49,349 bases of DNA from a virus. The stretch lies in the IMG/VR virus record IMGVR_UViG_3300035698_005639, positions 1 through 49,349 of that record, one strand, 5' to 3'. The translations under genes and the position numbers were made by a program. Shown in pieces: positions 1 to 49,349 of this stretch. Under the pieces are notes generated by a model that searched no databases, had not been told where the DNA came from, and saw only the letters and a list, made by a program, of their open reading frames with translations. Within the stretch, counting starts at the first letter, position 1, and each line of letters begins with the position of its first letter.

Positions 1-1286
1 CCTACATTGCGGATTGTGGCAAGTTCGGCACGGGTATTAAAACGCCCGCATGTCAGAGTAAATAGGGTTTCCGGTAAGGCCGCACGTATCTGCTCAACTA
101 TCATTTGCCCGTTTACAGAATCCTCGCTCGAATGATAGAGGTCTGTTTGGAGCTTGTTATCCCTAACAATTTCGAAGGATTGAATTGGGAGTGTATCAGT
201 CGTAGCCAATACAGACTCATGGGTATTAACGAGCAGCCTCAAATCATGATGCTTGACTTTCTCTGAGGTTGTCGGGGTCGTAGGTGGTATAGCGGTTGCC
301 GCAATATCAATATGCTGGAATGACCAATCAATATCAGCCAGGAGTTTGTTTTCTTTTACTTCGCTTCTAAGCGTAATGCTGTTGATCTTGCCACCGAGAC
401 ACTGATAACGCTTAACCTTTTTGTCTATTACTACCGAGTATGAGACTTCCAATTCATCTGACGGCGTATAGGTTTTAACGATATTGGAAATGACAATTTC
501 CTCATCGTCTGTGTTGTCCGAACCTACCATGATTCCTGTAAATGTGATTTTTGTGTTTGTTTCGGTAACTGAAGCAATTGTGTAAATACCTTCGTTGCCG
601 TTTTCTGAGGACGTTACTTCGACAACGTCGTCGGCGGAAAATACACTGAAAGGCGCCGATCCTCCCGTTGATGTGATTGTGCTCCCGCCGATGCCATCCT
701 CCACATCTATCGCAGCCGTTGTATAATCAGTGGTGGACGTAACCTGTACAAGTGTTTCTGTGCCGAACATTCCCTCCAGGATGTCCCTGATATTGTCATA
801 GTCCAGTTCTAACGTCATTGAGCCTGAAACAGCCTCAAGCCCCTGTTCCGATGGGCGTTGTACAGCTTCACCGCGCTGCGTTTCATCAACCACAGCCTCG
901 TATTTCTGCGAAATGGTTTCACTGACTATGGGTAGATGGTTGTATTCTTTGGTGAGCACAATCGTGGTATCGGTTGCGTTATCAGTACCTGCCATGACAG
1001 CGGTAAAGGTGATTATTGTGTTTGTAACGGTAAGAATTACATAACTGCCCTCATTGCTGTTTTCTGAGGATGTAACCCGTATCCTGTCGCCTGCCGCAAA
1101 TACACTGAACGGAGTTGAGCCTCCTGTGGCGGTGATAACGCTGTGATCACTGCCGTCATCAACGTCAAGTGCTGCGGAGGTGTAATCTGTGTCCGCCGTT
1201 AAGCTCACGTCTTGCAACGTACCCCATGTATCTTCTTTCGCTATGGCCGCCTTTATGAGGTGACCAATTCCAGTTGTATCAGCCAT
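1..1286 (-). CDS. Tail tube protein paralogue, long form (3' end cut by window)
   Basis: Open from an ATG at 1286, behind an AAAGGGG ribosome site, to the window edge: at least 428 codons. It starts with the same MADTTGIGHL as its 324-residue neighbour and shares its whole framework (QRGEAVQRP, LDYDNIRDIL, VVIDKKVKRYQCLGG, IDWSFQHI), so it is a tandem paralogue, presumably of the tube that carries DNA. It differs by two inserted modules of about 80 residues, roughly 31-111 and 184-267, which resemble each other (DYTSAALDV/DYTTAAIDV, PFSVF, VTSSEN, NEG.Y). From the paralogue, about 75-80 C-terminal residues lie outside the window. The tail role is inferred from position and tube-like composition; I cannot name the family. 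Confidence 0.8.
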   Translation of the reverse strand, partial: MADTTGIGHLIKAAIAKEDTWGTLQDVSLTADTDYTSAALDVDDGSDHSVITATGGSTPFSVFAAGDRIRVTSSENSNEGSYVILTVTNTIITFTAVMAGTDNATDTTIVLTKEYNHLPIVSETISQKYEAVVDETQRGEAVQRPSEQGLEAVSGSMTLELDYDNIRDILEGMFGTETLVQVTSTTDYTTAAIDVEDGIGGSTITSTGGSAPFSVFSADDVVEVTSSENGNEGIYTIASVTETNTKITFTGIMVGSDNTDDEEIVISNIVKTYTPSDELEVSYSVVIDKKVKRYQCLGGKINSITLRSEVKENKLLADIDWSFQHIDIAATAIPPTTPTTSEKVKHHDLRLLVNTHESVLATTDTLPIQSFEIVRDNKLQTDLYHSSEDSVNGQMIVEQIRAALPETLFTLTCGRFNTRAELATIRNV

Positions 1287-1300
1287 TAGTTACCCCTTTC

Positions 1301-2275
1301 TTAGGTTGCCAGCACCATGCGGATTTCATCATTTGCATCGCCCATAAGGGTGTCGTGAGACACATTCTTATAGCATGTAAGCCCGACCTTGAATGGTATC
1401 GCTCCCGCGCCCTCTACTGAAGCCGGAGCTGGTTCAGTGATACGCATTTCCGGCAATTGAATCGTGAGTGCATTTGAACCCAGCCCGCCAGTCCAGATCA
1501 AGTCTGCCTGAATATTTGTCCACGATGCTTGTTCGGTGAGCAAGTTCGTTATCTCGGCATCGGTGTTGAGCCGAGCAGCTGTAAATTCAAATTTGGTTTC
1601 TCGCTTTGCCTCACGCATCGGCTGTAATATCAAGCCGTCTTCAGAGCCGTAAACAACGCCGAAATGATTATCGACTGTGAGTGTAAATGACTCAATTTTT
1701 AGTGCATCGTTTGCGTCAAGCGCACCGTTTGATGATTGGTTAATCCGGAAAACAAGGGTGCTGTGCTTGACGGGTTCGGATACGGTAAGTGAAGCACTGC
1801 CGGGCATCGCATCACTTGTGATATTCAAGTGCTGAAATATCCAGTCAGTATCAATCATGAGTTTTTCGCTATTCGCGTCACTTCTGAATACTGCTCGGTT
1901 TATAACACCACCCAGGAATTGATAACGCCTGACTTTCTTGTCAATGATAACCGAGTTGCGCATTACATTTTCGTCTGCGGGTGTAGCGGTTCCCGTTGTT
2001 CCTGTGCCGAGGACATAGCCCAGAATTTCTTTGATATTATCGTAATCAGCCTCAAGCACTATCGGGCCTGTGACTGCTTCATTCCCTTGAGCGGGGGGCC
2101 TCTGGACTGCCTCTGCACGAAGAACGTCATTTTTCACCTCAGCATATTTGGATGTTAAACCTTCACTTACAAAGGGCATTGCGATTTCCGTACTGTCCTC
2201 CAGCGTACCATAAGTGGTTGTCTCGTAATCCATGAGCATATCTGTCAGGTGGCCTATTCCCGTAGTGTCTGCCAT
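1301..2275 (-). CDS. Major tail tube protein (putative)
   Basis: 324 residues, start at 2275 behind a strong AAGGAGGAGG. Beta-rich with no membrane segment, and it lies directly after the tail completion genes, the usual place of the siphovirus major tail protein. It is the compact member of a tandem pair; the next gene repeats the fold with two extra modules. One may form the tube and the other a decorated or minor version. Function is inferred from gene order, and it could instead be another abundant tail structural protein. Confidence 0.7.
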   Translation of the reverse strand: MADTTGIGHLTDMLMDYETTTYGTLEDSTEIAMPFVSEGLTSKYAEVKNDVLRAEAVQRPPAQGNEAVTGPIVLEADYDNIKEILGYVLGTGTTGTATPADENVMRNSVIIDKKVRRYQFLGGVINRAVFRSDANSEKLMIDTDWIFQHLNITSDAMPGSASLTVSEPVKHSTLVFRINQSSNGALDANDALKIESFTLTVDNHFGVVYGSEDGLILQPMREAKRETKFEFTAARLNTDAEITNLLTEQASWTNIQADLIWTGGLGSNALTIQLPEMRITEPAPASVEGAGAIPFKVGLTCYKNVSHDTLMGDANDEIRMVLAT

Positions 2276-2293
2276 AACAAACCTCCTCCTTTT

Positions 2294-2701
2294 CTAATCG
2301 TGGTCGATGTCAAATATGATCCCCAGCGAGAATATTAATCGTTGGAGCTTTTTGTTTTTCGCTAAGTATACTTTGATTTTTTCTATATGAACATTTATCG
2401 AAAGACCCCGAAGTGTAGTATCCTGTATAATTGACGTGCGTATGCTCTTGCGCCACGTCTCCATAGCCGCAGCGCTGATGCCTTCACCGAAAAAATGAAC
2501 AGTGGGGTGGAAGTTGCTTTCCGTTTGCAGATTGGCAAGAGGTTCGCACTCTTCATCACCCGTAGCTACCACAACGAGCGGGAAATTGGGGAAATCCTCG
2601 AAGTCATCATCAATTACCTGGAACCGCCTTGTTACAGTGGGCGTGCCGGTGATAGTTAAGGCTTCAAGGGCATCCATGATATTTTCTGTTGTTGTTGCCA
2701 T
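2294..2701 (-). CDS. Tail terminator/completion-like protein
   Basis: 135 residues, start at 2701 behind TAAGGAGG. Small alpha/beta protein: an N-terminal helix (ENIMDALEAL), a central strand (FPLVVVATG) and a C-terminal stretch ending FDIDHD. Size, fold pattern and position just before the tail tube genes match tail terminator proteins, which cap the tube at the head side. No diagnostic motif is visible. Confidence 0.5.
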   Translation of the reverse strand: MATTTENIMDALEALTITGTPTVTRRFQVIDDDFEDFPNFPLVVVATGDEECEPLANLQTESNFHPTVHFFGEGISAAAMETWRKSIRTSIIQDTTLRGLSINVHIEKIKVYLAKNKKLQRLIFSLGIIFDIDHD

Positions 2702-2724
2702 TTTCCTCCTTAAGTCATGTTATT

Positions 2725-3357
2725 TCACGGTATCAGTGTTACCGTCCAGTTTACGCTAAACTCCCATGTGTCGTTATCCTCGTTAAATCCAAGCGGTAAC
2801 ACTCCCGATAACTCCTCAGTTGGGAATGTGGAATCGCACTGCTTTCCCGGTATAGGATTCTGCGTACAATTGTAAATCTCAGCATTTTCAAGATGCGCTG
2901 CTTTTGTGCTGCCTAACGCTGCGCGCGACGCTGTTACGTTCGGCGATGATACTCCCGTAACTTTGAGCATTTCCTCACCTATCAGGATGTAATCAGCAAC
3001 GGTAAATACTGCCGCCTTTGTATTTCCACTTCCATCATCCGGGGCAAAGGTTATCGGATCGGTAGTACCGCTCATGGCTGCCGTCAAATACAGACCGTGA
3101 TAGGTGTTCAGGCTGTTCTTTTCCTTTATCGCATCAAAGATGGTACGCGCCCATGTTTCGCCTGTTGCGTATGTTTCGTGTCGTATTATTGCCTGATATG
3201 AGGCAAGCTCTACGGTGCTGTGAACATTCACCTCTTCCGGTTCGGCATAGACTGTCGTGCAATTATCGGGATCGGAAGGCTGGTGTCCATAAAACACCGT
3301 ACTGATTGAGTGTCCCAATGTTGCCATAACAAAATATTGCACAAGATCAACTCTCAT
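2725..3357 (-). CDS. Head-tail/tail completion structural protein with beta module
   Basis: 210 residues from the ATG at 3357, whose A and T are part of the preceding gene's stop (TAATG), so coupled translation is likely; the longer open frame from 3390 is not needed. The N-terminal half contains a helical stretch (WARTIFDAIKEKNSLNTYHG). Residues about 100-165 look like a structural module common in phage particles (YILIGEEMLKVTGV, then RAALGSTKAAHLENA). It sits between an HK97 gp10-like protein and a tail terminator-like protein. The exact role is unknown. Confidence 0.55.
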   Translation of the reverse strand: MRVDLVQYFVMATLGHSISTVFYGHQPSDPDNCTTVYAEPEEVNVHSTVELASYQAIIRHETYATGETWARTIFDAIKEKNSLNTYHGLYLTAAMSGTTDPITFAPDDGSGNTKAAVFTVADYILIGEEMLKVTGVSSPNVTASRAALGSTKAAHLENAEIYNCTQNPIPGKQCDSTFPTEELSGVLPLGFNEDNDTWEFSVNWTVTLIP

Positions 3358-3824
3358 TATGCAGCCGACCTTTCCAGTGCTGCTGTCCATTTACGCTTGT
3401 TGTCTCGCCACGCTCTTGACATATATTTCCGCCCTCTTTTGCCAAGTAAACCGTAATCATCAGGCGTTTTTCCGTCTACGTCTTCTTTCGGTCCGCCTCG
3501 CCTGATAGGTAATTTCCGTTTTTGTTTTGCAGTCATTTTCTGCCGTGCGTTGTATTTTGATTCGTGCATTCTCAACGCATAAGGTGTGTCAAACCCTACA
3601 ACTATCAAAAAGCCTTTGCCACGGCCAAGGTCCTTAACCTCTTCCGACCCGGACGCTGCCAGCGTACCTTCCTGCAAGGGTGCATTGTCCTGTGATTTAC
3701 GTAAGAAATCAGCAGATACGTGTTTAGCCGCACGCTCAATTTTCTGGCGTTTCCCGTCAATCTTCTCACCCAGTAATCGTATTGTCTGATTAATACCGGA
3801 TATATGTACGCCTGCTCGTGCCAT
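3357..3824 (-). CDS. HK97 gp10-like head-tail/tail component
   Basis: 155 residues. I place the start at 3824 (MARAGVHISG), with AAGGGA upstream and two bases after the previous stop. Typical gp10 features: an early basic amphipathic helix (KIDGKRQKIERAAKHVSADFL), then SQDNAPLQEGTLAASG and a GFDTPYALRMHES segment, closely matching the core of the gp10/gp22 family that helps join head and tail. The basic C-terminal third (KQKRKLPIRRGG) is less typical. Order with neighbours supports the call. Confidence 0.75.
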   Translation of the reverse strand: MARAGVHISGINQTIRLLGEKIDGKRQKIERAAKHVSADFLRKSQDNAPLQEGTLAASGSEEVKDLGRGKGFLIVVGFDTPYALRMHESKYNARQKMTAKQKRKLPIRRGGPKEDVDGKTPDDYGLLGKRGRKYMSRAWRDNKRKWTAALERSAA

Positions 3825-3826
3825 GC

Positions 3827-4147
3827 TTATATTCCCTTGCAGAGTAATTCCCAATGATCATTAGTTACTACGCCCTGTTTCACTTTCCTGGCCTTTACCA
3901 CCACGTAGCTATCAGTTCCCACAATAATCTTATAGTCAATGTCTACCGTTGCGCTTTCATCCATAAGTATCACCACATCAGTTATTATTACACTGCCCTT
4001 TCTGTCCTGTACATGCCTAAATTCCTCCTCAACCCGGCAGTCAACGTCTGCGGTCGAAGCGGTTGCAGAATATTTAGGAATACCACTCCTTTTAGTTGTG
4101 GATTTGTAGAGGTCGGCTGTCGCATCATATATGTGCTGGATTGACAT
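3827..4147 (-). CDS. Head closure / head-tail joining protein (putative)
   Basis: 106 residues, beta-rich, located between a small conserved gene and the gp10-like gene, where siphoviruses encode the head stopper. The strands VIITDVVILMDE and DYKIIVGTDSYVVVKARKVKQG resemble the small barrel of SPP1 gp16-type stoppers. Assigned by size, strand pattern and position only. Confidence 0.5.
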   Translation of the reverse strand: MSIQHIYDATADLYKSTTKRSGIPKYSATASTADVDCRVEEEFRHVQDRKGSVIITDVVILMDESATVDIDYKIIVGTDSYVVVKARKVKQGVVTNDHWELLCKGI

Positions 4148-4157
4148 TAATTATTCC

Positions 4158-4469
4158 TTAATTGACAGGGACATTTTCGTAACATTTACCGCCTTTACCC
4201 AACTTAATATTCCGGTATTTCTCTGTCACAACAATTGTCTGATTAAGCCCCATTTTGCCCACTATCGTGGGGGCTGCGGCGAGAGCCTTACGCTCCTCAT
4301 ACGTTTTCATTGGTTCGAAGGCCAAGTCCCGTACATCACTTACCAGGTCATAGCCAGAAGCCCACATTTCATAACCAATTCCAGTCATCGCGTCCTTGAT
4401 TGCTTCGTCTAATTCCTCGTTTATTTCCGTGGCTGGATATTCAACTTTGATATTTTTGGGCTTTTCCAT
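4158..4469 (-). CDS. Conserved virion-region protein, unknown function
   Basis: 103 residues; the start at 4469 overlaps the upstream stop (TAATG). Predominantly helical, soluble, no recognisable domain: an acidic helix (INEELDEAIKDAMTGIGYEMW) followed by VSDVRDLAFEPM. Its place in the head-tail joining block suggests an assembly or virion role. Confidence 0.5.
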   Translation of the reverse strand: MEKPKNIKVEYPATEINEELDEAIKDAMTGIGYEMWASGYDLVSDVRDLAFEPMKTYEERKALAAAPTIVGKMGLNQTIVVTEKYRNIKLGKGGKCYENVPVN

Positions 4470-4795
4470 TATACCGCTTCCTCTTTAAGGATTTTGCGAA
4501 TGAGCTTCTTGTTGTCGATTAGAAAAGCGTAGAAGCCGCCACCCATTTTCTCAATTGTCATTTCTGGCAGTTCGATCCCAACCTCATCCGTTATAGCATG
4601 TAATACTTCATGTACAATAGTTTGGTTTTGTCGCATTGCCGGGTAAGCATCGACAATCTTTATCTTTGCATGATCAAGTGAGGCTTTCCCGTATAGTTTG
4701 CTATTTTTGTCTTTCAAGTTTCTTGTGAAAAATAGCCGGTATTTACTGCTCAATATTTTGATTATCTTGATGCTCTTGGTTCTGAGCTTACTCAT
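4469..4795 (-). CDS. Small zinc metallopeptidase-like protein (HExxH)
   Basis: 108 residues. The helix VHEVLHAITDEVG contains HExxH (His62, Glu63, His66), the zincin catalytic signature; Glu71 just after it could be a third ligand. A basic N-terminus precedes a strand with KIKIVDAYPAMRQNQTI. Much smaller than ordinary peptidases, like phage SprT/ImmA-type minimal zincins. It follows the 85-residue gene by one base and ends in a TAATG overlap. It is AT-rich like the kinase end of the head gene upstream, so it may belong to that cargo rather than to the capsid core. Substrate unknown; activity not certain. Confidence 0.55.
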   Translation of the reverse strand: MSKLRTKSIKIIKILSSKYRLFFTRNLKDKNSKLYGKASLDHAKIKIVDAYPAMRQNQTIVHEVLHAITDEVGIELPEMTIEKMGGGFYAFLIDNKKLIRKILKEEAV

Positions 4796-4796
4796 G

Positions 4797-5054
4797 TTAA
4801 GCCTCGTCCTTTATCGTCACCTTTTTTATATCACTGAAAACTATCCTCGACAAATTAGATAATCGAGAGGGTATATATTCAAATGCGGTCCTTGCGTTTT
4901 TCGGTAAAGGGAAGCGTGGGTGGTTTTTTATTACGTCCAAAATTTCTTCTATGAATTTTTTATACTTGGGAGATTCAATTTCATAGTGGTTTTTCAGCCA
5001 TATTATTTTTCCCAATACCTTACCGTCTGAATCTTTTATTAGAATATATTCCAT
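4797..5054 (-). CDS. Small protein downstream of the MuF-kinase fusion
   Basis: 85 residues, 10 bases after the MuF-kinase gene, one base before the HExxH gene. Begins MEYILIKDSDGKVLGKIIWL and ends lysine-rich. AT-rich with many Lys and Ile codons, like the kinase domain upstream. No known domain recognised. Its position suggests a partner, regulator or immunity protein for the kinase domain; that is inference only. Confidence 0.5.
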   Translation of the reverse strand: MEYILIKDSDGKVLGKIIWLKNHYEIESPKYKKFIEEILDVIKNHPRFPLPKNARTAFEYIPSRLSNLSRIVFSDIKKVTIKDEA

Positions 5055-5064
5055 TGTAACCCCA

Positions 5065-7257
5065 TCATTCTAAGGATAATATTTTATCTAATTCGGCTAT
5101 CGCTGTTCTTGCTCTTCCCTGCAAATGCCCCAGCGCCTCACGCTCTAAAGAGTTTTTGATTAATATTTCACCAAACTTCTTCGTTGTTATTTTCTTTATT
5201 CCATCTCTCAGCCTTGTTAATTCTGGAACTTTTCTGGTTGCTATATCGCCGGGCATATTTTTATATAAATTCTGAATTGTACTTCTGATAAGAGAGTCGG
5301 GATATCCGATAGAAGAAACGCCCAAAGAACTTCCGTTATCTATGTAGGTAATTTTACCTGATTTTTTTATCAGGTAATTTCCTGCATGTCTGTCAGAATT
5401 GCCAATTAAAGAATCAAAGAAAGCCATCTTATCTTTTTCATATTTGTAAAGACTGCGCGTCTTATCTGTGAAAAATGTTTTTGGTTTAATGTCAATTGGT
5501 AAGGTGCCAGTTGTTGACCAATGCTGCAATGAACCAATTTCTCCTTTTATCTTCCTTATTACAGTAACTGGGACATCCCCAAGCCCTGCCTCTTCTGAAA
5601 TTAAATAAGCCGCCCTTTCTCGGATATACATCTTTTCCCCTGTTCCAAAGCCAGCCTCCCCCGCCATTGACTTGAATGCACCTTCACCGTTTCCTTTTAT
5701 CTTGACCCTTTTTACATTATTCTTCCCTTCTTCTACTTCTATGGATGATTGTATGTCGCCTGATACCATTGTTTTTTCCAGCTTCTCGGTCGTTTTCGCC
5801 GGTACAAATGCCGGTTCTGGTGCGGGTACAACTGGCTTTGGTGTTTCCGGAGCTTTCTGCGTTTTCTTTGTCCGGGCACGAGTATCATCCTTCGCAATCG
5901 GGTACTTCTTATTCATTTCACTTGCTGATTTGCCGACATCCTCTTTCTTGAATTGCTGCCCTTTTTCGATTTCCTTCTCAGAGGCAAATTCCTCTACGAA
6001 GGCGGCGAGGGTGTGAGTGCAGTTTCCAGACCAGCATGTTTTTCCGTTTCTGCGTACAAATAGGGTGTGATATTTTTCCAATTCAACACAATAAACCATA
6101 TCGTTATAATCGGTGGTTTTAATATCTTGACCGCTTATCAGTGCAAATGATTCCCCGTCATCCCATTCTGGTGTTACGCACAACCAATAGTGCGTTGATC
6201 CGGGCTTCCATATCATCATAATTGATGCTTGTTCAAAGAATATTTTATCTTCTTCGCCGTACCGATCCACGTATACCATTTTATGATTTGGCGTAACAAG
6301 TAAATCTATGTTATCATTGTTGTTAAAATGTACCATCACCTCAGAATATCCAGAATAATATCTCTTTATTGGCACGTACTCGGTTTTTTTAGTTTCCGGG
6401 TCTAACGACCAGCACAGATCATTTCGCTTTACGTCTTTGAATAGTTTCCACCCGTTATCTGTATATACTTCCGTGTCTTTTGAATAACAGTGGGGATGAT
6501 ACGGAGGCCGTGCCGCCAGCATCGGATACTTCCTGGAATTTCCTGATATGCTGAATATCTGATCTTCATACTGAGTACAGAAATCAACCGCGCCCGTATT
6601 GGAGATTATCACTAAATCAATGTCATACTCATTCAGGCGGTTTATTGTGCCTTCGGTGCGTACTGTTCTTGTCAACGTTCTGGAAAGCAAGTCTGCGTAT
6701 GCTGTGGCTTTCATTGTGACTTTGCCTACGGTTATCGTGCCGTTTATTGCACGTTTCCTCAAATCATCCAGCAACATGTTGCTCGTGGTTGCTCTTGTCT
6801 GACCTTCCACAATACCACCCGCGATCTTGCGAGCTATTTCCTTTTTGGAAACACCTGCCTGAACACGTCTCACATAATTCACATAAGTATTTTCAAGGGC
6901 ATCCGCAGTCACATTAAAATCACTTGCCGCGCCTACCGCCGCCACTCTCGCCGCATCTCTGTGCAATTTAGTGAACCCGGCAGTATACTCATTGCCGAGA
7001 AATCGTCTTAGCAATGCGTCATCCTGACCAATGCCAGCCTCGTAAGACTGTGGGATGTATCGTTTAGCCCATTTCGCATTAGTCTTTTTCAAATCTTTGA
7101 TGTGTTCTTGGATTGCGATAATTTTATGTGCCGCCTGTCGTTTAGTTGCTTCAGTAATATCTTCACCAAATACTACACCCTTTAATCTGGCTACTGCTTG
7201 CGCATAAATATCTACTGATTCCTGGCGTCCGGGAGTTATGGGGATGGGGTCGGCCAT
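5065..7257 (-). CDS. MuF-family minor head protein with mini-intein and PI3/4-kinase-like domain
   Basis: 730 residues in three parts. Residues about 1-256 and 413-430 form a Mu gpF/SPP1 gp7-like minor head protein: VRTEGTINRLNEYD, then AARPPYHPHC continuing after splicing as THTLAAF, which restores the conserved PPxHPxC motif. Residues 257-412 are an intein: Cys257, VTPNHKM with Thr322 and His325, YHTLFV with His397, Asn412, then Cys413. A Pro-rich linker (470-487) leads to a kinase-like domain, about 500-665: RERAAYLISEEAGLGDVPVT, GSLQHW, GNSDRHAGN (Asp622, Asn627) and YIDNGSS (Asp640), the catalytic and metal-binding pattern of bacterial PI3/PI4-kinase-like proteins. MuF proteins enter the head, so the kinase may be packaged and delivered; this is inferred. 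The 3' half is AT-richer than its neighbours. Confidence 0.85.
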   Translation of the reverse strand: MADPIPITPGRQESVDIYAQAVARLKGVVFGEDITEATKRQAAHKIIAIQEHIKDLKKTNAKWAKRYIPQSYEAGIGQDDALLRRFLGNEYTAGFTKLHRDAARVAAVGAASDFNVTADALENTYVNYVRRVQAGVSKKEIARKIAGGIVEGQTRATTSNMLLDDLRKRAINGTITVGKVTMKATAYADLLSRTLTRTVRTEGTINRLNEYDIDLVIISNTGAVDFCTQYEDQIFSISGNSRKYPMLAARPPYHPHCYSKDTEVYTDNGWKLFKDVKRNDLCWSLDPETKKTEYVPIKRYYSGYSEVMVHFNNNDNIDLLVTPNHKMVYVDRYGEEDKIFFEQASIMMIWKPGSTHYWLCVTPEWDDGESFALISGQDIKTTDYNDMVYCVELEKYHTLFVRRNGKTCWSGNCTHTLAAFVEEFASEKEIEKGQQFKKEDVGKSASEMNKKYPIAKDDTRARTKKTQKAPETPKPVVPAPEPAFVPAKTTEKLEKTMVSGDIQSSIEVEEGKNNVKRVKIKGNGEGAFKSMAGEAGFGTGEKMYIRERAAYLISEEAGLGDVPVTVIRKIKGEIGSLQHWSTTGTLPIDIKPKTFFTDKTRSLYKYEKDKMAFFDSLIGNSDRHAGNYLIKKSGKITYIDNGSSLGVSSIGYPDSLIRSTIQNLYKNMPGDIATRKVPELTRLRDGIKKITTKKFGEILIKNSLEREALGHLQGRARTAIAELDKILSLE
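6022..6489 (-). other. Mini-intein coding segment within the MuF gene
   Basis: 156 codons, Cys257 (TGT at 6487-6489) to Asn412 (AAC at 6022-6024), followed by the +1 Cys (TGC at 6019-6021). The blocks A, B, F and G of a Hint splicing domain are present and there is no room for a homing endonuclease. The penultimate residue is Gly (WSGN) instead of the usual His. Splicing would join PPYHPH to CTHTL and regenerate the MuF motif. Confidence 0.85.
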
Positions 7258-7265
7258 ACATTACC

Positions 7266-7769
7266 TCAGCCTCGTTGCAGGGTTATAGTGCGTTTAATTA
7301 ATCCACCGAGTTCTGATCTCGCGGCCGTGCATAGCTCTGAAGCTTGGAGAGCGTCTAATACCTCTGATGTCCTGCCGCCTGAATAGGACTTGACCCCAGC
7401 GTCAATCATTGCGCTGGTAGCTTCTGCTGCAGCCCCTCGCCGGATTAAATACTCTGCCTGAAATGCACATGCGCGCTCAACCGCTTTTGGGATAAACAAT
7501 GATGAATTATACACATTGCCTTTTATTGGGAAATGTAACGCCTGATAACTGTCGTGCGTCTCGGCGTAGCTATAATACTTCACGCCCGCTAAACGCTGCC
7601 GGTCTATCTGCTGGGTTGCGGTAGCAAGAGCGCGGTTCTTGTTTGCATCTGTCGCAGCATCCCATTTCGTAATGCCGAATTTGCCTTCGAGTATGGTTTC
7701 CGCATCTGCAAGGTCTACGTATGTATTGGCTGTTTTCGCTCCGGCTGTTGCTACTAATGTTATAGCCAT
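7266..7769 (-). CDS. Head-tail connector/adaptor protein (DnaT-like, HK97 gp6 type)
   Basis: 167 residues from ATG 7769, which overlaps the previous stop (TAATG); a start at 7787 would add six residues. The pattern ANTYVDLADAETILEGKFG, ALATATQQIDRQRLAGVKYY, then ALHFPIKG and a helical bundle (VERACAFQAEYLIRRG) is the signature of the adaptor family often misnamed DnaT-like. It docks under the portal and links it to the stopper. Next to the MuF gene, as usual. Confidence 0.75.
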   Translation of the reverse strand: MAITLVATAGAKTANTYVDLADAETILEGKFGITKWDAATDANKNRALATATQQIDRQRLAGVKYYSYAETHDSYQALHFPIKGNVYNSSLFIPKAVERACAFQAEYLIRRGAAAEATSAMIDAGVKSYSGGRTSEVLDALQASELCTAARSELGGLIKRTITLQRG

Positions 7770-8314
7770 TATCTTATTAAGCTCCATCCTATCAGGAGGA
7801 AGGCCATATCTACAATAGGACCCGATACAGGGCCTGTTCCTATATAGAGGTCAGCTATCTTCCCTTCCCTGATTCCAAAATAGACAAGTGCGTGCTCATT
7901 CCTGCGAGCGTCATAATCAAAGGGATTCCCATACTTAACTCCCTTGTAAGACCATTCAAAACAATTCCTGGCAAGCATCGCCCCGCCGATGATTCTCTTC
8001 ACCTTTCCCCATGAGGTTTGCTTTTTGTCCTTGTAGTTGGCGTACATAAACCAGCCAGTGATAATACTTCCTGCCCGAGCACCTGACGCGAAGGCATGAT
8101 AATTACCCTCATTCACAAGGTGGGTATCAGCATGTCTGAAGTGGTAACCATCTACCATACCATTCAGCGACTGAGTGGTACAGATAGCTCCTACATATCC
8201 CCACTTAAGCCACTGACTCGACACCCAACCTGTATTAATGACCTTATCCCAGGAGGCCGCCTTCGCAGTACTCACCATGAGAAACAAAAGTATTATTGTG
8301 ACCAGACGTCTCAT
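7769..8314 (-). CDS. Exported protein of unknown function in head module
   Basis: 181 residues. Classical Sec signal: basic MRRL, hydrophobic TIILLFLMV, cleavage after AKA (about residue 19). The mature part holds hydrophobic stretches (GSIITGWFMY, VDMAFLLIGWSLI) and aromatic and His residues (DGYHFRHADTHL), suggesting envelope association. Some resemblance to small bacterial membrane proteins but no family recognised. It lies between the adaptor gene and a large fibre-like gene that is also exported. Confidence 0.65.
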   Translation of the reverse strand: MRRLVTIILLFLMVSTAKAASWDKVINTGWVSSQWLKWGYVGAICTTQSLNGMVDGYHFRHADTHLVNEGNYHAFASGARAGSIITGWFMYANYKDKKQTSWGKVKRIIGGAMLARNCFEWSYKGVKYGNPFDYDARRNEHALVYFGIREGKIADLYIGTGPVSGPIVDMAFLLIGWSLIR

Positions 8315-8336
8315 ATTATTCCCTAATCTTTATCGT

Positions 8337-11129
8337 TTAACGGTGTATTAATTCTAACCTTGCGCGTAATGCTCGAACACCCATGTTGGCGGTGCTGGTT
8401 CTGTTTCGCAGCACAATATGTATTTCTTCGCTTGCCTCTAATTGCACATAAGAACTTGTTGATATAGCCCCTATATCATTGACAGTAAACCTTCTTAATA
8501 TGCGCGATCCTTCAATGACAACCGGTGCTGCGTGTGTGCCTTGTGCTATGGCGATTTCAACCTCCTGATTTTGCGTAGCGCAATAAGCAGCAAGATGTAC
8601 CACAGCAAGATACATACCGCCAACAGGAGCTATGAGATGGTCGTCGCTAAAGGTAACCTCATTCGTTTCTCCTTCCGTCCAACTACCATCAATTAATGTC
8701 CATTCATCTTTTGTCCCTATGGTCACCATTACGGTATTGTCTACCATATACATATCACCGTAAACGGGCGTTGACACTTCCCACTGTGAATCAGTCCCAT
8801 CGTATATTAGTATGGTGCCATCAGCAACCCCCGAAGTATAAACATCCTGTACTTCGGTGAGGTTAATATCCCAAGTAGTGGCGTCCGCAGTACCTGTTAT
8901 GGTTACATCGTCCGGTAAACCTATTTGAATATGACCTGCGGTATTGGTTATTTCGATCTCATCTGCTGTACCGGTGAGTGTAGATGCATTGGGATTCGTC
9001 CCACCTCCGATTAACAGTTCTCCGTTTCCAAGCACACTTGAAACTTCTATCGGGCCTGTGCCCGCGCCGAATAAAACACCATATTCGGTAAAGGTTGCGG
9101 CGCCCATGCCTCCGACACCTACAATAAGCGGATTGACAAGCCCCATCGTGATGTGACCGGGCGTGTTGGTTACATCGATTTCATTTGCAGTGCCCGTTAT
9201 AGTTGAGGGGTTCGGATTAGTACCGCCCCCAATAAGCAGCTCTCCATTGCCGAGAACAGAGATCACCTCTACGGCTCCCGTGCCGCCTCCGACCATAATA
9301 CCGCCATCGGTTAGGGAAGTTGTCTCAGTGCCGCCCTTTTCTACGGGAATAGTGCTACCAGTCCAGGTTCCTGTTACATTACCGGTTATATTGGCATTGC
9401 CGCCTATGTTGGCGTCGTTTGATGCGTGTACGTTATAAAAATAAGCGTCACCTGTTCCTGTGATACTTCCATCTATCGGGAAAGAAGCCATTGTAAAAGT
9501 ACCGTTATTAACATAACCATTGGCAGCTATAATAACATCAGCCTGCGACGCCAATGTTGCGCTACCGCCTATATAAAAACTGTAGGCACTTCCGCCAGAA
9601 GATGTGACGTGATAATGATTATCCATACTTCTAATGGTTCCATTGCCACCGTGATATAGCCCATAAGCTGCGTTATTGTTGTTCGCTACATGAACAATGT
9701 TGCTATAATATTCTTCCGCTGCGGCGGCTCCCACATAACCTACGCCTGCGGTAATCGTGGCTCCGCTATCATTGACATCTATATCACAACCGGTTATAGT
9801 CACTACGCCAGTGCCAGCGCTATAATCTGAGACTGATATAAGAGCAGTCCCGCTATTATCTACATCAATATTAACACCATCTGATATGGTTATAACGGCT
9901 CCCGTTCCTGCGACAACCGCTGCTTTTATAGCGCCACCGCCACCATTACCAGTATGATTATAATCAATCGTACCTCGTTTTATCTTAACTGTTGCAGTTG
10001 CACTTACGCAAGCTGCCTGAGTAGCCGCCACCACAGCGGCAGAGGTAGTCATACCTACATGACATCTATAAAGGATAAAACTACCAGAACCTTCAACTGT
10101 ATTAATTGCAGTTGTCGCAGCAGTCACTGCCATCTTAATGTCTCTAATAATACAGCCGGTATAAGCGCCAAAGTTAGCTATTCTTGCATCTACTGAGGTA
10201 ACAGTCACTTGTATGGGAGATGCGCTCATACCCACTACATGCTGATCATTCGCAGTGAAGTTAATAGTATCATCTGTATAAGTGCCGGGATAGACTAAGA
10301 ATAAAGCTCCGCCTGTAGGGTTAGCGTCTAACGCCGCTTGGGTGGTTGCGTACTCTCCGCCTACAGGTGAGATTGTATGAGTATTTGTTTCACTCGTGTT
10401 AATCTGATCGGCGGAGATTGTGTTGGATATAATTGTGGTTGCCCGCACTGAATCAGCCTGTATATGGGAAAATGTTGAGTCTTTCATTACCTGAGACGTA
10501 GCCGCAATTGCGCTATCGGCAAAGTCAATAACACTCGTGGCGTCTAAATTGCCTGCGTTGATCTCTACCCAATAACCACCCAAAGAATCGTAGGAAAATA
10601 ATGCGGTTTCAAATTCTCCGAGAGTCATATTGTTGTTATCTCGAAGTTGAATTCCACTGCCTGAAAGAGTGCTTTCATCCTGAATCGTTACTGCATAAGA
10701 TGAGCCCTGAACGATTATAAATTCCCCGTCCTCTGTACCCGATGCCATAGTGGGTGTTGAGATTAATGTTACAGCGGCACCGCTACCGTTAATAAATACC
10801 TTCGGCGCATTGGGATTAATCGTATTTGCCGCAGCCAATGTTTGGATGTCAGAAGTTGAGGAAATCATGGTACTGGTTACGCGAAAGAACGATACAAACA
10901 TGCTGTCTGACTGCAATCGCGCAAACGTGGAATCGCTAATAACGCGGCTGGTGACAGCTATGGCACTATCGGCGAATGCCCTGACCTTGTGAGCTTGCGG
11001 GTCCTCCTCGTGAAGCTGGTAGGTCTGTGCAAGGGCATATTCACATGACGATCCCAGCAGTATTGCCAGAGCAAGTAAGAGAATACCTATAACAAACGCC
11101 TCTTTGAGAATACAGCGCAGATTATTCAT
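8337..11129 (-). CDS. Large exported fibre-like protein: beta-helix, tandem repeats, jelly-roll end
   Basis: 930 residues. N-terminal signal (FVIGILLLALAILLG, probable cleavage after YALA at about 35). Two related spacers, about 52-76 and 203-227 (FADSAIA.TS.V..DSTF...Q.DS). Residues about 258-530 are Gly/Asn-rich short strands typical of a right-handed beta-helix (pectate-lyase fold). Two tandem repeats at about 606-665 and 681-739 share SVLGNGELLIGGGTNPN. Residues about 790-930 look like a C1q/TNF-like jelly roll (HLIAPVGGMYLAVVHLAAY), the usual trimeric tip of fibres. Architecture suggests receptor or glycan binding, as a head fibre or on the cell surface. The signal peptide is unexpected for a virion protein. 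Overlaps the upstream gene by four bases. Confidence 0.75.
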   Translation of the reverse strand: MNNLRCILKEAFVIGILLLALAILLGSSCEYALAQTYQLHEEDPQAHKVRAFADSAIAVTSRVISDSTFARLQSDSMFVSFFRVTSTMISSTSDIQTLAAANTINPNAPKVFINGSGAAVTLISTPTMASGTEDGEFIIVQGSSYAVTIQDESTLSGSGIQLRDNNNMTLGEFETALFSYDSLGGYWVEINAGNLDATSVIDFADSAIAATSQVMKDSTFSHIQADSVRATTIISNTISADQINTSETNTHTISPVGGEYATTQAALDANPTGGALFLVYPGTYTDDTINFTANDQHVVGMSASPIQVTVTSVDARIANFGAYTGCIIRDIKMAVTAATTAINTVEGSGSFILYRCHVGMTTSAAVVAATQAACVSATATVKIKRGTIDYNHTGNGGGGAIKAAVVAGTGAVITISDGVNIDVDNSGTALISVSDYSAGTGVVTITGCDIDVNDSGATITAGVGYVGAAAAEEYYSNIVHVANNNNAAYGLYHGGNGTIRSMDNHYHVTSSGGSAYSFYIGGSATLASQADVIIAANGYVNNGTFTMASFPIDGSITGTGDAYFYNVHASNDANIGGNANITGNVTGTWTGSTIPVEKGGTETTSLTDGGIMVGGGTGAVEVISVLGNGELLIGGGTNPNPSTITGTANEIDVTNTPGHITMGLVNPLIVGVGGMGAATFTEYGVLFGAGTGPIEVSSVLGNGELLIGGGTNPNASTLTGTADEIEITNTAGHIQIGLPDDVTITGTADATTWDINLTEVQDVYTSGVADGTILIYDGTDSQWEVSTPVYGDMYMVDNTVMVTIGTKDEWTLIDGSWTEGETNEVTFSDDHLIAPVGGMYLAVVHLAAYCATQNQEVEIAIAQGTHAAPVVIEGSRILRRFTVNDIGAISTSSYVQLEASEEIHIVLRNRTSTANMGVRALRARLELIHR

Positions 11130-11680
11130 TTTATCACTCCGCCCTTCTTGCTATACCATATCAGACGTGATGTCGGTGTCGTTGCTGATGCCAAAGCATA
11201 ATGAGCTTTCGCTTCTGATATTGAGGCTCCCCCGTTATAACGAAACATATAATCGCCATCTGCGGTTACAATAGTAGAATCACCGTCTGCGTCAAGATTT
11301 ACCCAGCCGCCCCCGGGCAGTTTTCCTACAATACGTACCCTTATAGTGTCTGCTATTGAGGATACAGTCAGAGCATAGGTGACTTCCTGAAAGCCGTCTA
11401 TCGTGTCGGGCGTCGAATAGGTATTCGCTGTAGTGAGCGTGTCGGGACCGGAAACATAACCATCAGATTTCGCTACCCAGACAGAGCCGATATAATTATA
11501 AGTTCTGCCGGTATCGGTTTCATAAAATTCAGCTCCGGACAACACACTCGTGGTCGGCTTTGAATCAGTCGAGCGTCCCAAGTATGCTACTGGCGACCCG
11601 TATTTGATTACTATCGCATAAGCGCTAATCGATGCCAAGAGTAGGCAGAGGAGCGCTATGGCAAAGATGCGCTTTTTCAT
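11126..11680 (-). CDS. Exported beta-rich protein upstream of the fibre gene
   Basis: 184 residues from ATG 11680 (MKKRIFAIALL), one base after the previous stop; the longer open frame is out of context. Sec signal with hydrophobic core and cleavage after AYA (about residue 22). Mature part begins IVIKYGSPVAYLG and includes GAEFYETDTGRTYNYIG, a phrase common in phage fibre proteins, then beta-rich sequence. Probably works with the 930-residue protein, which its stop overlaps. Confidence 0.7.
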   Translation of the reverse strand: MKKRIFAIALLCLLLASISAYAIVIKYGSPVAYLGRSTDSKPTTSVLSGAEFYETDTGRTYNYIGSVWVAKSDGYVSGPDTLTTANTYSTPDTIDGFQEVTYALTVSSIADTIRVRIVGKLPGGGWVNLDADGDSTIVTADGDYMFRYNGGASISEAKAHYALASATTPTSRLIWYSKKGGVIK

Positions 11681-11681
11681 A

Positions 11682-11948
11682 TTATTCACTCGTTTCTTCC
11701 GGGCCTGTTGGCCCTGGTTCGGGTTGATCTTCTTCCTGTTCCGTCGGAGGCTGGAGTTCAGGCGGTTCTTTGTATTTGAGCTTCCTGAGTTTCGCGATAA
11801 CTTTGGGATCATCGGTTGTGAAATGACCATTTCCATCAAACCTGCAAAGAGCTTTGTTGGCCGCTGCGTCCCATTGTACTCCACCGCCAGCCTTTCCCAA
11901 TATTGGAATACAGGTGAATGTTATAGGTGCTTTTTTCTTTACTGCCAT
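11682..11948 (-). CDS. Small Pro/Glu-tailed protein of the head accessory block
   Basis: 88 residues from ATG 11948 behind AAAAGGA. Starts MAVKKKAPITFTC, contains GGGVQWDAAANKALCRFDGNG and ends in an acidic Pro-rich tail (PPTEQEEDQPEPGPTGPEE). No known domain. No signal peptide, so unlike its neighbours it should stay in the cytoplasm or virion. Confidence 0.6.
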   Translation of the reverse strand: MAVKKKAPITFTCIPILGKAGGGVQWDAAANKALCRFDGNGHFTTDDPKVIAKLRKLKYKEPPELQPPTEQEEDQPEPGPTGPEETSE

Positions 11949-11952
11949 GTTG

Positions 11953-12072
11953 TTACGTCCTTTTTCTGTTCTTTGGTTGTTTGCTTGGCGGGCATCCACC
12001 GCGACCTTTATTTGCTCTTGTCCCGTTACCGCTGCCGTCCCGCCTTGGAGTACCCTTTTTTGTTACTGCCAT
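11953..12072 (-). CDS. 39-residue basic Gly-rich peptide
   Basis: ATG 12072 behind AGGAT, stop TAA five bases before the next start. Begins MAVTKKGTPRRDGSGNGTR and ends GCPPSKQPKNRKRT. The N-terminal MAVxKK is shared with the next gene. Very basic and disordered, similar in style to tiny Gly/Arg-rich phage proteins near capsid genes. Function unknown. Confidence 0.55.
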   Translation of the reverse strand: MAVTKKGTPRRDGSGNGTRANKGRGGCPPSKQPKNRKRT

Positions 12073-12095
12073 AATGCTTATCCTGTTGTTTTGTT

Positions 12096-12124
12096 AAGAG
12101 GCGAGCCGTTTCTACTCGCCCCTT
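12096..12124 (-). terminator. Hairpin after the beta-helix gene, weak terminator or attenuator
   Basis: Arms 12096-12105 and 12115-12124 pair over 10 bp with one G-U, with a 9-base loop. On the minus strand only TCTT follows before AACAAAA, so termination would be partial. It lies between the exported beta-helix gene and the 39-residue gene and could set expression levels or protect RNA ends. The rest of the gap, 12125-12193, holds nothing else I recognise. Confidence 0.45.
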
Positions 12125-12193
12125 TTTGGGTGATTACCAATGGCCAAAACAGCCAATGGCTAAAACTGCCAAAGACAATAAATCTATGCCTGG

Positions 12194-13204
12194 TTACGGT
12201 CCAGTGACCTCCCAAACACTCGTGCCATTAATGTTGGTGACATTACCGGTAGTATATATAGCACCTCCAGTATGGCTTATCGCGTCACCGCCTGAACCCG
12301 TAACAATGATATTATTTATGACGTGTGTTTCGCCCGCAGCTTCCAGGACGCCGGTAGCCGATGCCTCAGCTTCGATAAAGTTATTAATTATTATCGAGCC
12401 GGTGGCATCGTATCCAGTTGTAATGCTTATAGCAGTACCGGATTCACGAATAATATTACCGACAAGCGTACAGGATTTGAAGTATGAATTCGTGCCATCA
12501 TCAACAAGCAAGAAGTTGTCAAAGCCATCGGTCGAAGATGATATGATTACATCGCAGTCGATTACATCAAGCCCGACAGCGTCTTTTACGTAAATGCCAT
12601 ACGTGGCAAGTCCCGGAGTGCCTTGCTCGAAAGTGCAATGGTCGAATAATACTTCCTGTGCATAATCGAATGAGACTTGAGGATGTGCCGTGTCGGTGCA
12701 GAACGAAATATTGATAAATTGCGTTCCGAATGTAATTACATCTGCGGCAGCATTACCCGAATCAGCAGTATGCACAAGGGCGCTTCCTGACACCGGATGA
12801 ATTTCTACTCCTGCACCCGATACTCCTCTTTTACCTAATCCAATAAGCGTACAGGAATAGGGCATTGTAGTAAGGTTTTCAGCGTATACGCCGGGGTTAA
12901 TAAAGATATGACTACCCGGAACAACGCCGCCTGTAGTATCTGCATTTGCGGCAGTAATACCTTCGGCGATGGTTTTAAACGCTGTTGACCATTGATCACC
13001 ATCTCCTGAAGCGGTTACGTTTTTGTCAACATAGAAAGCATGTGCCGGGTTTACTATATTCCCAACATCACGCAATTCCTCTATTGCTCGCCGTACTCGG
13101 GGCCGTACTCCAACGCCAAGCTGTTCCCAAACTGCCAGTGAGGGGCCAACTGTAGCCAACAGCAACAGGAGCGACAAACAGAGGATTCTTTTCATTGTGT
13201 TCAT
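12194..13204 (-). CDS. Exported right-handed beta-helix protein
   Basis: 336 residues from ATG 13204 behind GGGAGGCAAGGA. Sec signal (MKRILCLSLLLLLATVG, cleavage after SLA). Then FYVDKNVTASGDGDQWSTAF and IFINPGVYAENL, the entry motif of pectate-lyase-like beta-helices, followed by many short strands with Gly/Asn turns. A 172-residue homologue of its N-terminal part is encoded at 22260. Placed directly after the capsid gene, it may bind or cut surface glycan; no catalytic residues can be assigned. Confidence 0.75.
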   Translation of the reverse strand: MNTMKRILCLSLLLLLATVGPSLAVWEQLGVGVRPRVRRAIEELRDVGNIVNPAHAFYVDKNVTASGDGDQWSTAFKTIAEGITAANADTTGGVVPGSHIFINPGVYAENLTTMPYSCTLIGLGKRGVSGAGVEIHPVSGSALVHTADSGNAAADVITFGTQFINISFCTDTAHPQVSFDYAQEVLFDHCTFEQGTPGLATYGIYVKDAVGLDVIDCDVIISSSTDGFDNFLLVDDGTNSYFKSCTLVGNIIRESGTAISITTGYDATGSIIINNFIEAEASATGVLEAAGETHVINNIIVTGSGGDAISHTGGAIYTTGNVTNINGTSVWEVTGP

Positions 13205-13244
13205 GTCCTTGCCTCCCTTTAAGAGGTTAATTGTTGCGGTTGGT

Positions 13245-14183
13245 TTATGATGTTGCACAGCCGGTTATTGTACCATGCATCCATTTGGGGCCATGATCAA
13301 GCCCGATCTGACCATAAAGCTGACCTTTGTCTGCGGCTCCTGTTGGCGCCAAAGGTTGGTAGAACAGTCCGCCCTTTTTGGGTACTTCCTGGAATACCGG
13401 CGCACATACCGAAAGCTCGGCAAGAGTCACAGTAGCGGCAGGCTGGAACGAGTCAAGAATAACACCGATAAGTCCGAAGTCGGTTTCTATCTGCTGAATA
13501 TTGAGACCTCCTACGTCTCGTGAGGTGGGCGCATATCCGTAAATTTCAGAGAGTACCTGTTTTTGGAACGCATTAACGATAAACGCGGCATTCGCGAAAA
13601 TCGCTCCTGCGGCATACATGGTTCTGAGTAATTCCTGAACTACTGGCTTGGTAAGCGTTGCGCCTCCTGCGGCGACGGTATTCCCGGCATCGCTCGCACA
13701 TTCAATCAAGCCTCTTGTGCCATTTGCAACACCGGAGCCGGTTGAAACTACATACGTACCCTGTAAGATTGAAAACTCCACATCCCTGGCTATTTCTTCC
13801 AGTTTTCGTTTTATCTGGAAGTCATAACTTGCTGGTGAGGCAAGATTGTCGGTTGGGCCCGTGATTCCTGACAATCGGTTTTGGTTACTTATTGCCTGAT
13901 AGGTAACCAATATAGAATGATGGTGAATCTCGCAGACGTTATATACCTGAGTGGTTACGACATCCACTGCCGTGGGTGCGTCAACGCTATCATCTTCCGT
14001 GATTGTGGTCTGTGCGGCGGCTGGTATGGAATATTCCGCGCTTACCGGAAACGTGAAGTTCTGTGAGAGCTTCCCGCCATTCAAGCCCCCTATTGCTGAG
14101 AGGACAGGGGTGCGAAGAGGGCTGGCGGTGTACAATTCACCGATATAGTTTAAGAGCAACCACGCTGATCCTGTTGTGGCCAT
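13245..14183 (-). CDS. Major capsid protein (HK97 fold, SU10-like)
   Basis: 312 residues, just after the scaffold gene and two genes after portal. The features fit SU10-type/DUF5309-like major head proteins: an N-terminal arm, a long helix KRKLEEIARDVEFSILQG, then RGLIECASDAGN, LLRTMYAAGAIFANAAFIVNAFQKQVLSEIYG, DVGGLNIQQIETDFGLIGVILDSF. These proteins build the icosahedral shell. Position and length agree. Confidence 0.85.
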   Translation of the reverse strand: MATTGSAWLLLNYIGELYTASPLRTPVLSAIGGLNGGKLSQNFTFPVSAEYSIPAAAQTTITEDDSVDAPTAVDVVTTQVYNVCEIHHHSILVTYQAISNQNRLSGITGPTDNLASPASYDFQIKRKLEEIARDVEFSILQGTYVVSTGSGVANGTRGLIECASDAGNTVAAGGATLTKPVVQELLRTMYAAGAIFANAAFIVNAFQKQVLSEIYGYAPTSRDVGGLNIQQIETDFGLIGVILDSFQPAATVTLAELSVCAPVFQEVPKKGGLFYQPLAPTGAADKGQLYGQIGLDHGPKWMHGTITGCATS

Positions 14184-14210
14184 GATATACCTCCTATGTT
14201 ATTGACTGGT

Positions 14211-14960
14211 TTAAGTACCTTTTTGTTTAGCCTCGAAGATTTGACGCTTCAATGCCAATTTATCTGTGCTTCCGTCTTTTGCCGCTTCGTATGCTTTCTC
14301 CAAAGCGACCATTCCTGTTGTGTCCGGGTTTGCCTCACTGCGTATCGTTCCGGAGCCGCCCTGTGCTGTGGCTTTTGCCTGGCTCGGGTTGTCAGCAAGG
14401 AATTTCTTGACGGCGAATTCAACCGCTGCGGGCTTGCCTTCGTCATCAATCATTGGGATACCGGATTCCTCAAACGTCTCGACATAACGTTTGCCGTCAG
14501 ACGCTTTCATTTTCACCATACCAGCAGCCTTCATGAGTGTTTTTACAAACTTGGGATTGACCGCTTCGTTGGCAGATGCCGCGATAATGGCATTGTCAAC
14601 GAGTAGCACGTTGATTTCTTCTTCGAGCGCGGTTATTTTCCCCCCAAATCCTTCGGTTGCTTTCTGATGTTTTTGATTGAGGCCGTCCAGTGCTTTGTCA
14701 TATTCCCCTTTTGCCAAGAGATCGGCGTTTTCCTTTTCAGATTCCGCCTCCTCAGTCTTGGTTCTGAGTTCTGCAAGTTCTTCGTTGGCAGCGGTGGCGT
14801 TGGTCTCTGCCTCTTTGTACTTATTGCGCCACTCAACCATTTTGTGCGTGAGACCGTCATATTCTCCTGCCGTATAAGTCTTTGCTTCCTCGCCTTTAAC
14901 GATAGCGGGATCGGGAACCTGAGTTTTGCCGTCATCAGTAGACGTAGCCTGCTTTGTCAT
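14211..14960 (-). CDS. Capsid scaffold protein
   Basis: 249 residues, acidic and Lys-rich, with a long coiled coil (about 35-115: WRNKYKEAETNATAANEELAE onward) and a C-terminal part with NPKFVKTLMKAAGM and VKKFLADNPSQAKATAQGG. This is the standard layout of DUF4355-like scaffolds between portal and capsid genes. It should direct procapsid assembly and leave the shell. Confidence 0.85.
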   Translation of the reverse strand: MTKQATSTDDGKTQVPDPAIVKGEEAKTYTAGEYDGLTHKMVEWRNKYKEAETNATAANEELAELRTKTEEAESEKENADLLAKGEYDKALDGLNQKHQKATEGFGGKITALEEEINVLLVDNAIIAASANEAVNPKFVKTLMKAAGMVKMKASDGKRYVETFEESGIPMIDDEGKPAAVEFAVKKFLADNPSQAKATAQGGSGTIRSEANPDTTGMVALEKAYEAAKDGSTDKLALKRQIFEAKQKGT

Positions 14961-14994
14961 TTTGTTCTTTCCTCATAGTTAGGTTATTTACATG

Positions 14995-15195
14995 CTATAT
15001 GTTATACTGCTTGGAAAATCTTGGTTTTACTTTCACCTCCTCATCCGCCTTTTTCATAGGCTCTAATATGATTAGGTTGTTTGGTTGTATATAATCATGC
15101 TGTGCCTGTATTGCTATTCCCGTTGAGCTTAGAAACCATTGCCCTTTCTTGGGGGCTGCTCTTATGCCAGTTTTTCTGAATAATGCTTCTTTCAT
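14995..15195 (-). CDS. Small protein between scaffold and portal
   Basis: 66 residues, basic, starts MKEALFRKTGIRAAPKKGQW and has QHDYIQPNNLIILEP. No domain recognised. It occupies the 270-base interval between portal and scaffold and fits the tight packing, so it is likely expressed. Confidence 0.45.
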   Translation of the reverse strand: MKEALFRKTGIRAAPKKGQWFLSSTGIAIQAQHDYIQPNNLIILEPMKKADEEVKVKPRFSKQYNI

Positions 15196-15231
15196 GTGTT
15201 TTCTTCCCGTGGTGCGTCACCTGTTCCCATG

Positions 15232-16755
15232 TCACTCCTCCTCTGTCACAAATTGGTCAATGACCGTTGTGGGTTCTTTCGATGCATCAATTTCCTGCTC
15301 AATTATCAACTGCTTGTCCCGCGGTAAATCAGGGAGTAAGGCTCTGAATGCAGACTTTAACGCCTCCTTGCGACCTGTCTCAGTGTCCCAGCCAAGTTGT
15401 TTCAGGTCGAGCATTGTTGCGACAGTAGACACTAAATCCTTCACAGCATAATCATCTGGGTATTTTACCGACTCATTACCCTCTGGTTTATTTTCCCAGC
15501 GGTTCGCCAGTTCATAAATTCCCTCCTCTATCCGATTGCCGTTCTTCCCAAATGCAGCCAGAAACTGATTAGTACGCTCAAAGCCCCATGCTTTTGATAA
15601 TGCCGATTCAGGGGCCTTGGTTTCTTTCTGTGGGTCCAGCCCTGCAACCTTAATCATTTCCCTTGCTAATACCTCTATTTTGCGGTCGAATGCCTCTGCG
15701 CTTGACCCTGCGGGCTGGATGAATCGAGAAATACCCGACTCTTGTGCTTCTTCTGAGATTGCCTGTGATCTTGCTATCTTTCTGGCTGCTTCGCTACTAT
15801 CTTCACTCCCAGGTGGTTGATTGCTCGCCGGTATTATCATTGTGCCGAACGTCTGGAAACACAGATTTGAGATGTCTACCGCGTCAAGGTTGTAAATGGC
15901 GCGGTTTATGTCAGCAAGATCGAAAAACCACGATTCAGGCGTTAATGGGTTATTGTCAAGGTCTTCAATTGATATTCTGATAATCGGCACTTCTTTGCAG
16001 GGATGCTCGCCCTCCATATACTCGCCTTTTTCGTTCTTTCCTAAAGCCCACGCGCCGCCAACCTCTTCATAAATCTGCCAGATATTCTTATCCCAATAAG
16101 TGCGGCGCGTTCGCGTAACTGCCTGTTCCGCTTGAATGCTGTTTTCCAGCCACTGTGATTCTATGAGTACCCAATTGTATTTACCGTTCTCGCCATACGA
16201 CCAGTCCACCATCGTCTGTGGTAATACCACCGTTGCATAGGGTATGATTCCTTTGTCAATTTGATCTTGCCTTGATACTAACGACTTGCCATCGGTTAGT
16301 GGCATGTCTACCAGAATGCTTATTTCTCCTAACACTGCCTGTAATGCAAGGGTGGTACGGACAAAGGACAGCATATTCGTGCCTCTGCCGTCTACGTTGT
16401 CAATGAGGTCTGCGTGGCTCTCAACGCCATTGCGCTCCGGCTCTTTTTTTGTAACGTAATTAGCGAATGCCTGAACGATATTGCGCGCATAAGGCCGGTA
16501 TGGTGTTAATGCAACCCGTGTATCGTAATCTGCGTCTGATTCTCGTCCCCATTGGTACAAACCCGGAAAATAACCGGATAGGATTTGATCCTGAGCACTT
16601 GCACTATTCATGCCATAACGCTGCTCCATACCCATACCACCACGATAGGAAGCAAGCAGAAAATTCCACAGTTTTATTTTCGTGGTATAATCAGGGTGTA
16701 CCCGTGTCCCGACATTATTAACGACTATACCGCTTTCAAATACTTTCTCTGGCAT
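15232..16755 (-). CDS. Portal protein
   Basis: 507 residues. Starts with HPDYTTKIKLWNFLLASYRGG and continues with YARNIVQAFANYVTKKEPERNG, the wing/clip region (PYATVVLPQTMVDWSY), FFDLADINRAIYNLDAVDIS and AWGFERTNQFLAAFG, matching the DUF4055-type portal family. Forms the dodecameric ring for DNA entry and exit. Between terminase and scaffold; the start overlaps the upstream stop. Confidence 0.9.
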   Translation of the reverse strand: MPEKVFESGIVVNNVGTRVHPDYTTKIKLWNFLLASYRGGMGMEQRYGMNSASAQDQILSGYFPGLYQWGRESDADYDTRVALTPYRPYARNIVQAFANYVTKKEPERNGVESHADLIDNVDGRGTNMLSFVRTTLALQAVLGEISILVDMPLTDGKSLVSRQDQIDKGIIPYATVVLPQTMVDWSYGENGKYNWVLIESQWLENSIQAEQAVTRTRRTYWDKNIWQIYEEVGGAWALGKNEKGEYMEGEHPCKEVPIIRISIEDLDNNPLTPESWFFDLADINRAIYNLDAVDISNLCFQTFGTMIIPASNQPPGSEDSSEAARKIARSQAISEEAQESGISRFIQPAGSSAEAFDRKIEVLAREMIKVAGLDPQKETKAPESALSKAWGFERTNQFLAAFGKNGNRIEEGIYELANRWENKPEGNESVKYPDDYAVKDLVSTVATMLDLKQLGWDTETGRKEALKSAFRALLPDLPRDKQLIIEQEIDASKEPTTVIDQFVTEEE

Positions 16756-17222
16756 TATGCATCAGTCTTTCGTGTTTGTTCTTGTGACAAGCAAGTCTGG
16801 GGCGTGACTGCCTCGAACAGCCGCATGAATTCGTCTTCGTGGTACACAAACACATCATCGGGTTCAGGATGTGTGATTACCCAATCACCCGGACATACGA
16901 GATCGCTCGATCTCTGCGTGCACCCATGTTCGATTATCAAATGCCCGCATATCCTACATTTATCCAAGTGAGGAATGAACGGCACAAACATAATCACATC
17001 GGGACTATCACCATCTTTAAACCACTGCACTGCATTAACGATTACTGGCCTGTGCGTGTATTTTGACATTTCTCCCTCGAAATCACTGTCATTGCCCCCA
17101 AATATATCCCACAAAAGACTCTCGTCTGCCGATAAATTAAAGGGCTTGCTTCTGCCAAACGCTCTATTCCAGCCTTCACGATAAGCGGGCGTTGTAGGGT
17201 GACTGGTTATCTTTTCTGGCAT
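16755..17222 (-). CDS. PGDYG-like protein with zinc-finger insert
   Basis: 155 residues. From about residue 53, KYTHRPVIVNAVQWFKDG...VCPGDWVITHPEPDDVFVYHEDEFMRLFE matches the short phage PGDYG module (W.KDG then PGDW.....F..... F...YE-like). A CRICGHLIIEHGC segment inside could bind zinc. Lies between TerL and portal with overlapping ends. Role unknown. Confidence 0.6.
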   Translation of the reverse strand: MPEKITSHPTTPAYREGWNRAFGRSKPFNLSADESLLWDIFGGNDSDFEGEMSKYTHRPVIVNAVQWFKDGDSPDVIMFVPFIPHLDKCRICGHLIIEHGCTQRSSDLVCPGDWVITHPEPDDVFVYHEDEFMRLFEAVTPQTCLSQEQTRKTDA

Positions 17223-18559
17223 TATGCAATCATCCTCTTGAATTTCCTTATCGGGTATTCTCGGTGAATATGATACCCATGCCCGTCACTCCAATGCGTA
17301 TACTTGGGATCGTCTTTGTTGATAACCCGTGTTCCTTCTTTGAACGTCACACGCTCAAAATCTTTTATCAGATGCTTGCATGACGGGTCTACGGTAGTCC
17401 TGATATGGCCGTCAATGCTGCACATCATCGAATTAGTTGAGTTTATACGGTCAATTACGCTGGGATTGCTGTTCGGGACCCGCTTCCACAATTTCCAGCC
17501 TGCCCGGTCTCCAAGTATTTCCTCTATGGTGTCATAGTCTGTTTTCCCTACTGTGCCACGATCACCAAAGGCGTCACCGTAAATAACTGCACCTTTTTGA
17601 TGGTCGGGGAAGTCTGCAAGTATAGCTTGGCACATTTCAGGAGTATTAGAATTGTTTATAGACCACTCACGTAATACCTTAACGTGGTCGAGCGCCTTTG
17701 TGCCATACGATTCTTTGTATATTTGTGCCGCAGTGCATGACATCGGTGTCTGGTTAAAGTCGAACCTAAGGCATAGCATTTGATTGGGATTATACTTGAC
17801 TGGATTAACATTTTTGCGGCTGAAATTGTAATAAACGACACCCTCATAAGCCTCGAATGAACCCTCATATTCCTGCCTGAATGTGCGTTCGTCATATACT
17901 CGTCTTGCTGATTCTATCTCGTCAGGTGGCAATACAGTGGAACTAAACCATGTGAATCCTTCCCATTCAGGGTCTTTGCCGCTGATAGCATGTAACCATT
18001 TATCGTAATAGTGATTACGTCCTTCGGGTACGCCGATAAGCCAGCACCAGCCCCTACGGTCTGCCAGTGCAGGTCTTACGTTCTCATCCCATGTCATAGC
18101 CTTCATGTTGCCAAACTCGTCAAGTATACCGCCATCCCACGGCGAGCCTTCTATCCGTTCGGGTTTGTCCATGCCAAACACATATAAGGTCGATCCCCAT
18201 ATCGTGTTGATATAGAGTTCCGACTCTGATTTCTTCCTTATCCACTGCTTGGGTATCATGTTTTTCAAGTCATTCCAGAATACCCGCTTTGCCTGTCCGT
18301 AAGTGGGGGCTGCGGCGAAGTAATTAGGATCGGGCCAAGGCTTTTCTTCCAGTAACCAATCCACAAGGTTTCTCTTGGCAAGCTCGGTTTTACCGGAACG
18401 CCTACCTGCAGGGACTACCGGGAAACGAACAAAGTCCTTAGCTTCCGGCCTTGTCCTTATCCACAGTCTCGCTTGCTTCGGATGGTACCGTAAGCTCTCC
18501 CATCGCGGCCCTAATAAGCCGCACTTCTTCACTGCTTCGCTCGCGTCCGCTTTGCTCAT
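17222..18559 (-). CDS. terL: Terminase large subunit
   Basis: 445 residues from ATG 18559 (AGGGG upstream); the frame is open to 18628. ATPase: AGRRSGKTE (Walker A, about 52-58), GGILDEFGN (Walker B, about 143-151). The C-terminal RNase H-like nuclease includes LRFDFNQTP, VIYGDAFGDRG and HWSDGHGYHI. It cuts concatemeric DNA and drives packaging through the portal. It overlaps TerS by over 100 bases, more than usual; conserved sequence begins near RYHPKQARLW, so a slightly later start is possible. Confidence 0.9.
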   Translation of the reverse strand: MSKADASEAVKKCGLLGPRWESLRYHPKQARLWIRTRPEAKDFVRFPVVPAGRRSGKTELAKRNLVDWLLEEKPWPDPNYFAAAPTYGQAKRVFWNDLKNMIPKQWIRKKSESELYINTIWGSTLYVFGMDKPERIEGSPWDGGILDEFGNMKAMTWDENVRPALADRRGWCWLIGVPEGRNHYYDKWLHAISGKDPEWEGFTWFSSTVLPPDEIESARRVYDERTFRQEYEGSFEAYEGVVYYNFSRKNVNPVKYNPNQMLCLRFDFNQTPMSCTAAQIYKESYGTKALDHVKVLREWSINNSNTPEMCQAILADFPDHQKGAVIYGDAFGDRGTVGKTDYDTIEEILGDRAGWKLWKRVPNSNPSVIDRINSTNSMMCSIDGHIRTTVDPSCKHLIKDFERVTFKEGTRVINKDDPKYTHWSDGHGYHIHREYPIRKFKRMIA

Positions 18560-18983
18560 CAATACCCCTGCGATCATTCCACTTATCAGAACGACGGTTT
18601 TTAAGTATGAATATTTGCGCTGTAACATTGGGCTGAACCTGCTTTTTTGTTTTCTCTACTCGGGTTATTGTGTTCTTTTGTTCTTTTTTCCCATCTTTAT
18701 TTATTTCTATTCTTGGCTCTATTATCAACTTTGATTCTTCATACTCATATCCAAGTGCCGCCTTAAACTGTGCATTCTCTACCTGTGCAATGGCATCATC
18801 TTTGCCGCCTTTTAAGACCTCTATTAGTTCAAGGTGCTGATTCTTATAATTTGCAAATGCCGCTGTGGACACACCTAAATTCTTGCATATCTCCTTTTCG
18901 GTGAGACCGTCTCTTCTCCATGCTCTGATAGTCTCAAGCCGGGGCTGTACATGAGTTGGGTATTTATTATGCGGTGCGGCCAT
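18438..18983 (-). CDS. terS: Terminase small subunit
   Basis: 181 residues. N-terminal helix-turn-helix (RAWRRDGLTEKEICKNLGVSTAAFANYKNQH, given in two parts: RAWRRDGLTEKEICKNLG and VSTAAFANYKNQ), then an oligomerisation helix region with VENAQFKAALGYEYEE and the typical AQIFILKNRRSDKWNDR. Recognises viral DNA and loads TerL. The first in-frame ATG at 18983 has GGAG about 14 bases upstream, so the ribosome site is weak. Confidence 0.85.
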   Translation of the reverse strand: MAAPHNKYPTHVQPRLETIRAWRRDGLTEKEICKNLGVSTAAFANYKNQHLELIEVLKGGKDDAIAQVENAQFKAALGYEYEESKLIIEPRIEINKDGKKEQKNTITRVEKTKKQVQPNVTAQIFILKNRRSDKWNDRRGIDEQSGRERSSEEVRLIRAAMGELTVPSEASETVDKDKAGS

Positions 18984-19077
18984 GTCATCTCGTATTCTCC
19001 ATTAGTACATATTCCCTTAAAACTACTTAAAACTTACCCCCTCTTTAATGTTTCCCCTTAACGGGTGTCTATTTGCT

Positions 19078-20103
19078 CTATGCTGCGAGTTTCTGCAAAA
19101 CATTAATCTTTATGTGTTCAGCGATTGCTTTCATGAATAATGGTGGTACTGAATTGCCCTGTCTGTTATAAATATCTGTCCATGTTCCTGTCCATACAAA
19201 GGCACAAGGAAAGGACTGTAGTATTGCCCTTTCATATATACCGATAAACCTTTTTTCTTTCCAGTGAACTGGTTTTGATGCTCCTGCTGTTCTTGTTAGT
19301 GTTGGAGATGGCTTTTGTGGATTTAGTTTTATTAATCCAAACAAATGACCTTTGGGATAATATTTTGATGCACTTTCACCAGTCTTTAGCTTATTCCAGT
19401 ATTTTTTTGCTTCTGGCGTTAACCTTTTTCCTTCATCTTTAATATTATCAATAGCATTTTTCGCTGTAATCGGTCTGTTCTGTGCTTTCGGATGACTCGG
19501 TTCAATCCCTAAATCTTCTCTTACTCCGATAAATATTAATCGCTGTCTTGATTGAGGAACATTAAAATACATCGTATTCATCAGTCGAGCAGAAACCTTA
19601 TATCCACTTGCTTTTAATTCTCGCATTATTTCTGCAAATATTAACTTCATTTTCCCTTTTACCATTCCCGATACATTCTCCATAACAAATACTTTGGGTT
19701 TCAATCCTCTCAATATTCTGATATATTCCTTAAATAAATCATTTCTTGAATCATTCAATATTCTCTTTCCTGCTGTGCTAAAACCCTGACATGGTGGCGA
19801 ACCGTCTAAAATATCAAGCTCTCCTTCATTCAATCCTGTTTGCTTAAAGATTTCATTTACCGTCAATTTTCCTATATCATCATGATAGACCGGTATGTAT
19901 TTAAAGTTTAATTTAAAAGTTTCAACGGCATTATCATCCCATTCTACTGCAAGCAATTCCTTGAATCCTGCCATTGAATAACCCAGAGAAGAACCGCCGC
20001 ATCCTGCAAATAATGAAATAACCGTTGGCGCATCTTTCAGTTTTGGTTTTAAATGCTCTTGCCATGCTTTTTCCAATATTTCAAGATAGTTTACTTCGGC
20101 CAT
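19078..20103 (-). CDS. DNA (cytosine-5) methyltransferase, intact
   Basis: 341 residues from ATG 20103. All key C5-MTase motifs: LFAGCGGSSLGYSMAG (motif I, about 31-46), PPCQGFS with catalytic Cys105 (motif IV), MENVSG (motif VI), QSRQRLIFIG (motif VIII) and RQGNSVPPLFMKAIAEHI (motif X). The target-recognition region between VIII and IX is short, consistent with one recognition site. Probably protects phage DNA from host restriction. Overlaps the ParB-like gene by 13 bases. AT-richer than the terminase genes beside it. Confidence 0.9.
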   Translation of the reverse strand: MAEVNYLEILEKAWQEHLKPKLKDAPTVISLFAGCGGSSLGYSMAGFKELLAVEWDDNAVETFKLNFKYIPVYHDDIGKLTVNEIFKQTGLNEGELDILDGSPPCQGFSTAGKRILNDSRNDLFKEYIRILRGLKPKVFVMENVSGMVKGKMKLIFAEIMRELKASGYKVSARLMNTMYFNVPQSRQRLIFIGVREDLGIEPSHPKAQNRPITAKNAIDNIKDEGKRLTPEAKKYWNKLKTGESASKYYPKGHLFGLIKLNPQKPSPTLTRTAGASKPVHWKEKRFIGIYERAILQSFPCAFVWTGTWTDIYNRQGNSVPPLFMKAIAEHIKINVLQKLAA

Positions 20104-20603
20104 TTGTGACCACACTCAGGACATTCCAAATATTCAACTTCGTTTTCTACTGATTCATTATATTCTTTAAAATCTACTGCTGATACATCTGCCATCAGTT
20201 CCGCAATCTCCTCATCGGAATATCCGGGTATCTCTATCCCGGCGGCTAAATCCTCTTGCATCTGAAGAACGTCAACATCAAAGTCAAGTTCGCTTATCCG
20301 GTTATCTGCGTATGCGAGTTCCCTTGCGGCCTTGTCCTTCGTTAAGTCTAAGTCTGTACGCTGAACGGCAACGAGCTTTTTCCCATCTGTCTTGACAATT
20401 ATCACATCGTCAAGCCCGATAGCACCCGCTTCCTCTGCGGTTTTGTTGCCAGCAATGATACGCATATTCTTGTCAATCAGGATTGAGCGGCCAGCACCGT
20501 ATTCACGGAGTGACTTCTCAAGCAGATTACGCCCTCGCTCAGTGCCTTTATTGGCATTGTTCACATCAGGCGTCAGGTTTTTAAGCTTCTTCTGCTCTAT
20601 CAT
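20091..20603 (-). CDS. ParB-like nuclease-domain protein
   Basis: 170 residues from ATG 20603 (AAAGG upstream). LRE-YGAGRSILIDKNMRIIAGNKTAEEA followed by GLDDVIIVKTDG is the ParB/sulfiredoxin core often found beside phage terminases and methyltransferases; RELAYADNRISELD follows as in homologues. The end, CPECGHKW, is a half zinc ribbon. Probably acts on DNA together with the methyltransferase whose start it overlaps. Confidence 0.8.
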   Translation of the reverse strand: MIEQKKLKNLTPDVNNANKGTERGRNLLEKSLREYGAGRSILIDKNMRIIAGNKTAEEAGAIGLDDVIIVKTDGKKLVAVQRTDLDLTKDKAARELAYADNRISELDFDVDVLQMQEDLAAGIEIPGYSDEEIAELMADVSAVDFKEYNESVENEVEYLECPECGHKWPK

Positions 20604-20653
20604 AACGTTGCCTTTGTGCAAAATTTGCACTTTGCTTTATCAATCCCGGCTGC

Positions 20654-20881
20654 CTATTTCCTCTTTGGCAGAGATAGTTTGCCCTTGTGCAAGAATGGCA
20701 TTAATCGCCTTTTGACTACCGGTTCTTCTATGTCAGGGGGTTCGTCTGATTCGCAATGATCGAAAAACAGAGTGCCGTCAGGGTTATTGATGGCGTTAGT
20801 CACTATTTGTTCCGCATATATCATGAAGAACAAGATACGTATGAGGTATGCAGATTTCGGGGGTATAAAAGTACCCCCCAT
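20654..20881 (-). CDS. Small protein, start uncertain
   Basis: 75 residues if started at 20881, 56 from ATG 20824 (MIYAEQIVTNAINNPDGTLF). Neither start has a good ribosome site. Middle part acidic (CESDEPPDIEEP), end basic (KGKLSLPKRK). It fills an otherwise empty stretch upstream of the ParB-like gene; moderate doubt that it is expressed. Confidence 0.4.
   Translation of the reverse strand: MGGTFIPPKSAYLIRILFFMIYAEQIVTNAINNPDGTLFFDHCESDEPPDIEEPVVKRRLMPFLHKGKLSLPKRK
20859..20878 (-). promoter_or_regulatory. GC-rich hairpin at the start of the 75-residue ORF
   Basis: Arms 20859-20865 and 20872-20878 pair perfectly over 7 bp (GGGGGTA/TACCCCC) around a six-base loop. No T-run follows on the minus strand, so it is not a clear terminator there. 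It would hide the ATG at 20881 from ribosomes. The neighbouring gap 20882-20987 has no gene beyond a 17-codon ORF. Confidence 0.35.
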
Positions 20882-20987
20882 TTTGTTACTATAAAACAGG
20901 GGGTTAGATTATTCGAGGAGTGTTTTGGAGGATTAAAGCAGGATGGTCTGTGGGGGTTTTTCTCTTGGTTCGTACATCAAGCTCATT

Positions 20988-21284
20988 TTAAACCTTTCCC
21001 TTTATTATGTCGATCATGGCACTGTAAGAGCATTGATATTTGTGGAAGAGTATGTTATAAGCTTCTTTGTGATGCACGCCCTTTTTCCGGAAACTTCGGT
21101 ATTCTTGCCGTATCAGTGCATTGCGGAGTTGAACGGGGGAGATAAGCGCATCGAGGTTACAAAATTGTGGATTGATACTCATTGCCTTGAGGGCTTCTTT
21201 GTTGACAGCCTTCAGGCGTTGGTATGCTACGGCGAGTGTTATTGCGGGTATGTTAGGCTTGCTTGCTGTGTCATTGTCAGGCAT
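20988..21284 (-). CDS. Unknown helical protein
   Basis: 98 residues from ATG 21284, behind a strong GAGGAGGT. Helices: ITLAVAYQRLKAVNKEALKAMSIN and LRNALIRQEYRSFRKKGVHHKEAYNILF; CSYSAMIDIIKGK at the end. Might be a small DNA-binding protein since HKEAYNILFHKYQCSYSAMIDI has a turn between helices, but no family match is evident. The ribosome site lies in the upstream gene's stop region. Confidence 0.55.
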   Translation of the reverse strand: MPDNDTASKPNIPAITLAVAYQRLKAVNKEALKAMSINPQFCNLDALISPVQLRNALIRQEYRSFRKKGVHHKEAYNILFHKYQCSYSAMIDIIKGKV

Positions 21285-21295
21285 GGCGTACCTCC

Positions 21296-21523
21296 TCATT
21301 CTTTGAGCAATTCATTCATTCTGCGTTCGTACTCTTGGCAGTGTATTTCATGTTTTTCCATTTCATCATCCAAGCCCGTACTTGTTTCTACCAATAGTTC
21401 TTCCTCGGCAAGACTGTATTCGTTGAGCAATTCTTTAAATAACGACATTATGGCTTTTGCCTTTGTGCTCTTCTGGGTAGTGTCTGGTTGAGCATTAACC
21501 ACCCTCGACATATTTTCAAACAT
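21296..21523 (-). CDS. Acidic coiled-coil protein
   Basis: 75 residues, strongly acidic and helical (LLNEYSLAEEELLVETSTGLDDEMEKHE and ERRMNELLKE). Ends in an ATGA overlap with a possible start of the next gene. No domain recognised. Confidence 0.5.
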   Translation of the reverse strand: MFENMSRVVNAQPDTTQKSTKAKAIMSLFKELLNEYSLAEEELLVETSTGLDDEMEKHEIHCQEYERRMNELLKE

Positions 21524-21572
21524 TTGTCCATCTGTCGCAATGGCCCTTAATTGTTTTAATAGTCTTTGTGGA

Positions 21573-21848
21573 TCAATCGTGGCGTGCCTGCTTTCTTTGT
21601 GTCTTTATTCGATATATTGCCGCATAATTAAATACCCGTACTCTGGTTTTTGCCGGACGTGTACCTCTTGTATTAGGAAGTTTTGTCATATAGCGCAATG
21701 CGTCAAGGCTATGATTAGGTGCACTTTCTGTGGATTCAAGCAAATTTAAGTCTGGCTTTTTCTTTTCTTGCCTTAACAAACATCCTATTCCCGAAGTTGC
21801 CGCCACTGCCAAACCCCCGATAATACTGAATATCTTTCTGCGTTTCAT
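21573..21848 (-). CDS. Small exported lipoprotein-like protein
   Basis: 91 residues from ATG 21848 behind GAGAGGA. N-terminus MKRRKIFSIIGGLAVAATSG then Cys: a basic head and hydrophobic core with a possible but atypical lipobox (GIGC). The remainder is basic and Pro-containing. It resembles the upstream gene's MNRRTILGLLGSLVAAAS signal, so the two probably share origin of their leaders. One base separates the genes. Confidence 0.55.
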   Translation of the reverse strand: MKRRKIFSIIGGLAVAATSGIGCLLRQEKKKPDLNLLESTESAPNHSLDALRYMTKLPNTRGTRPAKTRVRVFNYAAIYRIKTQRKQARHD

Positions 21849-21849
21849 G

Positions 21850-22113
21850 TCATATCCTCTCTTTTGCTGAGTGAAATACGGGCTCTGTGATTTTTGGGGG
21901 ATTGGCATTCAAAAGATCAATAATGGGACTGTTGATTGTGGGGTCATATCCAGTAAGGGTCAGGTGCTCAAAATCTCTCCCGACCTTCTCAAGTCTCCTG
22001 GCAACTTGTCTTTCGTATTCTGAATTGTATTGGAGTTGCAGGAAGCAGCTTGGATTTATAGATGCCGCTGCGACAAGACTTCCCAATAGACCAAGTATCG
22101 TTCTGCGATTCAT
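21850..22113 (-). CDS. Small exported lipoprotein-like protein
   Basis: 87 residues. MNRRTILGLLGSLVAAASINPSC looks like a signal with Cys at the end of the hydrophobic core. Mature part: a helix (EYERQVARRLEKVGRDFEHL), then INSPIIDLLNANPP. Strong AGGAAGG ribosome site. Function unknown; probably envelope-located. Confidence 0.55.
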   Translation of the reverse strand: MNRRTILGLLGSLVAAASINPSCFLQLQYNSEYERQVARRLEKVGRDFEHLTLTGYDPTINSPIIDLLNANPPKITEPVFHSAKERI

Positions 22114-22138
22114 TTCGCCGCCTTCCTGTTAGTTGTCA

Positions 22139-22267
22139 TCATTCCCAAGCAGTATTGTTCTTTCTCTCTCTCTGGAGTATTCGGGGAATGGCATCCATGA
22201 GAATATCCTCGGCAAAACACACACTCACCGCAATCAACAGCATCACTAACAGCATTAGCTTATTCAT
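22139..22267 (-). CDS. 42-residue secreted peptide
   Basis: ATG 22267 behind AAAGGAAAG, overlapping the end of the upstream gene by eight bases. MNKLMLLVMLLIAVSVCFA is a textbook signal with cleavage before EDILMD; the mature part is about 23 residues (IPRILQRERKNNTAWE). Below usual gene-finder length cut-offs. Function unknown, likely periplasmic. Confidence 0.55.
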   Translation of the reverse strand: MNKLMLLVMLLIAVSVCFAEDILMDAIPRILQRERKNNTAWE

Positions 22268-22778
22268 CGGCTTTCCTTTCTGTGATAACGGTGTCTTTCC
22301 ATGTATGATTGGTACTACAATCTCTGAAAGTCCATATAGTTGTTTCGGGTTCGGCTATAACGGGGTCGTCTACCGCCTCTATGTAGATTGTATCCCCAGC
22401 GGCCTCTTGCGGGCTTGCAATTTCTACATTGCCAACGCCAATTATAGCACAGCAATCGGGTAATCCTGCTATGTATTCTTCGTATATTCCGGGCCCAATA
22501 AATATATTATTCATTGGTATTGGGGGAACATTTTCATTCTTCTTTATCTCCTTAATCGCTTCGTTAATTGTTTTGAAAGCCGTTGTCCATTGTCTGCCAT
22601 CACCTGATTTTTTTACACGGCGATCAACATAGTATGTTCTCTGTTTTTTCTGTGGCAATTGCAGCATAAGTGATTCTATGTGACTATTGATTACACAATT
22701 GATTGCAACCAAACCGAGAAGAATAACGCATGCCGAGAACCCAATTGTGAGTAATAATGTCCAGGTTTGCTTATTCAT
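22260..22778 (-). CDS. Membrane-anchored beta-helix fragment, paralogue of the 12194 gene
   Basis: 172 residues from ATG 22778 (seven bases after the AAAGTAGA ribosome site). One membrane helix (LLLTIGFSACVILLGLVAI), then YYVDRRVKKSGDGRQWTTAF and IFIGPGIYEEYIAGLP, the same entry motif as in the exported beta-helix protein (YVD...SGDG.QW.TAFKTI; IFI.PG.Y.E). Only about two coils of helix follow, so it is a short or truncated paralogue. It may bind the larger protein or act as a plug on the envelope. Confidence 0.65.
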   Translation of the reverse strand: MNKQTWTLLLTIGFSACVILLGLVAINCVINSHIESLMLQLPQKKQRTYYVDRRVKKSGDGRQWTTAFKTINEAIKEIKKNENVPPIPMNNIFIGPGIYEEYIAGLPDCCAIIGVGNVEIASPQEAAGDTIYIEAVDDPVIAEPETTIWTFRDCSTNHTWKDTVITERKADE

Positions 22779-22787
22779 AATCATTCT
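22776..22787 (-). repeat. Start-site repeat, copy 1 (with 23089-23100)
   Basis: Identical 12 bases reading AGAATGATTATG on the minus strand, ending in the start codon. A second copy starts the gene at 23091; both have a purine-rich ribosome site just upstream. Adjacent bases also match partly. Confidence 0.5.
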
Positions 22788-22792
22788 ACTTT

Positions 22793-22900
22793 CTATGATG
22801 TCATGATGACCTTTTCCATTTCATTCAGGGCCCGCGTAAACTCAGCGGCTTTATGCACCGCCATTGCCATTTGACGAAAGAACAAATACAATGCAAGCAT
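22793..22900 (-). CDS. 35-residue helical peptide, paralogue of upstream gene
   Basis: Start at 22900, seven bases after AAGGAG; a start at 22906 is also possible. MLALYLFFRQMAMAVHKAAEF then TRALNEMEKVIMTS. Aligns with residues of the preceding protein (LAFYLLGCQAELAAYYTAEF, RSLGDAGMT): the pattern is LAxYLxxxQxAxA then AEFxRxL. Hence a small tandem duplication. Function unknown; amphipathic helix. Confidence 0.5.
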   Translation of the reverse strand: MLALYLFFRQMAMAVHKAAEFTRALNEMEKVIMTS

Positions 22901-22902
22901 GC

Positions 22903-23091
22903 TCATACTCCTTCCCGAAGTGAAATACCGGCCTCTGCCCCAGTCATGCCCGCATCCCCCAACGACCTTACGAACTCCGCAGTATAATACGCCGCCAACT
23001 CCGCTTGACAACCCAGCAGATAGAACGCAAGCTCCATCTGTGTGCGGACCTCTTGTGTGCGAACCCATACAATACGTTTAGCCTCATTCAT
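22903..23091 (-). CDS. 62-residue helical protein
   Basis: Start at 23091, seven bases after CGGAG. N-terminal half basic (NEAKRIVWVRTQEVRTQ), then the helix MELAFYLLGCQAELAAYYTA that is repeated in the next gene. Its stop overlaps the next ORF (ATGA). Confidence 0.5.
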   Translation of the reverse strand: MNEAKRIVWVRTQEVRTQMELAFYLLGCQAELAAYYTAEFVRSLGDAGMTGAEAGISLREGV

Positions 23092-23100
23092 AATCATTCT
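23089..23100 (-). repeat. Start-site repeat, copy 2 (with 22776-22787)
   Basis: The same 12 bases as at 22776-22787, ending at the start codon of the 62-residue gene. Confidence 0.5.
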
Positions 23101-23327
23101 CCGGGTTTGGTTTCCACTACCTCAAAGGTTTCCGTTCTCACTCGCTTCAGGACAGGCTTTTCATCATGGAGAGTGTAGGATATGCCTTCGTCATAGTTTT
23201 CAGGATGCATTTTCATATCCCTTTTCAATGACGCAATGTCTTTATGCTCACCGGCTTCAAAAACCAATGCTTTTAAAGAAAGATTGTCCTCTTTGCCTCG
23301 TACTTCACGTACTGTCATCAGCTTCAT
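23094..23327 (-). CDS. Unknown small acidic/basic protein
   Basis: 77 residues, start 23327 with AAGGACGG eight bases upstream. Contains LSLKALVFEAGEHKDIASLKRDM and ends VLKRVRTETFEVVETKPGE. It overlaps the neighbouring gene end by four bases. No domain recognised. Confidence 0.5.
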   Translation of the reverse strand: MKLMTVREVRGKEDNLSLKALVFEAGEHKDIASLKRDMKMHPENYDEGISYTLHDEKPVLKRVRTETFEVVETKPGE

Positions 23328-23473
23328 TGTGTTTTCCGTCCTTTCTTGTCCCGGCGTCTTTTTGCCCGTGGCTTCGGCGCGCCTGGCTTCTCCCAGCGTT
23401 CCTGTATGAGAATCGCACCCGCTACGGCAGCCACGAATAGGAGAAATAGTGTCATGAATTGGGGAGTGCTCAT
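23324..23473 (-). CDS. Single-pass small membrane protein
   Basis: 49 residues from ATG 23473 behind AGGAAAA. One membrane helix (FMTLFLLFVAAVAGAILIQ) and a highly basic tail (KPRAKRRRDKKGRKTQ) expected in the cytoplasm. Overlaps the end of the upstream zinc protein by four bases. Function unknown. Confidence 0.5.
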   Translation of the reverse strand: MSTPQFMTLFLLFVAAVAGAILIQERWEKPGAPKPRAKRRRDKKGRKTQ

Positions 23474-23727
23474 GGGTTTTCCTGACATTCCCCTTCCTTG
23501 AGGTTTATATAATTTTGTGCTAATTCTTTTATCATTGGCTCGTAGCAATTCTCAATCGCTTTTCCGCAAAATGGGCAATATATCATACTTATAAATAGAC
23601 AATGTTCCGATGTTGAAAGGCTTATTGTGGCAGCCTTTTTCTTTGTGTCATATATGGGAGAGTGATCCATTATAAGTTTCTTTAATGTCTTACAACAGAA
23701 GTCAGTGGGATCATCGAATATCATCAT
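23470..23727 (-). CDS. Zinc-ribbon protein
   Basis: 85 residues. Single CPFCGKAIENC knuckle near the middle plus FCCK early; the pair could coordinate zinc. The C-terminus KEGECQENP resembles the ends of three other genes in this block (…ECQGKRP, …ECRE, …QCQES) because they share a start-site sequence for the next gene. Confidence 0.55.
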   Translation of the reverse strand: MMIFDDPTDFCCKTLKKLIMDHSPIYDTKKKAATISLSTSEHCLFISMIYCPFCGKAIENCYEPMIKELAQNYINLKEGECQENP

Positions 23728-23814
23728 GACGTGCCTTCCTTTGTCTGTTTAGTGTGCTCATGGTTTTTCCGTTAAGGGTTCTTTTTGCCAAGCGTGGAAT
23801 TATGATCACTACGC

Positions 23815-24024
23815 CTAAATGACCCACCTTGCATCAACGCCGAAATCATGTCCGTAAAGGTGTTTAACGCCTATTGAATTGACTTCTCCTGAGCCGTCTG
23901 ATTCAATGTTCTTGGCTGTTACGATATAATGTCCCGTCTTGCCGGTTTTATTGTCGGTCACCACAATGTGCTCTCCGACATCAAGATTGTTCATTGTTGC
24001 TTTCATGGCCTCTTGCCCTGACAT
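23815..24024 (-). CDS. Unknown beta-rich small protein
   Basis: 69 residues from ATG 24024 (AAGGAAA upstream, inside the end of the previous gene). GEHIVVTDNKTGKTGHYIVTAK suggests a small barrel or SH3-like fold. The gap 23728-23814 upstream of the next gene shows nothing. Confidence 0.5.
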   Translation of the reverse strand: MSGQEAMKATMNNLDVGEHIVVTDNKTGKTGHYIVTAKNIESDGSGEVNSIGVKHLYGHDFGVDARWVI

Positions 24025-24521
24025 TCCATTTCCTTGATGTGATGAGCCATTTCTTTTATGCAGATAACTGTTGTCTGTATAAGCCTTTCTCTCGAACGAC
24101 CAACATCGGCTCGACATCTATCTTGTTCAGCCCGCACTGACGACAGGGCCTTGTCAATCGCGCTGATTGTCGGCTTCGGCTTCTTGAATGAATCGAGAAC
24201 AGACTTTACCTCGCTGGCAAGCCAGTATTCTTCACCGGTGAAAGGTGCATTACACCCAGTCTCAAGACATGCTATCATCTTTTCCTTTATCGCATCCACA
24301 AGCTCGTTCCGGGCGTCTGGCGCAGTCTTATTCTTTATCTCTGACACCGGGGCCTTGAATGACTTGATTACGTCCACTGCGTCTAAATGACCCAATATTC
24401 GACATTCACCGTGATATGGGTTTTCATACTCCTTCATTGGCAAATCACATATTTTCTTGGCTACCTCATCTAAAAGCTCGTTACGGGCGTTTATTTTATC
24501 CCATATCATTGTTACTGACAT
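24003..24521 (-). CDS. Repeat protein with two RNEL...SFKxPxP modules
   Basis: 172 residues, start 24521 behind ACAGGAG. Two copies of a module of about 47 residues (12-58 and 70-117): A-RNEL-x-D-E/A-I...K, a variable middle, then V-x-x-V/I-x-SFK-x-P. The C-terminal helix ends CIKEMAHHIKEMECQ, also found at the end of the next upstream protein. Related modules occur in the genes at 24558, 30139 and 35224. Probably an all-helical binding module; function unknown. Confidence 0.6.
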   Translation of the reverse strand: MSVTMIWDKINARNELLDEVAKKICDLPMKEYENPYHGECRILGHLDAVDVIKSFKAPVSEIKNKTAPDARNELVDAIKEKMIACLETGCNAPFTGEEYWLASEVKSVLDSFKKPKPTISAIDKALSSVRAEQDRCRADVGRSRERLIQTTVICIKEMAHHIKEMECQGKRP

Positions 24522-24557
24522 GTCATTACTCCTGTCTTTTATTGTCGTTTATTGTTA

Positions 24558-25376
24558 TTATTCCCGACATTCCATTTCTTTGATGTGCTTTGCTAATACC
24601 TCAATACAATACATTAGCGAGAAAGCAACGGCTGGCCAAGGATGATCCCCGGCTACTGTTTGTTTCATTCCCTTTACGGTTTCAGAAATCTCATTCTCCC
24701 ATGTTTCTGGCTCTGGCTTGGGTTCCGGAGCCTTGAATGACCTAATTTCATCCATTAATTTGCCGTAATTAAACGGGTCCTTCATCGCTCGCAATTTGCA
24801 TAATATCTCATCAATAAATTCATTCCGGTATTCCGGTACCGGCTTCGGCTTCTTGAATGAGTCGATTATATGTTTTATGGTTTCCACGCCAACAAGACGG
24901 CGATCATGAATTTCATAATACGGTAAATTCAACACTTTCTCTGTTACCTCATCCAAAAGCGCGTTGCGGGCGTCTGCATTCATTCCCTTGTTTTTATGCA
25001 ATTCCCTTGTTTTTATAAGCACCCTACCATCGGGGAAAGTAATATGTGACGTATTTTTAAAGGGAAAGCCGGAATCTTTCTGTGTTGTTACATTTTCTTT
25101 TTCACCCTCAGTATTTAATTCTGGTCGAGGCGGATTCATTAATGGGTGGAGTATGTTAATTACTTCCAGATAGGGAATACAGACCCTACCGTTCGCCTCA
25201 TAAAGCGGGTCGTCGGACGTTGCAAGTTTGTCGATTATTGTATATATCAATACATTTGTCGCGTCATTCGTTCCTTCAATCCCTGCTATCAGAAAACTTA
25301 TATCTTCTTCGTTTAATTTTTTCCTGCCGTACAAGAAATTGAGTAAAAATTCTGCATCAATCAGCTTTCCTGACAT
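24558..25376 (-). CDS. Repeat protein with at least two RNEL...SFKxPxP modules
   Basis: 272 residues behind GAGGAGG. Modules at about 136-179 and 183-219 (ARNALLDEV...IIDSFKKPKP; YRNEFIDEI...IRSFKAPEP) and a degenerate one at about 40-85 (NVLIYTIIDKL...NPPRPE). The end CIEVLAKHIKEMEC matches the downstream gene. Clearly a larger member of the same family. No known family recognised. Confidence 0.6.
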   Translation of the reverse strand: MSGKLIDAEFLLNFLYGRKKLNEEDISFLIAGIEGTNDATNVLIYTIIDKLATSDDPLYEANGRVCIPYLEVINILHPLMNPPRPELNTEGEKENVTTQKDSGFPFKNTSHITFPDGRVLIKTRELHKNKGMNADARNALLDEVTEKVLNLPYYEIHDRRLVGVETIKHIIDSFKKPKPVPEYRNEFIDEILCKLRAMKDPFNYGKLMDEIRSFKAPEPKPEPETWENEISETVKGMKQTVAGDHPWPAVAFSLMYCIEVLAKHIKEMECRE

Positions 25377-25612
25377 TGTGAATCCTCCTCTTTCGTTTCT
25401 GCTTCTTTCCTGATAGTCAATATTAGACTTTTGTCCTTGTCGTCATGGCTCTGTCTGATAAATCTATTTTGGCATTCATAAAACGAACCTGCCTTAATCT
25501 CCACGTCAAGAGTTTTATTCTGAAATGTAGCTAAGGCGTTCTTCTCAAAGTCGCCTTCAGGCGTTATTACCAACTGGACGATACCATCTTCAATGTAAAT
25601 CGCGGTTTTCAT
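25361..25612 (-). CDS. Conserved small phage protein
   Basis: 83 residues, MKTAIYIEDGIVQLVITPEGDFEKNAL then SFYECQNRFIRQ. Beta-rich N-terminus resembling short phage proteins with the opening MKTAIFIxDGxxQLVLTPE. Acidic end overlapping the next gene's start by 16 bases. Role unknown. Confidence 0.6.
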   Translation of the reverse strand: MKTAIYIEDGIVQLVITPEGDFEKNALATFQNKTLDVEIKAGSFYECQNRFIRQSHDDKDKSLILTIRKEAETKEEDSQCQES

Positions 25613-25613
25613 G

Positions 25614-25635
25614 TTACGGTCTCCTGTCTTTCATT
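25614..25635 (-). repeat. 22-bp start-site repeat, copy 1 (with 25841-25862)
   Basis: Exact 22-base copy of 25841-25862. On the minus strand it carries AAAGACAGGAGACCGTAA: the last codons of the upstream gene (encoding MKDRRP), its stop and the ribosome site of the next gene. A shorter version, AAAGACAGGAGTAATGAC, precedes the gene starting at 24521. Confidence 0.65.
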
Positions 25636-25841
25636 ATTTTTTTGTATATTGGCTCAAGCCCGTCATGAACCAGCATAATTAAATACCCTCCGAAAAATAA
25701 GGCCGCAACCCCTAAAATCGCTAAAGCTGGCGCAACGTCATTTGGGCCAACGGTGTCTTCTAATCCGCATATCCAATATATCAAAAATATTAAAAACCCC
25801 TCTAATGCGGCAATTGCGACAACTTCGATAAGATTTTTCAT
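25614..25841 (-). CDS. Two-helix membrane protein
   Basis: 75 residues. Membrane helices at about 4-26 and 37-60 (APALAILGVAALFFGGYLIML). The C-terminus KKIMKDRRP is shared with its upstream neighbour because of the duplicated junction. Candidate holin-like or superinfection protein, no more specific evidence. Confidence 0.55.
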   Translation of the reverse strand: MKNLIEVVAIAALEGFLIFLIYWICGLEDTVGPNDVAPALAILGVAALFFGGYLIMLVHDGLEPIYKKIMKDRRP

Positions 25842-25862
25842 TACGGTCTCCTGTCTTTCATT
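25841..25862 (-). repeat. 22-bp start-site repeat, copy 2
   Basis: Identical to 25614-25635. Provides the ribosome site (CAGGAG) for the membrane protein starting at 25841 and the end of the preceding gene. Confidence 0.65.
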
Positions 25863-26029
25863 GCGGTGATCCTGTCCAGCCCTCCCGGTTGTTTGCTTAC
25901 CTTTGTCACGGTATACATTCCCGGCACATACTTGGGTTTCGTCAGGTGTACCTTGTCACCTCGGCAGTATCCCTTGCCCTCAAAGATGACTGTTCCCTGC
26001 GGCAATTTCGGATTTGTACGCCAGGTCAT
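25841..26029 (-). CDS. Small SH3-like protein
   Basis: 62 residues behind AGAGGAAG. GTVIFEGKGYCRGDKVHLTK then GMYTVTKVSKQPGGLDRIT: three or more strands with the GDxV and YxV pattern of small barrels. Ends MKDRRP from the duplicated junction. Function unknown. Confidence 0.5.
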   Translation of the reverse strand: MTWRTNPKLPQGTVIFEGKGYCRGDKVHLTKPKYVPGMYTVTKVSKQPGGLDRITAMKDRRP

Positions 26030-26214
26030 GACTTCCTCTTCATGCTTTCGCGTTGCTCTTTTAGCATCTGTTCTTCAGTCCGGAATTCAGGACAGTTAGG
26101 ATTCTTGGGGTCGCCGTTTTTCACGACACAACACCCCGTGCCAGCCAACCCCATGCCATACGCGCAGTGCAACCACTTGCATTTCATGTCTTTTCTGTCT
26201 ATTCTGTCTATCAC
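26026..26214 (-). CDS. Cys-rich small protein, GTG start
   Basis: 62 residues from GTG at 26214 (GTGA overlap with the upstream stop, AAGGAAA ribosome site supplied by the upstream gene's last codons). CKWLHCAYGMGLAGTGCCVV...CPEF has five Cys and could bind zinc. An ATG at 26187 is the alternative start. Confidence 0.5.
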   Translation of the reverse strand: MIDRIDRKDMKCKWLHCAYGMGLAGTGCCVVKNGDPKNPNCPEFRTEEQMLKEQRESMKRKS

Positions 26215-26873
26215 AATTTTTCCTTCCTTGGTATCATGGGCGTGCGGACTATCAGGTTGTACATGACTTTAGCGGCAAGCATAAAGGCTGGGAAATTATC
26301 ATTATTAATGGCATCCCTCGCATAACGCCATTCTTTTACACAATAGTCAATTGTGCCGCCAAGGGCGCAATTGCATGATTTTCCCGTTTGTTCTCGCCGG
26401 TTAATAAATCCGCCGCTTAGAACTTCCTCAATGTAATAATAGCAATAACTACACGGCTGCTTGCCCTCTTCATCCCACCACTTCTTAGCCGCTCCCATGT
26501 TTTCACACGCCATTCCCCGAAACCACTTATCGCGACCTTTTTGCTGAACTCCTTCGAGTACAATCTGCTCGCCAATGTCGCGTGTTGACGCACTCAAGAT
26601 ACCGCAGAAGAACGGGGAGGCCGAACTCGAAACAGACATTTTCGGCTCTTGCTCCTCTGCCGCCTCACGATAGATTTCACATTCACTGCACGGTGGCCGT
26701 CCGCACTTCTCGCAGACCTCCCCTACCTCCTCCAAGCCAAGGGCTTCGATGAGAGCTTTGTCTCCCGTCCGGGTTGAACAAAGCACCTTCCCTTCGCCTT
26801 CTTTTTTGTAAGAATACCGCACATCGCCTTCTTTTACCCACAGCCACAATTTTCCGCTAAATAGCTTTTTCAT
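26211..26873 (-). CDS. Cys-rich double zinc-motif protein, tandem paralogue A
   Basis: 220 residues. First motif CEKCGRPPCSECEIY (about 54-68); second, CSYCYYY...CNCALGG...CVKEW, followed by ARDAINNDNFPAF and a helix. About half identical to the next upstream gene in the aligned parts, so a recent tandem duplicate. The second half also matches the 102- and 97-residue proteins at 32952 and 40909 in layout. Probably zinc-binding; partner unknown. Four-base overlap with the neighbour. Confidence 0.65.
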   Translation of the reverse strand: MKKLFSGKLWLWVKEGDVRYSYKKEGEGKVLCSTRTGDKALIEALGLEEVGEVCEKCGRPPCSECEIYREAAEEQEPKMSVSSSASPFFCGILSASTRDIGEQIVLEGVQQKGRDKWFRGMACENMGAAKKWWDEEGKQPCSYCYYYIEEVLSGGFINRREQTGKSCNCALGGTIDYCVKEWRYARDAINNDNFPAFMLAAKVMYNLIVRTPMIPRKEKL

Positions 26874-27511
26874 GGTTTTTCCTTCCTCGGTATCATGGGA
26901 GTGTGGTCAATCAGGTCACACATGGCTTTAGCGGCAGCGTGGAATGCTAAGAAGTCTTTGTTGTGGATGGCTCTTTGTACAGCGCGCCATTCCTTCACGC
27001 ATACGCCGCGACTGCCGCCGAGGGCACAGTGGCATGATCTGGTTCCATCATTCGGCTCGGCCAAGTAATAATTGCAATAACTACACGTGTTGCCGCCTTC
27101 ACAATGCCACCACTCTATTGCCTCGCCTATGTTCTTACACGCCATTCCCCGTCGCCACTTCTCAAGGCCTTTGCGCCTGACTTTCATTAGTTCGGCGAAT
27201 TGAGCCTTTGGAATACCATACCCGTTATAAAACACATTGTCGCTAAGGGGTATTGTTGGCTCTCTCTTCTCATAGATTTCACATTCCTTTACCGCCTCGG
27301 TGTATACTTCACATTCACTGCACGGTGGCCGTCCGCACGTCTCGCATACCTCCTCGGCCTCCTCAAGGCCAAGGGCTTTGATGAGGGCTTCGTTGATGCA
27401 AACGTGCTCAGACGCCCTCTGTTCCACTCCGCTTTCTCGCGTAAAATACACATTCCTACATCCGCCGCCCTTTACGAACCACATCTTCATGTCATAAACT
27501 CGCTTTTTCAT
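26870..27511 (-). CDS. Cys-rich double zinc-motif protein, tandem paralogue B
   Basis: 213 residues. Same two motifs as its duplicate: CETCGRPPCSECEVY, then CSYCNYYLAE...CHCALGG...CVKEW, AIHNKDFLAFHAAAKAMCDLI and TPMIPRKEKP. Also shares ALIKALGLEEAEEVC in front of the first motif. The last codons (AAGGAAAAACC) act as ribosome site for the duplicate. Confidence 0.65.
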   Translation of the reverse strand: MKKRVYDMKMWFVKGGGCRNVYFTRESGVEQRASEHVCINEALIKALGLEEAEEVCETCGRPPCSECEVYTEAVKECEIYEKREPTIPLSDNVFYNGYGIPKAQFAELMKVRRKGLEKWRRGMACKNIGEAIEWWHCEGGNTCSYCNYYLAEPNDGTRSCHCALGGSRGVCVKEWRAVQRAIHNKDFLAFHAAAKAMCDLIDHTPMIPRKEKP

Positions 27512-28368
27512 GGTACCGCCCTTTCTGGTAAACTGCTCCTGATTTCGCTGGCTATCGCTGCCGCTTCTTCTGCAATCTCGCTATCATCACGCCATGCGTG
27601 GGCTGCCTTCATGTTTTCCGTGAGTGATCCCCATTGTTCCCGTAGCTTCTTAGAGCTAAGGATATTCTTGCGCCAGAACGGGTCTTTCTGTGACCATCGC
27701 ATCACGTCTTTTATGCGTTGGGTATTCCTTTTGTCTAATCTGAGCATGTAATCAGTGTGTAGCGCCCATGTCTGGATGTCAGGTTTTTTCCCTAAAGGCC
27801 ACTCGTAACCACGTTCATCAAGTAGCTGAATCAAATACCATGCTAACCGGTACGGCTGTGATTCTCGTTCGAAGGTTTTCTTTTTACGAGGCTTCGCTTC
27901 GGGAGAAGGATTTTGTTGTTCAGGGGTATCAGGTGCGCAAGCACCTTTCTTTACTTCTTTTTCTTTATCTGCTTCTTTATTCTTACTTCTTACTTCTTTA
28001 TCATTGGGTAGTTGCTCCGTAGTAACTACAGAGTTTTGGGGTGTTTTCCTCTTGCTCCAATTATCCTTAAACTCCTCAAATTTAGGTATTTGCAAGTATA
28101 TAGTATCACCGGCTGTTCTGAATATTATTCTTCCCTTAGTTGCGTAATAGTTGAGTATTAGTTCAGCTTTAACCCATCTCTTGCGTAGCTTCTGGCACAG
28201 TAAAGCCAAGTTATAACTCACTTCCCCGTTGGTTTTGTGATGGTATTCATCGGCATAAATTTCCAGTATTATGAAAAATACAAGGTATCCCGCATCGCCA
28301 AATTTTTCTCTTGCCCCGTAAATATCAGGGTCATCATGTGAAGCTACCGAGTGCTTGAACCACCGCAT
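27508..28368 (-). CDS. Replication initiator / replisome organiser-like protein
   Basis: 286 residues. N-terminus MRWFKHSVASHDDPDIYGAR then FGDAGYLVFFIILEIYA is the Lin1244/DUF4373-type winged-helix found in phage replication proteins; a charged linker (about 120-165) follows; the C-terminal half (RLAWYLIQLLDERGYEW, TDYMLRLDKRNTQRIKDVMRW, DPFWRKNILSSKKLREQW) is typical of helicase-loader partners. Likely binds the phage origin and recruits helicase. Origin not located. Confidence 0.75.
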   Translation of the reverse strand: MRWFKHSVASHDDPDIYGAREKFGDAGYLVFFIILEIYADEYHHKTNGEVSYNLALLCQKLRKRWVKAELILNYYATKGRIIFRTAGDTIYLQIPKFEEFKDNWSKRKTPQNSVVTTEQLPNDKEVRSKNKEADKEKEVKKGACAPDTPEQQNPSPEAKPRKKKTFERESQPYRLAWYLIQLLDERGYEWPLGKKPDIQTWALHTDYMLRLDKRNTQRIKDVMRWSQKDPFWRKNILSSKKLREQWGSLTENMKAAHAWRDDSEIAEEAAAIASEIRSSLPERAVP

Positions 28369-28369
28369 A

Positions 28370-28873
28370 TTATATCCTCATGTTGGCCTGACTATACCGC
28401 GGTATCGTTTTCCATCCTTGATCTTGTATCATTTTTTTCAAGTTCCAAATCCGCATCGAGCTTAGCCTGATTAAATTTAATAACTCTTTGTCGGAATATT
28501 GGTAATTATAATTGGTTTTTGCTTTCCTTGCTTCTTTACAATGCCAGCCATATTTATCACATGAAATACTCAATATCCCCGCATGTTCCGGTATATGTTC
28601 CTGAGAGTCTAATAAGTATTCCGGGATTGCGAAGTACAACTTATTTATTTTTCGTGATTTGTGTTTATGCTTTTTTTCCTTATCTTTGACGAGGTCTGCC
28701 TTGCTTGTTTTTATTTCGACTTCATAGGCATACTGGTTTTTTGTAACTATAAATAAATCACATTCATGCACGTTCATTCCCCAACTGATATTAGGAACGA
28801 TTATATGAGTTCTGGGATTGAACCATTTTACAACGGCTAATTCAATATCCCAAAGTGTTGTTTTAATCTGCAT
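28370..28873 (-). CDS. MmcB-like PD-(D/E)XK nuclease-fold protein
   Basis: 167 residues. HECDLFIVTKNQYAYEVEIK gives acidic residue, spacing and ExK of a PD-(D/E)XK nuclease, followed by KADLVKDKEKKHKHKSRKI and LYFAIPEYL, matching MmcB-like repair proteins encoded by many phages. Probably acts in repair or recombination of replicating DNA. It directly follows the promoter-leader region at 28874-29074. Confidence 0.7.
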   Translation of the reverse strand: MQIKTTLWDIELAVVKWFNPRTHIIVPNISWGMNVHECDLFIVTKNQYAYEVEIKTSKADLVKDKEKKHKHKSRKINKLYFAIPEYLLDSQEHIPEHAGILSISCDKYGWHCKEARKAKTNYNYQYSDKELLNLIRLSSMRIWNLKKMIQDQGWKTIPRYSQANMRI

Positions 28874-28877
28874 AATT

Positions 28878-29033
28878 CTACCTATAAAAATAGCCAGAGC
28901 TCTTCACCAAGCAACTTAGCTTACTTGCCACGCCCTCACGAGCGATGGGAACTCTGGCTATAATGTCATTTTCTGGGGATAAAAACAATGGACTCATACG
29001 GTAGTCCTTCCGGCTAAGTTTTCGTGTCTGCAT
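28878..29033 (-). CDS. Small ORF (51 or 39 residues) containing a 10-bp inverted repeat
   Basis: ATG 29033, stop TAG at 28878. The second Met at 28997 has a better site (GGAAGGA, seven bases upstream) and avoids conflict with the promoter, whose start lies near 29039; it gives MSPLFLSPENDIIARVPIAR and on. The end of the ORF is also the 10-bp stem region, so this may be RNA rather than protein. Both readings are possible. Confidence 0.4.
   Translation of the reverse strand: MQTRKLSRKDYRMSPLFLSPENDIIARVPIAREGVASKLSCLVKSSGYFYR
28886..28961 (-). ncRNA. Candidate structured leader RNA with terminator-like end
   Basis: Arms 28952-28961 and 28890-28899 (ATAGCCAGAG/CTCTGGCTAT) form a perfect 10-bp stem closing about 52 bases, which include smaller self-complementary parts. 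A run of TTTTTAT follows on the minus strand, as in an intrinsic terminator. It lies behind a consensus promoter and just before the nuclease gene, so it could be an attenuator or a small RNA. Confidence 0.4.
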
Positions 29034-29045
29034 CAACGCACCTTC

Positions 29046-29074
29046 AATATAGTTAAATTAGTGGGTATTGTCAA
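29046..29074 (-). promoter_or_regulatory. Consensus sigma70 promoter
   Basis: TTGACA at 29069-29074, exactly 17 bases, then TATATT at 29046-29051, read on the minus strand. Transcription would start near 29039 and run into the small ORF, the MmcB-like nuclease and the replication protein. The -35 box overlaps the last bases of the broken methyltransferase gene. Confidence 0.75.
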
Positions 29075-30129
29075 GTTAAATCCTCCTGCCTCTGGCTGTA
29101 CTGCATTATAATTTCGCCTATCGCTTGCGCCACTTGAGGAACTACGGCGTTTCCGAGGCATTTAAGTCTGTTGGCTCTATCGGGGATTCCCGTTGCGACT
29201 CTTGGGATGTCAGGCTCGTCCAGCCAGGAGGGTAGCCTTGTAACCACTCTGTCCACGCTGGGTTCAGGGAGCCAGAATTCACTTCCTTGTATTCCGGACG
29301 ATTCTTGCTGTTGAACATTGCCTGGTTTAAATCCCCTTCCGTTACCATTGAATTTGTCGGTGTCGGTAGCATCTTCACCGCTGTTGACAGCCCGTCTCCG
29401 CTGTTCTTGCTCATGCCCTTTCTGTTGTGATTCCCGTGTTCCGTCGGGGTTGGCCAAAGTCTGCTCTTGCGCAAATCTGTTACTTTCCCTGATAGAACCT
29501 GTTCTGTTAAATTCCCCGGAGGAACTGTTTTGTGTCCGGTTTTGTTTCTGTATCTTTGACGTTTCAGGTATGATTCTTCTGATTTTCTTGCTATGTCCAT
29601 TGTTGAGGGCGTAAGCCATAATCCACACTCGTTGTCTGAGGTGCGGGGCATCCAGGGCACAAGCCGGAATACATACCGTCCCGCAGGAGTAACCAATACT
29701 TTCCAGGTCAGATAACGCTTGGTCGAGGCCCATCTTGATGAAAGGAGGAACATTCTCACCAATGACCCAAGAGGGCCGCAATTCTTCAATAATCCGTGCC
29801 ATTTCTGGCCAGAGATAACGGTCGTCATTCTCGCCTCTTTGCTTCCCGGCAACACTAAATGGTTGGCATGATCATGGGAAGCCTCCAGTAATAATTGTTT
29901 CACTACTGGCGACTTCCCCTTTTCCTCCTTTCCGTAAATAGTCATAAATCATTTCTCCTGTTAAGGTTTTTATATCATTGTGTGTTGGTATTTCAGGCCA
30001 ATGTTTATTTAATACCTTTTGGCAATAAGGGTCAATTTCACAGAACATTCCGGGCTTAGACAATCCGGCTCGTTCCAAGCCCAAAGACATCCCTCCTATT
30101 CCAGCAAACAATCCGATTTCTACAAGCAT
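29071..30129 (-). pseudogene. Second DNA cytosine-5 methyltransferase, interrupted by UGA in the catalytic motif
   Basis: One frame reads MLVEIGLFAGIGGMSLGLE (motif I) to ITGGFP, then TGA (29872-29874), TCA, and then continues CQPFSVAG (motif IV), GENVPPF (motif VI), LRQRVWIMA (motif VIII) and RANRLKCLGNAVVPQVAQAIG (motifs IX-X). The stop and a Ser codon sit between the conserved Pro and the catalytic Cys, within a 10-bp palindrome (29867-29876). Everything else is intact, so the lesion is recent, or the UGA is read through. Even readthrough adds two residues in the active site. Unrelated in detail to the intact enzyme at 19078. Confidence 0.75.
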
Positions 30130-30138
30130 GTCAAATCC

Positions 30139-30405
30139 TCATCTGAGTCTGGCTGAATGTTCCGCGTTGGCTCCCCAGGGAAGGAATGTGTTGAGGGCTT
30201 CACCTACCCCCGACTCTATGACGTAGGCACATCCACTAATCATAGATAATGGGGCAACCTTCTCCCGTATCGCCTCAATCAACTCCGCACGGTCAACGGC
30301 TTGGGCCTGAATACGATTTGCCGCCCACTCAGGATCGCGTTTTACCAGTTGTAAAATATTGCACTCATTTCCGTCTAAGTCGTGGTATAATTTCTTTAAG
30401 TCCAT
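30139..30405 (-). CDS. Single-module RNEL-family protein
   Basis: 88 residues. Residues about 38-78 (DRAELIEAIREKVAPL...VGEALNTFLP) fit the module in the genes at 24003 and 24558, with LFLP/TFLP replacing SFKxP. An acidic N-terminal part (LYHDLDGNECNILQLVKRD) is unique. Its start lies in a 19-base repeat shared with the gene at 35224, another family member. Confidence 0.55.
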   Translation of the reverse strand: MDLKKLYHDLDGNECNILQLVKRDPEWAANRIQAQAVDRAELIEAIREKVAPLSMISGCAYVIESGVGEALNTFLPWGANAEHSARLR

Positions 30406-30421
30406 CGGTTTCTCCTTTCAA
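30403..30421 (-). repeat. 19-bp start-site repeat, copy 1 (with 35473-35491)
   Basis: Identical to 35473-35491; reads TTGAAAGGAGAAACCGATG on the minus strand, carrying ribosome site and start codon. Both copies lead an RNEL-module gene. The rest of the 30406-30475 gap has no gene. Confidence 0.6.
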
Positions 30422-30475
30422 AACATTTGAGTCTGGCTGTACTGCGGTATGCGACGACGGGCAAGGGCGCAGCAG

Positions 30476-31366
30476 TCATATCGATAGTGCCAATTCTGGT
30501 TGAATCTTAGCCGCCCTTTCAAGATTTAATACCATTTGGTTATAGTAACTTTCCTTGAGCTCCATTCCGACATACTTTCGCTCTTGTTTTATTGCTTGAA
30601 AACCTTCTGACCCGATGCCCGCAAACGGAGAATAGACAATATCGTGCTTGTTCGACCATAAAGTTATCGCTCTTTCAATTACGTCAAGCTGTAAAGGGCA
30701 TATGTGTTTTTCGTCTTTTTCTTCTCGTGCCGATGTTTTCTGAAGCGTGCAAGATGGGTTAATGTCCATCCATACGGGAGAAGCCCATTTTTGCCATAAT
30801 GATACAGGAAAATCTTCTGGCATATGCTCTACCGGTTCTGGATTTACGCCGGGCTTTTTCATCACGATAAGATAATCGGGAATACCGGTCCGGCATTTCG
30901 ACGAGTCCTTTTTCAGCTGTTTGTAAAGCAACCCGAGAGCGTGAGTTCTTGTAACGGCCACGACCGGGCATTTCCAGATGGTTGTTCTTGAGTGATAAAC
31001 AAACCCTTTGCTCTGAAACATTCTTATCATTTCACCAGGGAAATCTTTCATCCCGATATATCCATCCCTTGTTATGGTTGTCGGCAAATCCATACAATGA
31101 ATAACGGCATGGCGACCGGGCATAATCACACGGTATAACTCATTTACCAGAAAGTCAAAGTGCTGATAAAATTCAGCGTCAGACTTGTTGTTTCCCATAT
31201 CCCTTTCACTGTCAGAATACGTATACAATGAGGCGAAGGGAGGAGAAAACAGGCTCAACCCGATTGAATTAGAGGATATCTTCTGAATAAGTTCAACAGA
31301 ATCTCCGTGATAAAGCGCATAGTTCGGCTTAATAACCTGGCTTTGAACCTGGATATTTAAATCCAT
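30476..31366 (-). CDS. Beta-class DNA methyltransferase (N4-cytosine or N6-adenine)
   Basis: 296 residues. NYALYHGDSVELIQ then SLFSPPFASLY (SPPF, about 41-44, catalytic motif IV; Ser first favours N4-cytosine) and near the C-terminus VYSPFAGIGSEGFQAI (motif I), giving the beta order. Target sequence unknown. Overlaps the helicase gene by 10 bases; helicase-methylase pairs recur in phages. Probably modifies phage DNA. Confidence 0.85.
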   Translation of the reverse strand: MDLNIQVQSQVIKPNYALYHGDSVELIQKISSNSIGLSLFSPPFASLYTYSDSERDMGNNKSDAEFYQHFDFLVNELYRVIMPGRHAVIHCMDLPTTITRDGYIGMKDFPGEMIRMFQSKGFVYHSRTTIWKCPVVAVTRTHALGLLYKQLKKDSSKCRTGIPDYLIVMKKPGVNPEPVEHMPEDFPVSLWQKWASPVWMDINPSCTLQKTSAREEKDEKHICPLQLDVIERAITLWSNKHDIVYSPFAGIGSEGFQAIKQERKYVGMELKESYYNQMVLNLERAAKIQPELALSI

Positions 31367-32727
31367 GTTGGCAACTCCATTCCCGTTGTAGGATTATAAT
31401 CGTTCTTTGCCCGACCCGTAGCTTTTATGTTCTTGCTAACAATATTTTTGGTATGATCTGCCATTGAATTAATCAGTTCATAGAAATCGGCTTCCTTTCT
31501 TTTGATGTTATTCAATACGGCGCCTTCCGCTTCAGATATAATCAAATGCCTGTTGACCTCTTTGGTCTGTTTGTGGCGATAACATCTGTTTGTAGCTTGG
31601 AATAATGCCTCGAATGAATCCGAGAGGCCCAGGAAGGCCATATCAGCGCATACTTGCCAGTTCATACCGAAGCCCGATATTTTAGGCTTTGTTATAAGTA
31701 CGGGAATATTACCTTTTGCAAACTCAACCATCGCTCGTTCTTTGTGCTCCATGTTGTCAGACCCTTTGATTTCAACAGAGCCGGGAACTTGCTCTTTGAT
31801 TGCTTTCCCCTCATCGTTAAGGCCGCACCATACAAGAAATGGCTTTCGTGAATCTTCTATGATTCTTACACACTTACGCACCCGTTGTTTCAATGATGAT
31901 CTGCGCTCCCTTATTCTGTCCTGTAACGTCTGAACACCCATTGCAAACAGACAGCCGGGCAAAGGCTTGCTTTCGACTATATGTTCATGGGTTTGTAATC
32001 CTGGCAATAAAAAGCCATTATCTTTATATCCTAAATCGGACGGCTTAACCATGAACACCGCCCATGACGCCATCCATCCCCAGAACTTGTCTTTCGCATG
32101 TCCTTTAAGCCGCCACTTGCTTGTATCTTTCCCATCATGAACGAAAAACATTGATAACATTTCAGAGTGAGTCATAACGTCAAAAAACTCTGAATGATTG
32201 CCTATTTCCATATAATCGTTTGGTGCGGGTGTTGCAGAACAGGCGAGTTTAAAAGACATCGTTTTCGCGAATTGTATTATTTCGTTTCTTCTTTTTCCCG
32301 TCATTGATTTTAGTATGCTCGACTCGTCAAGAACTATGCCCCCAAAATACGATGGGTCGAACTCATGTAACATTTCATAGTTTGTTATTGTTATTCCTTT
32401 CTGGCATTCGTTTTGATGTCTTGCATAATTTAAAGTCACGTCAAATTTCGCCGCTTCGTGAATGCTTTGTTTTGCAACAGCAAGCGGGGCAACTATTAAG
32501 ATGTTGGCTTTCGTTTTAATGTTTATCTGTTTTGCCCATTCTGCTTGCATGGCCGTTTTGCCCGTACCTGTCATTGTAAATAGCGCGCATTTCCCCTTTT
32601 TGATTGCCCATTTAGTCATGTCTTTCTGAAAGTCATACAACTCGGGATTAAGAGATTCCCTGCTTACATCAAAGCCGCTGTTTTTTGTTATGATTTGCTT
32701 GTTTGCTAAGAAGTCATTGTATTTCAT
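31357..32727 (-). CDS. SF2 DEAD/SNF2-like helicase
   Basis: 456 residues. TMTGTGKTAM (Walker A, about 51-60), IVLDESS (DEES-like motif II, about 131-137), LACSATPAPND (motif III), then a C-terminal helicase part with GFGMNWQVCADMAF and ALFQATNRCYRHKQ (motif VI). DNA or RNA translocase, likely in replication or recombination. Its stop lies within the methyltransferase start. Confidence 0.85.
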   Translation of the reverse strand: MKYNDFLANKQIITKNSGFDVSRESLNPELYDFQKDMTKWAIKKGKCALFTMTGTGKTAMQAEWAKQINIKTKANILIVAPLAVAKQSIHEAAKFDVTLNYARHQNECQKGITITNYEMLHEFDPSYFGGIVLDESSILKSMTGKRRNEIIQFAKTMSFKLACSATPAPNDYMEIGNHSEFFDVMTHSEMLSMFFVHDGKDTSKWRLKGHAKDKFWGWMASWAVFMVKPSDLGYKDNGFLLPGLQTHEHIVESKPLPGCLFAMGVQTLQDRIRERRSSLKQRVRKCVRIIEDSRKPFLVWCGLNDEGKAIKEQVPGSVEIKGSDNMEHKERAMVEFAKGNIPVLITKPKISGFGMNWQVCADMAFLGLSDSFEALFQATNRCYRHKQTKEVNRHLIISEAEGAVLNNIKRKEADFYELINSMADHTKNIVSKNIKATGRAKNDYNPTTGMELPTWI

Positions 32728-32770
32728 AAATGCAGTCCCCGCAGATAACCTTGTTGATGTATCGCTTCAT
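32714..32770 (-). CDS. 18-residue peptide resembling a methyltransferase N-terminus
   Basis: ATG 32770 overlaps the upstream stop (ATGA) and has GGAG before it; stop TGA at 32714, inside the helicase start. Reads MKRYINKVICGDCIYEIQ; the NKVICGDC phrase is like the opening of beta-class DNA methyltransferases (xxxICGDCLE). Possibly the remnant of a lost or moved gene start, or coincidence. Confidence 0.25.
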   Translation of the reverse strand: MKRYINKVICGDCIYEIQ

Positions 32771-32952
32771 TTCTCCGCGCCTTGTTGGACTTCCGGGGTC
32801 CAGGGTGCTTTTCCACAGGCATATTGTACCCTATCAAAAATACCCTGCTCTCGCTGTACCTCATGGGTTGCCAGCATTGCAACGCCGCCAGAGGCAAAAG
32901 CGACAAATCCGTATTTCTGTGCCAGTTTCATAACTTCATCCCAGTGATCCAT
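32767..32952 (-). CDS. Small conserved-looking protein
   Basis: 61 residues from ATG 32952 (AAAGGAG five bases upstream, provided by the last codons of the preceding gene). MDHWDEVMKLAQKYGFVAFA, GGVAMLATHEVQREQGIFD. One helix-strand motif, no domain recognised. Confidence 0.5.
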   Translation of the reverse strand: MDHWDEVMKLAQKYGFVAFASGGVAMLATHEVQREQGIFDRVQYACGKAPWTPEVQQGAEK

Positions 32953-33260
32953 CAATTCTCCTTTGCCTCATCGCGAACTTTCTTGATTATAGCCACGATA
33001 ACCAACGCCTCGTCGTGCGCTTTGGGGAAGTCGTTGTCTCCAATCGCCTCACACCACTTTCTCAAATGACCGTCGCAGCAACGTTCGTTGATATAGAGGA
33101 GACATTTAAAACAACGACCGCCAGAGCGTTTGCCTGAGCGTATGCAAAATTCGCACCACGTCTCCTCTAATATTTTTCGCATCTCCTCGCAACTCTCAGC
33201 CTCAGCGATGGGAATCCACCGCTCTTCCAGCGTCTTTTCTGCCATTTCCAGGACTGTCAT
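32952..33260 (-). CDS. Cys-rich zinc protein, dispersed paralogue C
   Basis: 102 residues behind AAGGAGG. MAEKTLEERWIPIAEAESCEEM then CEFCIRSG...CFKCLLYINERCCDGHLRKW, AIGDNDFPKAHDEALVIVAIIKKV. Same N-terminus and Cys pattern as the gene at 40909 and same layout as the second halves at 26211 and 26870. Likely one or two zinc sites. The end codons AAGGAGAATTGA are the next gene's ribosome site. Confidence 0.6.
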   Translation of the reverse strand: MTVLEMAEKTLEERWIPIAEAESCEEMRKILEETWCEFCIRSGKRSGGRCFKCLLYINERCCDGHLRKWCEAIGDNDFPKAHDEALVIVAIIKKVRDEAKEN

Positions 33261-33269
33261 TCCGCCTCC

Positions 33270-33497
33270 TTAACGTCTTTTGCCAGCAGGTATTAGTATC
33301 TTTTTACAATCATTGCAGACGGAAGGTTTTTTTACATAGTCATCGCCATTATCATCAACCCACGTACTAACACCATATTCAGCCCGTGTTATGTTGGTAT
33401 GTGAACACAACGCTTGGATTTCGGCAATTTCTTTTTCTGCCGCTTTTATTATTTTCTCCTGCCGCCGCCGTAATTCTCTTATTGTTGTCCCTTTCAT
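33270..33497 (-). CDS. Coiled-coil zinc-ribbon protein
   Basis: 75 residues from ATG 33497 behind GGAGG. Basic coiled coil (TIRELRRRQEKIIKAAEKEIAEIQ), then CSHTN...CNDCKKILIP, a CxH...CxxC zinc ribbon typical of phage accessory proteins. Overlaps the RusA gene end by four bases. Confidence 0.55.
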   Translation of the reverse strand: MKGTTIRELRRRQEKIIKAAEKEIAEIQALCSHTNITRAEYGVSTWVDDNGDDYVKKPSVCNDCKKILIPAGKRR

Positions 33498-33952
33498 ACC
33501 GCCTCCGGGTTGTCGTCTACTGCTATGGTTATCAGCGTACTTGGTATTATCCCATACCATTTCGATATTCTTGTTTCTGCGAAACGTGAATCATTTGTGA
33601 CAACAATTCCTTCCAGTGCGTCTGTGATCGGTTTTTCAAGATTTCCGCAATCGGGCTTTGTCATTTTTCTTACGAGTTGTTTGTTTTGTATTAATTTGCG
33701 CTGTGCGGCTTTTAATGATTTAGGCGGATAAAAGATAAATTCGACCGTTACTATCAATGGGATTATATCTATCGGGGCTTTGCCTCCCCATGCTTCGGCA
33801 ATCCATTTTTTACAATACGCTTCCCAATTGACAACTTTCGCTGGCTGATAAGAATGGCCTCTCGTTTTTCCGTTCTTTTCGAATGTGCGGAATTTCGCTG
33901 ATTGTTTAGCAGTCGGTTCGCCCGGTATGACGCATTGGAATATTTCTCTCAT
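33494..33952 (-). CDS. rusA: RusA-family Holliday junction resolvase
   Basis: 152 residues. Characteristic TKPDCGNLEKPITDALEG and VVTNDSRFAE, with Asp101, Asp111 and Asp121 as catalytic metal ligands; QPAKVVNWEAYCKKW and FYPPKSL match the family's N-terminal half. Cuts four-way DNA junctions to allow packaging of branched DNA. Length is normal. Next to other recombination genes. Confidence 0.85.
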   Translation of the reverse strand: MREIFQCVIPGEPTAKQSAKFRTFEKNGKTRGHSYQPAKVVNWEAYCKKWIAEAWGGKAPIDIIPLIVTVEFIFYPPKSLKAAQRKLIQNKQLVRKMTKPDCGNLEKPITDALEGIVVTNDSRFAETRISKWYGIIPSTLITIAVDDNPEAV

Positions 33953-34335
33953 TCAACCTCCGTGATCGTTACCGGCACTATTCGCAGCACGGGGTTTTTC
34001 TTGTTCCAAGTGTGATGTTGATTTTCGTCACGCTTTATTTTTGCCTTCACCAAACCCTCTGTCCTGGTTATCGAGTCATAATCAATAAATTCACCTATTC
34101 CAGAGAACTCGCTTTTCCTTATTGCCGCGAACGCTTTCATTCCCCCGGCGGCAACAGGCGCAAACATCTTACATGCTTGGTTATGCCCATCCTTGTGGGG
34201 GATGAATTCAGAGTGCAGAAGAAGAGGGAATTGTGAAGTCATCACCGGACAATCCCCGTCTTGCCCGTGAATGCATTTAGCGCAATGTTCCTGCTGGTAT
34301 TCTTCCTGCTCCATGTTGGTTGTAAAGTATCCCAT
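33949..34335 (-). CDS. Phage zinc-motif protein (CxxC...C)
   Basis: 128 residues. MGYFTTNMEQEEYQQEHCAKC, HGQDGDCPV and, later, ACKMFAPV form a Cys pattern seen in small phage proteins of recombination regions. The C-terminal 60 residues (GIGEFIDYDSITRTEGLVKA onward) may form a separate domain. Function unknown. Confidence 0.55.
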   Translation of the reverse strand: MGYFTTNMEQEEYQQEHCAKCIHGQDGDCPVMTSQFPLLLHSEFIPHKDGHNQACKMFAPVAAGGMKAFAAIRKSEFSGIGEFIDYDSITRTEGLVKAKIKRDENQHHTWNKKNPVLRIVPVTITEVE

Positions 34336-34339
34336 GTGC

Positions 34340-34540
34340 CTATCCGTTCATTGGTTTGTCTGATGCGTGACTCTCCGGGTCAGTTGAAAACCATCTCACG
34401 TTATGAAGCAGTGGTATCGTGCGGTTTTGTCCATTCGATAGTCTCATCCAGAGAATATGACCTCCATGTCTTACCTCGGAACACTCAAATACTTCCAGGT
34501 ATCCATCCCACCATCTTACATTGACGATTGTTGTTTTCAT
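34340..34540 (-). CDS. Small beta-rich protein
   Basis: 66 residues from ATG 34540 behind AAAAGGA. MKTTIVNVRWWDGYLEVFEC, EVRHGGHILWMRLSNGQ, RTIPLLHNVRWFS: alternating strands with many aromatics. Unknown function. Confidence 0.5.
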   Translation of the reverse strand: MKTTIVNVRWWDGYLEVFECSEVRHGGHILWMRLSNGQNRTIPLLHNVRWFSTDPESHASDKPMNG

Positions 34541-34565
34541 TGTGCCTATCCTTTTCTGACCGTTA

Positions 34566-34787
34566 TTACTCGTCAAGCATGATTCTGCCGTTATCGTCCG
34601 TAATGAGTCCATTTAACGTGGCATTAATGGAACGAGCTGCTGTGCCATCAGCCCTTACCGCGAAAACCTTCAACTCCTGTTTTCCATCGTTGCCGACCAA
34701 AAGAAGAATGCCCTCTTCAATGCGAAGTTTCCAGCTGTTTACTGTTTGTTTTTCTGTGTCACCCGCTATTTGATGTACTATTTTCAT
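34566..34787 (-). CDS. Small beta-rich protein
   Basis: 73 residues from ATG 34787 (AAGGAG upstream). LRIEEGILLLVGNDGKQELKVFAVRADG suggests a compact beta fold. The frame stays open upstream to 34940 but that part lacks a good start. Function unknown. Confidence 0.45.
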   Translation of the reverse strand: MKIVHQIAGDTEKQTVNSWKLRIEEGILLLVGNDGKQELKVFAVRADGTAARSINATLNGLITDDNGRIMLDE

Positions 34788-35083
34788 CGTATTCTCCTTT
34801 TTTGACGGGGCGGCTGCGATTTCCATGCTCTCAGACCGCCCCATCATACAATAGTTAATCTTCAAATTGATATACCGTTTTTTTACTGTCACCTCCTGGT
34901 GATTAAAAGCAACTCTCTCCTTTCTTGGTTCATGTTTCATTGATTGGTGAACGGTGCTGTTCGGAGATTGGTGTTCTGGTTATGCTAAGGGCCTCTCATG
35001 GTGCGCCTCTATGGTGTTTGTAGGGTTTCAGGCCATTAATAGGAACGGTGCTATTGTGCTAATCATTTCATGGGAACCCCCCT
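34788..35083. other. 296-base gap without a supported gene
   Basis: Arms 34807-34813 and 34836-34842 (GGGGCGG/CCGCCCC) pair over 7 bp upstream of the 73-residue gene, without a T-run on either side. I see no promoter with both boxes. Otherwise no recognisable structure. Confidence 0.4.
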
Positions 35084-35227
35084 TCAGTTAACCTCCTTGT
35101 GCTTGGTCTCGACAAGCTTTACGATTCCGCCGCTACGCAATGACCACACGATCCTGACATATTTCCACAACAGCCACGTTGCGAACGCCACCACGGGGGT
35201 ACAGGCGATGTAATAGAGCGTGTTCAT
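35084..35227 (-). CDS. 47-residue single-pass membrane protein
   Basis: ATG 35227 overlaps the upstream stop (ATGA) and has AAGGATGG before it. MNTLYYIACTPVVAFATWLLW forms one membrane helix, followed by a basic tail KYVRIVWSLRSGGIVKLVE. Too short for the usual cut-off but well placed. Function unknown. Confidence 0.55.
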   Translation of the reverse strand: MNTLYYIACTPVVAFATWLLWKYVRIVWSLRSGGIVKLVETKHKEVN

Positions 35228-35475
35228 GGCTTACCATCCTTGTCCTGCTGGGGAAGGAATAAATCGAGAACTTTTCTAACATCCCCTCGCTCAAATAGAG
35301 GGCCGAGTCCAGGTCTGTAAATGGTTGGTATGCTGGTTAAGCGCTTTGCTATCGCCTCAATCAACTCCGTAGGGTCAACGGAAGGCTGGGCTTTTGCTAA
35401 ATTTATAGCACTAAGCCAACCACGTTGCTTGCAGTCTTCAATAAACGCCCTCCGGTCAATCAGGTCTATTTTCAT
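35224..35475 (-). CDS. Single-module RNEL-family protein
   Basis: 83 residues. MKIDLIDRRAFIEDCKQRGW then the module at about 34-76 (DPTELIEAIAKRLTSI...VRKVLDLFLP), related to those at 24003, 24558 and 30139. Its start region is the 19-base repeat also used at 30403. Confidence 0.55.
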   Translation of the reverse strand: MKIDLIDRRAFIEDCKQRGWLSAINLAKAQPSVDPTELIEAIAKRLTSIPTIYRPGLGPLFERGDVRKVLDLFLPQQDKDGKP

Positions 35476-35491
35476 CGGTTTCTCCTTTCAA
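35473..35491 (-). repeat. 19-bp start-site repeat, copy 2
   Basis: Identical to 30403-30421; contains GAAAGGAG and the ATG of the 83-residue gene. Confidence 0.6.
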
Positions 35492-35594
35492 TCTCGGCAT
35501 GTCTTTCTCCATGCACCAGTGTATCATCAGGTAATCAATTATGTAGCTTAGGATTCTCATTCTTTCCTTTCAGGCACGTGCCTGTTATGCCAGT

Positions 35595-36530
35595 TCAAAA
35601 CGGTACATCTAACTCTTTGGCGAGAGCGTTTACTGTTTTGCTCATGCACTCATCAAATTTCTCTGCCACTTCTTTTTCATGAAAGGGATGGTGGCCGCTG
35701 TCAATGTCCTTCTTTATTTTCCGGTGTATTACCGGCACTTGCGGTTCTGACAGTTCGCTCACTGAGCGTTTGCCTTTCACTTCTTCGCCTTTATCGTTTG
35801 TCCAGGTTGTGTAATATTCCAACAACGCTCGTGCTTCTTTGGCGTTGTCATCTACTGTCATTGATAACAGCCACGTGCGTATTTCGCTACGTTTCTCTTC
35901 TATTCTTACGTCGGGTTTAGCCAATTGCTCATCGCCTTTACCGACCGGGCGTCCGGTCTGTTTCGGCGGCTCTTGCTTGGGTGGTTCCTGTGCCGGTGGC
36001 TTGCTCTGCTGTTTAGGTACTTCCTGCTTCTCGCCGACAGGTAAAGCCCATGCCGGAAGTTGCGGAGGATCCCATTTGTGGTATTTGCCGTTCGTTTTTC
36101 TTTTTTGGTCTTCTTTCGTGGGATATATAAGGTCGCTATGTGCGCCATTCTCGGTGAACGCGGCCCATCCAGTGTCCAGCTTGTAAAGATACCTGCCGGG
36201 TCCCCATTGTACCGCAGCGCGCTTCATAGCGCCTGACAAGCCCCCCTTGATAGGCTCGATGTCGGTATTTTCTGCACCGTCCCATTTCGTCACCCATTCA
36301 TCGCCGCATTTAATACTGATACCACATAAAATGCCGCCGCCGGGTGCTGGCTGAAATTCATTTTTCCAATTCTGGGGCCCGCAAATGGTGTCAAGCCTTT
36401 CCATGATTGCACGATTAGTTACGTATGCCAACACCATCGCCCACGGCTTGCCACCTCGCATGCCAGAACTTTGTACCCGCCACTCAATATCAGTGGCTGG
36501 AAAACAGTCCTTGAGCTTTGATAGATTCAT
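35595..36530 (-). CDS. Rad52-family single-strand annealing protein
   Basis: 311 residues from ATG 36530 behind GAGGAC. CFPATDIEWRVQSSG, PWAMVLAYVTNRAIMERLD, CGPQNWKNEF, KWDGAENTDIEPIKGGLSGAMKRAAVQWGPGRYLY (in two pieces) are the Rad52/Rad22 signature. A Pro/Gln-rich linker (about 165-190) separates a C-terminal tail of charged helices. It anneals DNA during phage recombination and works with the Gam-like and RusA proteins nearby. Confidence 0.85.
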   Translation of the reverse strand: MNLSKLKDCFPATDIEWRVQSSGMRGGKPWAMVLAYVTNRAIMERLDTICGPQNWKNEFQPAPGGGILCGISIKCGDEWVTKWDGAENTDIEPIKGGLSGAMKRAAVQWGPGRYLYKLDTGWAAFTENGAHSDLIYPTKEDQKRKTNGKYHKWDPPQLPAWALPVGEKQEVPKQQSKPPAQEPPKQEPPKQTGRPVGKGDEQLAKPDVRIEEKRSEIRTWLLSMTVDDNAKEARALLEYYTTWTNDKGEEVKGKRSVSELSEPQVPVIHRKIKKDIDSGHHPFHEKEVAEKFDECMSKTVNALAKELDVPF

Positions 36531-36531
36531 G

Positions 36532-37119
36532 TCAGTCCTCATTTATTTTGATGTTGAATTTCGGCGCTCTCGGAATTACCGTCACGCCCTGAACGCATTC
36601 CCCGGTCGCGGTGTCCATCAGAGAATCCTCAACAGGGGTGAAGGCTTTCAGTATCATGCCCCAGCGAACCTTTGCCTCGATTTTCCAATAATTTAATTGT
36701 TCAGGGTCGGCTTTCTGCGCCCATGCGAGCAATACTCCCTCATCCTTTTCATAATCGGGTTGCTGTGCCCGAATGGTTGTCTTGCCGTGCGGAAGTTTCA
36801 GGGTTTTGCGATACGGGTCTTCCTCGATGGCAATGCGGTGATATTGCTCAAGCAGAAAGCGAAAATATTCGCCGCGCTTGGTTAGCATATCAATTTCACT
36901 GTCACGCCATAATTCGGCAACGTCAATTTCCTTCTGTGCAAACTCGGCAATCTCGCGCTTCCGGGCTTCCAGTTTATGAAGATGTTTCATTGCCCATGCT
37001 GCTTGGACTAACGAGCCGTCAAAGCCCGGCTCTGGCGGTTCTTCTTCCTTCACCACGTCCTCAAAAACCTTGTCGCTCTCTTGCTCTTCTATGGCTGCCG
37101 CTTTCTGGTCTGTGGTCAT
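36532..37119 (-). CDS. gam: Gam-like host-nuclease inhibitor
   Basis: 195 residues. A long coiled coil (KHLHKLEARKREIAEFAQKE, then LWRDSEIDMLTKRGEYFRFL), then DPYRKTLKLPHGKTTIRAQQP and LLAWAQKADPEQL, the core of Mu Gam-like proteins, which bind DNA ends and block RecBCD-type exonucleases. Paired with the Rad52-family gene just downstream, as expected. The N-terminus is acidic. Confidence 0.8.
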   Translation of the reverse strand: MTTDQKAAAIEEQESDKVFEDVVKEEEPPEPGFDGSLVQAAWAMKHLHKLEARKREIAEFAQKEIDVAELWRDSEIDMLTKRGEYFRFLLEQYHRIAIEEDPYRKTLKLPHGKTTIRAQQPDYEKDEGVLLAWAQKADPEQLNYWKIEAKVRWGMILKAFTPVEDSLMDTATGECVQGVTVIPRAPKFNIKINED

Positions 37120-37132
37120 GGCTTAACCTCCC

Positions 37133-37342
37133 TCAGATAATGATTTCCGCATATTTGTGACATTTCAAGCACGGTTTTACTGGATTGCCGGATATATTTT
37201 TGTGGTAATCAGTAACATTCGTGTTTATACAGTATGGACATTGCCACTCAATAAATATCCATTCCTTGCGTCTGTGTAATTCTTTCGATGTGGCCTTCGG
37301 CATTTCCGGCTTCACTGCGGTGGCTGTTTGGTCAGGATTCAT
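37133..37342 (-). CDS. Zinc-ribbon protein
   Basis: 69 residues from ATG 37342. Basic helix (ATSKELHRRKEWIFIEW), then CPYCINTN...CLKCHKYAEI, a CxxC...CxxC ribbon. Overlaps the previous gene end. Function unknown. Confidence 0.5.
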   Translation of the reverse strand: MNPDQTATAVKPEMPKATSKELHRRKEWIFIEWQCPYCINTNVTDYHKNISGNPVKPCLKCHKYAEIII

Positions 37343-37562
37343 GGGTGTCTTTCTCCGGGAATAGCTTTCTGTGCTGGTCTGCAAGAGCGTAGAGTTCTGC
37401 TGGCGTGATTACGAAGGAATGGTAATAGATGATTCCATCAGCTGTTTTGCTACCATTGCCCTCCTTGTCCTTGAACGTCAACTCTACCTTGCTTACTCTT
37501 AATTCCTGACCGATGAGTTTGGTACAGTCTTCTCTTGATGTCGTACATCTTCTGATATACAT
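37332..37562 (-). CDS. Unknown small protein
   Basis: 76 residues, start in a 28-base repeat. CTTSREDCTKLIGQELRVSKVELTFKDKEG then YYHSFVITPAELYALADQH. Alpha/beta, no domain recognised. Confidence 0.5.
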   Translation of the reverse strand: MYIRRCTTSREDCTKLIGQELRVSKVELTFKDKEGNGSKTADGIIYYHSFVITPAELYALADQHRKLFPEKDTHES

Positions 37563-37583
37563 GGGTCATCTCCCGTCTTGGTT
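37556..37583 (-). repeat. 28-bp start-site repeat, copy 1 (with 38186-38213)
   Basis: Identical 28 bases at 38186-38213. Carries GGGAGATGACCC then ATG and the first codon bases of two unrelated genes (starts 37562 and 38192). Confidence 0.65.
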
Positions 37584-37600
37584 TCTTGCATCCGGCAAGG

Positions 37601-37906
37601 TTAATCTACCAGTTCGACTATGAGGAGTTCTAAATCTTTAGGCCATTCATTGTTGGGCTGAATCCACACACAATTATTGCCGCCAAGATATAATTCTCCC
37701 ACTTTTGGATGTCCTATACGCATTCCTCTAAAGACGTGAACAGGCCCAGCTTCCAGCTTTGCCTTGAATTTTCGAGGATGTCTAACTATGAAATCACCAG
37801 TATTATTAATACCTCCTGCAATGCTTGGCCTGATAACACTTGCCAGAAAAATAAGACTCGCGATAGTTACTGCCGCGCAAATATAACCGGTTAATTCATA
37901 CATCAT
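37601..37906 (-). CDS. Membrane-anchored small protein
   Basis: 101 residues (99 from the ATG at 37903, five bases after AGGAGG). One N-terminal membrane helix (CAAVTIASLIFLASVI), then a soluble part: GNNCVWIQPNNEWPKDLELLIVE. Function unknown. Confidence 0.55.
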   Translation of the reverse strand: MMYELTGYICAAVTIASLIFLASVIRPSIAGGINNTGDFIVRHPRKFKAKLEAGPVHVFRGMRIGHPKVGELYLGGNNCVWIQPNNEWPKDLELLIVELVD

Positions 37907-37925
37907 TACCTCCTATAAGATTAAA

Positions 37926-38192
37926 TTATTTAAGCTCAAATAAGTGCCATATAAGCAGTCCATCAAGCTCTTGGAATGTGCCTATGTAGATAAGATTTTC
38001 CGGTTGATCTACCTTATGTCCAGTACCTATGACTTTGAAATATCTTGTTTCTATTACTCCTGTAGGATTAACCATAGCCCATAGACAAGGTGTCTTATCC
38101 TGCATTTGCACACATAGGATTTTTGCCTCTGAGGGCATTGTAATAGAAACTGAATCACTTACATCAAACGGATACTTGTATATAGTATACAT
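37926..38192 (-). CDS. DUF7352-like small phage protein
   Basis: 88 residues. IYKYPFDVSDSVSITMPSEAKILCVQMQDKTPCLWAMVNPTG, given here as short pieces: MYTIYKYPFDVSDSV, MPSEAKILCVQMQ, CLWAMV, GTGHKVDQ, YIGTFQ, WHLFE. This pattern is common in small phage proteins of the DUF7352 type. No known reaction. Confidence 0.7.
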   Translation of the reverse strand: MYTIYKYPFDVSDSVSITMPSEAKILCVQMQDKTPCLWAMVNPTGVIETRYFKVIGTGHKVDQPENLIYIGTFQELDGLLIWHLFELK

Positions 38193-38213
38193 GGGTCATC
38201 TCCCGTCTTGGTT
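38186..38213 (-). repeat. 28-bp start-site repeat, copy 2
   Basis: Identical to 37556-37583; carries ribosome site and ATG of the DUF7352-like gene. It overlaps the end of the upstream gene. Confidence 0.65.
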
Positions 38214-38420
38214 AAGCTCGCTAAGCAAGCCGTTCTTTATGTCGGATTGGTACTCTGCATCTTCCTCGCCGGTTGGGTCGTCTTCACATATTACCGCTAT
38301 ATCCTTATCAGGTTCGTAGGTAGCCTTTAACCATATCTGGTAAATTCGTTTCTGCAATTGCACCATATTGAGATTCCCCAGCCAATTCTTGTACGCCATT
38401 TTCTTGTCAGGGTCGTTCAT
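38196..38420 (-). CDS. Unknown helical protein
   Basis: 74 residues, acidic: NWLGNLNMVQLQKRIYQIWL then EDDPTGEEDAEYQSDIKNGLL. Overlaps the next upstream gene by 14 bases. No domain recognised. Confidence 0.45.
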   Translation of the reverse strand: MNDPDKKMAYKNWLGNLNMVQLQKRIYQIWLKATYEPDKDIAVICEDDPTGEEDAEYQSDIKNGLLSELNQDGR

Positions 38421-38583
38421 AAGTTCCTTCTCTCATTTTTTCTGCTGCCAACCTGTCGGAATAATCCTGTTGTTCCGTTCTTAATTCCTCAAGGCGTATT
38501 TCATTATAACAAGGCTCACACCAGCCATCGCAATCAAGCCGTAGTCCCGGTTCTCCACAATTTACACAGGCATCATCATCCAT
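38407..38583 (-). CDS. Zinc-ribbon protein
   Basis: 58 residues from ATG 38583 behind GGAAGGA. DDDACVNCGEPGLRLDCDGWCEPCYNE is a CxxC...CxxC ribbon; charged helix after it (RLEELRTEQQDYSDRLA). Function unknown. Confidence 0.55.
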   Translation of the reverse strand: MDDDACVNCGEPGLRLDCDGWCEPCYNEIRLEELRTEQQDYSDRLAAEKMREGTYERP

Positions 38584-38622
38584 AGTGTTTCCTTCCAGCC
38601 ATTCCATATAAAACTTCATTAT

Positions 38623-38853
38623 TCACCCTCTCAATTCGGTAAAGTCATATCTTTTAATTAACGGCCTGAACGCCTTCCAGCCATATTGTGACGCCCACTT
38701 ATCCTTAAATAGCAAGGACATTTTATATCTCGCGGAAGCGTAAGTGCCGTGAATTTTAACATATTCCTCGCGGTGCTTTGATGTGTGAGGAAAGGTGAAA
38801 TACCAGTTTTGTCTTTTCGCTGACTTGGATAAAACTGTATCGTTATTGTTCAT
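38623..38853 (-). CDS. Unknown basic protein
   Basis: 76 residues, aromatic and basic (KRQNWYFTFPHTSKHREEYV, SQYGWKAFRPLIKRYDF). Could bind nucleic acid. An 8-bp hairpin (38878-38903) lies in its leader. Confidence 0.45.
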   Translation of the reverse strand: MNNNDTVLSKSAKRQNWYFTFPHTSKHREEYVKIHGTYASARYKMSLLFKDKWASQYGWKAFRPLIKRYDFTELRG

Positions 38854-38877
38854 CGGTCGCCTCTCTGCCGGAAGGTA

Positions 38878-38903
38878 GGGAGTGCCGCTCTATCAGCACT
38901 CCC
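38878..38903 (-). promoter_or_regulatory. 8-bp hairpin in the leader of the 76-residue gene
   Basis: Arms 38878-38885 and 38896-38903 (GGGAGTGC/GCACTCCC) pair perfectly with a 10-base loop, about 25 bases before the start at 38853. No T-run follows, so control of translation or RNA stability is more likely than termination. Confidence 0.4.
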
Positions 38904-38995
38904 CTTGTGTTGCGGCTTCTGTGGTGGGATTCTTCGGGCATTATCATTTCCTTCTGGTAGAGTGCGGCTAATAATTGGCTTCCGTGGGTACTTCA

Positions 38996-39181
38996 CTAAG
39001 GTAGATTGGCTACAAGAGCAGAAGCCTTATGAGATATAGCTCCCCATAATTTACAATCGTGGGTCACTAAGCGTTTGGGCGTGCACACCTTTAATCGGGT
39101 AACGCTTGTCGTACGCCTCCAAACCCCTATCTGCTCAGGACGTCTGTCAATTACAGCATCTCCGCACTCTACCATTTTCAT
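38996..39181 (-). CDS. Unknown basic protein, uncertain
   Basis: 61 residues, start overlapping the previous stop (ATGA) with AAAGGAA before it. Sequence MKMVECGDAVIDRRPEQIGV and WRRTTSVTRLKVCTPKRL shows no domain. Weak composition evidence, but the coupling favours translation. Confidence 0.4.
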   Translation of the reverse strand: MKMVECGDAVIDRRPEQIGVWRRTTSVTRLKVCTPKRLVTHDCKLWGAISHKASALVANLP

Positions 39182-39405
39182 TGTTTCCTTTTCAGCGTCC
39201 GGTGAACCTGGCTCAAAGCCAAGTCTAACTCCTCTTCTGGCATATTATCTACAATCTCATCAATTGAAAAAGCCAGTCCTGTTTTTGCCGGTTTTCCCTT
39301 TGGTGCACCATACATCATCTTGAACATTCTGCGATTTACGTCTGTTAATTCTGCCAGCCCTTTTTTGATTTCCTTACGGGCATATTCCTGTAAACCTGCA
39401 TTCAT
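39178..39405 (-). CDS. Unknown helical protein
   Basis: 75 residues from ATG 39405 behind AAAGGTGG. MNAGLQEYARKEIKKGLAEL, VNRRMFKMMYG, DEIVDNMPEEELDLALSQV: mostly helical, acidic C-terminus with a basic tail. Resembles short phage regulators but no firm match. Confidence 0.5.
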   Translation of the reverse strand: MNAGLQEYARKEIKKGLAELTDVNRRMFKMMYGAPKGKPAKTGLAFSIDEIVDNMPEEELDLALSQVHRTLKRKQ

Positions 39406-39422
39406 TCTACGGCCACCTTTCA

Positions 39423-39503
39423 TTATCTTATCCACGCCATGATTACGTGTGCGATGTAGTAACCGGCTGATCCGGCTAAAATGTAACTCTCTATTTTATT
39501 CAT
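39423..39503 (-). CDS. 26-residue membrane peptide, doubtful
   Basis: ATG 39503 overlaps the upstream gene end by eight bases. MNKIESYILAGSAGYYIAHV is a short hydrophobic helix. Poor ribosome site, so low confidence. Confidence 0.3.
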   Translation of the reverse strand: MNKIESYILAGSAGYYIAHVIMAWIR

Positions 39504-39771
39504 TTTGTTTGTTTTTCTTGGTTTGAAGAGCGGCTCCCGGTGTACCCAACGAAAACCGCCCTCGTGATGATGAAGTTCCTGCTTGTTTATCCCCAGCAGG
39601 CGGGGGAGTTTTTTGCTCGGGTGATTCTGCCAAGATATGTGAGCAAATTATAAGGACAACATACAAAGCAAATCCCCAAATAGCTGAATAATTTAAGCCC
39701 CATACTTGGTCTGCCATTATGAAACATGCCAGACAGAGTGCCATTGTGCTTCTTATTTCATGGGAGTTCAT
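39496..39771 (-). CDS. Small membrane protein
   Basis: 91 residues, ATGA overlap with the upstream gene. Two hydrophobic stretches (ALCLACFIMADQVWG, AIWGFALYVVLIICSHIL) and a Pro/Ser/Gly-rich tail. Function unknown. Confidence 0.5.
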   Translation of the reverse strand: MNSHEIRSTMALCLACFIMADQVWGLNYSAIWGFALYVVLIICSHILAESPEQKTPPPAGDKQAGTSSSRGRFSLGTPGAALQTKKNKQNE

Positions 39772-39989
39772 GGCCGCGCCTCAACTTCGGGGAATATATC
39801 CTCAACTTCGCAATTGAGGACACCCGCCCATTCCTTCCATTCACCCGGCGTCAGGTTTATCCGCCCATGAATTACTCCCGACACCTGTGTGTTGCCACGC
39901 TTGCCGAGTGCCTTCCCGAAAGCATCCTGGGTAAGGAATTGTTTCCGAATCCTTATCAGAAGCTTGTCATTGTGCTTAAGTCCTTTCAT
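39768..39989 (-). CDS. XRE-like helix-turn-helix protein
   Basis: 73 residues behind AAGGAGG. DKLLIRIRKQFLTQDAFGKALGKRGNTQVSGVIHG shows the helix-turn-helix (FLTQDAFGKALGKR, then TQVSGVIHGR) with INLTPGEWKEWAGVL after it, similar to Cro/CI-type proteins. A palindrome (40137-40152) upstream may be its operator. Confidence 0.6.
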   Translation of the reverse strand: MKGLKHNDKLLIRIRKQFLTQDAFGKALGKRGNTQVSGVIHGRINLTPGEWKEWAGVLNCEVEDIFPEVEARP

Positions 39990-40294
39990 GCTACCTCCTT
40001 TATGGTTATTCCATTAATGGCAAGGGATTGGAAACCTTGCATCCGTTTACAGTCCCGAAGGACTGTCCTCACGTTTTCCACCTCGGCGGTCGCGAGGGTT
40101 GCATAATATACTCCTTTTGGTGAGTGAATGTTTGGGTCGATATTCTTATCGAAAGTAAAGATAAACAATGTTTTTATAAAAAGCAAGAAAAAAATACATA
40201 TTTTACAATATTTTTTCTAAGTTTCTGCAATATGGTGTTTATTCTTGACATGCGGTCGATGCCTTCTCGCCTTCCCGTGGGTGTGCTCGTGAGA
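39990..40294. other. 305-base leader region: UUCG hairpin and operator-like palindrome
   Basis: Two structures are clear: a 7-bp stem with C(UUCG)G loop at 40049-40066 and TCGATA-AGAA-TATCGA (minus strand) at 40137-40152. The 66-residue frame 39986-40186 has only a TTG start and no ribosome site, so I do not call it. The stretch around 40150-40250 is very AT-rich; I see no -35/-10 pair as good as those at 29046 and 43387. Confidence 0.45.
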
Positions 40295-40567
40295 TTATTG
40301 TACTATGTGCCCTTTTTTCAGCGTCCTTCCCATGCCTGCCTTAACAATTGTTGCATATACCCAGTTCTTGACGGACACCCCGGGATAGTCAGGCTGCCAC
40401 GGGCCATCGGGATCGTCATCATATTTGACACCGTTTTTCTCAAGGTCTGCGGTGTATATTAACGTTTCAGTGCCCGTAAGTTGCCCGGACACATTGGCGC
40501 CATAATAAGCGGAGTAGGCGTCTCGGCAGAATACCCAGCCCTTTTTAGTCTTGCGTACTGTTATCAT
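40295..40567 (-). CDS. Unknown small protein
   Basis: 90 residues from ATG 40567, seven bases after GGGAG. KTKKGWVFCRDAYSAYYGANVSGQ then LEKNGVKYDDDPDGPWQPDY and ATIVKAGMGRTLKKG. No domain recognised. Confidence 0.5.
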   Translation of the reverse strand: MITVRKTKKGWVFCRDAYSAYYGANVSGQLTGTETLIYTADLEKNGVKYDDDPDGPWQPDYPGVSVKNWVYATIVKAGMGRTLKKGHIVQ

Positions 40568-40601
40568 TGTCATTCTCCCATTCGTAATCAGGTAGGGTTA
40601 T

Positions 40602-40907
40602 TTACTTCGTCAAGACTATCCTGCCATAAGAAGACTTTCTTTCGTCTATTGGCAATGTGGTTTTGACTGAACCATAGTGATTTACTGTAACAGTGTCATT
40701 GCCTTTAACAAATCCATAAATCGCACTATCAATACAGACCCCGCATTTATCACATATTCTTTCACAATTAATAATGAAGCTGACATCGTGAGTATCTCCA
40801 GGTATATCCAATACCCACGGCGCATCAAGATTATGCTCACAATTATCTTTTAGTTCTCGTACTTCCCGTGCGTGTCGCGCTTCAATTTCTTTTAGTGTTT
40901 CTGGCAT
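40602..40907 (-). CDS. Coiled-coil zinc-motif protein
   Basis: 101 residues. Charged helix LKEIEARHAREVRELKDNC, then CERICDKCGVCID as a CxxxCxxCxxC zinc knuckle, and a C-terminal beta part. The ribosome site is provided by the last codons of the preceding paralogue D gene (AAAGGAGAATTGA). Confidence 0.5.
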   Translation of the reverse strand: MPETLKEIEARHAREVRELKDNCEHNLDAPWVLDIPGDTHDVSFIINCERICDKCGVCIDSAIYGFVKGNDTVTVNHYGSVKTTLPIDERKSSYGRIVLTK

Positions 40908-40908
40908 G

Positions 40909-41202
40909 TCAATTCTCCTTTGCCTGATTCCGAACTTTCTCGATTATCTTCACGATTTTAAGAGCCTCTTTGCGGGCTTTGCGCAACTTATTTTTGCTCA
41001 TGGCATTTATCCAAGAATTATAATGACCATTACAACACCACTTCTTACCATTAAGCGGGCACAAAGAACAACGATCATAATATTCGCAGAATTTACAGAC
41101 GGTACGAACATCTATTTTTCGCATCTCCTCAATGCTTTCCGCCTCAGCGATGGGATACCACCGTTCTGCCAGCGTTCGCTCTGCCATTTCCCGGACTTTC
41201 AT
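40909..41202 (-). CDS. Cys-rich zinc protein, dispersed paralogue D
   Basis: 97 residues behind GGGAGGG. MAERTLAERWYPIAEAESIEEMRK is almost the same as in the gene at 32952; then CKFCEYYDRCSLCPLNGKKWCC and ALKIVKIIEKV. Two zinc-knuckle Cys groups. Ends with the same KEN-stop. Confidence 0.6.
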   Translation of the reverse strand: MKVREMAERTLAERWYPIAEAESIEEMRKIDVRTVCKFCEYYDRCSLCPLNGKKWCCNGHYNSWINAMSKNKLRKARKEALKIVKIIEKVRNQAKEN

Positions 41203-41261
41203 ATTAGCAACCCTCCCATTGTGCGGTGTGCTGTTTTATTGTCTATGTCATATTCAGGCAT
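41199..41261 (-). CDS. 20-residue leader-type peptide
   Basis: ATG 41261 behind AAGGGG, stop TGA overlapping the next start (ATGA). MPEYDIDNKTAHRTMGGLLI. Its length and tight coupling fit a short leader peptide, though it may be incidental. Confidence 0.35.
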   Translation of the reverse strand: MPEYDIDNKTAHRTMGGLLI

Positions 41262-41361
41262 CATTCCCCTTCGTGATTTTGTCGTATGTGTATGGTATCA
41301 TGGCAACTACGAGAAAAACCATTGCTGCCAATATGAGCAGGATGTCTCTAACGAGCTTCAT
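41254..41361 (-). CDS. 35-residue single-pass membrane peptide
   Basis: ATG 41361 (or 41364, ATGATG) behind GAGGGA, inside the end of the methyltransferase gene. MKLVRDILLILAAMVFLVVA gives one membrane helix, then MIPYTYDKITKGNDA. Function unknown. Confidence 0.45.
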   Translation of the reverse strand: MKLVRDILLILAAMVFLVVAMIPYTYDKITKGNDA

Positions 41362-41953
41362 CATTCCCTCGCTTTCTCTTACAGACAAAAAATCTATGAT
41401 AGGGCTTGTCAAAATTTCTATATGTTTTTTGAATACCCCATCCCGATATTTGTATTTGTCGAATGACCTTATTTAGTGTAGTATCACCCCTTCCTATTTC
41501 CCAAAAATGTGTATTCTTTATATTCTTATTCTTTATTAGTTTATCTTTAGATTTTGTTCCACTGATTAACATATTAAATATTCCCAGTAATGGCAACATC
41601 ATATATATTCTCATACAATAATAAGCATCTGGCAAAGATAAAATTAAATACTTACTTAGACGACTTATCTTTAAAAGGGTAGGCGAAAAGTCCTCAAAAG
41701 GCATGTGTTCCAAAACCTCGAAACTGGCTATAACATCAAAGGAGTTATTTTTGAATGGCAACATTCTTATGTCCGCTATGACATCGGGTTTATTGTCTAT
41801 ATTTATATCAACAGTAACTACATTAATTATCTTTTTTAAATAATGTGATGTTATGCCAGCGCCAATACCTATTTCAAGCACTCTTTTGGGTTTCAGGCAC
41901 ATTATTTCATCTATCTGATGCCAGAAGCTTAAAAACCTGCCCTTATCTTTCAT
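41348..41953 (-). CDS. Class I SAM-dependent methyltransferase
   Basis: 201 residues. RVLEIGIGAGITSHYLKK (motif I), VVTVDIN (motif II), DIRMLPFKNNSFDVIASFEVLEHM (motifs III/IV, given in two pieces: DIRMLPFKNNSFDVIA, SFEVLEHM), typical of UbiE-like small-molecule methyltransferases. AT-rich compared with its neighbours. Lies beside a glycosyltransferase fragment, so both may be parts of a broken surface-glycan cassette. Confidence 0.75.
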   Translation of the reverse strand: MKDKGRFLSFWHQIDEIMCLKPKRVLEIGIGAGITSHYLKKIINVVTVDINIDNKPDVIADIRMLPFKNNSFDVIASFEVLEHMPFEDFSPTLLKISRLSKYLILSLPDAYYCMRIYMMLPLLGIFNMLISGTKSKDKLIKNKNIKNTHFWEIGRGDTTLNKVIRQIQISGWGIQKTYRNFDKPYHRFFVCKRKRGNDEAR

Positions 41954-41973
41954 TTCACCGGCTCCGGTTGGTC
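41951..41973 (-). repeat. 23-bp start-site repeat, copy 1 (with 42359-42381)
   Basis: Matches 42359-42381 at 21 of 23 positions; on the minus strand GACCAACCGGAG...GAAATG with ribosome site and start codon. A 15-base part recurs at 42622-42636 and 13 bases at 22111-22123. Confidence 0.55.
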
Positions 41974-42037
41974 TTGTATCTTACGGTTTTGACTATTACC
42001 TCTATGATTATACCGCAACCATCAAATACTAAATCAC

Positions 42038-42361
42038 TCATTTTTCTTTAAAAGGGGAAGCTTTAAGGGCTTCTGCCTTTCTATGAGCAATAGCCTTTTC
42101 ATATAAAGATAAATGCTGGTTTATTAAATCATCTTCATTACATAATACTTCTGCGGACCAATAACCGCAAAGCCCCATTGCTTCTGCTTCTTCTTTATTA
42201 TTAAGAAGATAGACAACCTTATCGGCTATTGCCTGTGAATCATGTCGTGGCACAAGAAAACCAGTAACACCATCTATGACAAGTTCTACCTTTCCTCCAC
42301 AATTTGTTATCACTGTTGGCCTTCCGGGCAGCCGCGCCTTTGCAAGCTGTTTCTTTGTCAT
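42038..42361 (-). CDS. C-terminal fragment of a GT4-like glycosyltransferase
   Basis: 107 residues. RPTVITNCGGKVELVIDGVTGFLVPRHDS plus AIADKVVYLLNNKEEAEAMGLCG (in pieces: VITNCGGKVELVIDG, VTGFLVPRHDS, AIADKVVYLLNN) is the nucleotide-sugar-binding end of GT4 enzymes; about 250 N-terminal residues are missing. It has its own ribosome site (GGAGG) and start, fused by a repeat. Probably a decayed piece or a captured fragment. Confidence 0.7.
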   Translation of the reverse strand: MTKKQLAKARLPGRPTVITNCGGKVELVIDGVTGFLVPRHDSQAIADKVVYLLNNKEEAEAMGLCGYWSAEVLCNEDDLINQHLSLYEKAIAHRKAEALKASPFKEK

Positions 42362-42624
42362 TTCGCCGCCTCCGGTTGGTCGTCAACGGTATAATGGTCT
42401 TTTAGTGCTATTTCGGTCGTTGTGTCATCTGCGCGTTTTATTTGTAATGATAATTTGGGAAAGAACAGACGAGAATAAACCTTTCTTGCTTTTACTTTTG
42501 GTGGTATTTCCTTTTCACAAATACCACATTTGGGGCATAATGAATTAAACATAAAGTATTTTTCCCATTCTATGAAGCCACATTTACATATTCTGTAATA
42601 CTTATATTCATCATATCTTTTCAT
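42358..42624 (-). CDS. Zinc-ribbon protein
   Basis: 88 residues from ATG 42624 (GGAGGCGG upstream). YRICKCGFIEW...CPKCGICEKE is a CxC...CxxCxxC ribbon, then a basic strand-rich part (KLSLQIKRADD). Unknown role. Confidence 0.55.
   Translation of the reverse strand: MKRYDEYKYYRICKCGFIEWEKYFMFNSLCPKCGICEKEIPPKVKARKVYSRLFFPKLSLQIKRADDTTTEIALKDHYTVDDQPEAAK
42359..42381 (-). repeat. 23-bp start-site repeat, copy 2
   Basis: Partner of 41951-41973 (two differences). Gives the ribosome site and ATG to the glycosyltransferase fragment. Confidence 0.55.
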
Positions 42625-42877
42625 TTCGCCGCCTCCTCCATACATCTTTATTGGTAATTGTTAATAGTATGAATACAATTAACCAGGCGGAACAAAAACA
42701 AATGGCGAAAAGCCAAGATATTGTAGAGAGTTTTCGTACAATCATTCCGCCATAATAGTAACATCCATAAGCAATACCGCTAATCGATGCTATTGCCACG
42801 GGCAATACAACGGAAACGCAGAAAAAAGACATAATAAGTATGCCCATATAATGCCTTAACCATTTCTTTGTCATCAT
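42611..42877 (-). CDS. Two-helix membrane protein
   Basis: 88 residues. Membrane helices about 12-37 (ILIMSFFCVSVVLPVAIASI) and 53-75 (WLFAICFCSAWLIVFILLTI), with a basic tail (WRRRRNEK). Candidate superinfection-exclusion or holin-like protein, no stronger evidence. Confidence 0.5.
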   Translation of the reverse strand: MMTKKWLRHYMGILIMSFFCVSVVLPVAIASISGIAYGCYYYGGMIVRKLSTISWLFAICFCSAWLIVFILLTITNKDVWRRRRNEKI

Positions 42878-43065
42878 TCCCCCCTCTGCTGAATAAAGTC
42901 CAACAGGTTTTTTCTACCCGCGCCCTGGGGTCTTGAATAGCCACGCTCCCAACGACTGACGGTCATAGCAACAACGCCGATCTTATGAGCAAAGTCTTCC
43001 TGAGACAGGTTCATGCTCTCGCGGGCGGCCTTGATTACTTCGGGTGTTAATTCGGTGTGTTTCAT
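42874..43065 (-). CDS. XRE/Cro-like helix-turn-helix regulator
   Basis: 63 residues. IKAARESMNLSQEDFAHKIGVVAMTVSRWERG is a canonical XRE domain (helix 2 SQEDFAHKIG, recognition helix AMTVSRWERG). The second gene behind the promoter at 43387; it probably controls that promoter through the palindrome at 43398-43407. Confidence 0.75.
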   Translation of the reverse strand: MKHTELTPEVIKAARESMNLSQEDFAHKIGVVAMTVSRWERGYSRPQGAGRKNLLDFIQQRGE

Positions 43066-43114
43066 GTACTGTCTCCTCAGTGAGCAGTTTAACGACTTGC
43101 TCGGGTCGGATGGT

Positions 43115-43336
43115 TTATGCTGGTATTAAAGCCACTGTTTCCGACATGCTAACGTTCATTGATTCGATGTGGGCTTTCGCTCTGCCGTAAGCCTCGGCAA
43201 CCCCTGCGTCTGTGAAAATTCCCCTTGGTGTCATGTATTTCTTGTCTAATTTGACATTAAACACTTTTTCCGTTCCGTCACTCGTGGTTACCATGTAGCC
43301 TCTCGGTGTTCCAACTATAATCACTTTCGTTTCCAT
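43115..43336 (-). CDS. First gene behind the early promoter, unknown
   Basis: 73 residues with GAGAGGAG ribosome site. METKVIIVGTPRGYMVTTSDG then KLDKKYMTPRGIFTDAGVAEAY; beta-rich start and a helical end. No domain recognised. Confidence 0.5.
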   Translation of the reverse strand: METKVIIVGTPRGYMVTTSDGTEKVFNVKLDKKYMTPRGIFTDAGVAEAYGRAKAHIESMNVSMSETVALIPA

Positions 43337-43386
43337 TGTCTTGCTCCTCTCGGTTAGGGTTCTTTGCTTTGTTAATTTCTAACAAC

Positions 43387-43415
43387 AATATAATACATGC
43401 TTAAGCACTTGTCAA
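43387..43415 (-). promoter_or_regulatory. Consensus sigma70 promoter with palindromic operator
   Basis: TTGACA at 43410-43415, 17 bases, TATATT at 43387-43392, minus strand. The perfect 10-base palindrome TGCTTAAGCA (43398-43407) lies in the spacer and may be bound by a repressor such as the HTH protein at 42874. Expected transcript start near 43380, about 44 bases before the first gene. Confidence 0.8.
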
Positions 43416-43512
43416 GAGAATAATGCAAGTATTGCAAAATAAATGAAAATATTTTTGGACTATGAGGTAGGATTATGATAACATTACCCATACTTGACAA
43501 TATGTGGTAGGC

Positions 43513-43542
43513 AATAAAAAACCCCTTGTTTTCACTTGGGGT
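43513..43542 (-). terminator. Intrinsic terminator 2 of a tandem pair
   Basis: Stem ACCCC/GGGGT (43521-43525 and 43538-43542) with a 12-base loop and TTTTTT on the minus strand. Stem is short, so it probably backs up the stronger one upstream. Confidence 0.65.
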
Positions 43543-43577
43543 CTTAAAGTAAAATAAGAAGAACTGTATGATAGGCA

Positions 43578-43611
43578 ATAAAAAGCCCCTGACATTCCTG
43601 CGCCAGAGGCT
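43578..43611 (-). terminator. Intrinsic terminator 1 of a tandem pair
   Basis: Stem AGCCTCTG/CAGGGGCT (43604-43611 and 43584-43591) of 8 bp with one G-U, then TTTTTATTGCC on the minus strand. It ends transcripts of the lysis/envelope module. The sequence TTTTTATTGCCTA follows both hairpins, indicating a duplicated terminator. Confidence 0.75.
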
Positions 43612-43661
43612 TCGAAGACACCCACGAAGAGCGGCTTCATCCCCACGCGAACGTTAGGGAC

Positions 43662-43832
43662 TCAACTTACCAGGTGCTTCGTTAATTCGCATCTTAAGCG
43701 GCGATACTCGTCTATGCTGATCTTGCCCTTATCAAATTGTTTCTTTAATAGCCGCTCCCTGTGCAGGATAAAATCACTGTGGAATTTCCTACGTCCGGAA
43801 TCACCGTCAATCATGTGATTTATGCTTTTCAT
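43662..43832 (-). CDS. SHOCT-like short protein
   Basis: 56 residues from ATG 43832, overlapping the upstream stop (TAATG). The end LLKKQFDKGKISIDEYRRLR is like the SHOCT module (short helix, G-x-I-T/S-x-x-E-Y/F), which often mediates oligomerisation. Basic middle. Last gene before the terminators. Confidence 0.5.
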   Translation of the reverse strand: MKSINHMIDGDSGRRKFHSDFILHRERLLKKQFDKGKISIDEYRRLRCELTKHLVS

Positions 43833-44302
43833 TACCGCGGCACACTGAGCCGTTGTCTCGGGAATATCAAATTCTCGTTTTCTATCTGATCCCGGTTCGC
43901 AAAGAATATCAGAGGCCATTCCCAGGGATCACCGTAAATACTGGGCTTCTTTGCGATATTCCACAGACAATCTCCATTTACGACCTCATACCATGTCAAC
44001 TGTCCAGTTTTTCTTGTCAGTTCATCAATGCGTTGCTGGTATTCAAGGGATTTGTTGACAAGATCGTTGCGCTCTTCCCGTAGTGCCTGTATCTCGTCCT
44101 TATATCGCACCGCCTGATTCTGGTATGCTGAGATTGCCGTCTGATATTCGCCTACCTGTTCCGTGAGTTCGTCATTCTGGCGGGTAATAACCTGATTGCC
44201 AACCTGTAGGGCAGCGTTTTCAGTAGTCATGCGCCTTATCTGATTACCGGCGCAACCGCTAAATATACTTAAAGCCAGTAAAATACAATATACCCTTTTC
44301 AT
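43832..44302 (-). CDS. Lipoprotein with coiled coil and LysM domain
   Basis: 156 residues. MKRVYCILLALSIFSGC (lipobox, Cys17), coiled coil about 25-100 (NQVITRQNDELTEQVGEYQT onward), then about 104-156 LysM-like: WYEVVNGDCLWNIAKKPSIY, DPWEWPLIFFANRD, ENLIFPRQRLSVP. Should sit in the outer membrane or periplasm and bind peptidoglycan, perhaps as a spanin-like or lysis-timing protein. Ends in TAATG with the next gene; four-base overlap upstream. Confidence 0.75.
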   Translation of the reverse strand: MKRVYCILLALSIFSGCAGNQIRRMTTENAALQVGNQVITRQNDELTEQVGEYQTAISAYQNQAVRYKDEIQALREERNDLVNKSLEYQQRIDELTRKTGQLTWYEVVNGDCLWNIAKKPSIYGDPWEWPLIFFANRDQIENENLIFPRQRLSVPR

Positions 44303-45384
44303 GCTCTTAATCCTCTCATGTAAGTCACGGCTTGATTTGCCGTGCGGAATATTACCATTTCCCGGTGATCTTGATGATATACTATCGTAGGCAAACCGAT
44401 TACGCCCTTTGTCCAGAAGCGCTTACTGTAAGGATCATCAACCTTATAAGTGCCCGTCTTTACCAGATATGAATACGGTCCGATACCAAGCCCAAGCTCT
44501 GCCGCCATTTCATAGTGATAGTACAGTTCCCAAGCTGGCTTGTGAGTATGTGCCGTGACAACCACATCCGCAGGAAAGGTTAATTGATACTCACGCTTTG
44601 CCCCGTGCAGTTCATTGAGAAAACTGTTATATCGCGTCTTGTGCAATATCAGGTTTGTATATTCCTGATTTCCCACCTTTATTTTTGCCAGCCCTTTGCC
44701 ATTAAAGAACGGGACCAATCGGGAGATAATTTTCTCTACGTTGCTGCTGCCCATAAGTTTCTCGTCAAATTCAACATCGTGATTTCCGGCGCCAGCTAAG
44801 AGCAGTTTGTTTTTCGATACTAGCTCAATAACCAAATTCCTGAGCATTGCCTCCTGAATGTCGGGTTGTATCACCTGTGCAAGTATCGGAGCTACCGTGT
44901 AAAATTTCCTCATGTTTTCGGTTAAATCACCCGCTGAGGCGATATAGAGGCGCGGAGTATTCATCAGGTATTCAATATCTGCTTGCCAGGTATCATAATC
45001 GGTGGCGAGTGAACCTAAATGCCAGTCTGCCGAGTAAACAACCGCGACCGGTTCGGTGGCGTTACTGAGGTCTATCGTGCATGAGTCCTGAGTCCATTGA
45101 TTTTTATGATGTATCTTTTGCTGTTTTTTAGCTACCTCGATAACCTCGCGCCAGTGTATTTCACCCTCTTTCTTGTCTGGGAATAACGGAGGTTCATGTT
45201 TTAATGTATCGATGTCAAGACATTCATTTCTGTATTCTTGCCATGATCCAAATACATTACGTATTTGCCATTTTGACGGTCGCTCTTTTTTGCTGATAGC
45301 CATGAATTTATCACGGCTTAACCCAGCGCCATATTTTGCAAATAGCTTTTTGCCTTGAGCGACCAATCTATCGTAGTCATTCAT
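44299..45384 (-). CDS. Calcineurin-like metallophosphoesterase
   Basis: 361 residues from ATG 45384 (MNDYDRLVAQGKKLF, AAGG upstream). Metal-site motifs: YSADWHLGS (D-x-H), IASAGDLTEN (GD), GAGNHDVEFDE (GNHD) and VVTAHTHKPAW (GHxH-like). An N-terminal helix-turn-helix-like segment (GLSRDKFMAISKKERPSKWQ) may bind DNA. Similar enzymes occur in phages as nucleases or phosphatases; the substrate here is not known. Unusual in a lysis module. Confidence 0.8.
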   Translation of the reverse strand: MNDYDRLVAQGKKLFAKYGAGLSRDKFMAISKKERPSKWQIRNVFGSWQEYRNECLDIDTLKHEPPLFPDKKEGEIHWREVIEVAKKQQKIHHKNQWTQDSCTIDLSNATEPVAVVYSADWHLGSLATDYDTWQADIEYLMNTPRLYIASAGDLTENMRKFYTVAPILAQVIQPDIQEAMLRNLVIELVSKNKLLLAGAGNHDVEFDEKLMGSSNVEKIISRLVPFFNGKGLAKIKVGNQEYTNLILHKTRYNSFLNELHGAKREYQLTFPADVVVTAHTHKPAWELYYHYEMAAELGLGIGPYSYLVKTGTYKVDDPYSKRFWTKGVIGLPTIVYHQDHREMVIFRTANQAVTYMRGLRA

Positions 45385-45397
45385 ATAGCCTTGATGG

Positions 45398-45778
45398 TTA
45401 TGGTTTAGCTGCCCTTGATAGAGCCATAAGGCTGAAACAAGCCTCATCTATTAGGGTATCTCGCTTCACTGCCTGTCGTCTCTCGAAATCCTCTTTTAAG
45501 CGTATAGCCTTCATATAAGCTCCCGACAGGGCATAGAGCGGGTGTTTGTCCAGATGGCTGCCGTATCCGTCCTTGTCTCGCCGCTCAAGAAATATCTCCC
45601 GGCATTCTGAGATCGCAGCATCAAACGCTTTCACATCCTCCGGCTCGGGTAGCGGCTTTTTATAGATAGACTTCCTGAGCTTTTCTTGCTCCGGGCTTTC
45701 CTCTTGATTTACCAACTCCGGGTGGTTCATCTCAAGCTCTTCATCGTCGTTTTCGTCAATGGACGCCATGTCGTTCAC
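45398..45778 (-). CDS. Conserved acidic protein
   Basis: 126 residues (start GTG 45778 or ATG 45769). Acidic N-terminus (DENDDEELEMNHPEL), then LERRDKDGYGSHLDKHPLYALSGAYMKAIRL and KRDTLIDEACFSLMALSRA (pieces: RRDKDGYGSHLDKHPLYALS, AYMKAIRLKEDF, RDTLIDEACFSLMAL). The second half faintly resembles DUF1599-type nucleotide-modification proteins. Function uncertain. Confidence 0.5.
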   Translation of the reverse strand: MNDMASIDENDDEELEMNHPELVNQEESPEQEKLRKSIYKKPLPEPEDVKAFDAAISECREIFLERRDKDGYGSHLDKHPLYALSGAYMKAIRLKEDFERRQAVKRDTLIDEACFSLMALSRAAKP

Positions 45779-45966
45779 AGTCCTTGCACAAACACGTAAA
45801 ATGAATATACCGCTTCAACTGTCCACATGATGGACCAATTCATTGATTCTACTATCCAGACAAATACCGCCCGCACATTATCAAAGACTACATGCCCGTC
45901 ATAATAGAGAAATAATCCTATGACAGTGCTGATTACGCCAAATGCTATTTTGTTTAGCGTTTTCAT
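45775..45966 (-). CDS. Holin-like membrane protein (candidate)
   Basis: 63 residues, about two membrane helices (FGVISTVIGLFLYYDGHVV; VFVWIVESMNWSIMWTVEAV). Size and lysis context fit a holin. No family match. Confidence 0.5.
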   Translation of the reverse strand: MKTLNKIAFGVISTVIGLFLYYDGHVVFDNVRAVFVWIVESMNWSIMWTVEAVYSFYVFVQGL

Positions 45967-46253
45967 AAGTCGAATTTCAACAGTAATTCCACAAGGGGAA
46001 TAGCCGTCTCGATAACGTCCTGGCCCTCGCGAAAGACTTTTATGCGTTCTGCCTTTGTGATTTCTTTGCCGCCTTCCGAGTCGGCTTTTCTGACATCAGA
46101 AACGATTCGTTTAAATTCTACCATTTCCTTATAGAGGGTGGTGACTTTGCCCTTGTTCTTAAATATCCAAAAGGCTAACTTGCGGCCTTTTGATATAATC
46201 CCCAAATAAAAGAAGGGATTAATTTTCGTAAAAAATGCTCTCAGTGCTCCCAT
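45963..46253 (-). CDS. Unknown lysis-module protein
   Basis: 96 residues. Hydrophobic/basic N-terminus (MGALRAFFTKINPFFYLGII), helical middle (TTLYKEMVEFKRIVSDVRK) and an end IETAIPLVELLLKFDL. Start behind AAAGGAG. Function unknown. Confidence 0.5.
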   Translation of the reverse strand: MGALRAFFTKINPFFYLGIISKGRKLAFWIFKNKGKVTTLYKEMVEFKRIVSDVRKADSEGGKEITKAERIKVFREGQDVIETAIPLVELLLKFDL

Positions 46254-46265
46254 CTTGTACTCCTT

Positions 46266-46364
46266 TCAAATAGACAGCAGGGTTATTCCCACTGCAAAGC
46301 GTAAAACGTGCAGGGCGTAAACCTTAAGCCCCGTTATGGTGACTATGATCAATAGTGTTAGCAT
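46266..46364 (-). CDS. 32-residue membrane peptide
   Basis: ATG 46364 overlaps the stop of the peptidase gene (TAATG), coupling it to that gene. MLTLLIIVTITGLKVYALHV then LRFAVGITLLSI: hydrophobic, one or two short helices. May be a holin or holin partner. Confidence 0.5.
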   Translation of the reverse strand: MLTLLIIVTITGLKVYALHVLRFAVGITLLSI

Positions 46365-46837
46365 TAAGCGGCCTTTATCTTTATGAGGTATGCCTCGATT
46401 GCCAGATACCCTCCCCGCTCGTCTCGATACCATCGGCTTTCGGGTCCGTCCTCTGCTATATTCCGGGTGTCAATGTGCAGCCCTGGGAAGTTCCAGTGCG
46501 GATAAATACCAAGTCCGCCCCAGCGATAACGTTCCGCCATTGCCCATTGTATGAGCATAGGAAGCGTTTCATGATTCCCGTTAGTCAAAGTCTGGTAAAA
46601 ATGAAAGTCGATTGCCTCACCCGTATAATGCTTGCTCTTTGATGCCCAGTGCTCGCCGTGGGCGGTATAATCAGAATGAACTTGAAAGCCGAGCATGGGA
46701 TTTCTTATGGTTTCGTTGGTTATCATCCGGTCGAATAAAATTATTGTCCAGGAATTCATCTTAAATGGATTACTGAAATGCTCTGGCTTTACCGTGAGTG
46801 TGTGCTCAAATACGATTTCAATGGGTTCGGTTTTCAT
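46364..46837 (-). CDS. Peptidase M15-family endolysin
   Basis: 157 residues from ATG 46837. SKHYTGEAIDFHF (His-x3-Ala-x-Asp zinc motif) and NFPGLHIDTR (second His) mark an M15 D-Ala-D-Ala carboxypeptidase-like fold; also RYRWGGLGIYPHW, the usual GGxGxYP stretch. It cuts peptidoglycan cross-bridges in lysis. No signal peptide, so it depends on a holin. Confidence 0.8.
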   Translation of the reverse strand: MKTEPIEIVFEHTLTVKPEHFSNPFKMNSWTIILFDRMITNETIRNPMLGFQVHSDYTAHGEHWASKSKHYTGEAIDFHFYQTLTNGNHETLPMLIQWAMAERYRWGGLGIYPHWNFPGLHIDTRNIAEDGPESRWYRDERGGYLAIEAYLIKIKAA

Positions 46838-46852
46838 TATGCCCCACATAGT

Positions 46853-47065
46853 TTAAAGAGTTCTAATCAGCCAGACACCTATTCCGATAGCAACTGGTAT
46901 AGCGCCGCCGATAAGTCCCCAGACGCCTGATTTCACTTTTAATGATGTTATCTCATTGCTCATTTTGTCCATGCGTGCATCAAGTTTTTCATAACTATTG
47001 CCAAGACGCTCAAGCTCTTTAAGAACATATTTACTCCATTCATTCCAGTCGTTTTCAGGAGGCAT
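46853..47065 (-). CDS. Coiled-coil protein with C-terminal membrane anchor (XhlA-like)
   Basis: 70 residues from ATG 47065 behind GGCAGGAAG. Coiled coil (YVLKELERLGNSYEKLDARMDK), then a membrane helix GVWGLIGGAIPVAIGIGVWL. This matches small XhlA/holin-accessory proteins next to phage lysins. Confidence 0.6.
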   Translation of the reverse strand: MPPENDWNEWSKYVLKELERLGNSYEKLDARMDKMSNEITSLKVKSGVWGLIGGAIPVAIGIGVWLIRTL

Positions 47066-47243
47066 TTTCTTCCTGCCTTTGTTTGTATGGACAGTTATCA
47101 CACATATTGTCAGTCAGTTTTTCTGTTAATTTCCGAAGGTGTACGATGTTTTCTTGTGTGCTGTTATCACTGCGCCTTCTGTTGAATAATCGGCCATTGT
47201 TGCCTAATAAACGCATTAACCTTGTGGGTAAACTAATTTCCAT
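47055..47243 (-). CDS. Small basic protein
   Basis: 62 residues. MEISLPTRLMRLLGNNGRLFN, NIVHLRKLTEKLTDNM, CDNCPYK: basic with one CxxC. Overlaps the anchor-protein gene. No domain recognised. Confidence 0.45.
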   Translation of the reverse strand: MEISLPTRLMRLLGNNGRLFNRRRSDNSTQENIVHLRKLTEKLTDNMCDNCPYKQRQEENAS

Positions 47244-47244
47244 A

Positions 47245-49349
47245 TTATTGTCCCGACTTAGCCTTTACTCGGACGTTGTATTTTTTTCCTACACCAACAG
47301 AGATAGTGTCCCCATCAACACCGCCCCAACCCGCGAATGTTCGCCAATCTGTACCATTCGTGAATCTGTCATAAACACCATTCGTATTGACATAATATCC
47401 ACTCAAAGAATCCTGTACGACATATTCCGTATAGCTTGGATTGCTATTAGTATTTACAACCATAATCATGAGGCTGTCTACAGGGAACGATACCACCGGA
47501 GCGAGCGGTGCATTCGCATTAGTATAAGATGAGTCAGCAGCCGAATAATCACCGTCAAGGGTACCGCCTGAGATTTTAATCGCTATCTGATAAGCGGTAT
47601 TTGCCGATAGTCCGGAAATCGTTATAGAATCAACATTTGCCGCAACCGTTTCAAGTGTGGTGGAATCCGACATATCAATGACGAGGAAATTGGTTTCGCT
47701 GAGGGTGTTATCTGTCCAGCTAATATGCAGGGAGGCCGCATAAGTCGAGGTATCGACAACCACGCTTGACGGCACCTGTTCGGTATAGTTCGTGCCCCAC
47801 AATTCAAGCGAGACCGAGGTATAGCCAAACATTTCGTAGTCGGTCGGTGTTGAATTAAGCGAATCCTCGCGTGACATAACAACAAATCTGAAAGTATCTC
47901 CGAAATACACCTTTGCCGTATCAATACCGGCGGCGTTAAAATATATGGTCTGGCTGGTTTCGTCGAGTGAGGATGTCGTAAAATTCTCAATAAGCGTCAC
48001 TCCGTCATACATTCCACTCACTTGCCAGCCGTCAAAATGGGTAAAATCTCCCGTGTCCAGAGTGCCATCAAAACTTGATGAAACGATTATCAAATTAAAA
48101 TCAGTGTCGGTTAAATCGTCATTGTCGGTAAATTTGAACATAATAGAATCCGGTTCGTAGGGTGACGCGGCTAAGGTTATGCCAAAGAATGATCGGTATA
48201 TCTTATAAATCGTGCCGCCTGTAGTCATACCTGTAACGTATGCGCTTAATTCGTCGTCTGCCGAAGTCGCATCACGGGCGTTGGCAAACGCGAAGTCCTG
48301 CTTATGTAAAGTTCCCGACAGTGTTCCCGAAATTGAGCCAGTCATAGCAGACGGCGCGGTATCAATGGTAAGCCATGTCCACGCTGACCATACGTTATCT
48401 GCGTTTCTGGCGGCCACACCCACCTTGTAAGACGTGTCTAACTCAAGAGTGGTACTTGACCCCACTGTAACGGTATCGCCCCATGCGGCGAATGTCTTGA
48501 CGCTCACAGCCGTTGTGGTGTCCGTTCCCGTCCAGTACACCGTATCTGTCCCGGTATAAACAAGGCGAATTCCCACCTCTACGGTTGAGGCATTACTGCC
48601 CTCGTCAAAGCCAAGCCAGAAGCGATATTGACTTACGCCATTTGTTTTATAATTCACCGGAGGCGATACTGCGGTATAAAGCGAATCAATATTTGATACC
48701 CATTGCGTTCCGGCACTGTCAACCACTACGTTATAATAATATTGAGTGTTGCTCGTCAGTCCGGTAATGGTGATGGATGCATCAGTCACGGGGGAAACAT
48801 AGGCAATGGTATTGCTATTCTCGTCCATAATCATAACCGAGTCAACGGTTGCCGAATGATTCACAGTCCAGGATGCCAGCATTGAAGCCGAGTCAGGAGC
48901 AGACAAGCCGAAAAGCGCGGGTGTTGAAGGCGTTGAAAGCGTTGAAAGTGTATCATAGTTCGACGCCCAACGAGTCCCTAAGCTGTCAACTATCACTTGC
49001 ATTATATATTCAGTGTTGCCAACTAATCCCGAAACGGTTGTGCTGGCAGCGGTAACGGGACTTATATATTTAAATGTCGAAGTCCCACTGCTAATCATCA
49101 CCGAGTCAACGGTACCTGAATGATTTGGCGTCCATGCTGTTTTTATTGATGACCATGTCGGGTCGGACATTGCAAAATCTATTGGTTTCGAAGTCGTCAA
49201 ATATGTGACAGTTAAACTGGGTCTTTTAAGCGCATCAGTTACATAGTCAGACGAGTAATACATATAAGCATTGTCAAGTGCATCGTCTGTTTTTAGCAAC
49301 ATACCATGATTTGTATAAGTCCCATCAATCCAGCCCTGCACAAGAGATA
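47245..49349 (-). CDS. Tail appendage protein with fibronectin-like repeats (5' end cut by window)
   Basis: Open from the window edge: at least 701 codons, no true start visible. The first about 50 residues (VQGWIDGTYTNHGMLL, then YYSSDYVTDALKRPSLTVTY) look like the end of a DNRLRE-type module. Then repeated fibronectin type III-like domains (DSVMI, SPVT, TEYIMQVIVDS.G), a beta-rich middle and another pair near the C-terminus. These features suit a surface-exposed tail tip or fibre, or a secreted adhesin. No transmembrane segment. Confidence 0.75.
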   Translation of the reverse strand, partial: SLVQGWIDGTYTNHGMLLKTDDALDNAYMYYSSDYVTDALKRPSLTVTYLTTSKPIDFAMSDPTWSSIKTAWTPNHSGTVDSVMISSGTSTFKYISPVTAASTTVSGLVGNTEYIMQVIVDSLGTRWASNYDTLSTLSTPSTPALFGLSAPDSASMLASWTVNHSATVDSVMIMDENSNTIAYVSPVTDASITITGLTSNTQYYYNVVVDSAGTQWVSNIDSLYTAVSPPVNYKTNGVSQYRFWLGFDEGSNASTVEVGIRLVYTGTDTVYWTGTDTTTAVSVKTFAAWGDTVTVGSSTTLELDTSYKVGVAARNADNVWSAWTWLTIDTAPSAMTGSISGTLSGTLHKQDFAFANARDATSADDELSAYVTGMTTGGTIYKIYRSFFGITLAASPYEPDSIMFKFTDNDDLTDTDFNLIIVSSSFDGTLDTGDFTHFDGWQVSGMYDGVTLIENFTTSSLDETSQTIYFNAAGIDTAKVYFGDTFRFVVMSREDSLNSTPTDYEMFGYTSVSLELWGTNYTEQVPSSVVVDTSTYAASLHISWTDNTLSETNFLVIDMSDSTTLETVAANVDSITISGLSANTAYQIAIKISGGTLDGDYSAADSSYTNANAPLAPVVSFPVDSLMIMVVNTNSNPSYTEYVVQDSLSGYYVNTNGVYDRFTNGTDWRTFAGWGGVDGDTISVGVGKKYNVRVKAKSGQ

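Follow-up and report, generated by a model that had tools for sequence, protein, structure and literature searches.

Predicted Sec signal peptides on four proteins encoded in the head module of a tailed phage, and their possible role as exported head accessory proteins

The window analysed here is a linear IMG/VR virus record of 49,349 nucleotides (IMGVR_UViG_3300035698_005639) from an uncultured tailed phage, in which the genes discussed all lie on the minus strand. Its head genes follow the order terminase, portal, scaffold, major capsid protein (MCP), SP1, an 88-aa gene, SP2, SP3, SP4, adaptor and minor head protein. The MCP is SU10-like (13245..14183; Pfam PF17236, 1.6e-56). Directly downstream, 40 nt past its stop codon, begins the gene for SP1 (12194..13204; 336 aa), which combines a signal, a presumed anchor motif and a right-handed beta-helix-type body. 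The next gene encodes a conserved 88-aa head-module protein without a signal (11682..11948); this protein has homologues in many MCP loci, carries the pattern 'GxxWDxxxxxxLCxFxxxGxxxTxD' and is a syntenic marker behind the decoration gene. It is followed by SP2 (11126..11680; 184 aa), in which a signal precedes a domain common to a 185-aa protein of the related locus L082, by the fibre-like SP3 (8337..11129; 930 aa) and by the orphan SP4 (7769..8314; 181 aa), both also with a signal. The downstream border of this interval is the gene for an Ad1-like head–tail adaptor, or connector (7266..7769; phrog_477, 2.4e-15), whose earliest possible ATG lies at 7787. The minor head protein encoded beyond it (5065-7257) contains an intein-like insert (TIGR01445/TIGR01443, below cutoffs) and a C-terminal PI3/PI4-kinase-like or SCO1664-like domain, an unusual fusion for a head protein. 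An earlier, sequence-only reading had placed four signal-bearing proteins of 181, 930, 184 and 336 residues between capsid and connector genes as one block. Their lengths and positions are borne out, and all four genes do lie in the head module, but the block is not continuous, the signal-less 88-aa gene standing between SP1 and SP2.

Signal peptides were identified by a tripartite rule requiring a positive n-region, an uncharged h-region and small residues at positions -3 and -1. All four proteins were flagged, with h-region scores of 3.28-3.54 and at least one positive residue at the start, which agrees with the clear signal peptides claimed earlier. By eye, the predicted cleavage sites are SLA|VW in SP1, AYA|IV in SP2, ALA|QT in SP3 and either AKA|AS or KAA|SW in SP4, giving predicted mature N-termini at V25, I23, Q35 and A20 or S21, respectively; the AxA sites described for all four are thus literal in SP2, SP3 and SP4, whereas SP1 has SLA. 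Plausible ribosome-binding sites precede all four genes, and the start ATG of SP1 comes after AAAGGGAGGCAAGGAC. No in-frame start was found near the cleavage site of SP1, where the V25 codon is GTT, or of SP3, which makes an internal start yielding a signal-less form unlikely; the idea of a cytoplasmic form of SP1 or SP3 produced in this way was set aside on that ground. The background consisted of 194 unique loci with related MCPs, from each of which the genes lying up to 5 kb downstream of the MCP were taken. The rule flagged 10 of these 1185 genes (~0.8%), several of which proved by eye to be membrane proteins, lipoproteins or false matches. At that rate, four flagged genes among the five of the interval would correspond to P of about 2.5e-8. 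This figure is optimistic: genes that lie side by side are not independent and could have a single evolutionary cause, and the window has further membrane-protein and lipoprotein genes. As predicted by a crude sequence rule, the presence of Sec signal peptides at the start of SP1–SP4 is confirmed. Export of the signal-bearing proteins is likely on these predicted features, and we infer that the signals of SP1–SP4 are cleaved.

Several other genes of the window encode proteins with membrane- or envelope-related features. A lipoprotein with a coiled coil and a LysM-like end (43832-44302) is encoded close to the genes for an M15-type peptidase (46364-46849) and a small TM protein (46853-47101); this group probably serves lysis or envelope functions and suggests a diderm host. 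Two small genes at 21573-22113 have twin-arginine or lipobox-like N-termini (MNRRTILGLLGSLVAAA; MKRRKIFSIIGGLAVAATSGIGC). Additionally, two duplicated-gene pairs with stretches 74-83% identical and no assigned function were observed, at 26211-27511 and at 32952-33260 / 40909-41202.

Within the head operon the SP genes follow one another closely, except that 245 nt separate SP1 from the 88-aa gene. Promoter- and terminator-like sites at these genes are no more frequent than in shuffled sequences, in a scan that is blind to other promoter types. The GC content of SP1–SP4 equals that of their neighbours, which speaks against a foreign cassette. This close packing, the normal composition and the lack of promoters or terminators beyond chance indicate that the SP genes are probably late genes expressed together with the capsid, a timing that makes early exclusion functions less likely.

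In most relatives, the gene right after the MCP encodes a protein of small to medium size whose N-terminus bears a motif of the GIxPELRxxI type; in many of them, including L202, L203, L207 and L239, this post-MCP protein is only 50-70 aa long and consists of the motif and a Ser/Thr-rich tail. SP1 is homologous to proteins of this slot (phmmer 6.5e-16 against that of L041). Its mature length aligns with the post-MCP proteins of L041–L043 and L201/L204, all signal-less, and the alignment opens at residue 26/27, immediately past the signal (residues 1-24). Since these relatives begin 'MAFEWRELYPGVRPATREAI' and 'MENEKLGPGVNPRVRRAI', the signal of SP1 appears as an addition between initiator and anchor. 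Across the predicted cleavage site the sequence reads SLA|VWEQLGVGVRPRVRRAIEELR, and the motif LGVGVRPRVRRAIEELR occupies residues 29-45. A 13-residue matrix built from 139 post-MCP N-termini, with SP1, its homologues and the L048 protein left out, scored 12.8 at residues 30-42, just behind the cleavage site; the other 15,223 stretches of the window's proteome all scored lower. The P-x-hydrophobic-R/K motif was found in SP1 and in neither SP2–SP4 nor the L048 protein. Between SP1 and the L201 protein, 13 of 17 residues are identical in the motif segment, compared with 75 of 262 elsewhere. The motif is among the best conserved parts of SP1 relative to its relatives, which argues that the interaction it serves is still under selection; from its position and breadth of occurrence, this interaction would be binding to the capsid.

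The body of SP1 is supported as a beta-helix by its L201 homologue, which passes the Pfam Beta_helix cutoff. No recognised enzyme family of the kind that would mark a secreted depolymerase was found with this beta-helix, the match of SP1 to pectinesterase PemA being weak (46 residues, E 0.0014, 17.6 bits against a cutoff of 700). A signal-less protein of Cellulophaga phage phi4:1, marked as found in virions by MS/MS, matches the cap domain of SP1, though weakly when the full collection is searched (E 0.02). The AlphaFold model of SP1 (pLDDT 42) was too poor for a fold search, and a single-sequence search of viral contigs retrieved no close relatives of SP1 or of the portal. A second protein with the SP1 cap domain (22260-22784; 40% over 77 aa) is encoded far from the head genes and has a long hydrophobic N-terminus with no clear cleavage site.

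SP2 contains the domain 'TDSKPTT..GxxFYETDTGRTYxYxGSVWVxK' and has 'TD(T/S)KPTT...YxxxTGxTxxxxGxxWVxK' in common with the 185-aa protein of L082 (phmmer 8.1e-6). The latter occupies the slot of SP2, before the adaptor and not directly after the MCP, and its N-terminus is MSLSRQTEILE where SP2 has the signal. An N-terminus of the form MSxxRxTEILE is found in L082 and in the SP2-slot proteins of some 15 relatives; SP2 lacks this motif. SP3 looks fibre-like, from a weak PHROG tail fibre match (0.0073) and, by inspection, from its repeats, an internal beta-helix-like stretch and a C-terminal fibre-tip-like stretch. The fibre-like and beta-helix proteins described earlier can therefore be identified as SP3, mostly by inspection, and SP1, through the Pfam match of its homologue. 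Single-sequence searches that included viral contigs found no homologue of SP3 by sequence and no close relatives of SP4. No homologues of SP4 were found in phages, the PDB, a few related records, or two sets of genomes, 14 surrounding an Omnitrophota MAG and 296 surrounding a Bacteroidetes MAG; the set of 14 yielded no match to the portal either. The AlphaFold model of SP4 was unusable (pLDDT 36), and the protein is possibly membrane-associated. No obvious membrane anchor is seen in mature SP1 or SP2. For SP3 and SP4 there is no homologue to indicate a place in the virion, and a head role for these two is presumed. Export for Bacteroidetes-type O-glycosylation was considered and rejected, the motif counts being not enriched in SP1, SP3 and SP4 and at most weakly so in SP2.

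A search of the related phages for the same arrangement showed that signals recur, each time on a different type of protein: among the 194 relatives, an interval protein carries one in L048, L060 and L179. In L048 it is a 360-aa protein directly after the MCP, which scores nothing for the motif; in L060, a 127-aa protein after the 88-aa homologue, cut by the contig end; and in L179, a protein that lies before the adaptor and measures about 165 aa when read from the start that includes the signal. The L060 protein has relatives without a signal, which carry the annotation 'virion protein' in cyanophage S-SCSM1 and adjoin the terminase in MW202879; a signal-less relative of the L179 protein occurs in Methanosarcina virus MetMV. 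L179 also has a long glycosyltransferase-like ORF (7378-8934) inserted between neck and tail genes. Furthermore, signal-peptide genes lie in the structural regions of two spring-water phages from Manatee Spring that were reached through related terminases (L255:19546-19941 and L256:16164-16736). Independent gain of signals in different lineages is the simplest reading of this pattern. Position, annotations and the MS/MS-marked phi4:1 protein indirectly suggest that the head accessory proteins of this class are present in virions.

We tentatively propose, with nearly as much confidence as doubt, that SP1–SP3 are Sec-exported, cleaved head accessory proteins, with SP4 as an exported partner, that are mounted on capsids at or after lysis. 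They would be accessory proteins of the decoration or head-fibre type that acquired Sec signal peptides. Made late alongside the capsid, they would be exported across the inner membrane, lose their signals and fold outside the cytoplasm. In SP1 the motif would then stand beside the new N-terminus, as it stands at the N-terminus of the signal-less relatives, and would allow capsid binding once lysis mixes periplasm and cytoplasm; decoration would accordingly take place at or after lysis. SP4 would be a further exported partner, perhaps membrane-bound. In favour of this proposal are the signals on four of the five interval genes, the homologies of SP1 and SP2, the retained motif, the late operon, the signal-less virion-annotated relatives of the L060 protein, the phi4:1 match and the recurrence in three phages. 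Against it stand the separation of capsids and exported proteins in different compartments until lysis, the weakness of the phi4:1 match, the absence of the motif from the L048 protein and of its relatives' N-terminus from SP2, the want of informative homologues for SP3 and SP4, and a literature in which we found no precedent. The wider reading, that a tailed phage sends decoration proteins through Sec and mounts them at or after lysis, the signals having been added independently to different head accessory proteins in several lineages, is quite possible though doubtful.

The sequence-only reading had instead seen a non-structural, secreted or surface system that alters the infected cell, a view that is partly supported. 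The corresponding rival explanation is that former head proteins now act in exported form, either secreted or on the surface of the infected cell, with no virion role and serving adhesion, superinfection exclusion, debris binding or polysaccharide degradation. We regard this as a serious possibility, though somewhat improbable. The Sec signals, of a cleavable type on all four proteins, fit it; beta-helix and fibre domains are common among adhesins and depolymerases, SP1 has its weak pectinesterase-like stretch, SP2 is without the N-terminal motif of its relatives, and SP4 resembles no known head protein. On the other hand, SP1 keeps the presumed capsid anchor right behind the cleavage site, signal-less homologues of SP1 and SP2 occupy the same slots in relatives, and the genes of this supposedly separate system lie within the late head operon with no promoter of their own detected, which is late for exclusion. 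The retained anchor of SP1 and the late operon tip the balance towards exported head accessory proteins and away from envelope or secreted proteins arisen by exaptation, while a host-envelope or extracellular function is still conceivable, for SP4 in particular.

The hydrophobic N-termini might also remain uncleaved and hold head accessory proteins at the inner membrane as tethers, for instance to bring capsids or their assembly there. This would account for such N-termini on head proteins, fits the late position together with the capsid genes and has a parallel in the hydrophobic N-terminus of the second cap-domain protein; it is unlikely, since the short h-regions of all four proteins, together with their small residues at -3/-1, are characteristic of signals that are cleaved, and a tethered protein would point to the periplasm, away from the capsid. 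That the signals are artefacts of wrong start codons or chance hydrophobic stretches is very improbable: crude as the tripartite rule is, it flagged four separate genes with plausible ribosome-binding sites against a low background in relatives, SP1 and SP3 offer no alternative start near the cleavage site, and homologues begin at the residue following the signal.

Tailed-phage particles are thought to be built from cytoplasmic proteins. If head accessory proteins were exported and added later, phages would gain access to disulfide bonds, periplasmic modification or timed decoration, and cytoplasmic assembly alone would no longer reveal what a virion contains; if instead these proteins remain with the host after export, they would clearly exemplify the conversion of a head protein into an envelope or extracellular one. 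Because one and the same slot is found both with and without a signal, the question can be tested directly.

The closest counterparts of SP1 are the post-MCP proteins of phages with SU10-like MCPs (L041, L201, L003, L098 and others), which share its slot directly after the MCP, the N-terminal P-x-hydrophobic-R/K motif, a variable display domain and the 88-aa gene next to them, but begin at the motif, whereas SP1 has a Sec signal before it. Exported envelope proteins with Sec signals are known from tailed phages in Lom and Bor of lambda, Lom being encoded within the structural region. SP1–SP4 are likewise phage-encoded with Sec signals; unlike Lom and Bor, SP1 and SP2 have homologues among head-module proteins and are encoded in the late head operon, and the SP genes appear to differ from typical morons in their position inside that operon with no promoter or terminator above chance. 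SP1–SP4 show no lipobox or sign of a named outer-membrane family, and searches of Pfam, PHROG and NCBIfam linked them to neither Lom nor Bor nor any other named exported family. Virion proteins with cleavable Sec signals are represented by the filamentous phage coat proteins pIII and pVIII of M13, which assemble at the membrane during extrusion. In contrast, the window has an SU10-like MCP, portal, terminase, scaffold and connector and belongs to a tailed phage, and our literature search found no precedent for Sec signals on tailed-phage decoration proteins. Phages of Porphyromonas gingivalis encode signal-peptide proteins that follow the Bacteroidetes Q rule (PMC10367356) and, like SP1–SP4, are of unassigned function and adapted to host Sec export; the portions of that paper considered here draw no link from them to head accessory proteins. 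SP3 and the L048 and L060 proteins similarly have Q at or near the new N-terminus, whereas three of the four signal proteins of the window depart from the Q rule. Sec-exported phage coat and envelope proteins are thus known elsewhere, and what seems new here is the presence of predicted Sec signals on head-operon proteins of a tailed phage.
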